DNA from: Polaribacter sp. HaHaR_3_91
Lineage (GTDB): Bacteria > Bacteroidota > Bacteroidia > Flavobacteriales > Flavobacteriaceae
Assembly (NCBI RefSeq): GCF_019278525.1
Contig: NZ_CP058986.1
Coordinates: forward strand, 1,770,001-1,834,000
Direction of reading: 5' to 3'
DNA length: 64,000 bases
Part shown: positions 1 to 64,000 of the stretch, piece after piece
Layout: each line of letters opens with the position of its first letter
How positions within the stretch are numbered: position 1 is the first letter of the stretch
Made by a program: the position numbers and the translations under genes
The notes under the pieces: model-generated
What the model saw: the letters and a program-made list of their open reading frames with translations, nothing else
Databases searched by the model: none
What the model was told of the DNA's origin: nothing

Positions 1-455
1 CTAAAATAATTTCTTATCCTTTAGGTAATAAGGTTTCTAGAGAATTACTTAATTTAACTTATCAAAGTGGTCAGTATTCAAGATTTAAAATAGACCCTAA
101 AATACCCAATGATAAATTTTTAGAATTTTATAAATTATGGATTTTAAACTCTGTAAATAGAAGTTTTAGTGATGAGGTATTTACCTATAAAATTGACGGA
201 ATTGATGTAGGTCTGATTACCTTAAAAAAGGATAAAGAAACCTGTAAAATTGGTTTGTTGTCTGTTGATGAAGTTCAGAGAGGTAAAAAAATAGGGAGTA
301 AGTTAATGTTGGCAGCAGAAAAGTGGGCACAAGACAATGAATGTAAAGAAATATTGGTCGAAACTCAAGAACAAAATAAAATTGCTGTCGCATTTTATAA
401 GAGAATGAAATATAATATTGTGCAAAAAGAATATATCTATCATTTATGGAGGTAA
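1..455 (+). CDS. GNAT-family N-acetyltransferase, 5'-truncated (WecD/FdtC-like)
   Basis: The reading frame is open from the first bases of the window, so the N-terminus lies outside it; about 150 codons are visible. The C-terminal part has the GNAT acetyl-CoA-binding pattern VQRGKKIGSKLM followed by the usual ending with an N-x-x-A-x-x-FYxRMKY block. It stops 10 bases inside the start of the next gene, a sugar aminotransferase. In known clusters this pair makes an acylated 4- or 3-amino-dideoxy sugar nucleotide (WecD/WecE or FdtC/FdtB), and that is the inferred role here: N-acetylation of the dTDP-amino sugar made by its neighbour. The exact sugar cannot be told from sequence. An internal TTG could be mistaken for the start; the conserved upstream frame argues against it. 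Confidence 0.8.
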   Translation, partial: KIISYPLGNKVSRELLNLTYQSGQYSRFKIDPKIPNDKFLEFYKLWILNSVNRSFSDEVFTYKIDGIDVGLITLKKDKETCKIGLLSVDEVQRGKKIGSKLMLAAEKWAQDNECKEILVETQEQNKIAVAFYKRMKYNIVQKEYIYHLWR

Positions 456-1549
456 ATACTGTAATTCCATTTAACAAGCCTTACCTAACAGGTAACGAAA
501 CAAAATATATAGAACAAGCGGTAGCTTCTGGTAAAATTTCTGGTAATGGAATTTTTACGCAAAAATGTCAGCATTTTTTTGAAGAAAGATATGGAATAAA
601 AAAAACACTGCTTACAACTTCTTGTACAGATGCACTAGAGATGTGTGCTATTTTATTAGGGATAAAAGAAGGAGATGAAGTTATTATGCCTTCTTATACG
701 TTTGTGTCTACAGCGAATGCTTTTGTGTTAAGAGGCGCTAAAATTGTGTTTGCAGATTCTAGAGCAGATCAACCTAATATTGATGAAAATAAGCTAGAAG
801 ACTTAATTACATCAAAAACAAAAGCAATTGTTGTAGTACATTATGCAGGTGTAGCTTGCGAAATGGATACAGTTATGGCATTGGCTAAAAAATATGGAAT
901 TTATGTGGTTGAAGATGCCGCCCAAGCGATAGAATCTTTTTACAAAGGAAAAGCATTAGGAAGTATTGGTCATTTGTCGGCATTTTCTTTTCACGAAACA
1001 AAAAATGTAATTAGTGGAGAAGGTGGTTTGTTGGGTATTAATGATGAGCAATTTATAGATAGAGCAGAAATTATTTGGGAAAAAGGCACCAATCGTTCTG
1101 CTTTTTTTAGAGGAGAAATAGATAAATATGGATGGGTAGATGTGGGGTCTTCTTTTTTACCATCAGAAATCATTGCGGCTTTCTTATGGGCACAATTAGA
1201 AAATTTAGAAGATATTCAGCAAAGAAGAAAAGAAATTTGGAATACATATTATAAGTTTTTTAAAGAAGAGGAAAAGGTGTCATTACCAGTGGTGCCCGAT
1301 TATGCAACAAATAATGCACACATGTTTTATGTGCTTTTAACATCTTTAAAGAAAAGAAATGAGTTTATTGCAAGTTATAAAGAAAGAGCAATAAATCCTG
1401 TTTTTCATTATGTAAGCTTGCATTCTAGTCCTTATTTTAAAGACAAACATGATGGCAGGCAACTACCTAATTGTGATAGATATGCAGATACGTTGGTAAG
1501 AATGCCTTTGTATTATGAGTTGGAACAATCTTGTGTTATTTATGAATAA
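446..1549 (+). CDS. dTDP-4-amino-4,6-dideoxygalactose transaminase-like (WecE/FdtB family)
   Basis: This is a PLP-dependent DegT/DnrJ/EryC1 sugar aminotransferase of 367 residues. The N-terminus IPFNKPYLTGNE is typical of the WecE branch. The PLP-binding lysine is in FHETK (K186), and the cofactor-contacting aspartate is in VEDAAQ (D157). The family transfers an amino group from glutamate to a dTDP-keto-6-deoxyhexose. The start codon overlaps the upstream acetyltransferase gene by 10 bases, so the two are probably translationally coupled. The C-terminus ends soon after RMPLYYELEQ, about 10-20 residues earlier than usual for the family, where the next gene's start overlaps; this may be natural trimming. 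The precise dTDP sugar is inferred, not seen. Confidence 0.85.
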   Translation: MEVNTVIPFNKPYLTGNETKYIEQAVASGKISGNGIFTQKCQHFFEERYGIKKTLLTTSCTDALEMCAILLGIKEGDEVIMPSYTFVSTANAFVLRGAKIVFADSRADQPNIDENKLEDLITSKTKAIVVVHYAGVACEMDTVMALAKKYGIYVVEDAAQAIESFYKGKALGSIGHLSAFSFHETKNVISGEGGLLGINDEQFIDRAEIIWEKGTNRSAFFRGEIDKYGWVDVGSSFLPSEIIAAFLWAQLENLEDIQQRRKEIWNTYYKFFKEEEKVSLPVVPDYATNNAHMFYVLLTSLKKRNEFIASYKERAINPVFHYVSLHSSPYFKDKHDGRQLPNCDRYADTLVRMPLYYELEQSCVIYE

Positions 1550-2840
1550 GAAAAATATTTTAAATTTATTTGTAGGTTTTAGTATTCTAACCACTAGTGT
1601 TTATGCAGCTATAAGATTGTTGTCAATATTTATTCAGACAGGACTTATAAGAGATGAAGTTTTTTTTATTAAAGGATTTGATGTTTTTATAGATTCTGGG
1701 TTTTCAGAGGCAAATGTTTTAGGAAATTCAACTTTCTTTAATTGTATTTCCTTTTTATTTTATCAAGTAGGTGTAGAAAGGGTAATGGCAATGAGAATGA
1801 CTAGCTTGTTTTTTGGTCTGGCTAGTATTTTATTACTTTGGTTGTTTGTTAAAAGAAATTATAGTTATTTACCCAAACTCTATAGAAGATCCATTATAAT
1901 TACTTCTGTTAATGCCATGGTATTATTATCTTTTATATTTAAAGGCATTAACGATAGCGTATTAACTTTTTTTACGTTATTATTTTTTATAATTTTTTTC
2001 CACATAAAAAAAAATAGAGAAAGTAAAAGTCTTTATATTTATTTGGGGCTTATTCTCGCGTTAATGTTGTCAACAAGAATGATGAGTGTTTTAATCTTTC
2101 CAACATTTTTTCTTATTTTAGGTGTCTATTTTTATAAAGAAAAAATAAATTATAAACTCATTATTCATAAAAGCACATTCATAGTAGTTAGTTTTATAAT
2201 TGGTTTATTGTTATTAAATTACCCCTCTATAAAAGAAAAAGGGAAACTTTCTTTTATGGAAAAAAAGATAGAATATAAAAATGTTTCTTGGCCTCAAGTA
2301 CAATACTTAACAGCAATTTGGTTAGAGGAAGGTAAATTAAAATATGGTAAACATTGTAAACCAGAAGATGTTGTTGCTTATATTGATGAAAATGGGAGTA
2401 ATTCATTACCTAATTCAGTTTTTGAAACAATAACATTTAATATTCCTAGAAGTATAAAAACATCAACTAGAGAAGCTGTTTATTTGATAAAACCTTATAC
2501 AAGAATACTTGGACTCGTTTTTGTTTTTGGTTTATTTTTCTTTCTTAAAGGTGTTTTTAAAAAAGAGATTACTTTAAACAAAATTATTAATAATGAAATA
2601 GCTGTTTTTTTTATAAATTATAACATAATTATTGTTTTAATTATTTGTTCTTATGTAGAAGCTAGATGGTTTTTACCTATAATTGTATTAATACCAATTT
2701 TGTTTTTTTCTTATTTTTATAAGTATGTAAAAAGTAAAAACAAAAATAAGCTTGAATTTTTATTTTTTGTAGCACATTTTTTGTTATTGGGATTGATGAA
2801 TATGAAGTTTATAATTAATAATTATAAATATCTTATATAA
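1542..2840 (+). CDS. GT-C fold membrane glycosyltransferase-like protein (PMT/ArnT-type)
   Basis: This is a very hydrophobic protein of 432 residues with about ten predicted membrane segments. An acidic RDE motif (D38, E39) lies in the first outward loop, the position where GT-C enzymes such as ArnT and PMT keep their catalytic or metal-binding acidic residues. The family uses polyprenyl-phosphate sugars as donors on the periplasmic side. The ATG used here overlaps the previous stop by 8 bases; an upstream in-frame ATG would add nine residues inside the aminotransferase gene and is less likely. No substrate can be named. It could also be a non-enzymatic membrane protein of the same fold. Confidence 0.55.
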   Translation: MNKKNILNLFVGFSILTTSVYAAIRLLSIFIQTGLIRDEVFFIKGFDVFIDSGFSEANVLGNSTFFNCISFLFYQVGVERVMAMRMTSLFFGLASILLLWLFVKRNYSYLPKLYRRSIIITSVNAMVLLSFIFKGINDSVLTFFTLLFFIIFFHIKKNRESKSLYIYLGLILALMLSTRMMSVLIFPTFFLILGVYFYKEKINYKLIIHKSTFIVVSFIIGLLLLNYPSIKEKGKLSFMEKKIEYKNVSWPQVQYLTAIWLEEGKLKYGKHCKPEDVVAYIDENGSNSLPNSVFETITFNIPRSIKTSTREAVYLIKPYTRILGLVFVFGLFFFLKGVFKKEITLNKIINNEIAVFFINYNIIIVLIICSYVEARWFLPIIVLIPILFFSYFYKYVKSKNKNKLEFLFFVAHFLLLGLMNMKFIINNYKYLI

Positions 2841-3174
2841 TTTAGAATTGACATTTTTTTTAAAAATAAGTAAAGAGTTTAAAACTACTTTTAATATTTG
2901 TTTTAATGGATTCAATAAGAATAACACTGCTTTTTGATTACTAATATAAATTTACGTTTAATAGTTTTATGTTATATACTGTTTATAATATAGTTGCTTT
3001 GGTGTTAGTTTTGCTAGTTTTATTCCCTATTAATATTTATAAAACTCTATAAGTTATTTTTTTATGATTTGATAAGGTTCTTTTTTTTTAATGCATAAAA
3101 AGATATAATTATGGTTGATGTTAAGTGTTAAAATCATTAAATAAATTATATTTGTTTTTTAGAAAATTTAATAA
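2841..3174. other. intergenic stretch of 334 bases, no gene seen
   Basis: Extremely A+T-rich spacer with no credible open reading frame on either strand and no RNA gene seen. A TATATTTG box at 3147-3154 matches the Bacteroidota -7 consensus 21 bases before the wzm start, but no TTG lies 17-20 bases upstream of it. A second box, TAGTTTTG at 3006-3013, also lacks a partner. The gap may hold the promoter of the exporter genes, but this is weakly supported. Confidence 0.4.
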
Positions 3175-4047
3175 ATGGAGAAAGAAAAGTGGCTTTTTGA
3201 AATAACGCCAAAAACAAGTCTTTTAGACTTAAACTTAAAAGAAGTTTGGCAATATAGAGATTTGTTAATGCTTTTTGTAAAACGAGATGTTGTTACATTA
3301 TATAAGCAAACAATTTTAGGTCCTTTATGGTATTTAATACAACCTTTATTTACTTCTATTATATTTACATTAGTTTTTAATAATATAGCAGGAATTTCAA
3401 CAGGTTCAGTTCCTCCTTTTTTATTCAATTTAGCTGGTATTACTATTTGGAACTATTTTAAAGAATGTTTAATAGCAACATCAGATACTTTTAAAAAGAA
3501 TGAAGCAATTTTTGGAAAAGTGTATTTTCCTAGAGTAATAATGCCTATGTCTATAGTTGTTTCTAACTTATTGAAATTTGGGATTCAAATATTTATTTTT
3601 ATATGTTTTTATATTTACTATTATTTTAATGGCTTTCAGGTTTTACCTAATGCATACATTTTATTTTTCCCTTTATTAATCATTGCAATGGGGATGATGG
3701 GCTTGGGATTAGGAATGATAATTAGTTCTATGGTTACCAAATATAGAGATTTAACTTTTTTAGTTTCTTTTGGTGTTCAACTATTGATGTATATATCTGC
3801 GGTAATGTATCCTTTAGATTTAATGAGAGAAAAATTAATTAATACTGAAGAAGGAACAGATTATTCTTGGATTGTAGATTTTAATCCGATTGCTCACTTA
3901 ATAGAGTTTGGTCGATTTATACTTTTAAATGATGGTAATTACTCTACTTTCGGAATTATTTATACATCTATATTTACCATTATAGTTTTCTTTTTAGGAT
4001 TATTAATTTTTAATAAAACTGAAAAAACGTTTATAGATACAATTTAG
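3175..4047 (+). CDS. wzm: ABC-2 type polysaccharide export permease (Wzm family)
   Basis: This is the inner-membrane channel of an ABC exporter that moves lipid-linked O-antigen or capsule chains to the periplasm. At 290 residues it has the family length. It starts with the cytosolic stretch LKEVWQYRDLLMLFVKRDV and then YKQTILGPLWYLIQPL, the characteristic amphipathic interface helix region of Wzm/RfbA permeases. Six membrane segments follow, including the VSFGVQLLMYISAVMYP helix. It is separated by only two bases from the ATPase gene, its obligate partner. In this family the exported glycan is usually finished in the cytosol before export. Confidence 0.92.
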   Translation: MEKEKWLFEITPKTSLLDLNLKEVWQYRDLLMLFVKRDVVTLYKQTILGPLWYLIQPLFTSIIFTLVFNNIAGISTGSVPPFLFNLAGITIWNYFKECLIATSDTFKKNEAIFGKVYFPRVIMPMSIVVSNLLKFGIQIFIFICFYIYYYFNGFQVLPNAYILFFPLLIIAMGMMGLGLGMIISSMVTKYRDLTFLVSFGVQLLMYISAVMYPLDLMREKLINTEEGTDYSWIVDFNPIAHLIEFGRFILLNDGNYSTFGIIYTSIFTIIVFFLGLLIFNKTEKTFIDTI

Positions 4048-4049
4048 AT

Positions 4050-5321
4050 ATGGAAAAAGAAGTAATCTTAAAGGTAGAAAATTTATCTAAGCAATATCGT
4101 TTAGGAACAGTTGGTACAGGTACAATTAGTCATGATTTTAACCGGTTTTTAGCAAAAATAAGAGGTAAAGAAGACCCATATTTAAAAGTAGGAGAATCTA
4201 ATAATAGGGCTACAAAAGGTGAATCTGAATATGTTTGGGCTTTAAAAGATATTAATTTTGAAGTTAAAAAAGGAGAAGTTCTAGGTATTATTGGTAAAAA
4301 CGGTGCAGGGAAATCTACTCTTTTAAAGATTTTATCAAAAGTAACGGGCCCAACTACAGGTTCTATCAAATCTAAAGGAAGAATTGCTTCTTTATTAGAA
4401 GTTGGTACCGGTTTTCATCCAGAAATGACAGGGAGAGAAAATGTTTTTTTAAATGGTGCAATCTTAGGGATGACTAAAAAAGAAATCTCTGAAAAATTAG
4501 ATGAAATTGTAGAGTTTTCTGGTTGTGAACGTTATATAGATACACCTGTAAAACGTTATTCTAGCGGAATGAAGGTTCGTTTGGCTTTTGCTGTAGCAGC
4601 TCATTTAGAACCAGATATTTTAATTGTAGATGAAGTTTTGGCTGTTGGAGATGCAGAGTTTCAAAAGAAAGCCATTGGTAAGATGCAAGATATTTCTAAT
4701 AGTGATGGAAGAACAGTATTGTTTGTTAGTCATGATTTAGTTGCAATAAAAAGCCTTTGTTTTAGAGGTGTTTTATTAGAAGATGGTAAGGTTTCTTGTA
4801 TAGGTGAAATAGAAGAAGTCCTCAACCAATATGAAAGTTTAAATTTGAAAAAAGTATTAAAAAATGATACCGCTTTTTTTGATTTTAAAAAACAATTTGG
4901 AATACAATCTATAAAAACCTTTAGCAATAATAAACAAACAAGAATTATAAAAGCTGGTTCTGAATTTAAAATAGAATTTACTTATAATGTAAAAGAAGAT
5001 TATTTTGCTCCAGAATTAGGTATAGGAATTTGTAATAACAAGAGAGAGTCTATTATGAGGTTTAATAATCTACATGTAGGTTTTCCTCTTAAAATAACTA
5101 AAGGAACTAATATTGTAAATTTAATTATATCTAACTTTCCAATTTACAGAGAGGGGGAATATTACATAACAATTTACTTTGGAAGTTTATCTAATTTTGA
5201 AGCACTGGAAGATGCATTTTCTATAAAAGTTAAAGAAGATAATGTGTTTAATTCAAGTAGAATCTTGGAAAATAAACATAATTTAATTATCCATAAAGCA
5301 ATAAGTTATTCACAACCTTAA
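4050..5321 (+). CDS. wzt: ABC polysaccharide exporter ATPase with C-terminal glycan-recognition extension (Wzt family)
   Basis: This is the nucleotide-binding subunit partnering the permease just upstream. Walker A is GKNGAGKST (82-90), the signature is YSSGMKVRLAF (about 170-180), and Walker B is LIVDEVLAVGD (191-201), all canonical. The ATPase domain ends near residue 260. The remaining 160 residues form a predicted beta-rich C-terminal domain, as in Wzt proteins that recognise a modified non-reducing end of the glycan before export (known for E. coli O9a and Raoultella O12 systems). The long insert before Walker A (residues 20-60) is also usual for Wzt. Recognition of a capped chain is inferred from the length and position of the extension. 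Confidence 0.92.
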   Translation: MEKEVILKVENLSKQYRLGTVGTGTISHDFNRFLAKIRGKEDPYLKVGESNNRATKGESEYVWALKDINFEVKKGEVLGIIGKNGAGKSTLLKILSKVTGPTTGSIKSKGRIASLLEVGTGFHPEMTGRENVFLNGAILGMTKKEISEKLDEIVEFSGCERYIDTPVKRYSSGMKVRLAFAVAAHLEPDILIVDEVLAVGDAEFQKKAIGKMQDISNSDGRTVLFVSHDLVAIKSLCFRGVLLEDGKVSCIGEIEEVLNQYESLNLKKVLKNDTAFFDFKKQFGIQSIKTFSNNKQTRIIKAGSEFKIEFTYNVKEDYFAPELGIGICNNKRESIMRFNNLHVGFPLKITKGTNIVNLIISNFPIYREGEYYITIYFGSLSNFEALEDAFSIKVKEDNVFNSSRILENKHNLIIHKAISYSQP

Positions 5322-5374
5322 AAAGTAAAACTCTAATTTAGTGCTATGTTTAATTATAGATTTAAATTTAATTA

Positions 5375-6178
5375 ATGATTCCAAAAATAATACATTATTG
5401 TTGGTTTGGCGGAGCACCAAAACCAGATTTGGTAAAAGACTGTATTTCTTCTTGGAAAAAGTATTTACCAGATTACCAGTTTATGGAATGGAATGAAAAA
5501 AACACTAAATTTGAACATCGCTTTGTTAAAAATGCTTATAAATTAAAAAAATGGGCATTTGTTTCTGATTATGTTAGGTTACAAAAAACATATGAATATG
5601 GAGGTATTTATTTAGATACAGATGTGTTGGTCGTAAAAAACTTTGATGAACTTTTAAAAAATAAAATGTTTGTTGGAATTGAAGATAAATTAACTATTAA
5701 TGCAGCTATTTTTGGAGCAACTAAAAACCATCTATTTATTTTTAAAATTTTAGAAAAGTATAGTAATTTAAAAATTGGAGGATTTGTGAACTTATTTTCC
5801 ATTGCCATTCCTAAAATAATCACTGAGACGTTTAAAAAAACATATAATTATAATGATCTTTTTTTATCTAAAATAGAAAAAGAAGATATTATCGTTTATC
5901 CTACCGATTATTTCTATCCATTACCGTCCAATAAGTCTTCAGAAAAAAATAATTATAAAAATTATTTAACGGCAAATAGTTATGCCGTGCATCTTTGGGA
6001 TGCATCATGGGTAGATTTTAATGAGTTTCAATATATTAGGGCAAGAAAATATAATAAAGGTTTTGTTGAGTTAGTGAAAAATGTAAATCACGAACAAAAA
6101 ATAAATTATAAATATTTAAGAAAGATATTATCAGCTATAAAGGAATCCATTTTAAAACCTAAAAGCTTAAACTGTTAA
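5375..6178 (+). CDS. Family GT32-type glycosyltransferase (capsular polysaccharide synthesis protein)
   Basis: A 267-residue protein beginning IPKIIHYCWFGG, the hallmark of the Gly_transf_sug/GT32 family. The donor-binding segment FVSDYVRL (D66) is followed by GGIYLDTDV with the DTD metal-binding motif at 81-83. These are cytosolic GT-A retaining transferases. It lies 53 bases after wzt and about 100 bases before a GT11 gene, so it probably adds one residue of the repeat unit. Neither donor nor acceptor can be deduced. Confidence 0.85.
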   Translation: MIPKIIHYCWFGGAPKPDLVKDCISSWKKYLPDYQFMEWNEKNTKFEHRFVKNAYKLKKWAFVSDYVRLQKTYEYGGIYLDTDVLVVKNFDELLKNKMFVGIEDKLTINAAIFGATKNHLFIFKILEKYSNLKIGGFVNLFSIAIPKIITETFKKTYNYNDLFLSKIEKEDIIVYPTDYFYPLPSNKSSEKNNYKNYLTANSYAVHLWDASWVDFNEFQYIRARKYNKGFVELVKNVNHEQKINYKYLRKILSAIKESILKPKSLNC

Positions 6179-6280
6179 ATGATTTTAGGGATAATAATAA
6201 AGAGAGAATTGAGGAACATTCAGGAAAGAGTTTTAAAAAAAAACGCTCTAAATTTAAAATAAATAATTTATAAAATAAAT

Positions 6281-7171
6281 ATGAAGCTTGTAAATGTTGC
6301 TGGTGGTTTAGGTAATCAAATGTTTGATTATGCTCTTTGTCTGGCTTTTAGAAAACAAGGCAATAAAACTTTTGTATTTGTATCAGAGGATTATAATTCA
6401 CATTCTTACGGTCATCAGGGATATGAATTGGAGAAGTTGTTTTCTATAAATAAATCTGAACATAAATCGTATGGGTATAAATGGTATATACAATTATTAA
6501 TAAAAGTCTTAAAGAAATTTTCATCAAGACGTAGACTTAAAATATACAAAATACTTCAATTAGAGGTTATTACAGAACCTAAAAGTTTTTGTTTTTATAA
6601 AAAAGTATTTAATCAAAATAAATCATTAAATCAATTATATTTAGGTACATGGCAGAGTGAGAAATATTTCCTAAATGCAAAAAAAGAAGTTAGAGACTGC
6701 TTTAAGTTTAATAAAAACTTATTGTCTAAAGACACAAAATTACTTGCTATAGAAATGCAAGAGTGTAATAGTGTCTTTGTCCATATTAGAAGAGGGGATT
6801 ATCTAAGCGAAAAATACGTTACAGCGTTAGGTAATATTTGTAATTTGAGTTATTATGAGAAATCTATACAATATTTGTCGAAGAGTATTAACAATCCAAG
6901 GTTTTATTTTTTTTCAGATGATCAAGAATGGGTTAAAGAAAACTTAAATATTGAATCAGCTACTTACGTTCAGTTTAACTATGGAGATAATTCGTGGCAA
7001 GATATGTATTTAATGACTCAAGCTAAACACGGTATTATAGCTAATAGTACTTTTAGTTGGTGGGGAGCTTGGTTGATAGAAAATTCAAAAAAAAATATAA
7101 TAGGACCAAAAAAATGGTGTAATGGTTCAGAGGATGATGATATAATTCCAAATGAATGGATTAAAATGTAA
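6281..7171 (+). CDS. alpha-1,2-fucosyltransferase-like (GT11)
   Basis: This 296-residue protein carries the GT11 motifs: GGLGNQMFDYA at the N-terminus (8-18), the donor-binding HIRRGDYL (168-175), the FFSDD segment, and ANSTFSWWGAWL near the C-terminus. The family transfers L-fucose from GDP-fucose in alpha-1,2 linkage (FutC, WbgL, WbsJ relatives). Its presence suggests fucose or a related 6-deoxy-hexose in the polysaccharide; the GDP-fucose synthesis genes are not in the window. The 102 bases upstream hold no convincing gene. Confidence 0.88.
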   Translation: MKLVNVAGGLGNQMFDYALCLAFRKQGNKTFVFVSEDYNSHSYGHQGYELEKLFSINKSEHKSYGYKWYIQLLIKVLKKFSSRRRLKIYKILQLEVITEPKSFCFYKKVFNQNKSLNQLYLGTWQSEKYFLNAKKEVRDCFKFNKNLLSKDTKLLAIEMQECNSVFVHIRRGDYLSEKYVTALGNICNLSYYEKSIQYLSKSINNPRFYFFSDDQEWVKENLNIESATYVQFNYGDNSWQDMYLMTQAKHGIIANSTFSWWGAWLIENSKKNIIGPKKWCNGSEDDDIIPNEWIKM

Positions 7172-7259
7172 TTTTTTTTGAACTAATAACTTTATTCAGC
7201 GTGCATATTTAAAAAATAATTATTTCTAAATTTTTAATAAACTTTACCAAGCTTAATTT

Positions 7260-8675
7260 ATGCTTTTCAACTCCATCGAATTTTTAATCTTTTTGATTAT
7301 TGTTTTTGTTTTGTATTGGTTTGTTTTTAAAAAAACGAAGCAACAAAATATCTTAATTTTATTAGCCAGTTATATTTTTTACGGTTGGTGGGATTGGCGA
7401 TTTTTGTCCTTAATCTTTTTAAGTACGCTTGTAGATTTTTCCATAGGTAAATACTTAGAAATTACTGATGAAAAAAGAAAAAGAAAATGGGCATTAGGAT
7501 TAAGTCTCTTTTTTAATTTAGGCATGTTAGGTTTCTTTAAATACTACAATTTTTTTATAGAAAACTTTGTTATTGGGTTTCAACAGTTAGGTATTCAAAT
7601 GAATGTTTCCAGCTTACAGATTATTCTGCCAGTAGGGATCTCATTTTATACCTTTCAAACATTAAGTTATACGATAGATGTATATCAAAAAAAGTTAACG
7701 CCATCAAATAACTTTGTGTCTTTTGCTAGTTTTGTTTCATTTTTCCCTCAGTTAGTTGCAGGCCCAATAGAAAGAGCTTCTAATTTATTACCTCAATTTC
7801 ATAGAGAAAGAAAGTTTAGTTATGACTATGCGGTTTCTGGTATGAAGTTAATTTTATGGGGGTTGGTTAAAAAAGTGGTTATTGCTGATAATTGTGCTGT
7901 TTATGTAAATCAGATTTTTGATAATTATCAAGAACAGTCCGGGTTCACTTTAATTATAGGTGCGGTATTTTTTGCATTTCAAATTTATGGAGACTTTAGT
8001 GGGTATTCAGATATTGCCATTGGTACTGCAAGGTTATTTGGTTTCGACTTAATGCGGAATTTTAAATATCCATATTTTTCTAGAGATATTGCGGAGTTTT
8101 GGCGTAATTGGCATATTTCTTTAACTACTTGGTTTCGAGATTATGTGTACATTCCTTTAGGAGGTTCTAAAGGTTCTAAAATATTTCAGTTAAGAAACGT
8201 TTTTATAATCTTTTTAGTTAGTGGTTTTTGGCATGGTGCTAATTGGACATTTATGGCTTGGGGAATTATAAATGCGTTGTTATTTGTTCCTTTGTTATTA
8301 ACCAATAGAAATAGAAAAAATATTGATGTCAATCATAAAAACACTTCCATAAAAGAAATTTTAAGCATTATAGCAACCTTTTCAGTTACTTGTTTAGCAT
8401 GGGTGTTTTTTAGAGCAGAAACAATAACAGAAGCGATACAGTATATTGGTAGCATATTTGATGTTTCTAATTTTTTACCGTCAGTTATTCGTCAAAAAAG
8501 AATGTTTCCGGTATTGTTTATCTTTATTTTAATTGAATGGCTTTCTAGAAGAGATGAAATTGTAGTTGTTTTTAAAAACAAGTTTAGAAAATTTTTCTAT
8601 GTATTTTTTATTTTTGTAATCCTCTATTCAATGTCATCTGCAGAAAAAACATCATTTATATATTTTCAATTTTAA
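7260..8675 (+). CDS. MBOAT-family membrane-bound O-acyltransferase (AlgI/PatA-type), copy 1
   Basis: A 471-residue polytopic inner-membrane protein starting LFNSIEFLIFL. It has the family blocks PVGISFYTFQTLSYTID, SFFPQLVAGPIERA, FWRNWHISLTTWFRDYVYIPLGG (conserved H285) and SGFWHGANW (catalytic-type H325). MBOAT proteins of the AlgI branch pass acyl groups, usually acetyl, across the membrane for O-acylation of extracellular polysaccharide. It is followed after four bases by a SGNH-like gene that is the expected periplasmic partner. A second, similar pair lies about 20 kb downstream in the same locus. Confidence 0.93.
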   Translation: MLFNSIEFLIFLIIVFVLYWFVFKKTKQQNILILLASYIFYGWWDWRFLSLIFLSTLVDFSIGKYLEITDEKRKRKWALGLSLFFNLGMLGFFKYYNFFIENFVIGFQQLGIQMNVSSLQIILPVGISFYTFQTLSYTIDVYQKKLTPSNNFVSFASFVSFFPQLVAGPIERASNLLPQFHRERKFSYDYAVSGMKLILWGLVKKVVIADNCAVYVNQIFDNYQEQSGFTLIIGAVFFAFQIYGDFSGYSDIAIGTARLFGFDLMRNFKYPYFSRDIAEFWRNWHISLTTWFRDYVYIPLGGSKGSKIFQLRNVFIIFLVSGFWHGANWTFMAWGIINALLFVPLLLTNRNRKNIDVNHKNTSIKEILSIIATFSVTCLAWVFFRAETITEAIQYIGSIFDVSNFLPSVIRQKRMFPVLFIFILIEWLSRRDEIVVVFKNKFRKFFYVFFIFVILYSMSSAEKTSFIYFQF

Positions 8676-8679
8676 TAAA

Positions 8680-9585
8680 ATGAAATTATTTTTAAAAAAC
8701 ATTTTAATACTTTCAGTAATTGTAGTTTGCTTATTTTTTGTTCTCGATACTTTTGTATTTCCCAATAATAAAAACACATATAATTACAAAGCTAGTTTAT
8801 TACAAAATAAAGAGGTAGAAGTTTTAATATCCGGAAATTCTCATTTAGGTTTTGGTGTATTTGCGGATAGCATTTTTAATTTCAACACTGTAAATATAGC
8901 GACAAAAGCAAGAGAGCTAAATACCGATATTGATTTGCTCGTTAGTAATGTTCAAAATAAGGAAAAGCTTAAAGCAGTATTAATTCCAATCTCTTATTAT
9001 TCACTGTTTGGTGAATTAAGTTCGACTAATGAATACCATCAAAGTCAAATGCGTCTTTATTATAATTTTTTCAAATTAGAAAAATACGATCAAGGTTTTA
9101 TTAAAAACAGCTTAATTATTAACGAACCCTTTAGAGAATTAATGAATGATAGTTTTTTTCTTTCTTTTATGAAAAAACAAAAAATATCTAAAAAAGGCTG
9201 GAGAGCAAATAATACTTTATTTGTAAAAGATCCTGAAATTATTGGTAAATTAAAAAGATTAAAAGAAAGTATTAAAAATAAATCTTTAATAGAAAAAAAT
9301 ATAAAAAGGATTAAAGAATTAAATACAGAATGTAACATAAATAATGTGAAGTTAATTTTAGTTTTACCTCCATATTCAGCATATTTTTATTCTTTGACTA
9401 ATCATAAATATAATAAAATTATCAATAATATTCTTTCAGAAAACCTAAAGGATGTTCAAGTATTAGATGCGGTAAATTTTATGCCTACAGACTTAGAATA
9501 TTATGAAAATTCAGATCATTTAAACGTAAAAGGAGCAAAGTTATTTACCAAAAAATTAGATAGTATTTTAAAACTTAGTTTATGA
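8680..9585 (+). CDS. SGNH-like membrane-anchored protein, partner of MBOAT copy 1
   Basis: This 301-residue protein has one N-terminal membrane segment (about 5-25) and an extracytoplasmic domain. SGNH block I is visible as GNSH (52-55; candidate nucleophile S54), and a D-x-H-like C-terminal element occurs as SDHLNVKGA (D279, H280). By analogy with AlgJ/AlgX, DltD and PatB it probably transfers the acyl group delivered by the upstream MBOAT onto the glycan. Overall sequence is divergent, so the assignment rests on these short motifs plus gene pairing. Its last four bases overlap the next gene. Confidence 0.7.
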   Translation: MKLFLKNILILSVIVVCLFFVLDTFVFPNNKNTYNYKASLLQNKEVEVLISGNSHLGFGVFADSIFNFNTVNIATKARELNTDIDLLVSNVQNKEKLKAVLIPISYYSLFGELSSTNEYHQSQMRLYYNFFKLEKYDQGFIKNSLIINEPFRELMNDSFFLSFMKKQKISKKGWRANNTLFVKDPEIIGKLKRLKESIKNKSLIEKNIKRIKELNTECNINNVKLILVLPPYSAYFYSLTNHKYNKIINNILSENLKDVQVLDAVNFMPTDLEYYENSDHLNVKGAKLFTKKLDSILKLSL

Positions 9586-10730
9586 AAATCCTTTTTGTTT
9601 GTCTCCAATATATCCATGCAGCTAGGTGGATCAATCAATTAAAAGATACAGAACATGAAATTTATGTTTTCGATTGCTTAGATAGACCTATTCATAAAGA
9701 TTTATTGTGGACGAATAATATTACGGGTTGGAGTAAAAGAAAAGTACCTTATTTAAAAGGTGAATATTTTCTTGAAAAAAAAATGCCAAGTGTTTTTAAT
9801 AAAATAGAACCATATTTAAAAGTAACAGCTTCAGAAAAACTAGAGGCATTGATTAAAGAACTCAAACCAGATTTGGTACATTCTTTAGAGATGCAATCAC
9901 AAACATATCCTTTGTTAAAAGTTAGAAAAAAAATCCATTTTAAATGGGCTTATTTTTCTTGGGGAAGTGACTTGTATTTATATCAAAATGAAAAAAAACA
10001 TCAACAAAAGATAAAGCAAGTTCTTTTTAATTTGAATTATTTATTTGTTGATAATCATAGAGATATTGATATCGCTAAAAAGTTAGGGTTTATAAATGAA
10101 GTTGCAGGTGTTTTTCCTGGAGGAGGAGGTTATCAATTAGAAAAAATAAAAGAAAGTGTTACTCAAATAAAAAAAGAAAATTTAATCATAATTAAAGGAT
10201 ATCATCATTGGGCAGGTAGAGCTTTAGTGGTTTTAAAAGCATTAGATTTTATAAAGAAAGATTTAGTAAATTATAAGATTTTAGTATATTCTGCTCATGA
10301 TAATGTTCTCGATAAGATTACAGAAATGAACAGTAACGGATGGAATATAGAATATATTAGTCGGAAAAAAGAAGTAAGTCAGACTGAATTATTAACGTTA
10401 TTTGCAAAAGCTAAAATAGCAATTGGAAATAATATTTCAGACGGCATACCAAACACACTTTTAGAAGCTATTATTTTAGGTGCTTTTCCAATACAATCTA
10501 ATCCTGGAGGTGTTTCTGAAGATTATATAAAAGATGGTGAAAATGGATTTTTAATTCAAAACCCTGAAGATGCTATTGAAATTTCTAAGTTAATATCTAA
10601 GGTATTAAATAATGAAGAATTATTAGATAGTGTATTTTTATTAAATCAAGAAATTGCTACTAAATTAGAGTATAATGTAATTAGAAAAAAGGTTTTAGAT
10701 GCCTATTCTAAAATTGAGAATAAACTTTAA
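9582..10730 (+). CDS. glycosyltransferase, GT4 family (GT-B fold)
   Basis: A 382-residue cytosolic transferase. The N-terminal domain starts with the Rossmann strand MKILFVCLQYIHAARW. The C-terminal domain carries the GT4 donor-site pattern DGIPNTLLEAIILGAFPI followed by GGVSEDYIKDGENGFLI. The start codon overlaps the preceding SGNH gene by four bases, indicating translational coupling. Substrates are unknown. Confidence 0.85.
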   Translation: MKILFVCLQYIHAARWINQLKDTEHEIYVFDCLDRPIHKDLLWTNNITGWSKRKVPYLKGEYFLEKKMPSVFNKIEPYLKVTASEKLEALIKELKPDLVHSLEMQSQTYPLLKVRKKIHFKWAYFSWGSDLYLYQNEKKHQQKIKQVLFNLNYLFVDNHRDIDIAKKLGFINEVAGVFPGGGGYQLEKIKESVTQIKKENLIIIKGYHHWAGRALVVLKALDFIKKDLVNYKILVYSAHDNVLDKITEMNSNGWNIEYISRKKEVSQTELLTLFAKAKIAIGNNISDGIPNTLLEAIILGAFPIQSNPGGVSEDYIKDGENGFLIQNPEDAIEISKLISKVLNNEELLDSVFLLNQEIATKLEYNVIRKKVLDAYSKIENKL

Positions 10731-10739
10731 CAGTATAAC

Positions 10740-11933
10740 ATGAGCTTAAAAACAGTTTTATTTGTTGTAAATAATAGTAAAATAGATTTAAACTCCAGTG
10801 GTGGAGCTTCTGTGTACTATAGTCATGTAGATTTACTACATGCTTTAGGTTATAGAATTATATTATTAGCGACACAATGGAATGATGTAAGTGTTTTTAA
10901 TGATGAAGATTATAATGATGTTAGAGATAAAATAGATACAATTGTATCTTACTCTGTTGTAAAAAAGAAACCAAATAAAGGATTAAAACGATTAGGAGAA
11001 GCTGTTTTTAATCCTACAAAATTCGAGTATTATTTTATCAATAATGAAAATAAATTTTTTTTTGAGGACATTATTTTAAAACATAAAATCGATTTTGTTT
11101 GGGCGGAATGGAGATGGAATGCAATTATGATTGCTGCTTTTAATTTAAAAACTCCAAGTATTTACAGTCATCATGATTGGGAATATAAATTAGCAAAACT
11201 AAGAAGTCCTAATCAGAATTTAAAGAAACGTTTTCATACGTATCAAAAGAAACGAGTTGAAATCAACTTAATTAAAAGTGTATCTGGTGTAGTTTCTGGT
11301 TCTTATACAGAAACAAATGAAGTTTTAGAACATCAAAAAAATGCACTTTATTTACCAACAACTTATATAAATATAGAATCAGATATAAAACCAAGTAAAT
11401 TTCCTAGAATAGTACATTTAGGAGGTATGGGAACAACAGCAAACAGAATCGGTTTAGAAAGGTTTATTACTGTTTGTTGGGATATTATAAAGGCAGAAAT
11501 CCCTAATGTAGAATTGGTGGTTGTGGGAAAATTAAAAGGAGCTTCTAAAAACTTATTAGATATTATTAATTTAGACAGTCAGATTATTTCATTAGGTTTT
11601 GTTAAAGAATTAGATGCTGTTTTATTACCAGGAGATTTTCATATTATTCCTTGGGAATTTAATACAGGAACAAGAACAAGAGTTCCGGTAGTTTTTAATT
11701 ACAAGCAAGTTTTAGTTTCAACAAAAGCAGCAGTAGAGTGTTACCCAGAAGTTACAGTAAAAAATGCTGTTTTATGCGATGATTTATTAGATATGAGCAC
11801 AAAGATTGTTGCCTTATATAAAAGTAGTGATAAGAGGAGTAAAATAGCTATTGAAGGTAAAAAGTTATTTAAAAATCACTTTACAACCGTATCACAAAAA
11901 GAAAATTTAAAAAAGTTTTTACACAAACTATAA
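10740..11933 (+). CDS. glycosyltransferase family 4-like protein
   Basis: A 397-residue GT-B protein. The N-terminal region includes SSGGASVYYSHVDLLHALGYRI, the acceptor-side glycine-rich loop. The C-terminal domain has HLGGMGTTANRIGLERF and the late segment FNTGTRTRVPVVFNYKQVLV, where the usual E-x7-E pattern is degenerate. It overlaps the neuB start by one base. It is less canonical than the other GT4 enzymes of the locus, and its product is unknown. Confidence 0.72.
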   Translation: MSLKTVLFVVNNSKIDLNSSGGASVYYSHVDLLHALGYRIILLATQWNDVSVFNDEDYNDVRDKIDTIVSYSVVKKKPNKGLKRLGEAVFNPTKFEYYFINNENKFFFEDIILKHKIDFVWAEWRWNAIMIAAFNLKTPSIYSHHDWEYKLAKLRSPNQNLKKRFHTYQKKRVEINLIKSVSGVVSGSYTETNEVLEHQKNALYLPTTYINIESDIKPSKFPRIVHLGGMGTTANRIGLERFITVCWDIIKAEIPNVELVVVGKLKGASKNLLDIINLDSQIISLGFVKELDAVLLPGDFHIIPWEFNTGTRTRVPVVFNYKQVLVSTKAAVECYPEVTVKNAVLCDDLLDMSTKIVALYKSSDKRSKIAIEGKKLFKNHFTTVSQKENLKKFLHKL

Positions 11934-12940
11934 TGAAAGAGACATTTATAATTGCAGAAATTGCACAAGCACATGATGGAAGTTTAGGTTTAGCACATTC
12001 TTATATAGATGCTGTAGCTAAAACAGGTTGTAATGCCATAAAATTTCAAACACATATTGCAGAAGCAGAAAGTAGTTTAGAGGAACCTTTTCGTGTAAAT
12101 TTTTCTTTTGAAGATAAAACGCGTTATGATTATTGGAAAAGAATGGAATTTACTTTAGAACAGTGGAAAGAAATAAAAGCCCATTGTGATAAAGTTGGTT
12201 TAGAATTTATCAGTTCTCCGTTTAGTAATACTGCAGTAGATTTGTTAGAAGAAGTGGGCGTAAATCGTTATAAGATAGGTTCTGGAGAGGTTAATAACTT
12301 TGTTTTATTAGAGAAAATTATTCAGACTGGTAAGCCTATCATAATTTCTTCTGGAATGAGTTCTTTTGAAGAGTTAGACAAAACCGTTGCATTCTTAAAA
12401 AATAGAAATGCTAATTATTCTATTTTACAATGTACAACTGCTTACCCAACAAAACCATCGCAATTTGGTTTTAATGTACTTAAAGAATTAAAAGAAAGAT
12501 ACAATGTTGTTGTTGGTTTTTCTGATCATTCCTCTTCAATTGAAGCAAGTATTGCAGCGGTTGCTTTAGGTGCCGATATTTTAGAATTTCATGTTGTTTT
12601 TAATAAGGAAATGTTTGGGCCAGACGCCAAAGCTTCTTTAAACTTTAAGGAAACTAAAAAGTTAGTAAAAGCAGTAAGAAATATCAAAAAGGCTTTAAAT
12701 AATCCTATCGATAAAAACGATAATTCTAATTTTAAAGAATTAAAACAGATTTTCGAAAAATCTTTGGCAATTAATAAAGATTTAACTGAAGGACACGTTA
12801 TAAAATTTTCAGATCTTGAAGCAAAAAAACCAAAGGGATTTGGTATTTTAGCCAGCGATTATCAGCGTATAATTGGTAAAGAGTTAAACAAAGATCTAAA
12901 TAAATGGGACTTTTTAACTTTTAAAGATTTAAAAGAATAA
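11933..12940 (+). CDS. neuB: N-acetylneuraminate synthase-family protein (NeuB/LegI/PseI)
   Basis: This enzyme family condenses phosphoenolpyruvate with a 6-carbon amino sugar (ManNAc or a diacetamido-trideoxyhexose) to give a nonulosonic acid. The 335-residue protein has the TIM barrel start IAEIAQAHDGSL, the substrate segment NAIKFQTHIAEAE, SSGMSSFEEL, the LQCTTAYPT block and GFSDHSSSIEA. A SAF (antifreeze-like) domain follows from about residue 280 (GHVIKFSDLEAKKPKGFGI). Where classical NeuB has an E-K-H-F segment, this one reads EFHVVFNKEMFGPDAKASL, which marks a divergent subfamily. With neuC and neuA directly following, the likely product is Neu5Ac or a relative. Legionaminate is not excluded. 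Confidence 0.88.
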   Translation: MKETFIIAEIAQAHDGSLGLAHSYIDAVAKTGCNAIKFQTHIAEAESSLEEPFRVNFSFEDKTRYDYWKRMEFTLEQWKEIKAHCDKVGLEFISSPFSNTAVDLLEEVGVNRYKIGSGEVNNFVLLEKIIQTGKPIIISSGMSSFEELDKTVAFLKNRNANYSILQCTTAYPTKPSQFGFNVLKELKERYNVVVGFSDHSSSIEASIAAVALGADILEFHVVFNKEMFGPDAKASLNFKETKKLVKAVRNIKKALNNPIDKNDNSNFKELKQIFEKSLAINKDLTEGHVIKFSDLEAKKPKGFGILASDYQRIIGKELNKDLNKWDFLTFKDLKE

Positions 12941-12941
12941 T

Positions 12942-14102
12942 ATGTCAAAGAGAAAAATTTGTGTTGTTGTAACTGCAAGACCATCTTACAGTAGAATTAA
13001 AACAGCACTTACAGCTATAAAAAATCATCCTAAATTAGAATTACAATTAGTTATTGCAGGTTCTGCTTTGTTAGGTAGATATGGTAATGCCGTAGATTTT
13101 ATTGAAAAAGATGGTTTTCATATTGATGAAAAAGTGTTTATGGTTTTAGAGGGAGAAAACCCTACGGCCATGGCTAAAACTACTGGTTTAGGTGTTATGG
13201 AATTGGCAACGGTTTTCTATAATTTAAAACCAGATGCTGTAATTACTATTGCAGATCGGTTTGAAACGATTGCAACTTCTATTGCGGCTGCTTATCAAAA
13301 TATACCTTTAGTACATATACAAGGGGGAGAGGTAACAGGTAATATTGATGAAAAAGTGAGACATGCAAATACCAAGTTAGCAGATATTCATTTGGTAGCA
13401 TCAGAAGATGCAAAAAAGCGTGTCATAAAGTTAGGCGAAAGTCCAGATTATGTAATAAATACTGGTTGTCCATCTATAGATTTAGCAAAAGAAATTAAAG
13501 AAAAACCTTTATTAGATTTTAATCCAATAGAGAAATACGGAGGGGTAGGTACATCTTTAGAATGGAAAGAAAAAGGGTATATTGTTGTAATGCAACATCC
13601 GGTAACAACGGAATATAAAGCTGCAAAATCAGATGTTATAAAAACATTACATGCCGTTGCAGAATTAGATATTCCTACTTTTTGGTTTTGGCCAAATGTA
13701 GACGCAGGTTCAGACGGAACATCAAGCGGAATTAGACAATTTAGAGAAATAAATAAACCTCAAAATATTCATTTCTTTAAAAATATGGAACCTCATGATT
13801 TTTTAAGATTGTTAGTGAATTCTAAATGTTTAATAGGGAATTCTAGTGTTGGTATTAGAGAATGTTCTTATTTAGGAGTTCCTGTTGTTAACTTAGGAAG
13901 CCGTCAAAATAGAAGAGAAAGAGGAGATAATGTATTGGATGTAACTTATGAAAAAGACACTATAAAAGACGCTATATTAGCCCAAATTAATAATAAAAAT
14001 ATTACTTCTTCGGCAATTTATGGCGATGGTAGTTCAGGAGAAAAAATAGCAGACGTTTTAGCAGAAATCCCTTTATTATTTCATAAAACAATTACGTATT
14101 AA
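12942..14102 (+). CDS. neuC: UDP-N-acetylglucosamine 2-epimerase, hydrolysing (NeuC family)
   Basis: A 386-residue GT-B-fold enzyme. The N-terminus KICVVVTARPSYSRIK and the segments DRFETIATSIAAAY, VHIQGGEVTGNIDEKVRHANTKLADIHLVAS and GNSSVGIRECSYLGVPVVNLG are those of the NeuC/LegG branch. The reaction is UDP-GlcNAc (or its dideoxy analogue) to UDP plus the 2-epimer, the substrate of NeuB. It sits one base after neuB and overlaps neuA by one base, forming a compact three-gene cassette. Absence of PseB/LegB-type dehydratase genes from the window favours ManNAc, but those could lie elsewhere. Confidence 0.9.
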   Translation: MSKRKICVVVTARPSYSRIKTALTAIKNHPKLELQLVIAGSALLGRYGNAVDFIEKDGFHIDEKVFMVLEGENPTAMAKTTGLGVMELATVFYNLKPDAVITIADRFETIATSIAAAYQNIPLVHIQGGEVTGNIDEKVRHANTKLADIHLVASEDAKKRVIKLGESPDYVINTGCPSIDLAKEIKEKPLLDFNPIEKYGGVGTSLEWKEKGYIVVMQHPVTTEYKAAKSDVIKTLHAVAELDIPTFWFWPNVDAGSDGTSSGIRQFREINKPQNIHFFKNMEPHDFLRLLVNSKCLIGNSSVGIRECSYLGVPVVNLGSRQNRRERGDNVLDVTYEKDTIKDAILAQINNKNITSSAIYGDGSSGEKIADVLAEIPLLFHKTITY

Positions 14103-14794
14103 TGAGAATTCTTGGTTTAATACCTGCAAGAGGCGGATCTAAAGGAGTTCCTGGTAAAAATATAAAATTACTAGGAAAAAAAACTTTACTGCAATATACT
14201 TCAGAAATCGCTTTGGCTTCTAAATATTTATCTAAAGTAGTTTTAAGTTCTGATGATGATGCTATTATAGCTATTGCAAAAGAATTAGGTGTTGAAGTAC
14301 CTTTTAAAAGACCCTCAAACTTAGCTGAAGATGCATCACCTACTTTACCAGTAATAAAGCATGCATTGCAGTTTTATAAAGATAAAGGAGAACATTTTGA
14401 TGCTGTATGTTTATTACAAGTAACAAGCCCTTTTAGAACATTAGAGTTCTTAGATGAAGCGATTAACAAATTTCTAAAAAAAGGAACAGATTCATTAGTA
14501 TCAGTACAAGAAGTACCACATGAATACAACCCTCATTGGACATTTAAAATGAATGATGAAGGGAATTTAAAAATTACTACAGGAGAAAAAAACATTATTT
14601 CTAGAAGACAAGAATTACCAATAACATATCATAGAGACGGAAGTGTTTATTTAACAAAAACGAACGTTATTGAAGAGCATAATTCTTTATTCGGCGATAG
14701 TATGGCTTTTATGGTTACTCCTAAAGAAGATTATGTAAATATTGATACTTTAAAAGATTGGGAAAAAGCAGAAAGTATATTAAATAATAAATAG
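14102..14794 (+). CDS. neuA: CMP-nonulosonate cytidylyltransferase (NeuA/CMP-sialic acid synthetase family)
   Basis: A 230-residue nucleotidyltransferase that activates a nonulosonic acid with CTP. The N-terminal nucleotide-binding loop LIPARGGSKGVPGKNIK is diagnostic, followed by SSDDDAI, the FKRPSNLAEDASPT segment and LLQVTSPFRT. It ends without any esterase domain, so it is the single-domain form. It is the last step of the neuBCA cassette; the CMP-sugar must be used by a sialyltransferase-type enzyme, for which the HP-motif GT-B protein two genes downstream is the best local candidate. Confidence 0.9.
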   Translation: MRILGLIPARGGSKGVPGKNIKLLGKKTLLQYTSEIALASKYLSKVVLSSDDDAIIAIAKELGVEVPFKRPSNLAEDASPTLPVIKHALQFYKDKGEHFDAVCLLQVTSPFRTLEFLDEAINKFLKKGTDSLVSVQEVPHEYNPHWTFKMNDEGNLKITTGEKNIISRRQELPITYHRDGSVYLTKTNVIEEHNSLFGDSMAFMVTPKEDYVNIDTLKDWEKAESILNNK

Positions 14795-14801
14795 TTAAAG
14801 T

Positions 14802-16379
14802 ATGAATGTAGTCATAAAAAAAGCAATTAATACGCATGTAACTATTTCTAAAAATAAGTTTAAATACACTTTTTTTAAACCAAAAAAGGATTTAAAAGGG
14901 AGTAAACATTTAAGTTGTAAAACAGATGGTTTTGTTTTTTTACTAATTTCTTCGGATAATAAAAAAAAGCAATTTAAAAAGTTTATTTCAAATGTTATTT
15001 CTAGTAAAGGAAAAGTATTAAAATCGAATCTTTCAAATTTAGATGGAATTTTTCAGGTTTTTGTACATGATAAAAAGAACAACAAGACCGAAGTGTTTTC
15101 TGATGCTTTAGGTATTGGTGCTTTTTACTATTTAAAAAAGGATGATTCTTTTGTGTTTTTCGAAAATTTCTATAAGATAGAAAAACTACAACAAGAGTTA
15201 CCAGTTTCTCCATTAGGTTTGTTTTCTCAACTTACTTTTGGCTATAGAGTAGACCCTTTTCCAGAATTATATAAAGAATTAAAAAAAGTAAAAGCAGCTA
15301 TTAAATATACTATAAAAGGTAATGAAATAGTTGAGAATAAATTTACTTTTTTAGAAAGTAAACCTAACTTAAATAAAGCAATTAAAGCTTTTGCAAAAGA
15401 GTCTAATAAATTTAAAAACGTTACTGTTGGTATAACAGCAGGTAGAGATTGTTTAACAATTTTAAGTACTTTAAATGATAAAAATAATATAGAGCTTTGT
15501 AATTTTGGACGTGAAGATGCTGCAGATGTGAAGCAAGGAAAAATTATAAGTGAAAAACTAAATCTTCCATTTAAAAATTTTGATAATGTAAGTGAAGCTA
15601 ATTTTTTAAATTTTGCGAATAGCATCTCAAATGTTTCAGGTGGTTTATCTACTTTGTCATATGTAGATATGGTTAGTTTTGCATCTAATATTCCTGGTAA
15701 TAGCAATTACCTTATGGGAGAAGCTGGTGCTTGTGTACGTCTTTTGTTAGATCATAATTTATCTAATAAGGAACAGTTTGATGAATATTTAACTCCAGAT
15801 ATTTTTGTAAACAAAGTTATAAATGATAAGCACAAAAAGTTGTTTTCTACACAAAGAAGCGAGCTTTTAGGTTTATTAGAAGATACGTATTGTAAGGATG
15901 ATAATAGTGCTATTTCTATTAACTTTTACAGGCAAGCAAGAATGCCTGGTAATTTTGGAAATAGACATAAAATTCTTAATGTTTATGCAGATAAAACATC
16001 ACCTTTTTTGGCGTATAACTTTATGAAACATAGTTATGGGCTGGAGAAAAGTAATTTTATAGATGATAATTTGCATCATCAAATAATTTTAAAATCTAAC
16101 AATTCATTAGAAAAATATTTTAAATTTCCATTAGAAAAAACAGACACTACGGTACAAGATTGGAATCATAGATTTTCAACCTATATTGGTGATATTTATA
16201 TTAAAATCATTGAAAAAAACTTTGATGTTTTAAATGAATTTTTAGACAAAGAAGCTACTATAGAATTGTGTAAAGAACAGATTAAAAACCCAGGAAGGGG
16301 AATTTATTTTTTACATAGATTAATCTCTCTATTATTATTTTTAAGGAATTTTAAAAATAAAGCGAGCAATGTCAATTAA
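14802..16379 (+). CDS. asparagine-synthase-like protein without a glutaminase cysteine
   Basis: A 525-residue protein related to AsnB-type synthetases. The first 130 residues resemble the Ntn glutaminase domain (the DGIFQVFVHDKK and FSDALGIGAFYYL strands are recognisable), but the N-terminus is MNVVIKK, so the catalytic Cys at position 2 is absent. The synthetase-like half begins near 190 and has a PP-loop-like GITAGRDCL (210-218), in place of SGGxDS, and FGREDAADVKQGKIIS. Such proteins recur in surface-glycan loci, where some amidate uronic acids or use free ammonia. It follows neuA by seven bases and overlaps the next gene by 11. The reaction here is unknown. Confidence 0.65.
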   Translation: MNVVIKKAINTHVTISKNKFKYTFFKPKKDLKGSKHLSCKTDGFVFLLISSDNKKKQFKKFISNVISSKGKVLKSNLSNLDGIFQVFVHDKKNNKTEVFSDALGIGAFYYLKKDDSFVFFENFYKIEKLQQELPVSPLGLFSQLTFGYRVDPFPELYKELKKVKAAIKYTIKGNEIVENKFTFLESKPNLNKAIKAFAKESNKFKNVTVGITAGRDCLTILSTLNDKNNIELCNFGREDAADVKQGKIISEKLNLPFKNFDNVSEANFLNFANSISNVSGGLSTLSYVDMVSFASNIPGNSNYLMGEAGACVRLLLDHNLSNKEQFDEYLTPDIFVNKVINDKHKKLFSTQRSELLGLLEDTYCKDDNSAISINFYRQARMPGNFGNRHKILNVYADKTSPFLAYNFMKHSYGLEKSNFIDDNLHHQIILKSNNSLEKYFKFPLEKTDTTVQDWNHRFSTYIGDIYIKIIEKNFDVLNEFLDKEATIELCKEQIKNPGRGIYFLHRLISLLLFLRNFKNKASNVN

Positions 16380-17721
16380 AAAGAAAAAAGTAGTAATTGT
16401 TTTTGTAAATAAGTCTAATTATGAGAATTATGAAAACTCTGGCGTTTTAAAATCCTTACATGACAAATATGATTTAAAGATTTGGTATGATGGAGAAACT
16501 CGTTTTCCTTCAATTCAATTACCTTCTTTAGATTTTAATGGTAAAATTGAATATTTAAAGTATTTAAAAGAAAAAGCGAGTTTAAAGTATTTCGATAAAA
16601 CGAAGAAACAACGTACACATACTTATTATAGGCGATTTAAAAGAGTACAAGGTTTTAAAAATATATTAAAATTTAAAAGCATTCTTTTATTTTCTAATTT
16701 TTTTAAATCAGATAAAGGAATTTCATTTTTAGAAAATAAACTGAATAGTTATGTGGAAAAAACACGTTTTTTTAAAGAAGCTACTAAAATTTTAAAAGAA
16801 GAAAATCCAGATATTTTATTAATAACGCATCAATCTACGAGCATAACTTTAGGTATTTCATTAGCAGCAAACAAGATAGAATTACCGGTATTAAGTTCTA
16901 TTCATTCTTGGGATAATATTGTTAAAGGTAACAAACTAGTAAATGCAGATTATTATGCAGTTTGGAGTGATTACATGAAAAATGAATTGTTAGATTATTA
17001 TCCTAATGTAAAAGTAGATACTATTTTTACAACTGGTACACCTCAATTTCATGATTATAATTCTAATCAGAAGTTAATACACAAAGAAGATTTTTTCAAT
17101 GAATTTAAAATTCCAAAAGCTAAATTTTATATTTGTTTTTCGGCAAACTTTAAAGCTATTGGGCAAGATGAACCTCAATATTTAGAAGATTTAATTGTAG
17201 AAGTAAAAAAATACAATTCTATAAATGAAGAGAATATTCATATAATATTTAGACCTCACCCAACTGAAGGTTCTAATCGATTTGATGCTTTATTAAAAGA
17301 AAAGCCTAAAGATGTTACTAGAGTGATACATCAAAAAGAGTCTAAATTTAATGCTTCTCAAGTTTTATTTTCTACATTATATTATACAGATGCTATGGTT
17401 AATGTTGGCTCTACCATGGGGTTAGATGCAACTTTATTAGGTAAACTTGCTTTTTATTTAGATTATACGGTTAAAAATAGTTCTCCTTTATTTTCTATTG
17501 ATGAAATTTATAAATTGGTTCATTTTAAAAGTTTAAAAGAATATAATAACGCAATTTATCATCTTAAAAGTAAGAATGACTTTACGGAAATTTTTAAAAG
17601 AATATCCGCAGAAAATAAAACAGCAATCGTAAAACAACAAAAATGGGCAGAAACTATTGTGAAGCATCCAATAGAAGGTTTTGCTACTAATTATATGAAT
17701 GTATTAAATGAAATAATTTAA
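16369..17721 (+). CDS. GT-B-fold transferase with RPHP motif (candidate sialyl-type or glycerophosphotransferase-like)
   Basis: This 450-residue protein is not a standard GT4. The N-terminal half begins KKKVVIVFVNKSNYENYEN. The C-terminal half has IIFRPHPTEGS (H297-P298) and NVGSTMGLDATLLGKLAFYLDYT, a layout shared by CDP-glycerol glycerophosphotransferases and several bacterial sialyltransferase/Kdo-transferase families, which use an HP dipeptide and a following S/T pair to bind a CMP- or CDP-donor. Because it lies two genes after neuA, using the CMP-nonulosonate is an attractive inference. It could equally be a surface-glycan biosynthesis protein of another donor class. Confidence 0.55.
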   Translation: MSIKKKKVVIVFVNKSNYENYENSGVLKSLHDKYDLKIWYDGETRFPSIQLPSLDFNGKIEYLKYLKEKASLKYFDKTKKQRTHTYYRRFKRVQGFKNILKFKSILLFSNFFKSDKGISFLENKLNSYVEKTRFFKEATKILKEENPDILLITHQSTSITLGISLAANKIELPVLSSIHSWDNIVKGNKLVNADYYAVWSDYMKNELLDYYPNVKVDTIFTTGTPQFHDYNSNQKLIHKEDFFNEFKIPKAKFYICFSANFKAIGQDEPQYLEDLIVEVKKYNSINEENIHIIFRPHPTEGSNRFDALLKEKPKDVTRVIHQKESKFNASQVLFSTLYYTDAMVNVGSTMGLDATLLGKLAFYLDYTVKNSSPLFSIDEIYKLVHFKSLKEYNNAIYHLKSKNDFTEIFKRISAENKTAIVKQQKWAETIVKHPIEGFATNYMNVLNEII

Positions 17722-17724
17722 AAT

Positions 17725-18864
17725 ATGCATATTGCTTTTATTACTCCAGAATACCCACACCCCAACTTTAAAGGAAGTATTGGCGGAATTGGGACGTTTA
17801 CAAAAAACTTAGCAGATGAATTGGTTAAAAAAGGAGAAAGAGTCACCGTTTTTGTTCATAGCCAAAATAAAGCTGAGGTTTATAACGAAAATGGAATTGA
17901 AATTCATTTTGTTATTAAAAAAAGGGTAAAAGGAATTACTTGGTATACAAATAGAAGGGTTTTTAATAAGTATGTAAATAAAATTATTTTAAAAAATAAG
18001 ATAGAGGTAATTGAAGCTCCCGAATGGACAGGTTTTACTGCGTTTATGAATTTTAAGTGCCCATTGCTAATACGTTTGCATGGATCTGATACTTATTTTT
18101 GTGATTTAGAAAATAGACCTGTTAAAAAGAAGAATAAGTTTTTTGAAAAAGCAGCACTTAATGGAGCTGATAGAATTATTGGGGTAAGCAGTTTTGTTGG
18201 TTTAAAAACAAAAGAATTGTTTGGTGTTAAGAAAGAAATAGATACAATTTACAATGCTATTTCTTCTTGTGGGTTTAATCCCAATCATCAACAGATAAAA
18301 GCAAAGTCACTCTTGTATTTTGGTACTCTTATTCGTAAAAAAGGAGTGTTAGAAATAGCCAAAATGTTTAATGAATTAGTAGTAGTAGATGAGGAGGTTA
18401 CTCTTGTTTTGTTAGGGAAAGATAATAAAGATATATTTACAAGAGCTTCTACTTTAAGTATGATAGAAGATGTTCTTTCAGAAAAAGCAAAACAAAAAGT
18501 AAGCTATGTAGAAGCTGTTCCTTATAACCAAGTAATAAATTATATACAACAAGCAGAAGTGGTTTTGTTACCTAGTTTTGCAGAGGCTTTTCCTATGACT
18601 TGGTTAGAAGCCATGTCTATGGAAAAAAAGCTAATAACCTCTAATATAGGTTGGGCTAAAGAATTAATGATTGATGGAGTTACTGGTTTTATGATTGATC
18701 CTACAAATACAGAAGATTTTAAAAATAAGACTTTAACTTTACTAAATAATCCTGAAGAAGCGGATAAAATGGCTAGAAATGCGAGACAAAGAATTGTAGA
18801 TGTATTTGATATGAATAAGATAATAATAGAGAATATTAAACTGTATAATCATATTAAACTTTAA
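17725..18864 (+). CDS. glycosyltransferase, GT4 family
   Basis: A 379-residue GT-B transferase. The acceptor-side loop is GSIGGIGTFTKNLADEL, after the first Rossmann strand MHIAFITPEYPHP. The donor-site E-x7-E pattern is LPSFAEAFPMTWLEAMSMEKKLI, followed by GWAKELMIDGVTGFMID. It lies three bases from both neighbours' ends within the continuous run of transferases. The linkage it makes is unknown. Confidence 0.88.
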   Translation: MHIAFITPEYPHPNFKGSIGGIGTFTKNLADELVKKGERVTVFVHSQNKAEVYNENGIEIHFVIKKRVKGITWYTNRRVFNKYVNKIILKNKIEVIEAPEWTGFTAFMNFKCPLLIRLHGSDTYFCDLENRPVKKKNKFFEKAALNGADRIIGVSSFVGLKTKELFGVKKEIDTIYNAISSCGFNPNHQQIKAKSLLYFGTLIRKKGVLEIAKMFNELVVVDEEVTLVLLGKDNKDIFTRASTLSMIEDVLSEKAKQKVSYVEAVPYNQVINYIQQAEVVLLPSFAEAFPMTWLEAMSMEKKLITSNIGWAKELMIDGVTGFMIDPTNTEDFKNKTLTLLNNPEEADKMARNARQRIVDVFDMNKIIIENIKLYNHIKL

Positions 18865-18867
18865 TAG

Positions 18868-19866
18868 ATGAAATTTAGTTTAATTATTTGCACCTACATG
18901 CGTCCAGAAGCAATTATAAAGTTGCTGAAATCTGTAGAAAAACAAGAATTGTATCCTAATGAGATTTTAATTATTGATGGTTCTACAGATGATAAAACAA
19001 CCATTGTTTTAAAGGAAAATAAGTTTAAAAACCTTAACTATTTTAAAGTTGATGATGCAAATAGGGGATTAACAAAACAACGTAATTTTGGTATTGATAG
19101 AGTATCAGAAAATATAGAAGTTGTTTGTTTTTTAGATGATGATATTATTTTAGAAGAACCGTATTTTAAAAATTTAATGGATACATATAAAGTATATCCA
19201 GCAGCTGGTGGAGTTGGAGGTTATATTTTAAATGAAGTTAAATGGAGGGGTTTAAACAAAGGTGATAAGCCAAGTTTTAAAGAGTATGAAATTGATGGTT
19301 ATGTTAGAGATTTAGGAAGTAGAAATGTTTTACGAAAACGATTAGGATTATTATCTGATAAAGCACCTTGTTTAATGCCAGAATTTTCAAACGGATTTTC
19401 TGTAGGAAGTTTACCTCCAAACAATAAAATCTATAATGCAGAATATTTTATGGGAGGCGTTTCTTCCTTTAAAAAGGAAGTGGTAGATACCATAAAATTC
19501 TCAGAATATTTTGAAGGCTATGGTTTGTATGAAGATTTAGAATATTGTTTAAGGGTTTCTAAAACCTATAATTTATATGTAAATACATCAGCTACTTTGC
19601 ATCATTATCATGAAGACGGAGGAAGGCCCAATAAGTATTCTTACGGAAAAATGGTAATTAGAAATGGGTGGTATGTTTGGCGAACAAAATTTCCTAAGCC
19701 ATCTTTAAAAGCAAGATTAAAATGGAATGCTACTGTATTGCTATTAATGACAATTCGTTTTTCTAATTGCTTAAAAGGAAATAAGAAAAAAGAAGCATTT
19801 ACAGAAGCTTTGGGTAGAAAAATGGGGTGGATTAGTTTAATTTTTAACAAACCATTAAAAGTATGA
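18868..19866 (+). CDS. glycosyltransferase, GT2 family
   Basis: A 332-residue inverting GT-A enzyme, the only clear GT2 in the locus. It begins FSLIICTYMRPEAIIKLLKS. The nucleotide-binding IIDGSTDD and the N-x-G-L-T-x-QRNFGI segment are present, and the metal-binding DDD is at 90-92 in VCFLDDDI. A predicted late acceptor motif occurs as YEDLEYCLRVSK. It overlaps the next gene by four bases. Confidence 0.88.
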   Translation: MKFSLIICTYMRPEAIIKLLKSVEKQELYPNEILIIDGSTDDKTTIVLKENKFKNLNYFKVDDANRGLTKQRNFGIDRVSENIEVVCFLDDDIILEEPYFKNLMDTYKVYPAAGGVGGYILNEVKWRGLNKGDKPSFKEYEIDGYVRDLGSRNVLRKRLGLLSDKAPCLMPEFSNGFSVGSLPPNNKIYNAEYFMGGVSSFKKEVVDTIKFSEYFEGYGLYEDLEYCLRVSKTYNLYVNTSATLHHYHEDGGRPNKYSYGKMVIRNGWYVWRTKFPKPSLKARLKWNATVLLLMTIRFSNCLKGNKKKEAFTEALGRKMGWISLIFNKPLKV

Positions 19867-20990
19867 AGTTTGCGATTATAACACATACTTTACATAAAAG
19901 GAAGAATGAAAAACTCTTTGCTTACGAACCTTATGTTCGTGAAATGAATCTTTGGCTAGAAAATGTTTCTGAAACTAGAATAGTAGCCCCTATATCCGAA
20001 GAAAAAATGAAAGCTATTGAAGTAGCTTATAAAGGAAGTAATATTCATTTAAAGGAAATTCCTAGTTTTAATGTATTGTCTTTAAAAACTAAATTAGTTT
20101 CTATATTTAAAATTCCGTTCATTTTAATTCAAATTATAAAGGCTTGTTTTTGGGCAGATCACATTCATTTACGTTGCCCTGGTAATGTAGGTTTATTAGG
20201 TTGTTTTGTGCAAATTTTATTCCCTTCTAAACCCAAAACGGTAAAATATGCAGGTAATTGGGATCCTAAAAGTAAACAACCAGTAAGTTATCGAATTCAA
20301 AAATGGATAATTTCAAATACTTTTTTAACTAAAAATTGTAAAGTTTTGGTGTATGGAGAATGGGAGAATCAATCAAAGAATATTGTTCCATTTTTTACAG
20401 CATCTTATGTGAATGATGAAATTATAGAAGTACCTAAAAAAGATTTTTCTTCTAAAATTAATTTTATCTTTGTTGGTGCTTTTACAGAGGGAAAACAACC
20501 GTTGTTAAGCGTTAAAGTTATAGAAAAACTTTTAGCAAATAATATAAAAGCACAGTTAAATATGTATGGTCATGGGGGAGAGTTTTTAAAAGTTCAAGAA
20601 TATGTTGAACAAAATAATCTCGAAGACAATATTATTTTACATGGCAATCAATCTAAAGAAGTCGTTAAAAAAGGGTTTCAAAAAGCGCATTTTTTAATTT
20701 TCATTTCTAAATCTGAAGGTTGGCCAAAAGTAGTTGCAGAAGCCATGTTTTGGAGCTGCTTACCTATTTCATCTAAAGTTTCTTGTATTGAGAGTATGTT
20801 AGGTTCTGGAACTAGAGGAACCATAGTAGAAAGTAATGTAAAAGAAAATGAAATTGTGACTGTTATTGAAAACTATATCAAAAACAAAGATGGCTATCAA
20901 AAACAAGTTTTAGAAGCTAAAAAATGGTCGCAACAATATACTTTAGAAAAATTTTCATCAGAAATAAAAAAAATACTTTTAAATGCATAA
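19863..20990 (+). CDS. glycosyltransferase, GT4 family
   Basis: A 375-residue GT-B protein. The C-terminal donor domain carries FIFVGAFTEGKQPLLSVK and ISKSEGWPKVVAEAMFWSCLPI, the GT4 E-x7-E pattern. The N-terminal domain is less typical (FAIITHTLHKRKNEKLFAYEPYVREM). Start and stop overlap both neighbours (four and eight bases). Substrates are unknown. Confidence 0.83.
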   Translation: MKFAIITHTLHKRKNEKLFAYEPYVREMNLWLENVSETRIVAPISEEKMKAIEVAYKGSNIHLKEIPSFNVLSLKTKLVSIFKIPFILIQIIKACFWADHIHLRCPGNVGLLGCFVQILFPSKPKTVKYAGNWDPKSKQPVSYRIQKWIISNTFLTKNCKVLVYGEWENQSKNIVPFFTASYVNDEIIEVPKKDFSSKINFIFVGAFTEGKQPLLSVKVIEKLLANNIKAQLNMYGHGGEFLKVQEYVEQNNLEDNIILHGNQSKEVVKKGFQKAHFLIFISKSEGWPKVVAEAMFWSCLPISSKVSCIESMLGSGTRGTIVESNVKENEIVTVIENYIKNKDGYQKQVLEAKKWSQQYTLEKFSSEIKKILLNA

Positions 20991-22059
20991 AATAGGAGTT
21001 ATACAGCTTATAGATTCTTTAGATGCAGGTGGAGCAGAAGTGTTAGCTGTTAATATTGTAAACGCTCTTGGTGATGAAGGTATAAATTCACATTTATGTA
21101 CAACAAGAAAAGAAGGAGTTTTAAAAAATAATTTCAAAGAAAATATAGGGTTTTTATTTTTAGAAAGAAAAAAAAGTATCGATTTTTCTGCAATTATTAG
21201 ATTTAAGAAGTATTTAAAGAAAAATAATATTGGTATTATTCATGCTCATACTACATCTTATTTTTTTGCCTTTTGTGTAAAGATTATCTATCCTAAAGTA
21301 AAAATAATTTGGCATAACCACACCGGTAATTATGTGAATTTAAAAGGATTTAAATTTTTTATAATTAAGTTTATGAGTCTTTTTTTTGACGGAATTATTA
21401 ACGTTAATGAAGAACTTAATATTTGGGCAAAAAACGAACTAAAACATAAAAAATCAATAAAATTAGATAATTTTCCTCAATTTATAAATAAAAATAAAAC
21501 AACACAGTTACTTGGGAAAGAAAATAAAAGAATTGTAATTTTGGCTTCTTTGAGAGAAGTTAAAGATCATCTAAACCTTTTAGAATCATTTAATAAAATA
21601 CATAGTAAATACACCGACTGGACCATACATATTATAGGTAAGGATTTTAATGACAATTATTCAAAAAAAATAAAACAATTTATTTTAGAAAAAAGTTTAG
21701 AGAATTCTGTTTTTTTATATGGTTTGTGTTTAGATATAGAAAACATACTTAACCAAGCTACAATTGGGGCTTTGTCCTCTAAGTCAGAAGGTTTACCAGT
21801 TTCTTTATTAGAATATGGATTGGCGAAACTACCTGTAGTGGTAACTAATGTAGGCGAATGTAATAAGGTGATAGAAAACGGAAAATCTGGTATCGTTGTA
21901 GACAAAGAAAATAGTTTAGAATTGGCAGAAGCCTTAGAAGAATATATTCTTTCAGGAGATAAAAGAAATATTTATGGAGAATTACATCATAAAAATGTGC
22001 AAATAAAATACTCACAAAAACATTTTATTACACAATTAATAAAAATATATACTTTATAA
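20983..22059 (+). CDS. glycosyltransferase, GT4 family
   Basis: A 358-residue GT-B transferase with the N-terminal loop QLIDSLDAGGAEVLAVNI, common in exopolysaccharide GT4 enzymes, and the donor pattern LSSKSEGLPVSLLEYGLAKLPVVVTNVGE followed by NGKSGIVVD. It overlaps the previous gene by eight bases and is followed one base later by the polymerase/ligase gene. Confidence 0.87.
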   Translation: MHKIGVIQLIDSLDAGGAEVLAVNIVNALGDEGINSHLCTTRKEGVLKNNFKENIGFLFLERKKSIDFSAIIRFKKYLKKNNIGIIHAHTTSYFFAFCVKIIYPKVKIIWHNHTGNYVNLKGFKFFIIKFMSLFFDGIINVNEELNIWAKNELKHKKSIKLDNFPQFINKNKTTQLLGKENKRIVILASLREVKDHLNLLESFNKIHSKYTDWTIHIIGKDFNDNYSKKIKQFILEKSLENSVFLYGLCLDIENILNQATIGALSSKSEGLPVSLLEYGLAKLPVVVTNVGECNKVIENGKSGIVVDKENSLELAEALEEYILSGDKRNIYGELHHKNVQIKYSQKHFITQLIKIYTL

Positions 22060-22060
22060 T

Positions 22061-23404
22061 TTGATTCAATATATATTAAATAATAAATTAAAACTTATAG
22101 CTATTCATATTCTTATAGGGTATTTAGGTACATTTCCTTTATTCCCGAAAATTTATGGATTGGTATGTCTTATTATTCCTTTAATAGTTATTTTTAGTTC
22201 GAATAATAGAAATGAAGAAGCTTTTTTATTTGCTTCTTATATGGCAGGAGGAGAAATCTTTTTAAGAATGATTAAAGGGCTTTTTCTTTATGAAACAGGT
22301 AAATACGGAGTAATACTGTTTTTAGTATTGGGAATCTTTTTAGGACCTTTTAAACAAAGGTTTTCTATCCATTATCTTTTTTATATTTTACTTTTATTAT
22401 TGGGTATTGTTTTTACACAAGTACCAGAAGGAGAGTCTTTACGAACAAATATTGTGTTTAATTTAAGTGGTCCTATTGTATTAGGTGTCTGTGCTTTATA
22501 TTTCTATTATAGACCTATAAGTAAACAACAATTACTAGATGCTTTGTTTTTTATGTTACTGCCTTTGTTTTCGATGATTACTTTTATGTATTTTAGAACT
22601 CCAGATTTAAAAGAAATTCTTTTTGGAGGGGCTGCGTTAGCTGAAACCTCAGGGGGATTTGGTCCTAATCAAGTTGCTACAGCTGTTGGACTTGGTATAC
22701 TTATTATAGCTATTTTTTTACTATTGAAAGAGAAGCTAACAGGGTATATTTATTTAGATTCTTTTTTTTTAATTTACTTTATATACAGAGGTTTATTAAC
22801 TTTTTCTAGAGGTGGACTTTTTACGGCAGCTATAGCTTTAATTTTGTTTGCGTTTTTTTTTATTTTATATAAAAAAATGAGTGTGCAGGTAGTGTTTAAA
22901 TATGCGTTAATTCTTGGATTCTTTCTTGTCGCTATTTGGGTTTATACCTCTAATATAACTGGTGGAATGTTAGATAATAGATTTACAGGTAAAAATGCAG
23001 CTGGAATACAAAAAAAAGATATTACTACTGGTAGAATAGATATATTAGCTTATCAGTTTATAAATTTCTTTGAGAATCCTTTGGGTATTGGTGTAGGAAA
23101 TGGTAAGTATGAAAGAATGAAATCTCATGAAAGACTTACGGCAGCCTCTCATAATGAGGTGGGGAGGTTAGTGGAAGAACATGGTCTAATTGGGTTTATT
23201 TTGTTACTATTATTATTAATTGTACCACTCATTAACTTTTTTAAAGCAAATAACTTTCAAAAAGCATTTATAATAGCATTTTATATAATGTGGTTTTTAA
23301 CGATTAACCATTCGGCAATGAGAGTTGCTTTACCTGGTTTTATATATGCTTTAAGTTTGATAAGAATTACGGAGATAGAAAATGATTTGATAGATGATGA
23401 ATAA
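22061..23404 (+). CDS. O-antigen polymerase/ligase-family membrane protein (Wzy/WaaL)
   Basis: A 447-residue protein with about eleven predicted membrane segments. It carries the Wzy_C family hallmark LLTFSRGGLFTAAIAL, a large external loop (TGGMLDNRFTGKNAAG to ENPLGIGVGNGKYERM) and an H-N-E motif in AASHNEVGRLVEEHGLIG, as in O-antigen ligases and polymerases. The start is a TTG immediately after the previous stop; no ATG occurs near a plausible N-terminus. Polymerase and ligase cannot be separated by sequence reading. A polymerase would normally work with a Wzx flippase, which is not in the window, whereas an ABC exporter is. Confidence 0.82.
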   Translation: MIQYILNNKLKLIAIHILIGYLGTFPLFPKIYGLVCLIIPLIVIFSSNNRNEEAFLFASYMAGGEIFLRMIKGLFLYETGKYGVILFLVLGIFLGPFKQRFSIHYLFYILLLLLGIVFTQVPEGESLRTNIVFNLSGPIVLGVCALYFYYRPISKQQLLDALFFMLLPLFSMITFMYFRTPDLKEILFGGAALAETSGGFGPNQVATAVGLGILIIAIFLLLKEKLTGYIYLDSFFLIYFIYRGLLTFSRGGLFTAAIALILFAFFFILYKKMSVQVVFKYALILGFFLVAIWVYTSNITGGMLDNRFTGKNAAGIQKKDITTGRIDILAYQFINFFENPLGIGVGNGKYERMKSHERLTAASHNEVGRLVEEHGLIGFILLLLLLIVPLINFFKANNFQKAFIIAFYIMWFLTINHSAMRVALPGFIYALSLIRITEIENDLIDDE

Positions 23405-24407
23405 AAGAATTTTATATATAGGCAATAATCTTTCTAAGAAATCTAAATACAAAACTTCAATAGCGATACTTTCTGAGTTATTAGAAAAAGAACATTATCA
23501 ATTAACAGTAGTCTCTAATAAGACTAATAAATTAATTAGATTGTTAGATATGATCTATAAGACAATACTGTTAAGGAATAAGGTCGATTTTGTTTTGATG
23601 GATACATTTAGTACGCTAAATTTTTATTATGCTTATATCATCTCATTAATATGTAAACTATTTTCTTTAAAATATATTCCTATTCTAAGAGGAGGAGATT
23701 TGCCTAAAAGACTTATCAAAAATCCAGTATTATCAAAAACTATTTTTAAAAATGCTTATAAAAATGTAGCGCCTTCTAATTATTTAAAAGTTGCATTTAA
23801 AAAAGAGAACTTTAACACAGAATTTATTCCTAATACAATTCCTTTAGAAGACTATAAATACTTAGAAAGAACAAACATTCAGCCTAAATTATTATGGGTA
23901 AGATCTTTTAAACATTTATACAATCCAACTTTAGCGATTAAAGTACTTTTAGAATTAAAAAAGAAATACCCTGATGCAGTTCTGTGTATGGTTGGTCCAT
24001 TTTTAGATGATTCATATCAAGAAACTGTAAACTTAGTTCAAAAATATAATTTAGAGGACTCTGTTGAGTTTACAGGCGTTTTAACAAAAGAAGATTGGCA
24101 TAAAAAAGCTACAGAATATGATGTCTTTATAAATACTACTAATTTTGATAATACTCCGATAAGTGTGATTGAAGCAATGGCGTTAGGTTTAACTATTGTG
24201 AGTACCAATGTAGGAGGAATGCCGTATTTAATAGAAAATAAGGTAGATGGTTTACTGGTTGATAAAGAGAATGTTGATGCAATGACAAATGCTATTATTG
24301 ATGTTATTGAAGGTAAATATCCAACATTATCCAAAAAGGCTAGAGAAAAAGCAGAAACATTCGATTGGGATATTATAAAGTATAAATGGTTTAAAATTTT
24401 AAAATGA
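23394..24407 (+). CDS. glycosyltransferase, GT4 family
   Basis: A 337-residue GT-B protein, somewhat short for GT4. The donor domain is clear: VSTNVGGMPYLIENKVDGLLVD preceded by NTTNFDNTPISVIEAMALGL. The N-terminal domain contains ILRGGDLPKRL. Two adjacent ATG codons could start it; either overlaps the upstream stop. It overlaps the CapK-like gene by four bases. Confidence 0.83.
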   Translation: MMNKRILYIGNNLSKKSKYKTSIAILSELLEKEHYQLTVVSNKTNKLIRLLDMIYKTILLRNKVDFVLMDTFSTLNFYYAYIISLICKLFSLKYIPILRGGDLPKRLIKNPVLSKTIFKNAYKNVAPSNYLKVAFKKENFNTEFIPNTIPLEDYKYLERTNIQPKLLWVRSFKHLYNPTLAIKVLLELKKKYPDAVLCMVGPFLDDSYQETVNLVQKYNLEDSVEFTGVLTKEDWHKKATEYDVFINTTNFDNTPISVIEAMALGLTIVSTNVGGMPYLIENKVDGLLVDKENVDAMTNAIIDVIEGKYPTLSKKAREKAETFDWDIIKYKWFKILK

Positions 24408-25732
24408 TTTATAATAAATTAATTGAAAATCTATTTTTACCTCTAGGAGATTTTATGAATAAATCTTCATATTTAAAGCAATTAAAATATTGGAGAAAGG
24501 TAGACGGTTTATCTGAAATTGAATTAGAAAATCTTCAAAAAAAGAATCTAAAAAATATTTTAGAACATACGGTAAATACAGTTTCTAAATACAATTCCAT
24601 TCAATTAAAAGGGAAAGATCCTTATCGCTGGTTAGAAGGTTTTCCTATTTTGACAAAGGATGATATTAGAGGTAATTCAGATAGCTTACTTTCTAATAAA
24701 GTAAACAAAGCTAATTTAATATCTTACTCGAGTAGTGGTTCTTCAGGTATTCAAAGCACTGTTTTTATGGATAAAAAAGAGCAGTCAATTATTAGAGCTA
24801 TTTTATCTCATTGGTGGGAGTGGAGTGGTTATAAAGTAGGAGATTCTATTGTACAAACGGGGATGTCTCCCAATAGAGGTTTTTTAAAATCTATAAAAGA
24901 TAGTTTGTTTAAAACAAAGTATATAACCGCTTTTTCATTAACCGAAAAACAGTTAGAAACCCTTTTTAAAGAGTTGAATAATACTAATAATTATTACTTA
25001 GCAGGTTACGCATCTTCTTTGAATATTATTGCTGAATATGCTTTAGAACACAATTACAATATACATTTTAAGGCAGCCATTAGTTTTGGAGATAAAATGT
25101 TTAATCACTATAAAAAAAATGTAGAAAAAGCTTTTACAACTAAAGTTTATGATACTTATGGCTGTAATGAAGGCTTTTTAATTGCGAGTCAAAAAGATTT
25201 GGAATATAAGTATATTATGTCTCCACATGTATATTTAGAAATTTTAGATGATGATAATAATCCTTTACCTGATGGAGAGTTAGGACATGTAGTTGTTACA
25301 AGATTAGATGGTTTTTCGATGCCACTAATACGATATAAAATTGGAGATTTAGCGATTAAATTACCTAAAGAAAAATACCCCGAAAATCGAGCTTTTAATT
25401 ATCCTCTATTAGAAAAAATTATTGGTAGAGATACTGATATTGTACTTTTGTCTGAGAATAAAAAACTGACCGTACATTCCTTTACTGGTATTTTTGAGTA
25501 TGTTCTTGAAATAAAACAATTTAAAGTAATTCAAGAACAACTAGGTGAAATAACTATTGAATATATTAAAGATAAGGGCTTTAATAAAGATGTTTTAGTA
25601 AGTGTAACAAAGGAGTTGCAAAAGTATATTTTAGATGAAGAGTTTAAAATACGTTATAAAGAAGTAACCTATATAGCTGCTTCAAAATCTGGAAAACCAC
25701 AAATAGTTGAATCAAAGCTTTTAAAAAAATAA
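24404..25732 (+). CDS. CapK/PaaK-like adenylate-forming protein
   Basis: A 442-residue member of the ANL superfamily, close to CapK (capsule) and phenylacetate-CoA ligase. The phosphate-binding loop SYSSSGSSGIQST is near residue 108, the adenine-binding YDTYGCNEGF lies near 250, and VTRLDGFSMPLIRYKIGD matches the conserved aspartate/arginine region. Such proteins activate a carboxylic acid as the acyl-adenylate. In polysaccharide loci they are proposed to supply acyl or amino-acid substituents, but the chemistry is not settled. It overlaps the previous gene by four bases. Confidence 0.82.
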   Translation: MIYNKLIENLFLPLGDFMNKSSYLKQLKYWRKVDGLSEIELENLQKKNLKNILEHTVNTVSKYNSIQLKGKDPYRWLEGFPILTKDDIRGNSDSLLSNKVNKANLISYSSSGSSGIQSTVFMDKKEQSIIRAILSHWWEWSGYKVGDSIVQTGMSPNRGFLKSIKDSLFKTKYITAFSLTEKQLETLFKELNNTNNYYLAGYASSLNIIAEYALEHNYNIHFKAAISFGDKMFNHYKKNVEKAFTTKVYDTYGCNEGFLIASQKDLEYKYIMSPHVYLEILDDDNNPLPDGELGHVVVTRLDGFSMPLIRYKIGDLAIKLPKEKYPENRAFNYPLLEKIIGRDTDIVLLSENKKLTVHSFTGIFEYVLEIKQFKVIQEQLGEITIEYIKDKGFNKDVLVSVTKELQKYILDEEFKIRYKEVTYIAASKSGKPQIVESKLLKK

Positions 25733-25763
25733 AAATTCATTAACAAAATACCTATTTATAACT

Positions 25764-26945
25764 GTGAGTAAAAATATTGTCATTATTTCTAATTATTATC
25801 CTCCAGAAATGGGGGCAGCTGCCAATCGAATTAAAAATTTAGCAGAAGGCTTAAAAAGTAAAGGGAATAAGGTTACTGTTATGTGCCCATTGCCTAATTA
25901 CCCGAAAGGTAAAATTTTTGAAAAATATAGCGGAAAGTTTTTTGTAGAAGAAATAGTAGAAGAGATTATTGTAAAAAGATATTGGATATTTCCTTCTAAA
26001 TCAAAAAAAGCAATTGTACGCTTATTTAGTATGTTATCATTTGCTTGGGCTTTTTGGTTTTCCATTTTTAGTTTAGTAAGAAAAAAACCAGATGTTTTTA
26101 TTATTCAGTCTCCACCATTATTAGTTGCGCTATCTGGCTTACTTTTGAGTAAGGTTTTAGGATGTAAAAATATTTTAAATGTTTCTGATATTTGGCCTTT
26201 GTCGGCTTTAGAGTTAGAGGTGATTAAAAAAGGGAGCTTTTATAGCTTTTTAGAAAAAATTGAAAAAATAAATTATAAATTAGCTGATAAGATTATAGGA
26301 CAATCCGAAGAAATATTAACGCATATAAAGGGAGTTGTTGATACAGATTTTTTAATTTATAGAAATGTACCTAATTACAGAAAGTATTCGGTTAAGGAAA
26401 AAAGCAAGGGCAATTTAAAAATTGTCTATGCAGGCTTATTAGGTTATGCACAAGGTATTTTAAATATTTGTAATGAAATAAATTTTAAAGAAATTGGTGT
26501 AGAATTACATATTTATGGTGCAGGAATGGAAGAAAATGAAATTAAGCAGTTTTCAGAAAAATCTGATAACAATATTTTTTTTCATGGAGTAAAATCGGCC
26601 AAAGAAATTAAAGATGAAATAAGAAAATTCGATATTGGTTTTGTTCCTTTAAAAAATAAAATTTATGGAGCTCTACCTTCTAAAATATTTGAATTAATGC
26701 AATTAGGTATTCCTATTTTATATGTAGGTTCTGGTGAAGCAGAAGAGATTATTGCTTCTAAAAAATCTGGCTTATTTTCTGAGCCCAACGATCTTAAAAG
26801 CTTATGTAAAAACATTTCTATTTTTAAACAAATGGATAATAGTGATTATATTATGTGTTCTAAAAATAACATTAATGCTCACGTAAATGAATTTAACTTA
26901 GAGTTACAAATGGAGAAACTTCAACATTTTATAAACTTAAATTAA
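25764..26945 (+). CDS. glycosyltransferase, GT4 family (WcaI/WbuB-like)
   Basis: A 393-residue GT-B transferase. The N-terminus IISNYYPPEMGAAANRIKNL and LPNYPKGKIFEKY is typical of the WbuB/WcaI branch, which often adds fucose, FucNAc or a related deoxy sugar. The central membrane-associated helix FAWAFWFSIFSLV and the donor region GALPSKIFELMQLGIPI with SGEAEEII are present. The start is GTG, chosen because the conserved N-terminal strand begins immediately after it. It lies three bases from the second MBOAT gene. Confidence 0.87.
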   Translation: MSKNIVIISNYYPPEMGAAANRIKNLAEGLKSKGNKVTVMCPLPNYPKGKIFEKYSGKFFVEEIVEEIIVKRYWIFPSKSKKAIVRLFSMLSFAWAFWFSIFSLVRKKPDVFIIQSPPLLVALSGLLLSKVLGCKNILNVSDIWPLSALELEVIKKGSFYSFLEKIEKINYKLADKIIGQSEEILTHIKGVVDTDFLIYRNVPNYRKYSVKEKSKGNLKIVYAGLLGYAQGILNICNEINFKEIGVELHIYGAGMEENEIKQFSEKSDNNIFFHGVKSAKEIKDEIRKFDIGFVPLKNKIYGALPSKIFELMQLGIPILYVGSGEAEEIIASKKSGLFSEPNDLKSLCKNISIFKQMDNSDYIMCSKNNINAHVNEFNLELQMEKLQHFINLN

Positions 26946-26948
26946 AAA

Positions 26949-28373
26949 ATGCTTTTTAACTCTATAGATTTTGCTGTTTTTTTTCCAATAGTTTTTATTC
27001 TTTATTGGTTTGTTTTTTCAAAAACAAATACACGACAGAATTGGGTTGTTTTAATTGCTAGTTATGTCTTTTATGGTTTTTGGGATTGGCGTTTTCTTAT
27101 TTTAATACTATTTAGTTCTATCATAGATTTTTTTATTGGAAAAAAACTAGGAAAAGTAGAAGACTCGTCTAAACGAAAAATATTTTTAACAATAAGTATT
27201 GTTGTTAATTTAGGTTTACTTGGTTTTTTTAAATACTATAATTTCTTTTTAGAGAGTTTTACATCAGCATTTACCTTTTTTGGGAGTTCTATTTCAGCCG
27301 AAAGACTTACAATTATTTTACCTGTTGGTATCAGTTTTTATACATTTCAAACCTTAAGTTATTCAATAGACATTTATAGAAAGAAACTAGAACCAACCAA
27401 TAATTTTTTAGCTTTTTTATCATTTGTAAGTTTTTTTCCGCAATTAGTTGCGGGCCCCATAGAAAGGGCTTCAAATTTATTACCACAATTTTATAAGAAA
27501 AGAACATTTTCTTATGAAAAAGCAGTTTCTGGTGTACAACTAATTGTTTGGGGATTTTTCAAGAAAATAGTAATTGCAGATAATGCATCCATTATTGTAA
27601 ATGGTATTTTTAACAACTATGAAAATCAATCTTTTGAATCTCTTTTAATAGGAGCTTTTCTTTTTTCATTTCAAATTTATGGAGATTTTTCTGGTTATTC
27701 AGATATTGCAATTGGTACAGCTAGACTTTTTAATTTTGATTTAATGACCAATTTTAAGTTTCCTTATTTATCAAAAAATATTGGGGAATTCTGGAAACGT
27801 TGGCATATTTCTCTTTCTACTTGGTTTAGAGATTATTTATATATTCCACTAGGAGGAAGTAAAGGAACTTTACTTAAGTCTATAAGAAATGTTGGCATTG
27901 TATTTATAGTTAGTGGGTTTTGGCATGGTGCTAATTGGACCTTTATTTTCTGGGGATTTATACATGCAGTTTTGTATATTCCTCTTTTTATAGCATTAAA
28001 AAAAAAAAAAATAGACGTAAAGAAAACGAATATCAATTTAAATATTTTAAAAATTGCAGTTACTTTTATTTTGGTGATGTTTTCATGGATTGTATTTAGG
28101 TCTCTTTCTATTACTGATGCTTTTAATTATATTTCAAGAATTCTAAGTTTAACTAACGGAGGAAGTTTTTATGCTTCTACAAGTAAGTATTTAATTATTA
28201 CAGGTATTACGTTTTGTAGCATTGTTTTTTTAATAGCAACAGAGCTTTATAACGATAAAAAAGGAAGAGTTGAAACGTATTTTAATTCTTATTTTTTAAT
28301 TTTCTTATGTTTATTTACTGCTTTCTTGGGAGCGATAAAAAATCATGCAGATTTTATCTATTTTCAATTTTAA
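26949..28373 (+). CDS. MBOAT-family membrane-bound O-acyltransferase, copy 2
   Basis: A 474-residue polytopic protein, clearly a paralogue of the first MBOAT of the locus: same start (LFNSIDFAVFF), same PVGISFYTFQTLSYSID, SFFPQLVAGPIERASNLLPQF, RWHISLSTWFRDYLYIPLGG (H286) and SGFWHGANW (H326). The C-terminal quarter diverges more. Its partner SGNH-like gene follows after three bases. Two such pairs imply either two different acylation positions or two acyl acceptors. Confidence 0.93.
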   Translation: MLFNSIDFAVFFPIVFILYWFVFSKTNTRQNWVVLIASYVFYGFWDWRFLILILFSSIIDFFIGKKLGKVEDSSKRKIFLTISIVVNLGLLGFFKYYNFFLESFTSAFTFFGSSISAERLTIILPVGISFYTFQTLSYSIDIYRKKLEPTNNFLAFLSFVSFFPQLVAGPIERASNLLPQFYKKRTFSYEKAVSGVQLIVWGFFKKIVIADNASIIVNGIFNNYENQSFESLLIGAFLFSFQIYGDFSGYSDIAIGTARLFNFDLMTNFKFPYLSKNIGEFWKRWHISLSTWFRDYLYIPLGGSKGTLLKSIRNVGIVFIVSGFWHGANWTFIFWGFIHAVLYIPLFIALKKKKIDVKKTNINLNILKIAVTFILVMFSWIVFRSLSITDAFNYISRILSLTNGGSFYASTSKYLIITGITFCSIVFLIATELYNDKKGRVETYFNSYFLIFLCLFTAFLGAIKNHADFIYFQF

Positions 28374-28376
28374 AAG

Positions 28377-29282
28377 ATGAAAAAATTTATAAAAAAAATA
28401 ATTTACTTTTCGGCTTTAACTTTAATTATAGGTAATATTATTGCTTTTGGTACTAATTATTTTTTAAGAAAATCTACTTTTTATAAAAGTTCTTTTTTAG
28501 TAAACGGATTTAATCCCGATAAAAAATTAGATTATTTTGTAGTAGGTTCAAGTAGAGGTTTAACGACTCTTAATAGCGGTTTAATTGATGAAAAATTAGG
28601 CGTAAAAGGTGTTAACTTATCTATGGATGATACCGATTTAAAGACTCAATTTTTAATGATTCAACATTTTTTTAGATCTAATTTTAAAGCAGATTATTTG
28701 GTTTTAGTTTTAGATGCCAATCATTTTACAAAAACGTCTTTAGAATTAGGTAATAATGACTATCGATTTGCACCGTTTGTAAATAGAGATTATGTGAGAA
28801 ATCATTTTAAAAAATATGAAAACAGTGCTTTAAACATATTAACTAATTCTAATTTTAATCCTTTTTTTGCTTATTCATATTATAATTTAGAATTATTATT
28901 ACCTGCAACGTTGAGTGCAATAAAACCTAAGTTTAGAAATAAATTTGATGAGTTTGGTAACTATTCATACCCATCTTCTAGTCATAAAGAGGTTAACCTT
29001 AATTCTGAAATTAAAGATATAAATACAGAAATTACCAATCCAATAATTAAAGAGGTTCAAAATTATTTGATTGAAAATAATTGCGAATTAATAATTTATA
29101 TCGCTCCTTATCAGCAAGAAAAGTTTACTTTTAATAATAAATTAGAATATACTATTATAAACCATTCATCAGTTTTAGAAGATAAAAATGAATTATTTTA
29201 TGATGGAATACATGTAAATACTAAAGGAAGAAAACAGAGTACATTATTTTTTATAAATAATTTTAAAATGTTAATCAATTAA
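28377..29282 (+). CDS. SGNH-like membrane-anchored protein, partner of MBOAT copy 2
   Basis: A 301-residue protein with an N-terminal signal-anchor (about 7-28) and an extracytoplasmic domain. The candidate SGNH block I reads VVGSSRGLTTLNS (S58/S59), and the C-terminal D-x-x-H is DGIHVNTKG (D276, H279). It has the same length and gene position as the protein paired with the first MBOAT, but the two show little sequence similarity outside the motifs, so acceptor specificity may differ. Function is inferred from pairing and motifs. Confidence 0.7.
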   Translation: MKKFIKKIIYFSALTLIIGNIIAFGTNYFLRKSTFYKSSFLVNGFNPDKKLDYFVVGSSRGLTTLNSGLIDEKLGVKGVNLSMDDTDLKTQFLMIQHFFRSNFKADYLVLVLDANHFTKTSLELGNNDYRFAPFVNRDYVRNHFKKYENSALNILTNSNFNPFFAYSYYNLELLLPATLSAIKPKFRNKFDEFGNYSYPSSSHKEVNLNSEIKDINTEITNPIIKEVQNYLIENNCELIIYIAPYQQEKFTFNNKLEYTIINHSSVLEDKNELFYDGIHVNTKGRKQSTLFFINNFKMLIN

Positions 29283-29388
29283 TATTTTTTTATAAATTTA
29301 CCAACTCCCAAAAAGTATTTTAGTAATCTTTTTTCAATCTCATTTATGTAATTGAATAAATTAAAACAGGTTAAAAAAACAGCATCAT

Positions 29389-30771
29389 TTGGCAACAAAA
29401 ATATCCTACTTTAATGTATCCGAAAGAAAACTTTTTTTAAGAATAATAGATGTTATTATTCTTATTTCTAGTTTGTACCTAGCTTCATTATTTATCAATT
29501 TTACCTACATAAAATTTAACAGCAATGCCATTTTTAATTGGTTATTATTATTAATTTTTTATTTTTCAATTTTTGGTCAAATTTTTCAACTGTATGGTTT
29601 AAACGTCTCTAATAATAGGTATTTAACCGTTAGAGCGGCTGTTCTTACGGTTTTTGCAACTACCATTTTTTATATTTTTACTCCTTATTATTCGCCAGAA
29701 TTACCTCCTAATAGATTACAAATAGGCTATTTCTTTTTGCTTTCTTTTATTCCAATTTTACTTTGGCGTTTTATATATATATCATTAATATTTTCTCCAA
29801 AATACTTTAAATCTATCATTTTCGTTGGTAATTCAGAAAGAATTAAAAAATTACTTACTCAAGTATATAGTGATTCTTATCATGATGTTTCTGCTTATTT
29901 ATCTGATCAAGAAATTAAAGGAATTAATGGTTTTATAGATATTTCTAAAACTACCATATCTTCAATTTTGGAAGACAATTCTATTACTGAAGTAGTTGTA
30001 TCTAAAAGAGATCTTTCTGAAGAAGTTGTAAACCGTCTAAACAAAGAGCTTATTTTGTTATTTGAGAAAGGCGTAAATATTGTGAGTTATGAAACTTTTT
30101 ATGAAGATGTAAATGTTAGAATTCCTAGAGAATATTTAGACCATAATTTTTATAGGCACATCAATTTTAGTAAGAATAATTCTAATAATTTTTATCTTTT
30201 TGGTTTAAGAATTGTAGATATATTACTTTCATTAATTGGAGCTATAGGTTTTTTATGTGTTATTCCATTAATTTTTGTTGGTAACATTATCGCAAACAGA
30301 GGTCCTTTGTTTTACACTCAATTAAGAGTTGGGAAGAATGGTAAACCTTTTAGAATTTTTAAGCTGAGGTCTATGGTTAGAGATGCTGAAAAAGGAGGAG
30401 CAGTTTGGGCTAAAAAAAATGATATTAGAATTACTGCTTTTGGAAAGTTTTTAAGACGTACTAGACTAGATGAAATGCCTCAGTTTTTTAATATTATAAA
30501 AGGAGATATGAGTTTAATTGGTCCTAGACCAGAAAGACCAGAGTTTGTAAAAGATTTAGAAGATAAGATACCATTTTATGCAATTAGGCACGTTATTAGA
30601 CCTGGGTTAACAGGTTGGGCGCAAGTGAATTATCCGTATGCAAATACTATAGAAGAGCAAGAAACTAAATTACGTTACGATTTGTATTATATTAAAGAGC
30701 GTAGTACTTTTTTAGATTTCAAAATTTTTATAAAGACATTTACTACGGTCTTATATTTTAAAGGTCAATAA
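29389..30771 (+). CDS. undecaprenyl-phosphate sugar phosphotransferase (WcaJ/WbaP/PglC-type initiating enzyme)
   Basis: This 460-residue polyprenyl phosphoglycosyltransferase probably starts glycan synthesis by putting the first sugar-phosphate on undecaprenyl phosphate. The N-terminal half has four or five membrane helices and a CoA-binding-like domain (FVGNSERIKKLL). The C-terminal catalytic domain starts near 280 and contains FRIFKLRSM, RRTRLDEMPQFFNIIKGDMSLIGPRPERPEF and RPGLTGWAQVNY. The start is a TTG; the conserved SERKLFLRIIDV begins soon after. Its stop overlaps the convergent gene on the other strand by seven bases, marking the end of the polysaccharide locus. Confidence 0.93.
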   Translation: MATKISYFNVSERKLFLRIIDVIILISSLYLASLFINFTYIKFNSNAIFNWLLLLIFYFSIFGQIFQLYGLNVSNNRYLTVRAAVLTVFATTIFYIFTPYYSPELPPNRLQIGYFFLLSFIPILLWRFIYISLIFSPKYFKSIIFVGNSERIKKLLTQVYSDSYHDVSAYLSDQEIKGINGFIDISKTTISSILEDNSITEVVVSKRDLSEEVVNRLNKELILLFEKGVNIVSYETFYEDVNVRIPREYLDHNFYRHINFSKNNSNNFYLFGLRIVDILLSLIGAIGFLCVIPLIFVGNIIANRGPLFYTQLRVGKNGKPFRIFKLRSMVRDAEKGGAVWAKKNDIRITAFGKFLRRTRLDEMPQFFNIIKGDMSLIGPRPERPEFVKDLEDKIPFYAIRHVIRPGLTGWAQVNYPYANTIEEQETKLRYDLYYIKERSTFLDFKIFIKTFTTVLYFKGQ

Positions 30772-31931
30772 TTTTTTGATAAATAGTAATACCTTATTGC
30801 AAGGAACACTAATAAAGGGATTATAACTACAGGGAACACCTGAATTTCTATGATCCACAAAATAGGAACTATAACTAGAAATAATAGTAATAATTGCATG
30901 TATTTTTTCAACCATCTTGGTTGATGTGTTTTTAACAATAGAAAAGCAACCACTACATTAGGAGCAAATGCCCATAATAAGTTAAAGTTATTTGGTGCTG
31001 TGGAGTGTGTAGAGAAAAACCAAAGAAAAAATAATGCACAACCTATAAGACCTGTAACAAAGAATAAGGTAAAATCTAAAGACTTTGTTCTTTTATTATT
31101 TTTAAAGTCTTTATATGTAATGTAAATACCTAATAAGGCTAAAAGGCTAAAGATTAAAAAAGGATTAAAAATAGTTGTCTTAGCTTTTTTTTCTTTAAAG
31201 TTTAGAAGTACTATTTCTTTCTTTATCAATTTTTGTGGTTGATTTTTAATAAAAACGGTAGCACTTTTAAAAGAACTATAGACATAGTCTGGTAAGTACA
31301 TATATTGCTCAAAAGTAGCTTGTTCATCTAATTTTGTACCTGCTATTAAATTTAAGCCAAAAGTTCCCCATGAGTTCCAAGGAATTTCATTGTTTGTTAA
31401 TTGTCTAAATGTGAGGTTTTTTTCTAGGTTGTTATCGTCAAAAACAACTTTATCTCCTAAAATAGTTTTAGTAATATCTCTTAATTTGGTAGCGCAATTA
31501 TCAAAATAAGGATCATATTGATAGTTGCTGTTTTCTGGCAAAGCATTGTTTTCTAGAAATTTAAAATAGCGTTGCTTTTCTTGCGTTGTTAAATTTAAAA
31601 CTTGCTCTTTTAACCAACGTTTGTCTCTTCTGTAACTTGCTATAAAGTATTTAAAATCATAACGAGCTAAGCTATAAATCATATTTCCTTTTGCAAAATT
31701 TGTATAAAAGTTAGGCTGATTAAAATCAAACATTCCGTAATTGTAAATTAAATCTAATTTTAAAACGGGATCTTTAATTCTAATGGCAGAATGTCCAAAA
31801 GCTTCATATAATTCTTCTCCTGGTCCTGCAGTAACAATACTTACTTCTGCATATTCAGAAAGTTGTAGTTGTGCTTTTAAGGGTGAAAATATGGAAAGTA
31901 AAAATAGTAAGAGAAAGTACTTTTTGTTCAT
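30765..31931 (-). CDS. DUF4105/Lnb-domain membrane protein
   Basis: A 388-residue protein with a signal peptide (about 1-20) and a periplasmic Lnb_N/DUF4105 domain. GHSAIRI (H47) and DNCATKLRD (C146) form the probable thiol catalytic pair. About five membrane helices follow from residue 255 on. The founding Lnb proteins of Gram-positive bacteria move an acyl chain on lipoproteins to make lyso-form N-acyl lipoproteins. In Bacteroidota the same domain is common and usually annotated only as DUF4105, so lipoprotein acyl transfer is a family-based inference. It lies five bases after the PorV/PorQ gene. Confidence 0.82.
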   Translation of the reverse strand: MNKKYFLLLFLLSIFSPLKAQLQLSEYAEVSIVTAGPGEELYEAFGHSAIRIKDPVLKLDLIYNYGMFDFNQPNFYTNFAKGNMIYSLARYDFKYFIASYRRDKRWLKEQVLNLTTQEKQRYFKFLENNALPENSNYQYDPYFDNCATKLRDITKTILGDKVVFDDNNLEKNLTFRQLTNNEIPWNSWGTFGLNLIAGTKLDEQATFEQYMYLPDYVYSSFKSATVFIKNQPQKLIKKEIVLLNFKEKKAKTTIFNPFLIFSLLALLGIYITYKDFKNNKRTKSLDFTLFFVTGLIGCALFFLWFFSTHSTAPNNFNLLWAFAPNVVVAFLLLKTHQPRWLKKYMQLLLLFLVIVPILWIIEIQVFPVVIIPLLVFLAIRYYYLSKNY

Positions 31932-31936
31932 AAAAA

Positions 31937-33007
31937 CTAAGGTCTAAAGAAACTATAATCGATTGTAATTGAAAAAATATTTGAATACAATGCATTACCA
32001 ACACTACCAATGTTTGTTAAAGCATAATCTATTTTTATACCATTGTATTTAAAGCCAACACCAAAATTGGGTTGCATAGAAAGTGATTTTGAATTGTCGA
32101 ATTCTGTTATGTATTGAAAATTACCAACACCAGCTCTTAAGAAAACTAATTCATCATAATCTAACTGAAAACCTATTGCTGGATCTATACTTACTACATC
32201 AGAAGAAAATATATCATTGGTTTTGGTAAAACGCATATTTGCATTTGCTTCCGAAAGTAGATTAAACAGACGGCCTATTCTCCAACTTTTAGCCACTCCT
32301 AATTGTAATTTAGGTTTGGTAATTTCTGTTGTTTCTGGTAAATCTTGATTTTCTCCAGGAATGGCGTCTTTAATCTTGTTAAATTCATCTTCATTAATTG
32401 CCCAACTATTAAAAGTAGTGGTAATATCTCTTGCCATCAATCCAAATTTCCAAGAATTTCGTTCAAACTGAATTCCTGCATCAAAGCCAAATCCGTAAGA
32501 AGAAGCAAAATCACCAATAATTCTTCTAACAATTTTAGCATTTACACCAAATTTAACATCCTTAAAAATTAAATTTCTAGCATACGCAAAGTTAAAAGCA
32601 TAATCTACGGAAGAAAATAGTTGAATTCTGTTATAATCGATGTTTCCATCACTATCAATTAACTCTGTGGTATTTAAAATATCATCTACCCCAAAACGAA
32701 TTATAGAAACTCCAACGGCACTTTCTTTGTCTATTGGCATTGCAAAACTAGCGTGATTATAATTTGCAATTCCGGCAAAGTAAGAAACATGCATTAACGA
32801 TCCTTGATAGTCCTCTATACCTACTAATCCCGCAGGATTCCAATAGATAGAGTTTACATCATTAGTTGTAGCAACAACACTTTTACTCATTCCTAAGCCT
32901 GCCGCATCAACTCCTATTGTTAAAAATTCATTAGAGTAACTTCTAAATGCTTGTGCAGATAAAAGGAGCGGACTAAGTAGTATAAAAAATAATATTTTTT
33001 GTTTCAA
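31937..33007 (-). CDS. PorV/PorQ-family outer membrane beta-barrel protein
   Basis: A 356-residue protein with a clear signal peptide (FFILLSPLLLSAQA). The mature start FLTIGVDAAGLGMSKSVVATTNDVNSIYWNPAGL is the PorV/PorQ (FadL-like barrel) hallmark, and the C-terminus ends in an aromatic beta-strand (ITIDYSFF). Members include the PorV shuttle of the type IX secretion system, but many family members outside T9SS operons have unknown cargo. No other T9SS gene lies here, so a T9SS role is not shown. It probably forms an operon with the Lnb-like gene. Confidence 0.85.
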   Translation of the reverse strand: MKQKILFFILLSPLLLSAQAFRSYSNEFLTIGVDAAGLGMSKSVVATTNDVNSIYWNPAGLVGIEDYQGSLMHVSYFAGIANYNHASFAMPIDKESAVGVSIIRFGVDDILNTTELIDSDGNIDYNRIQLFSSVDYAFNFAYARNLIFKDVKFGVNAKIVRRIIGDFASSYGFGFDAGIQFERNSWKFGLMARDITTTFNSWAINEDEFNKIKDAIPGENQDLPETTEITKPKLQLGVAKSWRIGRLFNLLSEANANMRFTKTNDIFSSDVVSIDPAIGFQLDYDELVFLRAGVGNFQYITEFDNSKSLSMQPNFGVGFKYNGIKIDYALTNIGSVGNALYSNIFSITIDYSFFRP

Positions 33008-33077
33008 AGAGTGAAAATTATCAGTAACAAATATCTAAAAACATACTAAAATAACAGTAGTTTTTTAAAGATATTGT

Positions 33078-34061
33078 TTACAATAGATTAATCTGTATAT
33101 TTTGTTTGATAAATCTTTCAATTCTAAGTTCTAGCCAGTTGTTTTTAGCGTTGTAAAAAGAAGAAATAAAGCCACAATGACCGCCATAATTTGTAGTTTC
33201 AAAAAAGAAATTTTTAGAATTATTAGCTTCCTCAAAAGGAAAGCATTTATCAGATAAAAAAGTATCATCTTTAGAGTTGATAAGTAAAGTTGGTATTTTT
33301 ATTTTTGATAAATACGGTTTGGCACTCGCTTTTTCCCAGTAATCTTCTGGACTTTTAAAACCAAAAACAGGCACAGTATATAGGTTTTCTAAATGTTTAA
33401 ATCGGGTAGCCTTTGACAATTGATCTTTATCTACATGAAATTCAGGAAATTTTGCTGCTTTTTCTAAAATTTTAATCTTCATGCTTTTCAAAAACCGCTC
33501 TAAATACAATTTGTTCTTTAATTTTTCTAATTCATTTTCTCCAGAAGCAATATCAATAGGAACAGAAACAGCAATTCCTCCTTTTATTTTAGAAGATATG
33601 TTTTCAGATTGTTCACCTATATATTTTAAGGTTAAATTACCGCCTAAACTAAAACCAATTAGTACAATATTCTCATAGTCATAATGGGCTAAAAGGTGCT
33701 TTACAACAAAATCCACATCTTCTGTTTTACCACTATGATACGTTCCTAAAAGTAAATTATCTTCACCAGAACAACCTCTTAAATTAAAACAAACAGTATC
33801 TAATCCTTTTGTATTTAAATGTTTGGTGGTAGATATGATGTATTTAGAATTAGAACTTCCTTCTAAACCGTGAATTAATAAAACCAAGGTTTTAGAGCCC
33901 ACTAAAGAAAAGTCTAAATCAATAAAATCTTTATCCCAAGTAGTAATTCTTTTTCGTTGATAATTACAATGTTCTTTGGTAAAAACAGATCTGTAAATAG
34001 TATTAAAATGACCACTTTTAAAGAGAAAAGTAGGAGTGAAGTCTGACGTAAATACAGGCAT
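33078..34061 (-). CDS. YheT-like alpha/beta-hydrolase
   Basis: A 327-residue cytosolic hydrolase of the YheT/UPF0017 family. The oxyanion segment is LIHGLEGSSNSKY, the nucleophile elbow is IGFSLGGN (S138), the acid is likely in NSKDDTF, and the histidine is in GGHCGF near 295. NLRGCSGE is a family-specific block. The physiological substrate is not known for the family; esterase activity is likely. Confidence 0.88.
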   Translation of the reverse strand: MPVFTSDFTPTFLFKSGHFNTIYRSVFTKEHCNYQRKRITTWDKDFIDLDFSLVGSKTLVLLIHGLEGSSNSKYIISTTKHLNTKGLDTVCFNLRGCSGEDNLLLGTYHSGKTEDVDFVVKHLLAHYDYENIVLIGFSLGGNLTLKYIGEQSENISSKIKGGIAVSVPIDIASGENELEKLKNKLYLERFLKSMKIKILEKAAKFPEFHVDKDQLSKATRFKHLENLYTVPVFGFKSPEDYWEKASAKPYLSKIKIPTLLINSKDDTFLSDKCFPFEEANNSKNFFFETTNYGGHCGFISSFYNAKNNWLELRIERFIKQNIQINLL

Positions 34062-34229
34062 ATATTGAAATTAAACTATTTTAAAAATTGAAATTAAAAG
34101 TTTTGCTCGTTGTATAGTATGAATTGTAATTTTTTCTAAAAAATACTTACAAATATCATAAAAAAATAAAGAATAATTTAAACCACGCAAATTTGATTTC
34201 TTATTTTAGCTTTTCAATTAAACTAAAAA

Positions 34230-34973
34230 ATGAATTTAAAGAAACACATTCCTAATTTAATAACGCTCGGTAATCTTTTTTGTGGAACAGTAGCTACTAT
34301 TTTTGCGGTTGAAGGTAATTATATATATGCAGGTTTATTTGTTGTTTTAGGAATTTTATTTGATTTTTTTGATGGCTTTGCAGCGCGTTTACTAAATGTT
34401 TCTGGAGAGTTAGGTAAACAATTAGATTCTTTGGCGGATATGGTTACAAGTGGAGTTGTACCGGGAATTATCGTTTATAAATTATTGATAGAGAATGCTG
34501 CAGGGATACAAGATTTTAATGAGCAAAGTTATTTGCCTTTTTTAGGTTTACTATTAACTTTAGGAGCTTGTTATAGATTGGCTAAATTTAATATTGATAC
34601 AAGACAATCAGATTCTTTTATAGGTTTGCCAACACCTGCAATGAGTTTATTTATCATTTCTTTACCTCTAATTCAAGAATACTCAACGGTAGCATTTGCT
34701 CAGGAGTTAATAGCAAGTAATTACTTTTTAATTGCAGTTACTTTGATTTTAACCTATTTAATGAATGCAGAATTACCTTTATTTTCTTTAAAATTTAAAG
34801 ATTATTCATTTAAAAAGAACATAATTGTATATTCTTTTCTTTTTGCATCTTTAATTTTAATTTACACTTTACATTTCCTTTCTATTCCATTTATTATTAT
34901 ATTGTACATTATAATATCACTTATTAACAAAATAATTGTATTTAATGGAAATAGCCAGAATCCCCCAAAATGA
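34230..34973 (+). CDS. pssA: CDP-diacylglycerol--serine O-phosphatidyltransferase
   Basis: Makes phosphatidylserine, the precursor of phosphatidylethanolamine, from CDP-diacylglycerol and serine in the inner membrane. The 247-residue protein has about eight helices and the complete CDP-alcohol phosphotransferase signature D45-x2-DG-x2-AR-x8-G62-x3-D66-x3-D70. LITLGNLFCGT at the N-terminus marks the PssA branch. Its 3' end overlaps the next start by about 29 bases, which suggests co-transcription with the histidine kinase. Confidence 0.92.
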   Translation: MNLKKHIPNLITLGNLFCGTVATIFAVEGNYIYAGLFVVLGILFDFFDGFAARLLNVSGELGKQLDSLADMVTSGVVPGIIVYKLLIENAAGIQDFNEQSYLPFLGLLLTLGACYRLAKFNIDTRQSDSFIGLPTPAMSLFIISLPLIQEYSTVAFAQELIASNYFLIAVTLILTYLMNAELPLFSLKFKDYSFKKNIIVYSFLFASLILIYTLHFLSIPFIIILYIIISLINKIIVFNGNSQNPPK

Positions 34974-36177
34974 ACAAGAAAGGTTAGATGTTTTAAAAAG
35001 TTATAATATTTTAGACTCTTTACCGGAAGATGAATATGATGCAATTACAAAAATAGCATCGAGTATATGTAATACTTCAATTGCCCTCGTTTCTATTATT
35101 GATAAAAATAGGCAATGGTTTAAATCTACACACGGTATAGAAGGCGTAACAGAAACACCTAGAGATGTCGCTTTTTGTTCACATGCAATTTTAGACCCCA
35201 ACGAGTTATTTATAATAAATGATGCATCAAAAGATAAACGTTTTTTTGATAATCCTTTAACGATTAATGAACCGAATGTAATTTTTTATGCAGGCGCTCC
35301 ATTAAATAGTTCAGAAGGGGTTCCTTTAGGTACTTTGTGTGTTATTGATAACAAACCAAAGATTTTAACAGGTAATCAAAAAGATTCTTTAAAATTATTA
35401 TCTAAACAAGTAGTTGTACTTTTAGAACTTCGAAAAAAAAACAAAGAATTATCTACTTCTAATAGCGAGGTAAAAAAGTTAAACGATCAACTAAATAGTT
35501 TTGCTTATCGATTAACACACGATTTAAAATCGCCAATAAATGGTGTTAGTTTTTTATTAGATGTTTTAAAAGAAGATCATATTGCTCTTTTTAAAAATAC
35601 GGGAGCAGAAGAGTACATTGGTTTAATTTCAGATAGAGTTGTATATATAAATACTTTGATAAACGAAATTCTAAATTATTCTAAAGTAACCAGTGAAAAT
35701 ATTGTTTTCGAACATTTTAATTTAAAATTATTTTTAGATAGTATTATAACCAATATAGATTTTGAAAATAAGATATTCTTAGACACTTCTCATTTAAATC
35801 TAAATGTTTTTTCTTCTAAAATTGGGCTTCTACAAGTTTTTCAGAATTTAATATCTAATTCAAGGAAATTTTTTGACGAAGAAAAATCTATTATTACTGT
35901 TAGTTTTAAAGAGGATGTAGAAAGCTATTATTTCATTTATGAAGACAATGGTCCTGGTATAGAAGAAAAATACTTTAAAAAAGTCTTTGAAATGTTTGAA
36001 ACTTTAGGAAGTACAAATGATAATAATACCGGTATTGGTTTATCAACAGTACAATCTATAGTAAAAAGACTTGGAGGTAATGTTGGTTTAAAGAAAAGAG
36101 AAAATAATAAAAAAGGAGTTTGTTTCTATTTTAATATTTCTAAAAAAGAAGATAAATTATCAATCTGTAAAGATTAA
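34945..36177 (+). CDS. GAF-domain sensor histidine kinase
   Basis: A 410-residue soluble kinase. The GAF domain spans about 20-160 (FKSTHGIEGVTETPRDVAFCSHAI, YAGAPL, PLGTLCVID, the redox/phytochrome-like GAF subtype). A short coiled coil (165-187) leads to a HisKA domain with the phospho-accepting H192 in LTHDLKSPINGV. The ATP-binding domain shows NLISNSRKF, EDNGPGIEE and NTGIGLSTV. There is no membrane segment, so it senses a cytosolic signal. No response regulator is adjacent. The ATG chosen removes an upstream TTG extension of three residues. The stop overlaps the convergent lptB stop by four bases. Confidence 0.88.
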   Translation: MEIARIPQNEQERLDVLKSYNILDSLPEDEYDAITKIASSICNTSIALVSIIDKNRQWFKSTHGIEGVTETPRDVAFCSHAILDPNELFIINDASKDKRFFDNPLTINEPNVIFYAGAPLNSSEGVPLGTLCVIDNKPKILTGNQKDSLKLLSKQVVVLLELRKKNKELSTSNSEVKKLNDQLNSFAYRLTHDLKSPINGVSFLLDVLKEDHIALFKNTGAEEYIGLISDRVVYINTLINEILNYSKVTSENIVFEHFNLKLFLDSIITNIDFENKIFLDTSHLNLNVFSSKIGLLQVFQNLISNSRKFFDEEKSIITVSFKEDVESYYFIYEDNGPGIEEKYFKKVFEMFETLGSTNDNNTGIGLSTVQSIVKRLGGNVGLKKRENNKKGVCFYFNISKKEDKLSICKD

Positions 36178-36911
36178 AAAACTCTCTTCTTTTTCAATTC
36201 GAAGTCTTTACCTAAATATACTTTTCTAACCATTTCATCTGCTGCCAACTCTTCTGGAGTCCCACTTTTTAGGATACTTCCTTGGTACATTAAATAGGTT
36301 TTATCTGTAATCGCTAAAGTTGCTTGTACATCATGATCTGTAATTAAAATACCAATATTTCTGTCTTTTAAATGAGCCACAATGCTTTGTATATCTTCTA
36401 CAGCAATAGGGTCTACACCAGCAAAAGGTTCATCTAATAAAATAAATTTTGGATCGGAAGCTAAGCAACGTGCAATTTCTGTTCTACGTCTTTCTCCTCC
36501 AGATAATAAGTCTCCTCTGTTTTTACGAACATGGCCGATATTAAACTCTTCAATTAAAGACTCTAATTTTTCTTTTTGTTCTTTTTTAGATAAATCTGTA
36601 AATTGTAAAACAGACATAATATTTTCTTCAACAGATAATTTTCTAAAAATAGAAGCTTCTTGTGCTAGATAACCAATCCCTTTCTGAGCACGCTTATACA
36701 TGGCATCTTCAGTAATTTCTTCATCATTTAAGAAAATTTTACCAGAATTTGGTTTTATCATCCCAACAATCATATAGAAAGAAGTTGTTTTTCCGGCACC
36801 ATTAGGACCTAAAAGTCCGATGATTTCACCTTGTTTTACCTCTAAAGAAATCCCGGTAACAACTTTTCTACTTCCGTAGATTTTTTCTATGTTTTCTGCT
36901 CTTAAAATCAT
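36174..36911 (-). CDS. lptB: LPS export ABC transporter ATP-binding protein LptB
   Basis: Cytosolic ATPase powering lipopolysaccharide extraction by LptFG. At 245 residues it has the family length. Walker A is GLLGPNGAGKTTSFYMIVG, the signature is LLSGGERRRTEIARCLA, Walker B is FILLDEPFAGVDPIAV and the H-loop is LITDHDV, all matching LptB closely (GERRR and FAGVDPIAV are diagnostic). Upstream on the same strand lie the CMD, tatC and kdsD genes, an arrangement common in flavobacteria. KdsD also serves the LPS pathway. Confidence 0.96.
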   Translation of the reverse strand: MILRAENIEKIYGSRKVVTGISLEVKQGEIIGLLGPNGAGKTTSFYMIVGMIKPNSGKIFLNDEEITEDAMYKRAQKGIGYLAQEASIFRKLSVEENIMSVLQFTDLSKKEQKEKLESLIEEFNIGHVRKNRGDLLSGGERRRTEIARCLASDPKFILLDEPFAGVDPIAVEDIQSIVAHLKDRNIGILITDHDVQATLAITDKTYLMYQGSILKSGTPEELAADEMVRKVYLGKDFELKKKRVF

Positions 36912-37045
36912 ATTTTATAAATATGTAATTGTTTAATTGTTGAAACGTGTAATGTTAGTTTGTGTAAAAGTAATAAATTATGTTTTTTTTAATCTTAATA
37001 GATTCACAACATTCATTTTTACTGATTACTGCAACTCAAAAGAGC

Positions 37046-37390
37046 TTACTTATTTTCTAGCATTTCCCAATACTCAACAGCTCTTCTTAAATGCGGAATT
37101 ACAATAGTACCACCAACCAAGGTAGCAATAGACATTGTTTCCATCATTTCTTCTTTAGTAACTCCATTTTTCATAGCAGCTTCTAAATGATATTGTACAC
37201 AATCATCACATCGTAAAACTGCAGAAGCAACTAAGCCTAAAAGTTCTTTTGTTTTAACAGGTAAATGACCTTCTTTAAAGGTATTTGTGTCTAAATTGAA
37301 TATTCTTTTTATTACTTTATTATCAGAATCTAAAATTTTATCGTTCATTTTCTGACGATAGTCATTAAACTCCTGTACCTTTTCGTGCAT
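37046..37390 (-). CDS. carboxymuconolactone decarboxylase-family protein (AhpD-like)
   Basis: A 114-residue all-helical protein. The AhpD-like redox motif CDDCVQYH (C-x2-C followed by H three residues later) is intact, and KTKELLGLVASAVLRC is the typical preceding helix. Family members act as peroxidase adaptors or decarboxylases; the retained cysteine pair favours a redox role. The start lies 26 bases inside the upstream tatC gene. Confidence 0.85.
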   Translation of the reverse strand: MHEKVQEFNDYRQKMNDKILDSDNKVIKRIFNLDTNTFKEGHLPVKTKELLGLVASAVLRCDDCVQYHLEAAMKNGVTKEEMMETMSIATLVGGTIVIPHLRRAVEYWEMLENK

Positions 37391-38192
37391 TTTTATTTTG
37401 TTTTTTTATTACTATTTTAGAAACTCTAATACTTACCTCATATAAAATAAGAATAGGAATGGCCACAATTACTTGACTAGCAACATCTGGTGGCGTAATA
37501 ATAGCTGCTAAAATTAATACAACTACTAAAGCATGTTTTCTATATTTTTTTAAAAACTCTGGTGTTACCAAACCAATTTTAGTTAAAAAGTAAACTAAAA
37601 CGGGTAGTTCAAATAAAATTGAAACACCTAATAACATATTGGTGACTAGCCCTATATGAGAGTCCATTGTAAAGTTATTCTGAATTAAATCTGTAATTTG
37701 ATAATTATACAAAAAGTGTATAGAAATAGGTGCAATTACATAAAAGCTAAATGCGATACCACAGAAAAATAAAAAAGAAGCTATAAAAATAAATCCTCTA
37801 GACTTATTTACTTCTTTTTTTGTTAATCCAGGTGCCACAAAACGCCAAATTTCCCATAATAGATAAGGGAAAGCCAAAATAATACCCAATATAAATGAAG
37901 ACCAAATAGAATTCATTAATTGTTGGGTGGGCTTTAAACTTATTAAGTTGTCTTTAAAAACAACATTACAAAAGCTACTATCCAACTTAAAAAAAGTGAA
38001 AAAATCACAAAATAGTTGATAGGTTATAAAATCGGATTTTCTGTGTGCTAATAAGAAGTTTTCATACACTTCTTTTTGAAACACAAATAATACAATTGCT
38101 ATGATAAATATTGCGGCAGCACTTCTTACCAAGTGCCATCTTAATTCCTCTAAATGACCTAAAAAGGACATTTCTTTTTGTTGCTCTGCCAT
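37365..38192 (-). CDS. tatC: Sec-independent protein translocase TatC
   Basis: The core receptor of the twin-arginine translocase, recognising folded Tat substrates. The 275-residue protein shows the N-terminal FLGHLEELRWHLVRSA, the periplasmic loop before SIWSSFILGIILAFPYLLWEIWRFVAPGLTKKE, and six helices ending with IITPPDVASQ. TatA/TatB are not in the window. It overlaps the kdsD stop by one base. Confidence 0.96.
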   Translation of the reverse strand: MAEQQKEMSFLGHLEELRWHLVRSAAAIFIIAIVLFVFQKEVYENFLLAHRKSDFITYQLFCDFFTFFKLDSSFCNVVFKDNLISLKPTQQLMNSIWSSFILGIILAFPYLLWEIWRFVAPGLTKKEVNKSRGFIFIASFLFFCGIAFSFYVIAPISIHFLYNYQITDLIQNNFTMDSHIGLVTNMLLGVSILFELPVLVYFLTKIGLVTPEFLKKYRKHALVVVLILAAIITPPDVASQVIVAIPILILYEVSIRVSKIVIKKQNKNARKGTGV

Positions 38193-39160
38193 TAAAAAAT
38201 ACCTTCTTTAATTAAATCATGTAAATGTACAACACCAACATATTTGTTTTTATGGTCTACAACTAACATTTGTGTAATGCTATTTTTTTCCATTAGAGTT
38301 AATGCATCTACCGCCATTGCATCTTCTAAAATAGTTTTTGGGTTTTTACCCATTATATCTTTTGCTGTAATTTGAGAAATTTGTGTAGATTTAGAAAGCA
38401 TTCTTCTAATATCTCCATCGGTAATAATACCTGTTAATTTTTCTTTATTTAAAACAGCAGTAACCCCTAATCTTTTTTCAGAAATCTCTACAATAACTTT
38501 TGCGATACTATCTGTTTCGTTAACAGCAGGAACTTGGTTTTTTTCTACCAAATCAGCTACTCTTAAATACAAACGCTTACCTAAAGCGCCTCCAGGATGG
38601 TATTTTGCAAAATCTTTACTTGTAAAACCGCGTAAATCTAGTAAACAAACAGCCAGTGCATCACCCAAAACTAATTGTGCAGTGGTACTTGTTGTTGGTG
38701 CTAAATTATTTGGGCACGCTTCTTTTTCTACATAAGCATTTAATGTAAAGTCTGCATGTTCGCCTAAATAGGAGTCTACATTTCCTGTAATTGCTACTAT
38801 TTTATTCCCATAATTTTTTATCAATGGAACTAAAACTTTAATTTCTGGAGTATTACCACTTTTAGAGAGACAAATAACAACATCGTCTTGTTGTACATTT
38901 CCTAAATCTCCATGAATAGCGTCTGCAGCATGCATAAAAATAGCAGGTGTTCCTGTAGAATTAAATGTAGCAACTATTTTAGCAGCAATGTTTGCGCTTT
39001 TACCAATTCCGGTTACAATAACCCTTCCATTAGAATTTAAAATAAAATTAACGGCCTCTTCAAAGTCCGCATCAATTAATTTTGCTAAATTAGCAATAGC
39101 ATTACTTTCTGTTAAAATAGTTTCTCTGGCAGTATTTATAATTGTGTTTGTCTTTTTCAA
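38192..39160 (-). CDS. kdsD: arabinose-5-phosphate isomerase (KdsD/KpsF/GutQ)
   Basis: Converts ribulose-5-phosphate to arabinose-5-phosphate, the first step of Kdo synthesis for LPS. A SIS domain spans about 35-170 (VTGIGKSANIAAKIVATFNSTGTPA, CLSKSGNTPE, PTTSTTAQLVLGDALAVCLL), followed by the KYHPGGALGKRL linker and two CBS domains (about 205-260 and 270-322; LTGIITDGDIRRML). A consensus promoter lies about 57 bases upstream. It heads the kdsD-tatC-CMD-lptB set. Confidence 0.94.
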   Translation of the reverse strand: MKKTNTIINTARETILTESNAIANLAKLIDADFEEAVNFILNSNGRVIVTGIGKSANIAAKIVATFNSTGTPAIFMHAADAIHGDLGNVQQDDVVICLSKSGNTPEIKVLVPLIKNYGNKIVAITGNVDSYLGEHADFTLNAYVEKEACPNNLAPTTSTTAQLVLGDALAVCLLDLRGFTSKDFAKYHPGGALGKRLYLRVADLVEKNQVPAVNETDSIAKVIVEISEKRLGVTAVLNKEKLTGIITDGDIRRMLSKSTQISQITAKDIMGKNPKTILEDAMAVDALTLMEKNSITQMLVVDHKNKYVGVVHLHDLIKEGIF

Positions 39161-39216
39161 ATGTTTGGTGTTTTATCAGAATAAAAAAAAGTTATATCTT
39201 TAGATTAAGAAACAAG

Positions 39217-39246
39217 CAAATTTACTATAAATAATAATTAGAGCAA
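39217..39246 (-). promoter_or_regulatory. predicted kdsD promoter, TTG-N19-TAAATTTG
   Basis: Read on the minus strand, TTG (39244-39246) is followed by 19 bases and TAAATTTG (39217-39224), an exact match to the Bacteroidota consensus TTG-N17-20-TAnnTTTG. The leader to the kdsD ATG would be about 50 bases. Confidence 0.65.
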
Positions 39247-39255
39247 ATATAATAG

Positions 39256-39263
39256 TATGTTTG
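39256..39263 (+). promoter_or_regulatory. candidate -7 box of recQ (TATGTTTG)
   Basis: TATGTTTG fits the -7 consensus 37 bases before the recQ ATG. No TTG is found 17-20 bases upstream, so this is only a half match. Confidence 0.3.
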
Positions 39264-39300
39264 TGAGTTGATTTTAAAGTTAAAATAATATTTAATAAAA

Positions 39301-41484
39301 ATGGATTTATATACCCCTCTAAAAAAGTTCTTTGGATTTAATAAATTTAAAGGTTTACAAGAGCAAGTAATTAAAAGTATTGTTGAGAATAACAACACTT
39401 TTGTAATAATGCCAACAGGTGGAGGAAAGTCTCTTTGTTATCAGTTACCTGCATTAATGACAGAAGGAACTGCTATCGTAGTTTCTCCATTAATTGCTTT
39501 AATGAAAAATCAAGTAGATGCAATTAGAGGTATTTCTGAACACAATGGTGTGGCACATGTTTTAAATTCATCTTTAAATAAGACTGAAATCGCTCAAGTT
39601 AAAGAAGATATTGCTAACGGAATTACAAAACTTTTGTATGTAGCGCCAGAATCTTTAATAAAAGAAGAGTATGTTGCTTTTTTAAGAACTCAAAAGATTT
39701 CTTTTGTAGCGATTGATGAAGCTCATTGTATTTCTGAATGGGGTCATGATTTTAGACCTGAATATAGAAATCTAAAACATATCATTAAAGCAATAGATAA
39801 TGTACCTGTTATTTGTTTAACGGCAACTGCAACAGAAAAAGTACAAGAAGATATTTTAAAAACTTTAGGAATTCCGGAAGCGAATAGATTTAAAGCGTCA
39901 TTTAATAGACCTAATTTATTTTATGAAGTAAGACCAAAAACAAAGGAAGTAGAAAAAGATATTATTCGCTTTGTAAAACAAAGAATGGGTAAATCTGGAA
40001 TTATCTACTGCTTAAGCAGGAAAAAAGTTGAAGAAGTTGCTCAGATTTTACAGGTAAACGGAATTAAAGCTGTTCCGTATCATGCAGGTTTAGATGCTAA
40101 AACAAGAGTAAAACATCAAGACATGTTTTTAATGGAAGATTGTGATGTGGTTGTTGCAACGATTGCATTTGGTATGGGAATTGACAAGCCAGATGTTCGT
40201 TTTGTAATTCATCATGATATTCCTAAAAGTTTAGAAAGTTATTATCAAGAAACTGGTAGAGCGGGTCGTGATGACGGAGAAGGGTATTGTTTAGCGTTCT
40301 ATGCTTATAAAGATATAGAGAAGTTAGAGAAATTTATGGCTAGCAAGCCTGTTGCAGAGCAAGAAATTGGGCATGCATTATTGCAAGAAGTTGTTGGTTA
40401 TGCAGAAACCTCTATGAACAGACGTAAATATTTGTTGCATTATTTTGGCGAAGAATTTGACGTTGAAAATGGAGAGGGAGCAGATATGGATGACAATTCT
40501 AGAAATCCGAAGAAAAAACACGAAGCAAAAGAAGACGTTAAACTCTTATTAAATGTTGTTAAAAAGACCTTGCAAAAATATAAATCTAAAGAGATTGTAA
40601 ATACAATTGTAGGAAAAGAAAATGCTTTATTAACATCTCATAAAACACATTTACAACCATTTTTTGGAAGTGGTAAAGATAAATCTGCACTTTATTGGAT
40701 GGCACTTATCAGACAGATTTTGGTGGTTAATTTAATAAAGAAAGAAATAGAACAATATGGTGTTGTTAAATTAACTGAAAAAGGAGATGCCTTTATAAAG
40801 AATCCTACTTCATTTATGATGACAGAAGACCATTCTTATAGTGAAGAAGATGATAACTCTATTATTACAAATGCCAAATCTTCAGGTGGTGTTGCTGATG
40901 ATAAGTTAGTAAAACTATTAAAAGATTTACGTAAAAGTGTAGCAACAAAACAAGGAGTGCCTCCATTTGCTGTTTTTCAAGACCCATCATTAGATGATAT
41001 GGCTTTAAAATACCCAATTAACTTAGCGGAACTTTCTACAGTTCATGGAGTAGGAGAAGGTAAAGCAAGAAAATTTGGAAAGGATTTTGTAAAATTAATT
41101 GCTTCTTATGTAGAAGAAAATGAAATTCTAAGACCAGATGATTTAATAGTAAAAAGTACGGGGACAAACTCTGGCTTAAAGCTTTTTATTATTCAGAATA
41201 CGGATAAAAAATTGCCTTTGGAAGATATTGCAAAGTCTAAAGGACTTGAAATGGGAGAATTAATTAAGGCTATGGAAGGAATTATTTTTTCTGGAACGAA
41301 GCTGAATATTGATTATGCTTTAGATGATTTGCTAGACGAAGATCAACAAGAAGAAATTCATGATTATTTTATGGAAGCAGATTCTGATAATATACAAGAG
41401 TCTTTAGATGAGTTTGATGGTGATTATGATGAAGAGGAATTAAGGTTAATGAGAATTAAATTTATAAACGAAGTCGCTAATTAA
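39301..41484 (+). CDS. recQ: ATP-dependent DNA helicase RecQ
   Basis: A superfamily-2 3'-5' helicase of 727 residues. TGGGKS is at 39-44, DEAHC at 139-143, then TATATEKVQEDIL and YQETGRAGRDDGEG (motif VI). The RQC region follows from about 350 (RRKYLLHYFGEEF) and a winged helix up to 510. An HRDC-like domain lies near 540-615 (LRKSVATKQGVPPFAVF, ELSTVHGVGEGKARKFG). The zinc-binding module that normally has four cysteines after the HYFGE segment contains none; instead there is an acidic loop (VENGEGADMDDN). The C-terminus ends with a Glu/Asp-rich tail. Function in recombination and fork repair is family knowledge. Confidence 0.95.
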   Translation: MDLYTPLKKFFGFNKFKGLQEQVIKSIVENNNTFVIMPTGGGKSLCYQLPALMTEGTAIVVSPLIALMKNQVDAIRGISEHNGVAHVLNSSLNKTEIAQVKEDIANGITKLLYVAPESLIKEEYVAFLRTQKISFVAIDEAHCISEWGHDFRPEYRNLKHIIKAIDNVPVICLTATATEKVQEDILKTLGIPEANRFKASFNRPNLFYEVRPKTKEVEKDIIRFVKQRMGKSGIIYCLSRKKVEEVAQILQVNGIKAVPYHAGLDAKTRVKHQDMFLMEDCDVVVATIAFGMGIDKPDVRFVIHHDIPKSLESYYQETGRAGRDDGEGYCLAFYAYKDIEKLEKFMASKPVAEQEIGHALLQEVVGYAETSMNRRKYLLHYFGEEFDVENGEGADMDDNSRNPKKKHEAKEDVKLLLNVVKKTLQKYKSKEIVNTIVGKENALLTSHKTHLQPFFGSGKDKSALYWMALIRQILVVNLIKKEIEQYGVVKLTEKGDAFIKNPTSFMMTEDHSYSEEDDNSIITNAKSSGGVADDKLVKLLKDLRKSVATKQGVPPFAVFQDPSLDDMALKYPINLAELSTVHGVGEGKARKFGKDFVKLIASYVEENEILRPDDLIVKSTGTNSGLKLFIIQNTDKKLPLEDIAKSKGLEMGELIKAMEGIIFSGTKLNIDYALDDLLDEDQQEEIHDYFMEADSDNIQESLDEFDGDYDEEELRLMRIKFINEVAN

Positions 41485-41531
41485 TACAGGTTCTTATAGA
41501 GAATAAAAAAAATATTAGTAGAATATTTATT

Positions 41532-41575
41532 ACAATACAAAAAAGCACCTAGAAATAGGTGCTTTTTTGTATTGT
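41532..41575. terminator. bidirectional rho-independent terminator (recQ / ZIP)
   Basis: A perfect 20-bp stem with a GAAA loop. The core GCACCTA/TAGGTGC is flanked by A6 on one side and T6 on the other, so it can end transcription from recQ and from the convergent ZIP gene. Confidence 0.93.
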
Positions 41576-41590
41576 GAAAGAAGTAAAATT

Positions 41591-42268
41591 CTATAAAGTA
41601 AAAATAGTAAGTAATACCCCTAAAATAATGGCAATAAATTTTTTTAAATTAAATTTATGATTTTCAGAGCCTTCAAAAAGAATAATGGTAGAAATATGAA
41701 GAAAGACACCAATAATTATAGCTGTTATTTCTTTTGCATAGGTTGTAAAAAATGGAATTTTATCTCCTAATAATAATCCAAGAGGACTCATCAATGCAAA
41801 AACAATAAGGAAAATAAACGTTATTTTTTTAGAATATTTTGTCTGAATTAAAAAGGTTGTTAAAACAAATGCAATTGGTATTTTATGCACTATAATTGCC
41901 CATAACAAATTATCTCCTGCATGATGAATAGGTAAACCTTCGGAAAATGCGTGTAAAGACAAACTTATGAATAACAAGGTTGGAAACTCTTTACCATCAG
42001 AATGAATATGAATATGTCCGTGTTCTGCTCCCTTAGAAAAAGATTCTAATATAGACTGAATAATAATTCCGATTAATATAAAAATTCCTATTTTTTTATA
42101 TTCTGTAGTTTCAGCATATACTCCTGGTAGTAAATGCAGAATAGTAACAGATAATAAATAAGCGCCACTAAAAGCTAATAATAGACGAACAGCTTTTTTA
42201 CTTGGTTTTATTATATAGACAAGTAAAGAACCAATAAAAACTGCTGTTAATAATAAGACATAACTCAT
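41591..42268 (-). CDS. ZIP-family metal transporter
   Basis: A 225-residue protein with eight predicted helices and a histidine-rich cytosolic loop (HGHIHIHSDGKEF). Helix IV contains LHAFSEGLPIHHAGD and helix V HKIPIAFVL, the paired metal-site motifs of ZIP proteins (H-x3-E-G and H-K-x-P). It probably imports zinc or another divalent cation. It overlaps the upstream methyltransferase gene by four bases. Confidence 0.88.
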   Translation of the reverse strand: MSYVLLLTAVFIGSLLVYIIKPSKKAVRLLLAFSGAYLLSVTILHLLPGVYAETTEYKKIGIFILIGIIIQSILESFSKGAEHGHIHIHSDGKEFPTLLFISLSLHAFSEGLPIHHAGDNLLWAIIVHKIPIAFVLTTFLIQTKYSKKITFIFLIVFALMSPLGLLLGDKIPFFTTYAKEITAIIIGVFLHISTIILFEGSENHKFNLKKFIAIILGVLLTIFTL

Positions 42269-42990
42269 TTTGCAATAATAATTAATCGATCAGAATTTTT
42301 TGATTCAAACGTATCTAAGTTGTAATTTCCAAAAACGCTTGTAATTGTAAATCCTACTTTTTCTAAAAATGTGGTCATTTTAATAAGGTCTAAGTCTTTA
42401 ACTTGTTCTGTATAAGAGTGGTTTTTTCCATCAGCAAAAAAAGAAATATGCTTTAAGATAAAACCATCTTTAATTTCTCTTTCTATATGAAAGGTGATAT
42501 TATCTACAGTTTTTGTTTCTTTCTTAACTAAATTCAGCTTTACTTTTTCGGCATTTAAAAAGTCAAATACAAAAACTCCGTCTTTATTCAAGCCATTTTT
42601 AATATTCTCTAGAATTAAAATATCCTCTTTATCGTCTTTAAAATAACCGAAACTTGTAAATAAGTTAAAAATAGCATCATAAGTATGATGAAAAGGTTTG
42701 CGCATGTCATGCACATTAAATTTTAACGTATCATTTTCAAATTCTTTTGCAGCACTAATACTGTTTTCTGCCAAATCACCACCCGTAACAGTATAGCCTA
42801 AAGAGTTTAAAAAGACAGAATGACGCCCTTTACCACATGGTAAATCTAAAATATGCGTTGTTTTTGGCAAGTTTAAAAAAGAAGTAATATTCTTCATAAA
42901 CAATTGCGCTTCATTGTCATTTCGTTCCTTATAAAGTGTGTGATAGTAAGGGGTGTTAAACCAATCTGTAAACCAATCTTTTGTTTTCAT
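42265..42990 (-). CDS. class I SAM-dependent methyltransferase
   Basis: About 241 residues from the start chosen (KTKDWFTDWFNTPYYHTLYKER), which is where similar flavobacterial proteins begin. An in-frame ATG at 43041, with an AAGG eight bases before it, would add 17 residues and is possible. Motif I is ILDLPCGKGRHS, with the acidic residue of motif II in VTGGDLAEN. FNLFTSFGYF and VFDFLNAE are further family blocks. Substrate unknown. It is coupled to the ZIP gene by a four-base overlap. Confidence 0.85.
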   Translation of the reverse strand: MKTKDWFTDWFNTPYYHTLYKERNDNEAQLFMKNITSFLNLPKTTHILDLPCGKGRHSVFLNSLGYTVTGGDLAENSISAAKEFENDTLKFNVHDMRKPFHHTYDAIFNLFTSFGYFKDDKEDILILENIKNGLNKDGVFVFDFLNAEKVKLNLVKKETKTVDNITFHIEREIKDGFILKHISFFADGKNHSYTEQVKDLDLIKMTTFLEKVGFTITSVFGNYNLDTFESKNSDRLIIIAK

Positions 42991-43164
42991 TTTTATAAAA
43001 TTTGCAATAACCAGCGAATTACTTTCATTGCTATTGGCCATTCTTAGCCTTGTGCCATTATAGACATTTCAGTCTGTAAAAGTAACCAAATCTTACGTTC
43101 TGTAAAATGAATTTCTTAATTAGTATAAAAGCTATTTATAAATAGTATTTTTGCAGTCAATTTT

Positions 43165-44367
43165 ATGAGCATGAACAAAGATTTTAAAATGACAGCAACA
43201 ACACTTTTTGGATTAGAAGGTGTTTTGGCAAAAGAGTTAAGAGACCTAGGAGCACAAGATGTTAATGAGGGAGTTAGAATGGTTTCTTTTAGAGGAGATA
43301 CAGGTTTTATGTACAAAGCAAATATTGCTTTAAGAACAGCTGTAAGAATTTTAAAACCGATTAAAGTTTGTAAAATCTACGATGAAGAAGATTTATATGA
43401 AGCAATTCAGAAAATTAAATGGGAAAACTATTTAGAAACTGAAGGTACTTTTGCAATAGGAGCAGTAGTAAATTCTAAGAACTTTACGTCTAACTCACAT
43501 TATATCTCTTTAAAATCTAAAGATGCAATTGCAGATTATTTTAGACATAAATATAGTAAAAGACCTAATGTAGATTTAGATTATCCAGATTTAAAAATTC
43601 ACATTCACATTCAAAAAGACTGGTTAACCGTTTCTTTAGACTCATCTGGAGATTCTTTACATAAAAGAGGGTATAGAACAGCGACTAATATTGCGCCAAT
43701 AAACGAAGTTTTGGCTGCAGGTATGGTATTATTATCTGGTTATACGGGTGAGGAAAACTTTATAGACCCAATGTGTGGTTCTGGTACGATTTTAATTGAA
43801 GCTGCTATGATTGCCAATAATATTCCGGCAAACATTAACAGAAAATTATTCGCTTTTGAGAATTGGAAAGATTACGATGAGGATTTATATTTTACAATTC
43901 AAGAATCCTTATTAAAGAAAATACGTTCTTCTCATTTTAAAATAATGGGGTTTGATAAAGCGCCTTCTGCGGTACAAAAAGCACAAGACAATGTTGCAAA
44001 TGCTAATTTAGATGATTTTATTGGTGTGCATCATGTTAACTTTTTTAACTCAACAAAAGAAGTTTTTGGAAACACTACAATTTTGTTTAACCCACCTTAT
44101 GGCGAGCGTTTAAACATTGATACAGAAGAGTTCTATAAAAAAATAGGAGATACACTTAAAAATAATTATCCTGGTTCTACGGCTTGGTTAATTACATCGG
44201 ATACAGATGCTTTAAAATGTGTGGGCCTAAGAACCTCTAAAAGAATTGCTCTTAAAAACGGAGATTTAAACTGTAAGTTTGTAAAGTATGATTTGTACGA
44301 AGGAACGCGTAAGTTTAAAGAACGTAAAGAAGACGATACGGATACAGAGGAAGATACAAATGATTAA
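43165..44367 (+). CDS. THUMP-domain class I rRNA methyltransferase (RlmL N-terminal/YpsC-like)
   Basis: A 400-residue protein. The N-terminal ferredoxin-like/THUMP part (1-165; LFGLEGVLAKELRDLGAQDV) binds RNA. The methyltransferase domain has the SAM motif FIDPMCGSGTILIEAA and the catalytic NPPY in LFNPPYGERL, typical of N2-guanine methylation (RlmL-type, 23S rRNA G2445 in E. coli). A KFKERKEDDTDTEED tail ends the protein. ATG codons three (43171) and nine codons further are alternative starts. A TATTTTTG -7 box at 43146-43153 lies only 12 bases before the ATG and has no TTG partner. Confidence 0.88.
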   Translation: MSMNKDFKMTATTLFGLEGVLAKELRDLGAQDVNEGVRMVSFRGDTGFMYKANIALRTAVRILKPIKVCKIYDEEDLYEAIQKIKWENYLETEGTFAIGAVVNSKNFTSNSHYISLKSKDAIADYFRHKYSKRPNVDLDYPDLKIHIHIQKDWLTVSLDSSGDSLHKRGYRTATNIAPINEVLAAGMVLLSGYTGEENFIDPMCGSGTILIEAAMIANNIPANINRKLFAFENWKDYDEDLYFTIQESLLKKIRSSHFKIMGFDKAPSAVQKAQDNVANANLDDFIGVHHVNFFNSTKEVFGNTTILFNPPYGERLNIDTEEFYKKIGDTLKNNYPGSTAWLITSDTDALKCVGLRTSKRIALKNGDLNCKFVKYDLYEGTRKFKERKEDDTDTEEDTND

Positions 44368-44368
44368 G

Positions 44369-44392
44369 TCATTGCGAGGAACGAAGCAATCT
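44369..44392. repeat. REP-like sequence (TCATTGCGAGGAACGAAG)
   Basis: Directly after the methyltransferase gene lies ATTGC-GAGGAACGA-AGCAAT, the half-palindromic REP-like motif found between genes in many bacterial genomes. The usual second arm is not present as an exact copy; only a degraded GATTGGGGAATC follows about 30 bases on. It is part of a non-coding stretch of 336 bases that also holds a dispersed repeat and a terminator. Confidence 0.6.
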
Positions 44393-44443
44393 GTTAATTA
44401 TTAAGAAATAAGTTCTTTTAACGATTGGGGAATCTTTATTAGA

Positions 44444-44520
44444 AGCCATTTCCTGCTTTCCGTTATATCTTTTTGTAAAAAACAAAAAGGATGTCACTTC
44501 AATCAGGGCTAGACTTGTTT
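44444..44520. repeat. dispersed intergenic repeat, copy 1
   Basis: A 77-base block that recurs about 870 bases further on with around 80% identity or better. The middle, TTTCCGTTATATCTTTTTG, TAAAAAAC and AAAAA, is identical in both copies. It contains the small hairpin CTTTTTG/CAAAAAG and terminal AGCC/GGCT complementarity, so it is probably a structured non-autonomous element. Confidence 0.75.
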
Positions 44521-44560
44521 GTAAAAGTTAGGAAACCTATATAAGAAAAGCTAAATATTA

Positions 44561-44610
44561 AAAAATGTCTTAAATAAATTGAATAATTTCGATTTATTTA
44601 AGACATTTTT
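44561..44610. terminator. long perfect hairpin terminator
   Basis: A perfect 19-bp stem (AAAAATGTCTTAAATAAAT against its complement) with a 12-base loop. A5 and T5 flanks on the two sides allow termination in both directions: for the methyltransferase gene (+) and the small lipoprotein gene (-). It lies roughly 190 bases after the methyltransferase stop. Confidence 0.75.
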
Positions 44611-44703
44611 AGTTTTCTAATCTAATTTGTATAAAGTTGTTTTCTGCTTTTGTTGAGATTTATTTAAAATTAGATTGTTTAAAGAAAACCTGAATTTAGT
44701 GTT

Positions 44704-45060
44704 TTATTTAAACTCTATTATTTCTGCAGTCATAGTTGCTGAAATTCTTTTTTTTGTTTCAATTAAATCAACAGATACATTAACAAGAGCTCTACTACCT
44801 ATTAATTCTACACCTGCAGCTTTTGCATCTTCTAACATTTTTGCTTTAGCTCTAGCGATAATTCCTACTTTATTTGTGATGTTTCCTGTCAATATTTTTT
44901 CTGTAACAGTACCAGTAAAACTACCTAATACGTTAAAATTAGAACTTGATAAGATTGTTTGAGTTTGATTTTGTTGTTGATAACCACCACTATAAAGGCT
45001 AGATGTTTTGCAAGAGGTTAGTGCTGCAGCAATAACCATGATAAAAAAAGTTTTTTTCAT
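44704..45060 (-). CDS. small predicted lipoprotein, DUF6567-like
   Basis: A 118-residue protein with a lipoprotein signal (FFIMVIAAALTSC; lipobox L-T-S-C, Cys at 17) and a mature domain of predicted alpha/beta type (GSFTGTVTEKILTGNI, RAKAKMLEDAKAAGVELIGSRALVNVSVD). This is the pattern of the DUF6567 lipoproteins of Bacteroidota, whose function is unknown. It is flanked on both sides by copies of the same dispersed repeat. Confidence 0.78.
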   Translation of the reverse strand: MKKTFFIMVIAAALTSCKTSSLYSGGYQQQNQTQTILSSSNFNVLGSFTGTVTEKILTGNITNKVGIIARAKAKMLEDAKAAGVELIGSRALVNVSVDLIETKKRISATMTAEIIEFK

Positions 45061-45443
45061 TTAAGAAATGTTATATAATTATGCCTACTTCTTTTTTAAG
45101 TCTTTTTTCAGCTTGTTCAGACGTAATTTAAATATGATTGATTCACTATTTTAATTTTCTAAAATTACTTTAATTCTTTAAATTGAGACTACGGTTTTCC
45201 GTAATTTTATTTAACATTTTGTGAAATATTAGACCTATTTGTATGGTTGATTTTTAACTTTAAGTAGTGATAGTATAAGTACACATAATTATTAAACGAA
45301 ATTAGTTTTTTGGGAGCTATTTGCTACTTTCCGTTATATCTTTTTGTAAAAAACAAAAAAGATAAACTTTAATCAAGGCTGGACTTGTTTACCTGGTTTA
45401 GGTTAATTTATTAACTTTTAATTAAATATTTAATTTTGTTATC
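45061..45443. other. intergenic stretch of 383 bases with a repeat copy
   Basis: Between the small lipoprotein and the RloC-like gene. It contains the second copy of the dispersed repeat and otherwise only A+T-rich sequence without a plausible gene or RNA. No convincing promoter for the lipoprotein gene was found. Confidence 0.6.
45315..45390. repeat. dispersed intergenic repeat, copy 2
   Basis: A 76-base block in the same orientation as the first copy, sharing the CTTTCCGTTATATCTTTTTG core and the ATCA(A/G)GGCT(A/G)GACTTGTTT end. It ends about 50 bases downstream of the RloC-like gene's stop. Confidence 0.75.
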
Positions 45444-47753
45444 CTAATTTTCACAAACTTCAATCATTTCTTTGTAATGAATTTCGTCAATTTCTTTAAT
45501 TAGATCCAAAATATCTTTTATAACATTGGAACCTTCGTCCAGTTTGTTGTCAGAGGAATCATTATCAAAGTCCTGTGCGTGAGAATATTTGTTTATAAAA
45601 CGATAGATATATTCTTCTTTGTCTTTAAATGATGTTTTTTGAATCCCTTTTTGTAATAATTGTCTAAAATCACCTAACCTTTTAGGGTGTTTGAATTTTA
45701 GAAAAGTTTCAAGTATTTTTCTAGAAGCATTTGCAGATAAATAGGCTTTGTCTAAATCTAAATGAGTGTCATTGGAATAAGTTATTAGTTTTTTAAATAA
45801 GTAATGATATTCTGAGGTATATTCTAAGAGAGTAGGGTCTGCATCTTTAATATAAGAAAAACGCATTTGATTAGTATCAAAATTCGATTCTATTGAGTAA
45901 ATATTACATATGGTTTCTGGTTTAGTAGGGTCTTTTCGGTGTTTCTTATTTTGGTTTTTATTTTTGGTTTCGAACCAATCTCTTACAAGTCTGTAATAAT
46001 TGAAATTATGTGTTAATATAAATAATTGCTTAGCTTCATTGCAATTTAGTTTTAGGTATGAATACGAACTAAATAAATTATTCGAATCAAAACTTGAAAT
46101 TGGGTCGTCAACTATTATGGTTGTATCTTTTATCTTATTGTCTTGTTCTAATATTTTATTTATAAAATAAACAAAAGCTATTGCGGTTTTTTCTCCTTCA
46201 CTTAATTGATTCCCGTTTGTGTTAGGGTTTCCATTTCTTTGTAACTTATAACCTCCTTTTTCTTGTGGATCTAAAGCTATATCTTTTCTTCCTAAGAATT
46301 TACATAAATCATTATTAAACTTGGTAGCCCCCAGAGCTTCCGTAGAAATTAATGAATTCAATTGTTTTATATCGATTTTTATTTTTTCAAGTTCTAATTG
46401 AAGTTCCTTGTTTTTTTGAATAGTAAGTAGTTCAATGTTTTTTTGCTTATAAAAATCATATCTTTTAATTTCATCTTTAATGTACTCAATTTCAAGATTA
46501 TTCTTTGCCTCTTGTATAATTGTCGAAGCACTTAAATATTTTTTATTATGGCTTTTAATTATTTCTGTTGCCTTTTTATAAAACTTAATTAAATCGGTTT
46601 CATCAAAATTTAAAACTGAAGTTTTAGGAATTTCAAATGGATTTGATACCTTAGTTTTAAGTATTTCTTTCCATTTGTCAAGTGCTTTTATTAGTTTTTC
46701 ATTCTCAAAATCAATGTTCTTTTTAATTTCCTCGTATTCAGATTGATATTCTTTATAAAGTGCTTTGTAAGCTGGTAATTCTGTTATTTTTAGTTCATCT
46801 ATCCAAGTAATGGCTTTAGATAGTTGTTCTTGTAGATTTTTGAAAGAATCACTAAAATGATTGTTTAAAATAGAAAGACGTTGTTTAGAGATGTTGTTTC
46901 CACAAAAAGCACAATTTTCTTCGGCTTTATGCAGTTCAAGTCCTAATTTAACCCAATCAGATTTTTTAAAATCATTCTTTAAACCATCAATAACTTCTGA
47001 TGTTATTTTTAAATTTAATAATGAAATTATTTGTTTATAGCCAGAAGGTATTTGAGATAAAACTGAAAAGTCAGGTGTTTCAATTCTATCTTTGTCTTGT
47101 GGCTTTATAGTTTGAGCTAACTTTTCAATTTCTTTATTAGTCAATGAAGCTTTTCTAATATTATCTCTATTTTTATTTAAAGAACTTTCAATTTTTGTTT
47201 TATTGTAATTAGACAAGTGTTTGTCTTCAACCTCAATTAATTGAAACTTTTGTTTAATATTTTTTGCAGATTCTGATAGGAAATTACTGTTGTTTCTTAT
47301 TAATCCTTTGTTTCCTTTCTTTTCTCCGTTAAGTATTAATTCATTTTGAGTTATCGACGAACTAATTTTTGATTCTTCTTTTTTCTTATCCTTTAGTTTT
47401 AATATTTCTTCATTTTTATCATTTGAAACGACAAGAATTCCTTTAATTGTATCGTTCCAATTAATGTTACGCTCTATAAAATCAGCATTGAAAACTTTAA
47501 TATTAAAATCATTTTCAAATTTGTCTGATTCGGAATAAATTTTTCCGCCTTTTTCAAAACTCCATTTTGAATCTGGAAACCTAGATATGGATTCATTTGA
47601 TTCAATTAAAGAAAATAAATGAGATATTGTTGACTTTCCACTCCCATTTAATCCGTAAAATAGATTTAGTTTATTAAAATCACTATATGTTGGGTTACTT
47701 TCTATTTTTTTGAATATTCCAAAATTTGATACTCCTTTAATTTTCTCAATCAT
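45444..47753 (-). CDS. RloC-like AAA/ABC ATPase with zinc hook and HEPN-type anticodon nuclease motif
   Basis: A 769-residue SMC/Rad50-like ATPase. Walker A is FYGLNGSGKST (34-42), followed by coiled coil, a central C-x2-C zinc hook in NCAFCGNNIS (C281, C284), more coiled coil to about 470, the ABC signature QLSEGEKTA (517-522), Walker B TTIIVDDPISSFD (544-555) and the H-loop ILTHNF (H582). After the ATPase comes a helical tail with R678-x3-E682 in SRKILETF and H725 in NKYSHAQ. This fits the R-x3-E...H catalytic triad of the tRNA anticodon nucleases PrrC and RloC, and the length matches RloC. RloC cuts out the tRNA wobble base and is regarded as a phage-exclusion or stress toxin. No restriction-modification genes adjoin it. 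Nuclease activity is inferred. Confidence 0.8.
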   Translation of the reverse strand: MIEKIKGVSNFGIFKKIESNPTYSDFNKLNLFYGLNGSGKSTISHLFSLIESNESISRFPDSKWSFEKGGKIYSESDKFENDFNIKVFNADFIERNINWNDTIKGILVVSNDKNEEILKLKDKKKEESKISSSITQNELILNGEKKGNKGLIRNNSNFLSESAKNIKQKFQLIEVEDKHLSNYNKTKIESSLNKNRDNIRKASLTNKEIEKLAQTIKPQDKDRIETPDFSVLSQIPSGYKQIISLLNLKITSEVIDGLKNDFKKSDWVKLGLELHKAEENCAFCGNNISKQRLSILNNHFSDSFKNLQEQLSKAITWIDELKITELPAYKALYKEYQSEYEEIKKNIDFENEKLIKALDKWKEILKTKVSNPFEIPKTSVLNFDETDLIKFYKKATEIIKSHNKKYLSASTIIQEAKNNLEIEYIKDEIKRYDFYKQKNIELLTIQKNKELQLELEKIKIDIKQLNSLISTEALGATKFNNDLCKFLGRKDIALDPQEKGGYKLQRNGNPNTNGNQLSEGEKTAIAFVYFINKILEQDNKIKDTTIIVDDPISSFDSNNLFSSYSYLKLNCNEAKQLFILTHNFNYYRLVRDWFETKNKNQNKKHRKDPTKPETICNIYSIESNFDTNQMRFSYIKDADPTLLEYTSEYHYLFKKLITYSNDTHLDLDKAYLSANASRKILETFLKFKHPKRLGDFRQLLQKGIQKTSFKDKEEYIYRFINKYSHAQDFDNDSSDNKLDEGSNVIKDILDLIKEIDEIHYKEMIEVCEN

Positions 47754-47945
47754 TTAATTTAGTCTTATTTCGAGTTAGATTATAATTTCGTTTTAGCTTA
47801 AGTATTGGCTAAGACTTAATTTAAATACAAACTATCACAAGTAAGCTAAGTTAATATTTTTAAATCAAAATGGGATTAGGAATAACACCTGTTTTATGTT
47901 GAAATAAACTAATAAGAGCTCATATATCAAAACATTTCAACCAAA

Positions 47946-47977
47946 AAAAATCCAAAACAATTAAGTTTTGGATTTTT
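47946..47977 (-). terminator. yidC terminator
   Basis: A 13-bp perfect stem (AAAAATCCAAAAC with its complement) and a six-base loop lie about 25 bases after the yidC stop. On the minus strand it is followed by a run of T. It would also partly insulate the RloC-like gene. Confidence 0.88.
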
Positions 47978-48001
47978 AAAATTATCTAAAGGCATTGCTT
48001 T

Positions 48002-49885
48002 TTATTTTTTACCTTTCTGTTGTTGCGCTTGTTGTTCTTGCGCTTGTTTCATAGCATCGTCTATTTTTTGACGGAATTTACTCTTCTTCTTTTCTGGCTT
48101 CTTTTTGTTTTCTTCTATTTGAGCGTGTATCTTATCTTCATCAATTACGTAGTTTTTAATTACTAACATAATTGCAATAGTTAACAAGTTAGAAATAAAG
48201 TAATACAAACTTAAAGAACTTGCATAGTTGTTAAAGAAAAACAACATCATAATAGGAGAGAAGTAAATCATGTACTTCATCATTTTCCCCATATCTGGCA
48301 TTCCTTCTTGCGTAGGAGGTTGCATATTTGCTTGCTGACTTTGGTTCATTTTCATGTAAAAGAAAATTGCTACAGAAGCTAATATTGGAAACAAACTTAC
48401 GTGATCTCCATAAAATGGTATCTTAATAGGTAATTGATAAATCATATCGTAAGAAGATAAATCATTTGCCCATAAAAAGTTTTCTTGTCTTAATGCTAGG
48501 TTTGTAGGGAAAAACTTAAATAAAGCAAAGAATACTGGCATTTGCAATATGGCAGGTATACAACCAGATAACATACTAACTCCAGCTTTACGCTGAATAG
48601 CCATGGTTTCTTGCTGACGTTTCATTGCATTTTCTTTCCCTGGATATTTATCATTTAAAGCTGTTAACTCAGGTCTTATTACCTTCATTTTAGCACTCGA
48701 TAAATAAGATTTATATACTAACGGAGACATGATGATTCTAACAACAATTGTCATTAAAATAATAATTAATCCGTAATTAGATAAAAAACCTTTTAAGAAG
48801 TTAAATACTGGGTAAAATACAGTTCTGTTTAAGAAACCAAAAATTCCCCAACCTAAATCTGCTGTATGATCTAAATCTGTACCTTCAAAAGTTTTTAATA
48901 AGTTATAATCACTTGGTCCGTAAAACCATTTCATGTTATAATTTAACTCACCACTAGCTAATTCTAACGGAGTTTTTAACTCATATCGTTTTGTGAATAC
49001 TGTATCTAATTCTTCATTTTTAATAAGATCTGTAGAAGTTACAGTACTATTATTAAAAGGAGTATCAGTTAATAAAATAGACGTAAAGAAGTGTTGTTTA
49101 TAAGAAATCCAATCTACATCATTTAAAATTTCTGTTTTACCAGCATTCAAATAATCTACATCATCTTCTGTTTTATAGTACAGATGAGAATACATGGTGT
49201 TTTCTGTTTTTACACTTTTTTCATGCGCATAACCATCTAAAGACCAATCTAAATTAATTGGGTTAGAAGAGTTAATTACAGTACTTAAACCTTGAGAACG
49301 AACAGCAAAATTAACCATGTAATTTTTTGGTTTCATCTCATATCTATATTCTAGAAATTGAGTGTCTGAAACTTTTAATTTCATAGAAAGAACAGTCGTT
49401 TCTCCATTTTTAGAAACTGTAGGTTCAAAGAATAAGTCTTTAGTGTTTAAAATTCTATTGTCTGTAGTACCAAAATTGATGTTAAAAGACGCGTTTTTGT
49501 CTTTTATCATATATAAAGGTAAAGAATCATGAGTTTTATAATTCTTAATTTCAGCCTCTATGATTTGTCCACCTTTATTACTAACGGTTAATTTAACCAA
49601 GTCGTTTTCTAAAACTGAAGTACCGTTAGTACCTTTTATTGCACTTTGTGCAAAAGCACCAAGTTTAGTTGTGTAAGCAATTTGTTTTAAAGAATCGTTT
49701 TCAAAAACAGGTGTGTTTTCAGTAAAAGTATTCGATGTGTTGTTTGTAGAGTCTACAATTTGTTCTGTATTCGTAGAAGGATCCGTAGTTTCATCTGGTT
49801 TGGTAGAGTTAATCCAGTATAATAAAATACCTCCTAATAATAACATTCCTATAAAAGAATTGATATCGAATTTTTTTTGTTCCAT
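48002..49885 (-). CDS. yidC: membrane protein insertase YidC
   Basis: Inserts and folds inner-membrane proteins, alone or with Sec. The 627-residue protein has the N-terminal anchor FIGMLLLGGILLYWINS, a large periplasmic beta-domain (about 60-350) and the conserved insertase core from 365: FNFLKGFLSNYGLIIILMTIVVR, SPLVYKSYLSSAKMKVIRPE, CIPAILQMPVFFALFKFFP, and a final KKKPEKKKSKFRQK basic tail with Gln-rich end. A TACATTTG -7 box lies at 49946-49953 on the minus strand but lacks a TTG partner. Confidence 0.96.
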   Translation of the reverse strand: MEQKKFDINSFIGMLLLGGILLYWINSTKPDETTDPSTNTEQIVDSTNNTSNTFTENTPVFENDSLKQIAYTTKLGAFAQSAIKGTNGTSVLENDLVKLTVSNKGGQIIEAEIKNYKTHDSLPLYMIKDKNASFNINFGTTDNRILNTKDLFFEPTVSKNGETTVLSMKLKVSDTQFLEYRYEMKPKNYMVNFAVRSQGLSTVINSSNPINLDWSLDGYAHEKSVKTENTMYSHLYYKTEDDVDYLNAGKTEILNDVDWISYKQHFFTSILLTDTPFNNSTVTSTDLIKNEELDTVFTKRYELKTPLELASGELNYNMKWFYGPSDYNLLKTFEGTDLDHTADLGWGIFGFLNRTVFYPVFNFLKGFLSNYGLIIILMTIVVRIIMSPLVYKSYLSSAKMKVIRPELTALNDKYPGKENAMKRQQETMAIQRKAGVSMLSGCIPAILQMPVFFALFKFFPTNLALRQENFLWANDLSSYDMIYQLPIKIPFYGDHVSLFPILASVAIFFYMKMNQSQQANMQPPTQEGMPDMGKMMKYMIYFSPIMMLFFFNNYASSLSLYYFISNLLTIAIMLVIKNYVIDEDKIHAQIEENKKKPEKKKSKFRQKIDDAMKQAQEQQAQQQKGKK

Positions 49886-50045
49886 GTGTTATTTTAAAAT
49901 GTCAATTTGTCATTAAACCAAAAATGTCTTTTGATTAAAAAGCGACAAATGTAGTTAAAAAGCAGCTTTATATAATTTTTGCTACTTTATTTTTGATACT
50001 AACTATGTAGTTCAAATAGTATTCCTAATTTTTATAATGTCACTT

Positions 50046-50083
50046 TAATAGCAGTCGAAATATTAAAGTTTCGACTGCTATTA
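50046..50083 (-). terminator. pyrG terminator hairpin
   Basis: A perfect stem of about 15 bp (TAATAGCAGTCGAAA and its complement) with an eight-base loop, 13 bases after the pyrG stop. The following bases are only moderately T-rich, so efficiency is uncertain. Confidence 0.65.
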
Positions 50084-50096
50084 ATTAAATTATTTT

Positions 50097-51710
50097 TTAT
50101 TTTTGAGACTGTTTTAAGGCAGCTTTAATAAAATCTACAAATAAAGGATGTGGTTTTAAAACGGTACTTTTATATTCTGGATGGTATTGTACACCAACAA
50201 ACCAAGGGTGTGTAGGTACTTCTACAACTTCTACCAATCCTGTTTTTGGGTTGAATCCTGTTGCTTTCATTCCTGCAGCTTCAATTTGTTCTAAATATGC
50301 GTTGTTAAACTCAAAACGGTGTCTGTGACGTTCACTAATCAATTCAGATTTATAAGCTTTGTATATTTTAGAATCTTTTTTCAGTTCACAATCCCAAGCA
50401 CCTAAACGCATGGTTCCACCTTTTTCGGTAACATCTTTCTGACTTTCCATTAAATTAATAACAGGGTCTTTAGTGCTTTTGTTCATTTCTGTAGAACTTG
50501 CGTTCTCTAAACCTAAAACGTTTCTAGCAAACTCTATTACTGCCATTTGCATTCCTAAACAAATTCCGAAGAAAGGAATATTGTTTTCTCTTGCATATCT
50601 TACAGCTCTAATTTTACCTTCAATACCTCTATCACCAAAACCAGGAGCTACTAAAATACCATTAACACCTGCTAATTTTTTCTCTGCATTTTTAGGTGTT
50701 AAACTTTCTGAATGTACCCAACGTACTTTTACTTTAGTTTCATGAGTAGAACCTGCATGAATAAAAGCTTCTGTAATAGATTTATAAGAATCTTGCAACT
50801 CAATATATTTACCAATTAAGGCAATTTCTACTTCGTGCTTTGGGTTTTTGTGTTTCTCTAAAAAGTTGTTCCAAACTTTTAATTCTGGTTCTCCTTTAGA
50901 AGAAAGCTTTAATTTATTTAAAACAACGGTATCTAAACCTTGTGCTAACATTAAATTAGGAACATCATATATAGTCTCTGCATCTATAGACTGTATTACG
51001 TCTTCTTGCTTCACATTACAAAATAAAGCTAGTTTACGTTTAATGTCGTCAGAAATTTCATGTTCTGTTCTACACACTAAAATATCTGGGCTTACACCAC
51101 TTTGCATTAACATTTTTACAGAGTGTTGCGTAGGTTTTGTCTTTAATTCACCTGCTGCAGCTAAAAAAGGAATTAATGTTAAATGAATAACAATGGCATT
51201 ATCTTCTCCTTTTTCCCAAAGCATTTGTCTTACAGACTCTACATAAGGTAAAGATTCAATATCACCAACAGTTCCACCAATTTCTGTAATTACAATATCA
51301 TAATCACCCGTTTCTCCTAAAATCTGGATTCTACGTTTAATTTCGTCTGTAATATGAGGAATAACTTGTACCGTTTTTCCTAGAAACTCTCCTTTACGCT
51401 CTTTATTAATTACAGATTGATAAATTTTACCTGTAGTTACGTTATTAGATTGACTTGTAGGAATGTTTAAAAAACGCTCATAATGACCTAGATCTAAATC
51501 TGTTTCTGCTCCATCATCTGTAACATAACATTCTCCATGCTCGTACGGATTTAAAGTTCCTGGGTCTATATTAATATAAGGGTCTAATTTTTGGATAGTT
51601 ACAGAAAATCCTCTTTGCTGTAATAATTTTGCTAATGATGCAGCAATAATTCCTTTTCCAAGGGATGATGTTACGCCTCCTGTTACAAAAACATATTTAG
51701 TATTACTCAT
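50097..51710 (-). CDS. pyrG: CTP synthase
   Basis: Amidates UTP to CTP with glutamine. The 537-residue protein begins at [17 protein letters not shown], the invariant synthetase N-terminus. The glutaminase domain has the nucleophile in FFGICLGMQ and the late histidine/glutamate in VQYHPEYKS. An upstream in-frame ATG would add 36 non-homologous residues; it is rejected because a consensus promoter lies inside that extension, 19 bases from the chosen ATG. It is divergent from rpmH. Confidence 0.97.
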
Positions 51711-51728
51711 GGTATTCTTAGGTTTGCG

Positions 51729-51758
51729 CAAAAGTACTAACTCTAAAAATTCTGTCAA
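51729..51758 (-). promoter_or_regulatory. predicted pyrG promoter, TTG-N19-TACTTTTG
   Basis: On the minus strand TTG (51756-51758), a 19-base spacer and TACTTTTG (51729-51736) match the Bacteroidota consensus exactly. Transcription would start roughly ten bases before the ATG, giving a very short leader. Confidence 0.75.
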
Positions 51759-51836
51759 ATAAAAAAGGTGAAAAGATTTACAAAACTTGTACTTTTGTCT
51801 CGTTAAAAAATATTTCATTTTTTTTTAAAATAGTGT

Positions 51837-51866
51837 TTGTCATAAATAAAAACAGTTGTATATTTG
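51837..51866 (+). promoter_or_regulatory. predicted rpmH promoter, TTG-N19-TATATTTG
   Basis: TTG (51837-51839), a 19-base spacer and TATATTTG (51859-51866) give an exact consensus match about 70 bases before rpmH. It stands back to back with the pyrG promoter about 80 bases away. Confidence 0.8.
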
Positions 51867-51934
51867 CCAACGCTTTAAAAGAGTAGAATTTAAAGCAATA
51901 ACATAATAATAGAAGACATTTAAAAATACAGATA

Positions 51935-52096
51935 ATGCCAAAAAGAACTTACCAACCGTCAAAGAGAAAGAGAAGAAATAAACATGGTTTCATGGAAAGA
52001 ATGGCTTCTGCTAATGGTAGAAAGGTGTTAGCTCGTAGAAGAGCTAAAGGAAGAAAGAAAATTTCTGTTTCTACTGAAACTAGACATAAAAAATAA
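51935..52096 (+). CDS. rpmH: 50S ribosomal protein L34
   Basis: A 53-residue, Arg/Lys-rich protein that starts [18 protein letters not shown] and continues [19 protein letters not shown], the invariant L34 core, with a short Bacteroidota-type extension ([13 protein letters not shown]). It has its own consensus promoter and a hairpin terminator, so it is probably a single-gene transcript. The leader of about 60 bases is A-rich. Confidence 0.97.
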
Positions 52097-52119
52097 ATGA
52101 TTAACATTTGTTAATATAT

Positions 52120-52152
52120 AAGGTGTTACTTTTTTAAGTAATGCCTTTTTTT
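52120..52152 (+). terminator. rpmH terminator
   Basis: A 12-bp stem (AAGGTGTTACTT with AAGTAATGCCTT, two G-U pairs) with a four-base loop, followed by a T-run, 23 bases after the rpmH stop. Confidence 0.85.
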
Positions 52153-52168
52153 ATACCCAAGCACTAAC

Positions 52169-52176
52169 TATTTTTG
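52169..52176 (+). promoter_or_regulatory. candidate -7 box of carB (TATTTTTG)
   Basis: TATTTTTG fits the -7 consensus 27 bases before the carB ATG and lies just after the rpmH terminator. The expected TTG 17-20 bases upstream falls in the terminator's T-run and is absent. Confidence 0.35.
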
Positions 52177-52203
52177 TAAAACAACATAACACAACAACTT
52201 ACA

Positions 52204-55059
52204 ATGCCAAAAAGAAAAGACCTCAAATCAGTTTTAATTATTGGATCTGGACCAATTGTTATTGGACAAGCTTGTGAATTTGATTATTCTGGTTCACAAT
52301 CTTTACGTTCTTTAAGAGAAGATGGAATAGAAACAGTTCTAATCAACTCGAACCCTGCAACAATTATGACAGACCCATCTATGGCTGATCATATTTACTT
52401 GTTGCCTTTAACAACCAAGTCTATCATTCAAATTTTAAAAGAGCATCCACAAATTGATGCTGTTTTACCAACAATGGGTGGGCAAACTGCATTAAACCTT
52501 TGTATTGAAGCAGATGATAAAGGAATTTGGGAAGACTTTAATGTAAAATTAATTGGTGTAGATATCGATGCCATTAATATTACTGAAGATAGAGAGCAAT
52601 TTAGAGAGTTAATGTTAAAGATTGATGTGCCAATGGCGCCTCAAGCAACAGCTACTTCATTTTTAAAAGGAAAAGAAATTGCACAAGAATTTGGTTTTCC
52701 TTTAGTTATTCGTTCTTCTTATACCTTGGGAGGGGCTGGAGCTTCTATTGTTTATAAAGCAGAAGATTTTGACCAACTATTAAGTTTCGGTTTAGAAGCA
52801 TCTCCTATACATGAGGTGATGATTGACAAAGCGATGATGGGATGGAAAGAATACGAATTAGAATTATTACGTGATAAAAACGATAATGTTGTTATTATCT
52901 GTTCTATCGAAAATATGGATCCTATGGGAATTCATACTGGAGATTCTATTACAGTAGCACCTGCAATGACACTTTCTGATAAAACATATCAGAAAATGCG
53001 AGACATGTCTATAAAAATGATGCGTTCTATTGGAGATTTTGAAGGTGGTTGTAACGTACAGTTTGCAGTTTCGCCAGACGAAAAAGAAGATATTATTGCT
53101 ATCGAGATTAATCCTCGTGTTTCTCGTTCATCCGCTTTAGCGTCTAAAGCAACAGGGTATCCTATTGCAAAAGTAGCTACAAAATTAGCGATTGGGTATA
53201 CATTAGATGAGTTAGAAAACGGAATTACAAAATCTACATCGGCTTTATTTGAGCCAACTTTAGATTATGTAATTGTAAAAATACCTCGTTGGAATTTTGA
53301 TAAATTCGAAGGTTCAGACAGAACTTTAGGTTTACAAATGAAATCTGTTGGAGAGGTAATGGGAATTGGACGTTCGTTCCAAGAAGCACTACACAAAGCA
53401 ACACAGTCTTTAGAGATTAAAAGAAACGGTTTAGGTGCAGACGGGAAAGGGTATACAGACTACAACCAAATTATAGAAAAATTAACCAATGCAAGTTGGG
53501 ATCGTGTATTTGCCATTTACGATGCAATTGCAATGGGAATTCCATTAACTCAGATTTACGATATCACAAAAATAGACATGTGGTATTTAAAACAATATGA
53601 AGAGTTATTTCAACTTCAAAAAGAAATTTCTACCTACAAAATTGATACTTTAGGAAGAGATTTATTATTAGAAGCAAAACAAAAAGGATACGGAGATAGA
53701 CAAATAGCACACATGTTGGGCTGTTTAGAAAGTGAAGTATATACAAAAAGAGAAGAATTAAAAGTACAACGTGTTTTTAAATTAGTTGATACTTGTGCTG
53801 CAGAGTTTAAAGCAAAGACTCCTTACTACTATTCAACTTTCGAAAATGAAATTGAAACAGCAGACGGAGAAATTATCATTGCAAACGAAAGTATTGTAAC
53901 TGATAAAAAGAAAATCATCGTTTTAGGATCTGGACCAAATAGAATTGGACAAGGAATTGAGTTTGATTATTGTTGTGTGCATGGTGTTTTAGCAGCTGCA
54001 GAATGTGGTTACGAAACCATTATGATCAACTGTAATCCAGAAACGGTTTCTACAGATTTTGATACTGCTGATAAATTATATTTCGAACCTGTTTTTTGGG
54101 AACATATTTATGATATTATTCGTCATGAAAAACCAGAAGGGGTTATTGTACAATTAGGAGGACAAACCGCTTTAAAATTAGCTGAAAAGTTAACGAAATA
54201 CGGAATTAAAATTATTGGTACTTCTTTTGAAGCATTAGATTTAGCTGAAGATAGAGGGCTTTTTTCTGAATTGTTAAAAAAGAATAGCATTCCTTATCCT
54301 GAGTTTGGTATCGCAGAAACTGCGGATGAAGCTTTGGCTTTAGCAGATGAATTAGATTTCCCTATTTTAGTAAGACCTTCTTATGTATTAGGAGGGCAAG
54401 GGATGAAAATTGTGATCAACAAAGAAGAGCTTGTAAAGCATGTTGTTGATTTATTAGGAAGAATGCCAGGTAATAAATTACTGTTAGACCATTATTTAGA
54501 TGGAGCCATAGAAGCAGAAGCAGATGCAATTTGTGATGCTGATGGTAATGTGTATATTATAGGAATAATGGAACATATAGAGCCTTGTGGAATTCATTCT
54601 GGAGATTCTAATGCTACTTTACCTGTATTTAATTTAGGAGATTTAGTTTTACAACAAATTAAAGATCATACACGTACTATTGCAACAGAATTAAAAACGG
54701 TAGGATTGATTAATGTTCAGTTTGCTGTTAAAAATGATATTGTTTATATAATTGAAGCAAACCCAAGAGCATCTAGAACAGTACCTTTTATTGCAAAAGC
54801 ATACAAAGAACCGTATGTAAATTATGCAACTAAAGTAATGTTGGGTCATAATAAAGTAACAGATTTTAATTTTAACCCTCAATTAGAAGGGTATGCAATT
54901 AAGCAACCTGTATTTTCTTTTAACAAGTTCCCGAACGTTGATAAGAAACTAGGACCAGAAATGAAGTCTACTGGAGAGAGTATTTTATTTATTGATAGTT
55001 TAAGAGACGATCAGTTTTATGATTTGTACGCAAGACGTAAAATGTATTTGAATAAGTAA
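52204..55059 (+). CDS. carB: carbamoyl-phosphate synthase large subunit
   Basis: Makes carbamoyl phosphate for pyrimidine and arginine synthesis, with CarA (not in the window) supplying ammonia. Two ATP-grasp halves are seen: the first begins VLIIGSGPIVIGQACEFDYSG and the second IIVLGSGPNRIGQGIEFDYCC near 570. The duplicated blocks PLVIRSSYTLGG and PILVRPSYVLGGQGM, and EINPRVSRSSALASK and EANPRASRTVPF, are intact. At 951 residues it ends just after the second carbamate domain (MKSTGESILFIDSL). The C-terminal allosteric MGS-like domain of the E. coli enzyme (1073 residues) is missing. Confidence 0.96.
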   Translation: MPKRKDLKSVLIIGSGPIVIGQACEFDYSGSQSLRSLREDGIETVLINSNPATIMTDPSMADHIYLLPLTTKSIIQILKEHPQIDAVLPTMGGQTALNLCIEADDKGIWEDFNVKLIGVDIDAINITEDREQFRELMLKIDVPMAPQATATSFLKGKEIAQEFGFPLVIRSSYTLGGAGASIVYKAEDFDQLLSFGLEASPIHEVMIDKAMMGWKEYELELLRDKNDNVVIICSIENMDPMGIHTGDSITVAPAMTLSDKTYQKMRDMSIKMMRSIGDFEGGCNVQFAVSPDEKEDIIAIEINPRVSRSSALASKATGYPIAKVATKLAIGYTLDELENGITKSTSALFEPTLDYVIVKIPRWNFDKFEGSDRTLGLQMKSVGEVMGIGRSFQEALHKATQSLEIKRNGLGADGKGYTDYNQIIEKLTNASWDRVFAIYDAIAMGIPLTQIYDITKIDMWYLKQYEELFQLQKEISTYKIDTLGRDLLLEAKQKGYGDRQIAHMLGCLESEVYTKREELKVQRVFKLVDTCAAEFKAKTPYYYSTFENEIETADGEIIIANESIVTDKKKIIVLGSGPNRIGQGIEFDYCCVHGVLAAAECGYETIMINCNPETVSTDFDTADKLYFEPVFWEHIYDIIRHEKPEGVIVQLGGQTALKLAEKLTKYGIKIIGTSFEALDLAEDRGLFSELLKKNSIPYPEFGIAETADEALALADELDFPILVRPSYVLGGQGMKIVINKEELVKHVVDLLGRMPGNKLLLDHYLDGAIEAEADAICDADGNVYIIGIMEHIEPCGIHSGDSNATLPVFNLGDLVLQQIKDHTRTIATELKTVGLINVQFAVKNDIVYIIEANPRASRTVPFIAKAYKEPYVNYATKVMLGHNKVTDFNFNPQLEGYAIKQPVFSFNKFPNVDKKLGPEMKSTGESILFIDSLRDDQFYDLYARRKMYLNK

Positions 55060-55080
55060 TTAGAAATTATTAGAACATAA

Positions 55081-55109
55081 AAAAGCATCCAAATTTTGGA
55101 TGCTTTTTG
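55081..55109 (+). terminator. carB terminator
   Basis: GCATCCAA/TTGGATGC stem extended by A5/T5 with a three-base loop, 22 bases after carB, followed by TTTTTGTTTTTA. The A-run on the other side would also serve the convergent flavodoxin gene. Confidence 0.92.
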
Positions 55110-55199
55110 TTTTTATAATAAACCACTTATTTTAATAGCAATATAAAAGATTAGTTCTAAAAGTTAAGAGAATTATCTATTAGTTTAAGGTTATCTCTT

Positions 55200-55730
55200 C
55201 TAATTTAAAAGAATAGAAAATTCATCTTTTAAAACAGAAAGCCAATCGCTTAACCTTTCTTCGGTTAATTCCGATTGATTGTCTTCATCAATAGCTAATC
55301 CATAAAAGAAATCATCATTGTATAATGCTTTAGATTGTTCAAAATCATAGCCATTAGTGGACCAATAACCTGTTATTTTTCCATTATTCTCTAAAATAAC
55401 TTTTGCTAACATTCCAACGCCATCAATAAAATATTCTCCATAACCATATTGGTCTCCCAAACCATAAAGAGCAACTGTTTTACCTGTAAAATCTATTGTT
55501 TTAAATTCATCATAATAAGACTCCCAATCGCTTTGTAAGTCTCCGTCATACCAAGTTGAAAGGCCAAGAATTAGGATGTCGAATTTATTAAAATCTTCTT
55601 TTTTTACTTGAGAAACTTCTATAACGTCTATGTTGCATAAATTCCAATTATCTATAATAGAACTTGTAATTTCTTCGGTCATTCCAGTGTCTGAACCGTA
55701 AATTAAGCCAATGTCTTTTATTTTTTCCAT
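55200..55730 (-). CDS. flavodoxin (long-chain)
   Basis: A 176-residue FMN-binding electron carrier. The phosphate loop is YGSDTGMTEEI, the first FMN-ring loop LGLSTWYDGDLQSDWESY and the second GLGDQYGYGEYFIDG, all as in long-chain flavodoxins such as FldA. It starts 13 bases inside the end of the PepSY membrane protein gene, the last gene of an iron-uptake operon, so it is probably a dedicated reductant for ferric-siderophore reduction or replaces ferredoxin under iron limitation. Confidence 0.93.
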   Translation of the reverse strand: MEKIKDIGLIYGSDTGMTEEITSSIIDNWNLCNIDVIEVSQVKKEDFNKFDILILGLSTWYDGDLQSDWESYYDEFKTIDFTGKTVALYGLGDQYGYGEYFIDGVGMLAKVILENNGKITGYWSTNGYDFEQSKALYNDDFFYGLAIDEDNQSELTEERLSDWLSVLKDEFSILLN

Positions 55731-57781
55731 AGATACAAGTTTCTTACAAGGAAAATACTAGCTAGAGAAACTAGCGCAAGCATAAAAATTTCAGAAATAT
55801 TATCACTTTCAAAAATTAGTGCTTCAATAAAATGATAAATATTATATATTCCAGCAATAATAGCCCAAATAAAAGAAGTCCATTTAAACCATTTTTTTGA
55901 AACCTCTATGGTTAATAAACCAAAAAGTAGACAAAGACCTTCGAATAAAATTCTGTAAATATGATGATTAAAAGGAGTTTCTCCTGTTGCACCTTCAATA
56001 ATTAAAGTTTCGTTATAATAGATATTAAAAAGACCATAAATGTGATGAACAATCCAACCGATTGCTAAAAATATCCAAAGGATTATAATTTTTGTTCTCA
56101 TAGGAATCTCGTTTTTATTTAGTAAATCTTTATCTGTAATTTCTGTTTTGTTAGTATTGGATAGTTTATTCTTTTCTTCTGATAATAATTTTTTTCGATT
56201 CTTATAGTCAATAGGATGTTTTGTAAATGCACTTTGTTCTTTCACTTTAGGTTTTATTTTTAAGTAAAACAGTAATGAAATTGAAGCAATAATAATCCAA
56301 AGCACATCAATTGTTAAAATATCAAATTGGTTTTTTGCAAAGGTTTTCCATAACCAATTCTCAGAGATAATTCCGTTTGTAATTGGTACTAAAAATCCGA
56401 ATATAGCACCTAAAAGAAGGCTTACTTTATTGGTGTAATAATTATCTCTTTTAAATCTAAAAAATAGAATAAATAAAAGCCATGTAATAAAGTAAAACCA
56501 ATAAATAGCAGCTTGATTATCGTTAAAGTAACCTATACATGTTTTAACAAACAAAAAAGATAAGGCTGTAACCGGCAACATAGATAAGCATATTGCTAAA
56601 TAAATATGACCAACTTTAGCTGTATATAATCGTTGTTTTAAAGTGATGCTTTTTTTGTTTCTGGCCTCTACGTAAATTAAAACTCCAGTAATTATTACAA
56701 AACAAGTAATTAAAGAAAGTAGAAAATAGATGATTTTAATGGGGGTTCCGCCAAAATCAGCAAAATGTAAACGTCCTAAAACCCTCTGAAAATCTTCTAT
56801 GTAATTAATTTTATTAGGATTTTTTATAGATTCAACAACACCTGTATATGGATTGTAAATAATTCGTCCAATACCTATAAAACGTTCGCTATCTTTTAGG
56901 TCTCCAATAAGAATATACTTCATATTAGTACCTCCATAGTTTCTTACAAAACCTCTGGTTAAATGAAAATGATCCCATTCTTTTACTGCTTTTTCTGCAA
57001 ATTGGTTAAAACTAGGAATGTTTTTATCTGATTTAGCAACCCATTCGTAAATTTTTCGATCAGGTCTTACATCTTCCATTAATTTAGCTTGATCTCCATT
57101 ATATAAAAAGTTAGCAGGTATTAAGACCAATAAACTTAAGCAAAAGTAAGCTCCAGTTACGGCAAACATAAATTGAAAAGGTAAGCCAATTACACCTAAT
57201 GCTGTGTGAGCATCTGTCCAAACTCGTTTTAATGCAGCTTTAGGATTAAAAGAATAGAAGTTTGATATTATTTTTTTCCAATGAACAATAACTCCCGTTA
57301 CAATAGCAAACAAGAAAAATAGAGAAACAAAACCAGCTAAGTAAATACCTATATATGGAAATTGAGCAAGAAAATGTAATCGATATAAAAATTCTCCTAA
57401 GCTATAATGTTCTTCATAATTTTTTGCCTCACTTGTATTGATGTTAACAGAAAAGTAATTTGTTTTTTTTGTTTCTTCCGTGGCTAAAGAGTCTCTATTT
57501 TTGCCTAGAGAAACATAAATATGGTCGTCTTTTTCTCCGAAATTTAATTGCAAATCTCTTCCTGTTAATTGATGATCTTCATCTAAAGATTTAAAAATTT
57601 TATCGAAATCAATATCTTGTCTTTCTGTATGAGTTATTGAGTTTCCATTTTCCCAAATAGCAATTTCTTCTTTAAATAGAGAAAAAGCACCTGCAAAAAA
57701 AATAACAAATAAGGCAAAACTAATAACAATACCACTTACAGTATGTGTATTAAAAAAAACGTTGTAATTTTTATTACTCAT
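55718..57781 (-). CDS. PepSY-associated membrane protein (putative ferric-siderophore reductase)
   Basis: A 687-residue inner-membrane protein. The N-terminal PepSY_TM domain starts FNTHTVSGIVISFALFVIFFAGAFSLF, followed by a periplasmic region, HFLAQFPYIGIYLAGFVSLFFLFAIVTG and AHTALGVIGLPFQFMFAVTGAYF, with histidines in helices that may bind heme. A second hydrophobic part (about 400-530 and 560-687) follows. In other bacteria PepSY proteins of siderophore operons (PiuB, FsqB relatives) carry a fused flavoprotein; here flavodoxin is a separate overlapping gene. Reduction of imported ferric siderophore is inferred from that comparison. Confidence 0.8.
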   Translation of the reverse strand: MSNKNYNVFFNTHTVSGIVISFALFVIFFAGAFSLFKEEIAIWENGNSITHTERQDIDFDKIFKSLDEDHQLTGRDLQLNFGEKDDHIYVSLGKNRDSLATEETKKTNYFSVNINTSEAKNYEEHYSLGEFLYRLHFLAQFPYIGIYLAGFVSLFFLFAIVTGVIVHWKKIISNFYSFNPKAALKRVWTDAHTALGVIGLPFQFMFAVTGAYFCLSLLVLIPANFLYNGDQAKLMEDVRPDRKIYEWVAKSDKNIPSFNQFAEKAVKEWDHFHLTRGFVRNYGGTNMKYILIGDLKDSERFIGIGRIIYNPYTGVVESIKNPNKINYIEDFQRVLGRLHFADFGGTPIKIIYFLLSLITCFVIITGVLIYVEARNKKSITLKQRLYTAKVGHIYLAICLSMLPVTALSFLFVKTCIGYFNDNQAAIYWFYFITWLLFILFFRFKRDNYYTNKVSLLLGAIFGFLVPITNGIISENWLWKTFAKNQFDILTIDVLWIIIASISLLFYLKIKPKVKEQSAFTKHPIDYKNRKKLLSEEKNKLSNTNKTEITDKDLLNKNEIPMRTKIIILWIFLAIGWIVHHIYGLFNIYYNETLIIEGATGETPFNHHIYRILFEGLCLLFGLLTIEVSKKWFKWTSFIWAIIAGIYNIYHFIEALIFESDNISEIFMLALVSLASIFLVRNLYLWKK

Positions 57782-58083
57782 TATATAAAAGGATTGTTTT
57801 TAGATGCTAAATAATAAACACTAAAAAGAATTAGAATTGTTAAAAGGTAAAGTAACCATGCTTTCCATCCGTTTTTAAATAAAAAAGGGACAATTAAAAG
57901 TATGCACCAAACAATAAATATGGTTATGGTAGATGTTATTAAAACTTCTTTTGGATTTGGAAGTAATAATGACAAACACATATGAAAAAGTGCGGCAATT
58001 AAATAGCCTCCTATAATACCAGCAGAAATTTTTGCAAATTGTTGCCAAGGAGATTTGTTTAAGTATTTAGTATTTGCAGGCAT
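57781..58083 (-). CDS. small membrane protein, DUF3649-like (iron-uptake operon)
   Basis: A 100-residue protein with three predicted helices (FAKISAGIIGGYLIAALFHM, ITSTITIFIVWCILLIVPF, WLLYLLTILILFSVYYL). The pattern of a basic N-terminus, GGYLIAAL and late KNGWKAW resembles the DUF3649 proteins seen next to TonB siderophore receptors and PepSY genes in Proteobacteria. It overlaps the PepSY gene by one base. Function unknown. Confidence 0.65.
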   Translation of the reverse strand: MPANTKYLNKSPWQQFAKISAGIIGGYLIAALFHMCLSLLLPNPKEVLITSTITIFIVWCILLIVPFLFKNGWKAWLLYLLTILILFSVYYLASKNNPFI

Positions 58084-58085
58084 AT

Positions 58086-58424
58086 TTATGTTATTAATTC
58101 TAAAACGAGTAGTATTAAAAATAAAATGATTAAATGTTTATAGTTGACGATCTTTAAAGGATAAATAATAACGATAGTACTTAAAAAAGAGATGAATGAG
58201 ATTAACCAAAAAATAATTCCAGAGGTAAAACCAAAGATTAAAATTATAGATAGTAAACTAACTATTAAAAACAGTAAGGCTATAGCTTTTGAATAATTTT
58301 TATTTACTTGAATCCAGGTTTCTATTGCTGAATTATATAGCAATAGTGCTTTTTTAGAAGTGTTATAAAAAACTAAACTTGCTAATAAAATTAATAATAA
58401 ACTAATTGTAATCATTTTAATCAT
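58086..58424 (-). CDS. small membrane protein, DUF3325-like (iron-uptake operon)
   Basis: A 112-residue protein with four predicted helices and little else. It lies two bases before the DUF3649-like gene and 63 bases after the receptor gene. By position it corresponds to the DUF3325 member of siderophore-uptake operons; sequence support for this is weak. Function unknown. Confidence 0.55.
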   Translation of the reverse strand: MIKMITISLLLILLASLVFYNTSKKALLLYNSAIETWIQVNKNYSKAIALLFLIVSLLSIILIFGFTSGIIFWLISFISFLSTIVIIYPLKIVNYKHLIILFLILLVLELIT

Positions 58425-58487
58425 TTAAAAATAAACAACTCTAAACCATTAGATTTAGAGCTGTTTAAAAATCAACTCAAATAAATA

Positions 58488-61112
58488 TTAAAACTTGTAT
58501 TGTATCGTTCCTAAAAATGCTCTAGGTGCTTGTGCGTTAACAGTGCTCCAACCTTTATAATAGGTTTCATCTGTAATGTTATTTACTTTTAATCCGATTC
58601 TAATTTTATCTGTATTATAGTATATTGTTGAATTGAATACTGTATAACTTGGTAATGTAAAGGTACCTGTCACTGCATTATTTGCTGTTATGTGTTCTGA
58701 AGTACCATTAAAACCTGCTCCAAAACCTAAATTCTGTAAAAATTTATTATCAGAATTTACTAATCTATAGTCTGCCCAAAAGTTATAAGTAGCATCCGGT
58801 CCGGCAGATTCTGGTCTTCTGTCCTGTAATTCATCGTATTGTAATCCGGTTGTTTCGCTATACGCATCCGTTATTTTACTGTCGTTATAAGAATATGAAG
58901 CGCGTAAATTTAAACCAGCTAAAGGATTTGTGTTCACTTCTAACTCAATACCTTCACTTTGTGATTCATTAAGAATTAAACTTTCTGGAAATAAAACTGA
59001 ATTAGGATCTGATCCTACAAAATCTTCTACTGTAATATTGTAATAACTTGCGCCAACATTTAACTTTCCTTTAAAAAAGTTTGTTTTAATACCACCTTCA
59101 AACTGAATGGCTTTTGTTGGTTTAAAAGTGTCTACAGTTCCATCAGAATTTACAGAAGGATCGTTATTTACAAAGCCTGTTTGGTAATTGGTAAATAAAG
59201 TCAATTTATTAGGGATTGCTTGGTATAGAATCCCTGCATTTGGAGAAAACGTTGTTTTAGTATAATCATCTAAAAGATCATCATCATTACCATCTTGGTC
59301 AAAATGATCTAAACGAAGTCCTAGATTAACCGTTAAGTTATCAGTAATATTAACTACATTAGAGGCATATAAAGCAAAAGTTTGAGAACTTGTACTAATG
59401 TGGTTTGCTGTTAGTGGATCAAAAATTGCATCCAAATCAGATTTAGTAGTCTTATAAGTTGCATTTGGGGTAAAGGAAGTTGCTACTACTTCTCCGTTTG
59501 AAGAAAAGAAACCATCAAAATAAGGAAAACTAGCTAATTGAGCAGCAAAAGCATCACCAGCTCCTGGAATTGCATAGTTAAAAGTATTCACTATGTTTGG
59601 GAATTGTGAGTTTTGGGCTAATGTAGGATTTCCATTTTTATTTCTTGAATTTGCATTTCTGTAAACATAATCTAAGCCTAAAATTAATCGATTACGAACC
59701 TCTCCAATTTTAAAATCACCTATAAAATTTTGTTGAATATTTGTTTTTACTGCATCCGCATCTCTTTTGTCATACAAACGAGCAAATACATCATCTTGTA
59801 ATAGAATGGCAGATTCTCCAAGAATTAAATCTAAATCATTTTGTACATAAGCAGCAGCATCCCCTAATAAATTAGGAATAGTAAAAAAAGCAGCACTTGC
59901 GCCGTCAATTAAATATTGATAGTATCCTTTAGCTTCAGAGTAAGTTGATGCAAATACGGTTTGAGAAGTCCAATTATCTGAAATTTTGTAATCAGCAATA
60001 GCACGTGTGTTAAAAATCTGGCTAGTTAAAGTGATGTCATTAGAAGTAAAAGATTTATTTGGATCTATGCCTAATTGTTCAATATTATTAGAAACCAAAG
60101 GCAACCCTCTTCTTAAAAATAACATAGAAGGATTCGTTTGTTCTGTATTAGAATATTCGATACCTACAGATATGTTTAAACGATTATTTACAGTGTAAGA
60201 TAGAGAAGGAGCAACAAAAAATGTGTTTCTAAACCCTGCATCCTGAAAACTATCTTGTGTTAAGTAAGAGGTATTAATTCTAAAAAATAAATCGTCATTG
60301 TTGCCTAAAGGAGTATTTACATCCGCAGATACACGATTCATTCCAAAAGATCCTCCTGTATAAGAAACGCTTCCTCCAAAACCTTTATAAGGTTTTTTTG
60401 TTACCACATTTATTAAACCTCCAAAAGAAGAAACTGTGCTACCAAACAATGTTGCAGATGGTCCTTTTATAACTTCGATCCTTTCTATATATGATGGATC
60501 TACAGCACTAAATGTAAAGCCTGGCATACCATCAACTAATGAAGGTTGTACAGAAAACCCTCTGGTAGAAAAATAAGCAGTACCTTCTCCTGGAGCACGT
60601 CCTGTAGATTCCCAAAGTTTTGTAATACCGGTAGCATTTGTCATTGCATCATCAAAATTGGTTACAATTTGAGATTCTAATAACTCGTTTGTAATTGTAC
60701 TGTATACTATAGGGTTTTCTAAATCTTTTAAAGGTAATTTAGAAACATAAGCGGTTTTTTTACGAGAAAATTTATTATTTCTACTTTTTAATACAATCTC
60801 ACTTAAAAGCTCATTACCTTCAAACAGTACAATTTCTCCTAAGTTTGTTTTATCGTTGATTACAATTACTTTCGTTTTAAAACCAAGGTATGAAAGCACT
60901 AAGGTTTGATTTTTTTGAGTATTTTTAATTTCAAAATTACCTTTAAAATCGGTTTCAGAACCTTTTTTTGTACCTTTAATAGTTACACTTACTCCTGCAA
61001 GAGGTGTTTTTTTATTGTCTAAAACTGTACCTTTTATAGTATTCTGTTGCGCTACAGCTGCGGTTAATGTTAGTACTAATATAAAAAAAGTTACTATTTT
61101 TTTTATTACCAT
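58488..61112 (-). CDS. TonB-dependent siderophore receptor with carboxypeptidase-regulatory-like domain
   Basis: An 874-residue outer-membrane receptor. Signal peptide about 1-21 (ends TAAVAQQ); CarboxypepD_reg-like domain about 24-105 (IKGTVLDNKKTPLAGVSVTIKG); plug about 125-240 with RIEVIKGPSATLFGSTVSSFGGLINVVTKKP; then a 22-strand barrel ending in LGTIQYKF. The STRGFSVQPSLVDGMPGF and the plug layout place it with FhuA/FoxA-like siderophore receptors rather than SusC. It heads the operon with the two small membrane proteins, PepSY protein and flavodoxin. A consensus promoter with an upstream palindrome precedes it. The siderophore is unknown. Confidence 0.9.
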   Translation of the reverse strand: MVIKKIVTFFILVLTLTAAVAQQNTIKGTVLDNKKTPLAGVSVTIKGTKKGSETDFKGNFEIKNTQKNQTLVLSYLGFKTKVIVINDKTNLGEIVLFEGNELLSEIVLKSRNNKFSRKKTAYVSKLPLKDLENPIVYSTITNELLESQIVTNFDDAMTNATGITKLWESTGRAPGEGTAYFSTRGFSVQPSLVDGMPGFTFSAVDPSYIERIEVIKGPSATLFGSTVSSFGGLINVVTKKPYKGFGGSVSYTGGSFGMNRVSADVNTPLGNNDDLFFRINTSYLTQDSFQDAGFRNTFFVAPSLSYTVNNRLNISVGIEYSNTEQTNPSMLFLRRGLPLVSNNIEQLGIDPNKSFTSNDITLTSQIFNTRAIADYKISDNWTSQTVFASTYSEAKGYYQYLIDGASAAFFTIPNLLGDAAAYVQNDLDLILGESAILLQDDVFARLYDKRDADAVKTNIQQNFIGDFKIGEVRNRLILGLDYVYRNANSRNKNGNPTLAQNSQFPNIVNTFNYAIPGAGDAFAAQLASFPYFDGFFSSNGEVVATSFTPNATYKTTKSDLDAIFDPLTANHISTSSQTFALYASNVVNITDNLTVNLGLRLDHFDQDGNDDDLLDDYTKTTFSPNAGILYQAIPNKLTLFTNYQTGFVNNDPSVNSDGTVDTFKPTKAIQFEGGIKTNFFKGKLNVGASYYNITVEDFVGSDPNSVLFPESLILNESQSEGIELEVNTNPLAGLNLRASYSYNDSKITDAYSETTGLQYDELQDRRPESAGPDATYNFWADYRLVNSDNKFLQNLGFGAGFNGTSEHITANNAVTGTFTLPSYTVFNSTIYYNTDKIRIGLKVNNITDETYYKGWSTVNAQAPRAFLGTIQYKF

Positions 61113-61145
61113 TTTTAAATAAAAATTAAATTATAAATTATTTCA

Positions 61146-61175
61146 CAAATGTATTTTAACTAAATTTAACATCAA
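61146..61175 (-). promoter_or_regulatory. predicted receptor-operon promoter, TTG-N19-TACATTTG
   Basis: On the minus strand TTG (61173-61175), a 19-base spacer and TACATTTG (61146-61153) match the consensus exactly. The leader to the receptor ATG would be roughly 27 bases. Confidence 0.75.
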
Positions 61176-61178
61176 AAT

Positions 61179-61201
61179 TTATTTAGATTAAATTTAAATA
61201 A
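61179..61201. promoter_or_regulatory. palindrome upstream of the receptor promoter (operator O3)
   Basis: A 23-base palindrome with one mismatched pair, centre at 61190, core TTTAGAT-TAA-ATTTAAA. It lies three bases upstream of the receptor promoter's TTG. The core resembles the two palindromes at the opposite promoter, so a shared regulator is inferred. Confidence 0.5.
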
Positions 61202-61597
61202 GGTTAGTTTTGTTTTTAAATTATATTTATGTTTCTGTATTTTAGTACTTTATTTGTGTGTGTTTATCTGAATTGTATTTGAGTTTTAAAATTAACTGTT
61301 TTTTAAAACAATTTCAAGTGGAAATCGTAACACATGTTTTCTGTGTTTATATAGAAATACAAGTGTTGACTTAAAGTTTTACTTAAATTATATTCTAATC
61401 AAAAAAAATAATATTGTATAAATACACAATGGTTTATTTTATTAGTTCCTAAATATATTTATCATAATGCTTGATAATCGTTACTCATAAATTATATGTC
61501 GTTCTAACTCTTAATTTTTTTGCTTTCTTCATCTTTAGTATGCGTATTAACATGTATTTACAATTAGATTTCTTCAATATTTATTAATTGATGTTTT

Positions 61598-61626
61598 ATT
61601 TTATTTAGAATTGTTCTAAATAAAAT
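61598..61626. promoter_or_regulatory. perfect palindrome over a -33 box (operator O1)
   Basis: A 29-base palindrome: 13-bp perfect arms around a central TTG, core TTTAGAA-TTG-TTCTAAA. The central TTG is the -33 element of the promoter for the Cys-motif gene, so a bound protein would block RNA polymerase. Size and symmetry fit a metal-dependent repressor of the Fur or DtxR kind (inference). Confidence 0.8.
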
Positions 61627-61641
61627 TAAAAACTATATTTG
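61611..61641 (+). promoter_or_regulatory. predicted promoter of Cys-motif/methyltransferase unit, TTG-N20-TATATTTG
   Basis: TTG (61611-61613), a 20-base spacer and TATATTTG (61634-61641). The start of transcription would fall near 61648, between the two palindromes, and the leader would be about 50 bases. Confidence 0.7.
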
Positions 61642-61649
61642 CTAAATAT

Positions 61650-61670
61650 TATTTAGAGTTGTTCTAAATA
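61650..61670. promoter_or_regulatory. palindrome at the transcription start (operator O2)
   Basis: A 21-base palindrome, core TTTAGAG-TTG-TTCTAAA, differing from O1's core at one base. It begins nine bases after the -7 box, over or just past the expected start site. Centre-to-centre distance to O1 is 48 bases. Confidence 0.78.
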
Positions 61671-61699
61671 GAGCTAGGCAAAAACCTTTAAAATTAAAT

Positions 61700-62038
61700 A
61701 TGGAATTAATTTATAAAAATAAATATGGAGCAAGTTATAAAGTAAATAAATACCCAAACCAAAATTATGAAATGCAAATAGTTATTGGCTCTGTAGGAGT
61801 TTTTATGGCAGAAAATGAACTAGATAATTTATTAGATGTTGTTCGAGGATCTCATGTTCCTTGTAATTGTGACAGCTGCAAAGGAGAACGATGTAATAAA
61901 ATTTGGACTACAAGTGAATTAGTTGATACTTGTATTAAAGTGGATGACACAATTTTAGGGCTTTTAGAGGATTTAATTTTAGGTACTCAATTTATTTTAA
62001 ATATAGACGATATTTTAGATGAGTATAGAATTAAATAG
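61700..62038 (+). CDS. small protein with CxCx2Cx4C motif, function unknown
   Basis: Not recognised. A 112-residue soluble acidic protein with a cysteine cluster C55-x-C57-x2-C60-x4-C65 in HVPCNCDSCKGERCNKIW, plus C78. The cluster could bind a metal or an iron-sulfur centre. The N-terminal half is predicted beta-strand, the C-terminal half helical and leucine-rich. It is the first gene after the operator-flanked promoter, and its end lies eight bases before the chosen start of the methyltransferase. Context suggests a metal-limitation response. Confidence 0.7.
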   Translation: MELIYKNKYGASYKVNKYPNQNYEMQIVIGSVGVFMAENELDNLLDVVRGSHVPCNCDSCKGERCNKIWTTSELVDTCIKVDDTILGLLEDLILGTQFILNIDDILDEYRIK

Positions 62039-62045
62039 AGTATTT

Positions 62046-62732
62046 ATGAAAGAAGAATTAATAGAATCGGTTGATAAAGAAGAATTAAATCAATTGGCAC
62101 AGCAACTTCGTTGTCCAAAGGGAGAAAAGGGTATTTTTATAGGTGAGTTATTAAGCGACACTAATAAAGGTATGGTTTTAGAAAGTGTGAAATTACTTGA
62201 TGTACAAGATAAAGATAGGGTATTAGAATTGGGGCATGGAAATGCTTCTCATTTACCCGATGTACTAAAACAGGCTAGTGAATTGAAATATTTTGGAATG
62301 GAGATATCTGAAATTATGCAACAACAAGCAGTAAAAATAAATGCAAAATACATTAAGAAAAGGGTTGCATTATTTTTATTATACAATGGACTAAACATTC
62401 CATATGTTGTTAATTTTTTTCATAAAATTATTACTGTAAATACTATATATTTTTGGACAAATCCCATAGATTTTTTAACAGAAATACACAGAGTACTTAA
62501 ATCTAATGGTGTTTTTGTAGTGTCTTTTGCCAATAGTAGTTTTATGAAACAACTTCCTTTTGTTGCTAATACAAACGTTTTTAGTCTTTATGATCATGAA
62601 ACGTTTATAAACCTAATAGCTGAGACTGATTTTAAGTTAGTAAAGATTAAAAATAAAACAGAAACAGTAAAAAGTAAAACGGGAGAGTGGGTCAGTAGAG
62701 AGTATTCTATTGCAGTATTACGAAAAAATTAA
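62046..62732 (+). CDS. class I SAM-dependent methyltransferase
   Basis: About 228 residues. The SAM-binding motif is VLELGHGNASHL (59-70), followed by YFGMEISEIM (motif II acidic residue) and a late LTEIHRVLKSNGVFVVSF block, typical of the UbiE-like Methyltransf_11 group. The substrate is unknown. An ATG 27 bases earlier overlaps the preceding gene and is an alternative start. Placement behind the same repressor-type promoter as the Cys-motif protein implies joint expression. Confidence 0.82.
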   Translation: MKEELIESVDKEELNQLAQQLRCPKGEKGIFIGELLSDTNKGMVLESVKLLDVQDKDRVLELGHGNASHLPDVLKQASELKYFGMEISEIMQQQAVKINAKYIKKRVALFLLYNGLNIPYVVNFFHKIITVNTIYFWTNPIDFLTEIHRVLKSNGVFVVSFANSSFMKQLPFVANTNVFSLYDHETFINLIAETDFKLVKIKNKTETVKSKTGEWVSREYSIAVLRKN

Positions 62733-62977
62733 ATCTCTTTATTTTCAATCAAAAAATGTCTAAGAATCTTTATTTATACAAACAATAAAAATAACTAACA
62801 GAACAGATCTGATTACAGCTTCATCCGTTAGGAATTAAAGCTTATTTTAATATGTTTTATAATCTTCTCCTTAAAGTTTTGTATTCAATGTGTTTATTAG
62901 CACTACTGTTTTTCTCTTCCATATAAATTTCTTATTTATCAATAAAAGATGAAATATTTAAACTTCATATTTTCTCC

Positions 62978-63017
62978 ATTCAAAGCTTACTATTTTATAT
63001 AACAGTAAGCTTTGAAT
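62978..63017. repeat. inverted repeat with 14-bp perfect arms
   Basis: ATTCAAAGCTTACT and its exact complement are separated by 12 bases. The downstream 20 bases are T-rich but not a clean T-run. It may terminate the methyltransferase transcript from far away or be a remnant of a mobile element. Confidence 0.6.
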
Positions 63018-63197
63018 AGAGATTATTTTTTATTTAGTTGGAACATATTTTTTTCATAAATCTATGTTTTTATATCTAAAAAAGAAGCGGTTTTATATCT
63101 TTTATTGACAATAATGTTTTAAATTTTATGATTATATATTTATAGTAAAATATTTAAGTTAATTACAATTTATAAAAAATTATTCACTTTTAATAAA

Positions 63198-63223
63198 TGA
63201 ATGAACATTTATTCATAACTTTG
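63198..63223 (+). promoter_or_regulatory. predicted TetR operator abutting a -7 box
   Basis: TGAATGAAC-ATTTATTCA (63198-63215) is an 18-base imperfect palindrome (seven of nine pairs), immediately followed by TAACTTTG (63216-63223), which fits the -7 consensus. No TTG partner is present at 17-20 bases. The layout suggests the downstream regulator represses its own operon. Confidence 0.55.
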
Positions 63224-63244
63224 TATTGGAAAATAATTCTAAGT

Positions 63245-63829
63245 ATGGCGCGTAAAATTGATGAAGATAAAATAGCAAGAATTAAAGATGCGATTATGCA
63301 TACCATTGTAGAACATGGTATTGAAGCAACTACAATTGCTATGATTGCTAAAAAAGCAAACGTAAGTGGTGGGTATTTGTATAGAACTTATACGGGTAAA
63401 CAAGATTTAATAAATGAACTCTATCGTGATAAGGTAAACTCTTTATATAAAGAGCTAGAATATTTATTAACCATAAACACAGATACTATTAAACCACTTA
63501 TAGAAGAGTTTATTAGAAATAGAGTTACTTACTTTTTAGAAGAGCCAAATGCTTCAAAATTTTTTTATCAATTGTTACATAATGAAAACTTTTTTGCATC
63601 AGAAATCATTAAAGAAAAAAGTGCTGAGTTAATGAATAGCATCAAAATAATTGGAGTGAAATCTGGTGAGATTTCGAAAGAAACAACGGTGTATCAATTG
63701 CATTATCACATTTTGGTCTATGCCGTGGATTATATCAATTTTACAAGAAAAAATATTTTTGGAGAACAAGAAGTTACTATAGATGATGTAGATAAACTAA
63801 CTGATAATATTTTAAATATTTTAAAATAA
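63245..63829 (+). CDS. TetR/AcrR-family transcriptional regulator
   Basis: A 194-residue repressor. The N-terminal helix-turn-helix is clear: IKDAIMHTIVEHGIEATTIAMIAKKANVSGGYLYRTYTGKQDLINELY. The C-terminal ligand domain is variable. The ATG giving ARKIDEDKIARIKD is preferred; an upstream ATG lies inside the predicted operator and before the -7 box. A TolC-type gene follows after 27 bases, so this is probably the local repressor of a tripartite efflux operon. Confidence 0.9.
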   Translation: MARKIDEDKIARIKDAIMHTIVEHGIEATTIAMIAKKANVSGGYLYRTYTGKQDLINELYRDKVNSLYKELEYLLTINTDTIKPLIEEFIRNRVTYFLEEPNASKFFYQLLHNENFFASEIIKEKSAELMNSIKIIGVKSGEISKETTVYQLHYHILVYAVDYINFTRKNIFGEQEVTIDDVDKLTDNILNILK

Positions 63830-63856
63830 GTGAATATCAATTTAAAAAATAAATCA

Positions 63857-64000
63857 ATGAAATTGAATGGAATAGGAGTGTTTTTCTCTGTTGTATTAGG
63901 TTTTATAACAACATTTACAAACGCCCAAGATATTACCTTAAGGCAAGCGTATGACTTAATGTTGTCTAAAAACGGAGATGCAAAAGCCTCTAGCTTTGAA
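63857..64000 (+). CDS. TolC-family outer membrane protein, 3'-truncated
   Basis: Only the first 48 codons are visible. A signal peptide (GVFFSVVLGFITTFTNAQ) is followed by DITLRQAYDLMLSKNGDAKAS, the usual N-terminal start of OEP/TolC helices. It is expected to be followed by membrane-fusion and RND or ABC pump genes outside the window. Confidence 0.8.
   Translation, partial: MKLNGIGVFFSVVLGFITTFTNAQDITLRQAYDLMLSKNGDAKASSFE

Follow-up and report, generated by a model that had tools for sequence, protein, structure and literature searches.

A probable stand-alone RloC, apparently acquired by horizontal transfer, in a variable interval between yidC and an rlmL-like gene of Polaribacter sp. HaHaR_3_91

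The window analysed here, a stretch of 64,000 nucleotides from Polaribacter sp. HaHaR_3_91, contains between yidC and an rlmL-like gene a gene for a 769-aa protein (Table 1), which raises the questions of what this protein does and how it came to lie at this address. An earlier note made from the sequence had proposed a RloC-like anticodon nuclease on the strength of an ABC-type ATPase, a mid-coil C-x2-C and the residues R678, E682 and H725; all of these motifs were found at exactly the residue numbers given, and the protein has every sequence feature of RloC set out in PMC2610378. The gene is very probably a horizontally acquired, stand-alone RloC, in which a DNA-end-sensing ATPase head would release an anticodon-cutting HEPN tail. 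Its identity as RloC, a known and characterised family, is supported in that the assignment passed every sequence-level test applied to it.

Table 1. Features of the rloC locus, with positions in the window (A1, alignment of 118 rows described in the text)
Feature	Position	Strand	Remarks
rloC, 769-aa RloC-type ABC-ATPase / zinc-hook / HEPN protein	45444..47753	-	ORF, ATG start
Walker A region, residues 32-42 FYGLNGSGKST	47628..47660	-	G39 and K40 in 114/118 A1 rows; other 4 gapped
Zinc-hook motif C281-A-F-C284	46902..46913	-	118/118 A1 rows; between predicted helices 262-274 and 290-299
ABC signature, residues 516-521 QLSEGE	46191..46208	-	S518 and G520 each in 117/118 A1 rows
Walker B / D-loop, residues 546-556 IIVDDPISSFD	46086..46118	-	D549 and D550 each in 117/118 A1 rows
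C-terminal region, residues 600-769, carrying R678-E682-H725 triad; HEPN fold predicted	45447..45956	-	
R678-x3-E682	45708..45722	-	R 116/116, E 111/116 ungapped A1 rows
S724-H725	45579..45584	-	S 113/116, H 115/116 ungapped A1 rows
Gene for DUF6567 small protein, 118 aa, slot marker	44704..45060	-	PF20205, E = 4.4e-13
Approximate rloC cassette, not common to nearest relatives	45269..47936	.	Edges approximate
Flavo-1 RNA (RF01705), first dispersed repeat	44445..44514	-	73.7 bits; gathering 42
Flavo-1-like second copy, inside cassette edge	45316..45384	-	37.8 bits, below gathering 42

Residues 11-749 of the protein are matched by Pfam PF13166 (AAA_13; E = 2.4e-125), and residues 1-766 by the PADLOC family PDC-S06 (E = 1.7e-160), a full-length match that makes the protein a member by profile; PDC-S06 is a candidate label that carries no mechanism in the library, and its member in the window is read here as RloC. 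Several homologues (for example P0021, P0024 and P0027, 55-56% identical) are named 'wobble nucleotide-excising tRNase' by JGI, and RloC corresponds to COG4694. The NCBIfam search of the protein gave nothing useful (best E 0.016). Searches of the PDB reached AriA weakly with the single sequence, and AriA together with the heads of Rad50 and SMC proteins, plus coiled-coil noise, with a profile of the protein; a profile of the tail found no convincing match there (best E 0.15). The tail had no match at E<=0.001 in a library of viral structures, and one scan of viral contigs found no relatives of the protein.

PMC2610378 describes RloC as a protein of 658-897 aa with shared ABC motifs, a coiled-coil insert with CX2C that splits the ATPase, and a tail with Arg-x3-Glu-x36-52-His, in which Ser often precedes the His. 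The window protein shares with the RloC proteins of Geobacillus kaustophilus and Acinetobacter baylyi the helical CX2C insert splitting the ATPase head, a length inside this range, the tail motif (42 residues between E682 and H725, the latter preceded by S724) and the lack of linkage to restriction-modification genes. C281-AF-C284 is its sole C-x2-C and N675-AS-R678-KIL-E682 its sole N..R...E, the residues around the hook (114-274 and 290-469) are predicted to be mostly helical, and a linchpin His motif, LTHN, is present (H582, 117/118 A1 rows). R678, E682, H725 and C281 would correspond to R692, E696, H737 and the hook residue C291 of G. kaustophilus RloC, in which, as given in the same paper, replacement of any triad residue by Ala abolished cleavage in vivo and mutations of the hook raised activity. 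Likened by such published features, the window protein differs from these two RloC proteins by nothing found beyond divergence; neither species is named among the best 80 of the 137 loci retrieved.

Conservation was assessed in two sets of homologues. In the protein search, 7996 candidates were scored, of which 138 matched at E<=0.001 and 120 of these were listed; alignment A1 comprises the query and 117 of the 120, the fragments P0033, P0050 and P0083 being left out. Its only invariant columns are C281 and C284. Where the triad varies in ungapped rows, E682 is replaced by D (4 rows) or Q (1) and H725 by N (1), so that a loss of the triad among homologues, which the earlier note had named as telling against its reading, did not occur. 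Both Cys and all three triad residues are present together in 110 of the 118 rows, and the spacing from E to H is 36-52 in 96 of these 110 (28, 35, 61 or 66 in the others). Within the query, R678 ranks first in conservation among 18 Arg, E682 second among 66 Glu and H725 second among 12 His, against median values of 0.31, 0.28 and 0.58 for the respective amino acids, which served as the control. The second set consists of the best 80 of the 137 loci and four loci of the same genus (84 in all, one a duplicate); an ORF match was obtained in 81 of the 84, and C-x2-C, R, E or D, and H are present in 74 of the 81, a figure in which L081 and L084 are still counted. Among the seven others, L028, L049, L061 and L062 have no aligned tail residues, and L079, L081 and L084 differ or are gapped. 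Alignment A2 leaves out L014 (the same locus as L002), L075 (a long end) and L081 and L084, and its counts lean towards conservation because these last two were unmatched at the His position. As judged from sequence, the hook and triad residues are not a product of chance.

PrrC, encoded at the EcoprrI locus of E. coli, shares with the window protein an ABC-type ATPase and a nuclease tail with R-x3-E...H, but in PMC2610378 and PMC3874168 it is a protein of 341-416 aa whose genes are linked to hsd loci, whereas the window protein has 769 aa and a hook. The PADLOC model of PrrC left the window protein unmatched at E<=1, a threshold at which 12 families matched it. Membership in PrrC was rejected, with size, hook, gene linkage and profile all against it.

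The full-length structural model matches ATPases of SMC, Rad50, Lamassu and retron I-A, in keeping with an RloC. Its likeness to SMC, Rad50 and Lamassu folds, and low-scoring hits of the protein in PADLOC to LmuB (7.5e-8) and mad3 (8.2e-8), could also be taken to indicate an SMC-like ATPase that repairs or restricts DNA (Rad50/SbcC, Lamassu LmuB or MADS-like) and has no RNase activity. This is extremely unlikely, as the best-matched stretches (115-598 for LmuB, 10-584 for mad3) stop short of the HEPN region with its well-conserved R, E and H. Residues 640-769 follow the ATPase and carry the conserved triad, and Rad50 and SbcC have no such C-terminal tail according to PMC2610378. With several of the protein's most conserved positions lying in the tail, a DNA-acting protein of the Rad50/SbcC or Lamassu type was rejected.

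The modelled tail has a HEPN-type helical arrangement and aligns best to HEPN RNase toxins, and the tail of the window RloC is thus predicted to be HEPN-like; a C-terminal fold foreign to HEPN, which the earlier note would have counted against itself, was not what the model gave. The HEPN-MNT (HepT) toxins are small separate proteins, whereas the HEPN of the window protein is fused to an ATPase. The Arg of the R-x4-6-H motif usual in HEPN RNases (HEPN-MNT/HepT toxins, Csm6, Las1) corresponds to R718; the query has R718-x6-H725, but at position 718 the majority of A1 homologues carry K (62 of 116 ungapped rows; R in 41). HEPN RNases vary in target, RNase LS and LsoA cutting mRNA (PMC3710099), and the tail shows little conservation beyond its key residues (mean column identity 19% in A2) and does not reveal a tRNA specificity; a protein of RloC architecture might therefore cut a target other than the anticodon, such as mRNA, rRNA or another site in tRNA. 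That reading is unlikely, given that triad spacing, Ser-His, hook and size all match RloC proteins proven to be anticodon nucleases (PMC2610378).

By analogy with the characterised RloC proteins, an anticodon nuclease in the window would work as follows. The Rad50-like ATPase head, together with its coiled coil and zinc hook, would recognise DNA ends, namely double-strand breaks arising from genotoxic stress or phage attack; ATP turnover would release the C-terminal HEPN RNase; and this, through R678, E682 and H725, would attack one or a few tRNAs around the wobble base, by cutting or excision, halting translation and limiting infection. DNA-end sensing, tRNA cleavage and a purpose in defence are all ascribed to the window RloC from its characterised relatives. 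RloC of A. baylyi is activated by an inducer of DNA breaks, acts on tRNA-Glu and tRNA-Gln, and is unaltered in hsd mutants (PMC3874168), and hence the stand-alone, DNA-damage-triggered shut-off system envisaged in the earlier note is the published model of RloC, which would apply here by homology. RloC also figures among the defence systems recorded in PMC12322248, where 17 of 263 strains have it, by listing and not by assay. What is known of anticodon nucleases is left unchanged by the window RloC, the unexpected part being its address.

Type I restriction-modification systems are encoded elsewhere in this genome. Three HSDR_N genes lie at 391, 992 and 3737 kb of the 4.2-Mb chromosome, the first with an EcoR124_C domain, and each has a nearby HsdM-type gene (two above the TIGR00497 cut-off, the third below it with N6_Mtase and HsdM_N domains) and a putative HsdS gene. 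Together with the suggestion, in PMC2610378, that RloC may interact in trans, this could favour an RloC that acts mainly with one of these three systems, in the manner of PrrC and EcoprrI. Such a partnership is very unlikely: none of the three loci is near the window gene at 1815 kb, and hsd mutations left the activation of A. baylyi RloC unchanged (PMC3874168). With the HsdM, HsdS and HsdR proteins of this genome as queries (HsdS queries being genes adjoining HsdM, one confirmed by Methylase_S), no Hsd match was found within 10 kb of the window rloC. The earlier remark on the absence of adjoining restriction-modification genes therefore stands for these 10 kb, but the absence is not unusual for RloC: the same scan found Hsd matches near at least 9 of 85 family loci, in flanks of up to 10 kb that were often ended by contig ends and were shorter for L003-L005, some of these loci being distant matches and not necessarily all RloC; among loci with at least 15 kb, the figure was 5 of 54. 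PMC2610378 places 8 of 72 RloC genes at type I or III restriction-modification loci. Because Hsd matches occur at so few of the scanned loci, orphan status is the rule for RloC.

The surroundings had been described as a housekeeping block. The flanks are as stated, yidC being confirmed by an NCBIfam model above cut-off and the rlmL-like gene having THUMP, RlmL_1st and UPF0020 domains (best NCBIfam model, RlmKL, below cut-off), but between them lies a variable slot that holds other genes or nothing in close relatives. Convergent rlmL-like and yidC genes within about 6 kb of each other were found by eye, among the matches listed, in at least 16 genomes including this one, with gaps of about 0.1 to 6 kb, and the other 15 intervals were retrieved. 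In G051 (YidC 98% identical), some 420 bp separate yidC from the DUF6567 gene, a gap that has neither RloC nor any ORF reaching 70 aa. In G007 (YidC 96% identical; L095:3297-5313), the place of rloC is taken by a candidate defence pair matching PDC-M37A (4.9e-115) and PDC-M37B (2.7e-153), the latter gene also matching DolB (1.2e-27). The cassette in Table 1 is bounded by the long homology to G007, which stops near 47937 (towards yidC) and begins again at 45268 (towards DUF6567; 96%, 359 bp); homology to G051 ends near 47933 and resumes at 45130. The DUF6567 gene, which separates rloC from the rlmL-like gene, stays put in G007, G051 and G086 while its neighbours change (identity 100%, 96% and 92%, respectively).

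In G097, the interval (L107:2563-8065) is without DUF6567 and contains a gene for a 1173-aa protein matching DdmD (PADLOC 9.7e-52), followed by one for a 664-aa protein that has no Pfam, PADLOC or NCBIfam match and may be a divergent, DdmE-like partner. Elsewhere the interval is almost empty or encodes an AraC regulator and DUF417, flavodoxin and HxlR, or an iron alcohol dehydrogenase, so the slot is generically variable. Strong PADLOC matches between the outer genes occur in 3 of the 16 intervals, in a scan of part of the cargo that passed over small or shadow ORFs, the ORFs of G042, G050, G051 and G071, and the genes in G010 and G077 that resemble iron alcohol dehydrogenases. Taken by itself, a PADLOC match proves little about a role in defence: even recQ in the window matches DpdF (7.4e-189), and the rlmL-like gene matches mad2 (8.3e-15). 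The presence of other defence candidates in this slot in some relatives is suggestive, in few genomes. It is possible, and we propose it only tentatively, that the yidC-DUF6567-rlmL interval is, in this clade, a small exchange slot of the chromosome for defence genes, in which a self-contained RloC cassette, independent of restriction-modification, that passes between genera of marine Flavobacteriaceae replaces PDC-M37A/B or DdmD with its partner, with no dedicated integrase; exchange might proceed by recombination through the conserved flanks and the Flavo-1 repeats. Among the papers listed by a literature search, titles and opening lines of abstracts contained no report on a rlmL-yidC slot, which is a place to seek further defence genes in relatives.

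The distribution of the gene is patchy. At least 10 of 166 genomes of the same genus have a match, of which only this genome and G112 (58%) exceed 37% identity, and at least 9 of 397 genomes of the family match at E<=1e-30, the eight besides this one being 28-32% identical; both counts are lower bounds for the wider family, because no more than six candidates per genome were scored in the genus scan and no more than two in the family scan, and because the single-protein search missed a second copy in this very genome. Proteins 94, 90 and 89% identical to the window RloC come from records named Polaribacter, Cellulophaga and Aquimarina (P0002, P0004 and P0006), whereas RloC of G112, the nearest carrier of the same genus, is 58% identical; YidC and the rlmL-like protein of that genome are 76% and 82% identical to those of this one. 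Recent transfer between genera is, on these sequence identities, the simplest account. The address of rloC in G112 (L118:8652-14414) differs from that in the window: there it sits some 90 bp upstream of mfd, for the transcription-repair coupling factor, on the same strand.

The second RloC-like protein of this genome (759 aa; L103:7294-9573, equivalent to C1:2991293-2993572, + strand) was found by a Pfam family search. It has C269-PF-C, N663..R666-x3-E670 and S710-H711, and it matches the PADLOC PrrC profile (1.5e-10). Its gene is downstream of one for a 517-aa P-loop protein with weak matches to STAND NTPases, in a region where an identical gene pair, presumably for IS3-type transposases, occurs three times. 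This genome contributes an RloC from a marine flavobacterium, with a clear history of acquisition, and also the second, RloC-like protein; having two copies would allow RloC to be compared with and without restriction-modification partners.

The dispersed repeats that had been noticed beside the gene do exist, as direct copies covering 44435-44520 and 45306-45390, and are Flavo-1 RNA elements. Matching repeats were found at no fewer than 45 places in the genome, both window copies included, with 40 of 122 candidates scored and some places being halves of one element; several consist of two half-matches with about 60-100 bases between them, as though the middle varied. The repeats are a common genomic feature and not part of the nuclease. 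One or two Flavo-1 elements above cut-off are present in 10 of the 15 rlmL-yidC intervals retrieved from relatives, and in these and the window they mostly lie no more than 200 bp beyond the 3' end of the rlmL-like gene, on the opposite strand.
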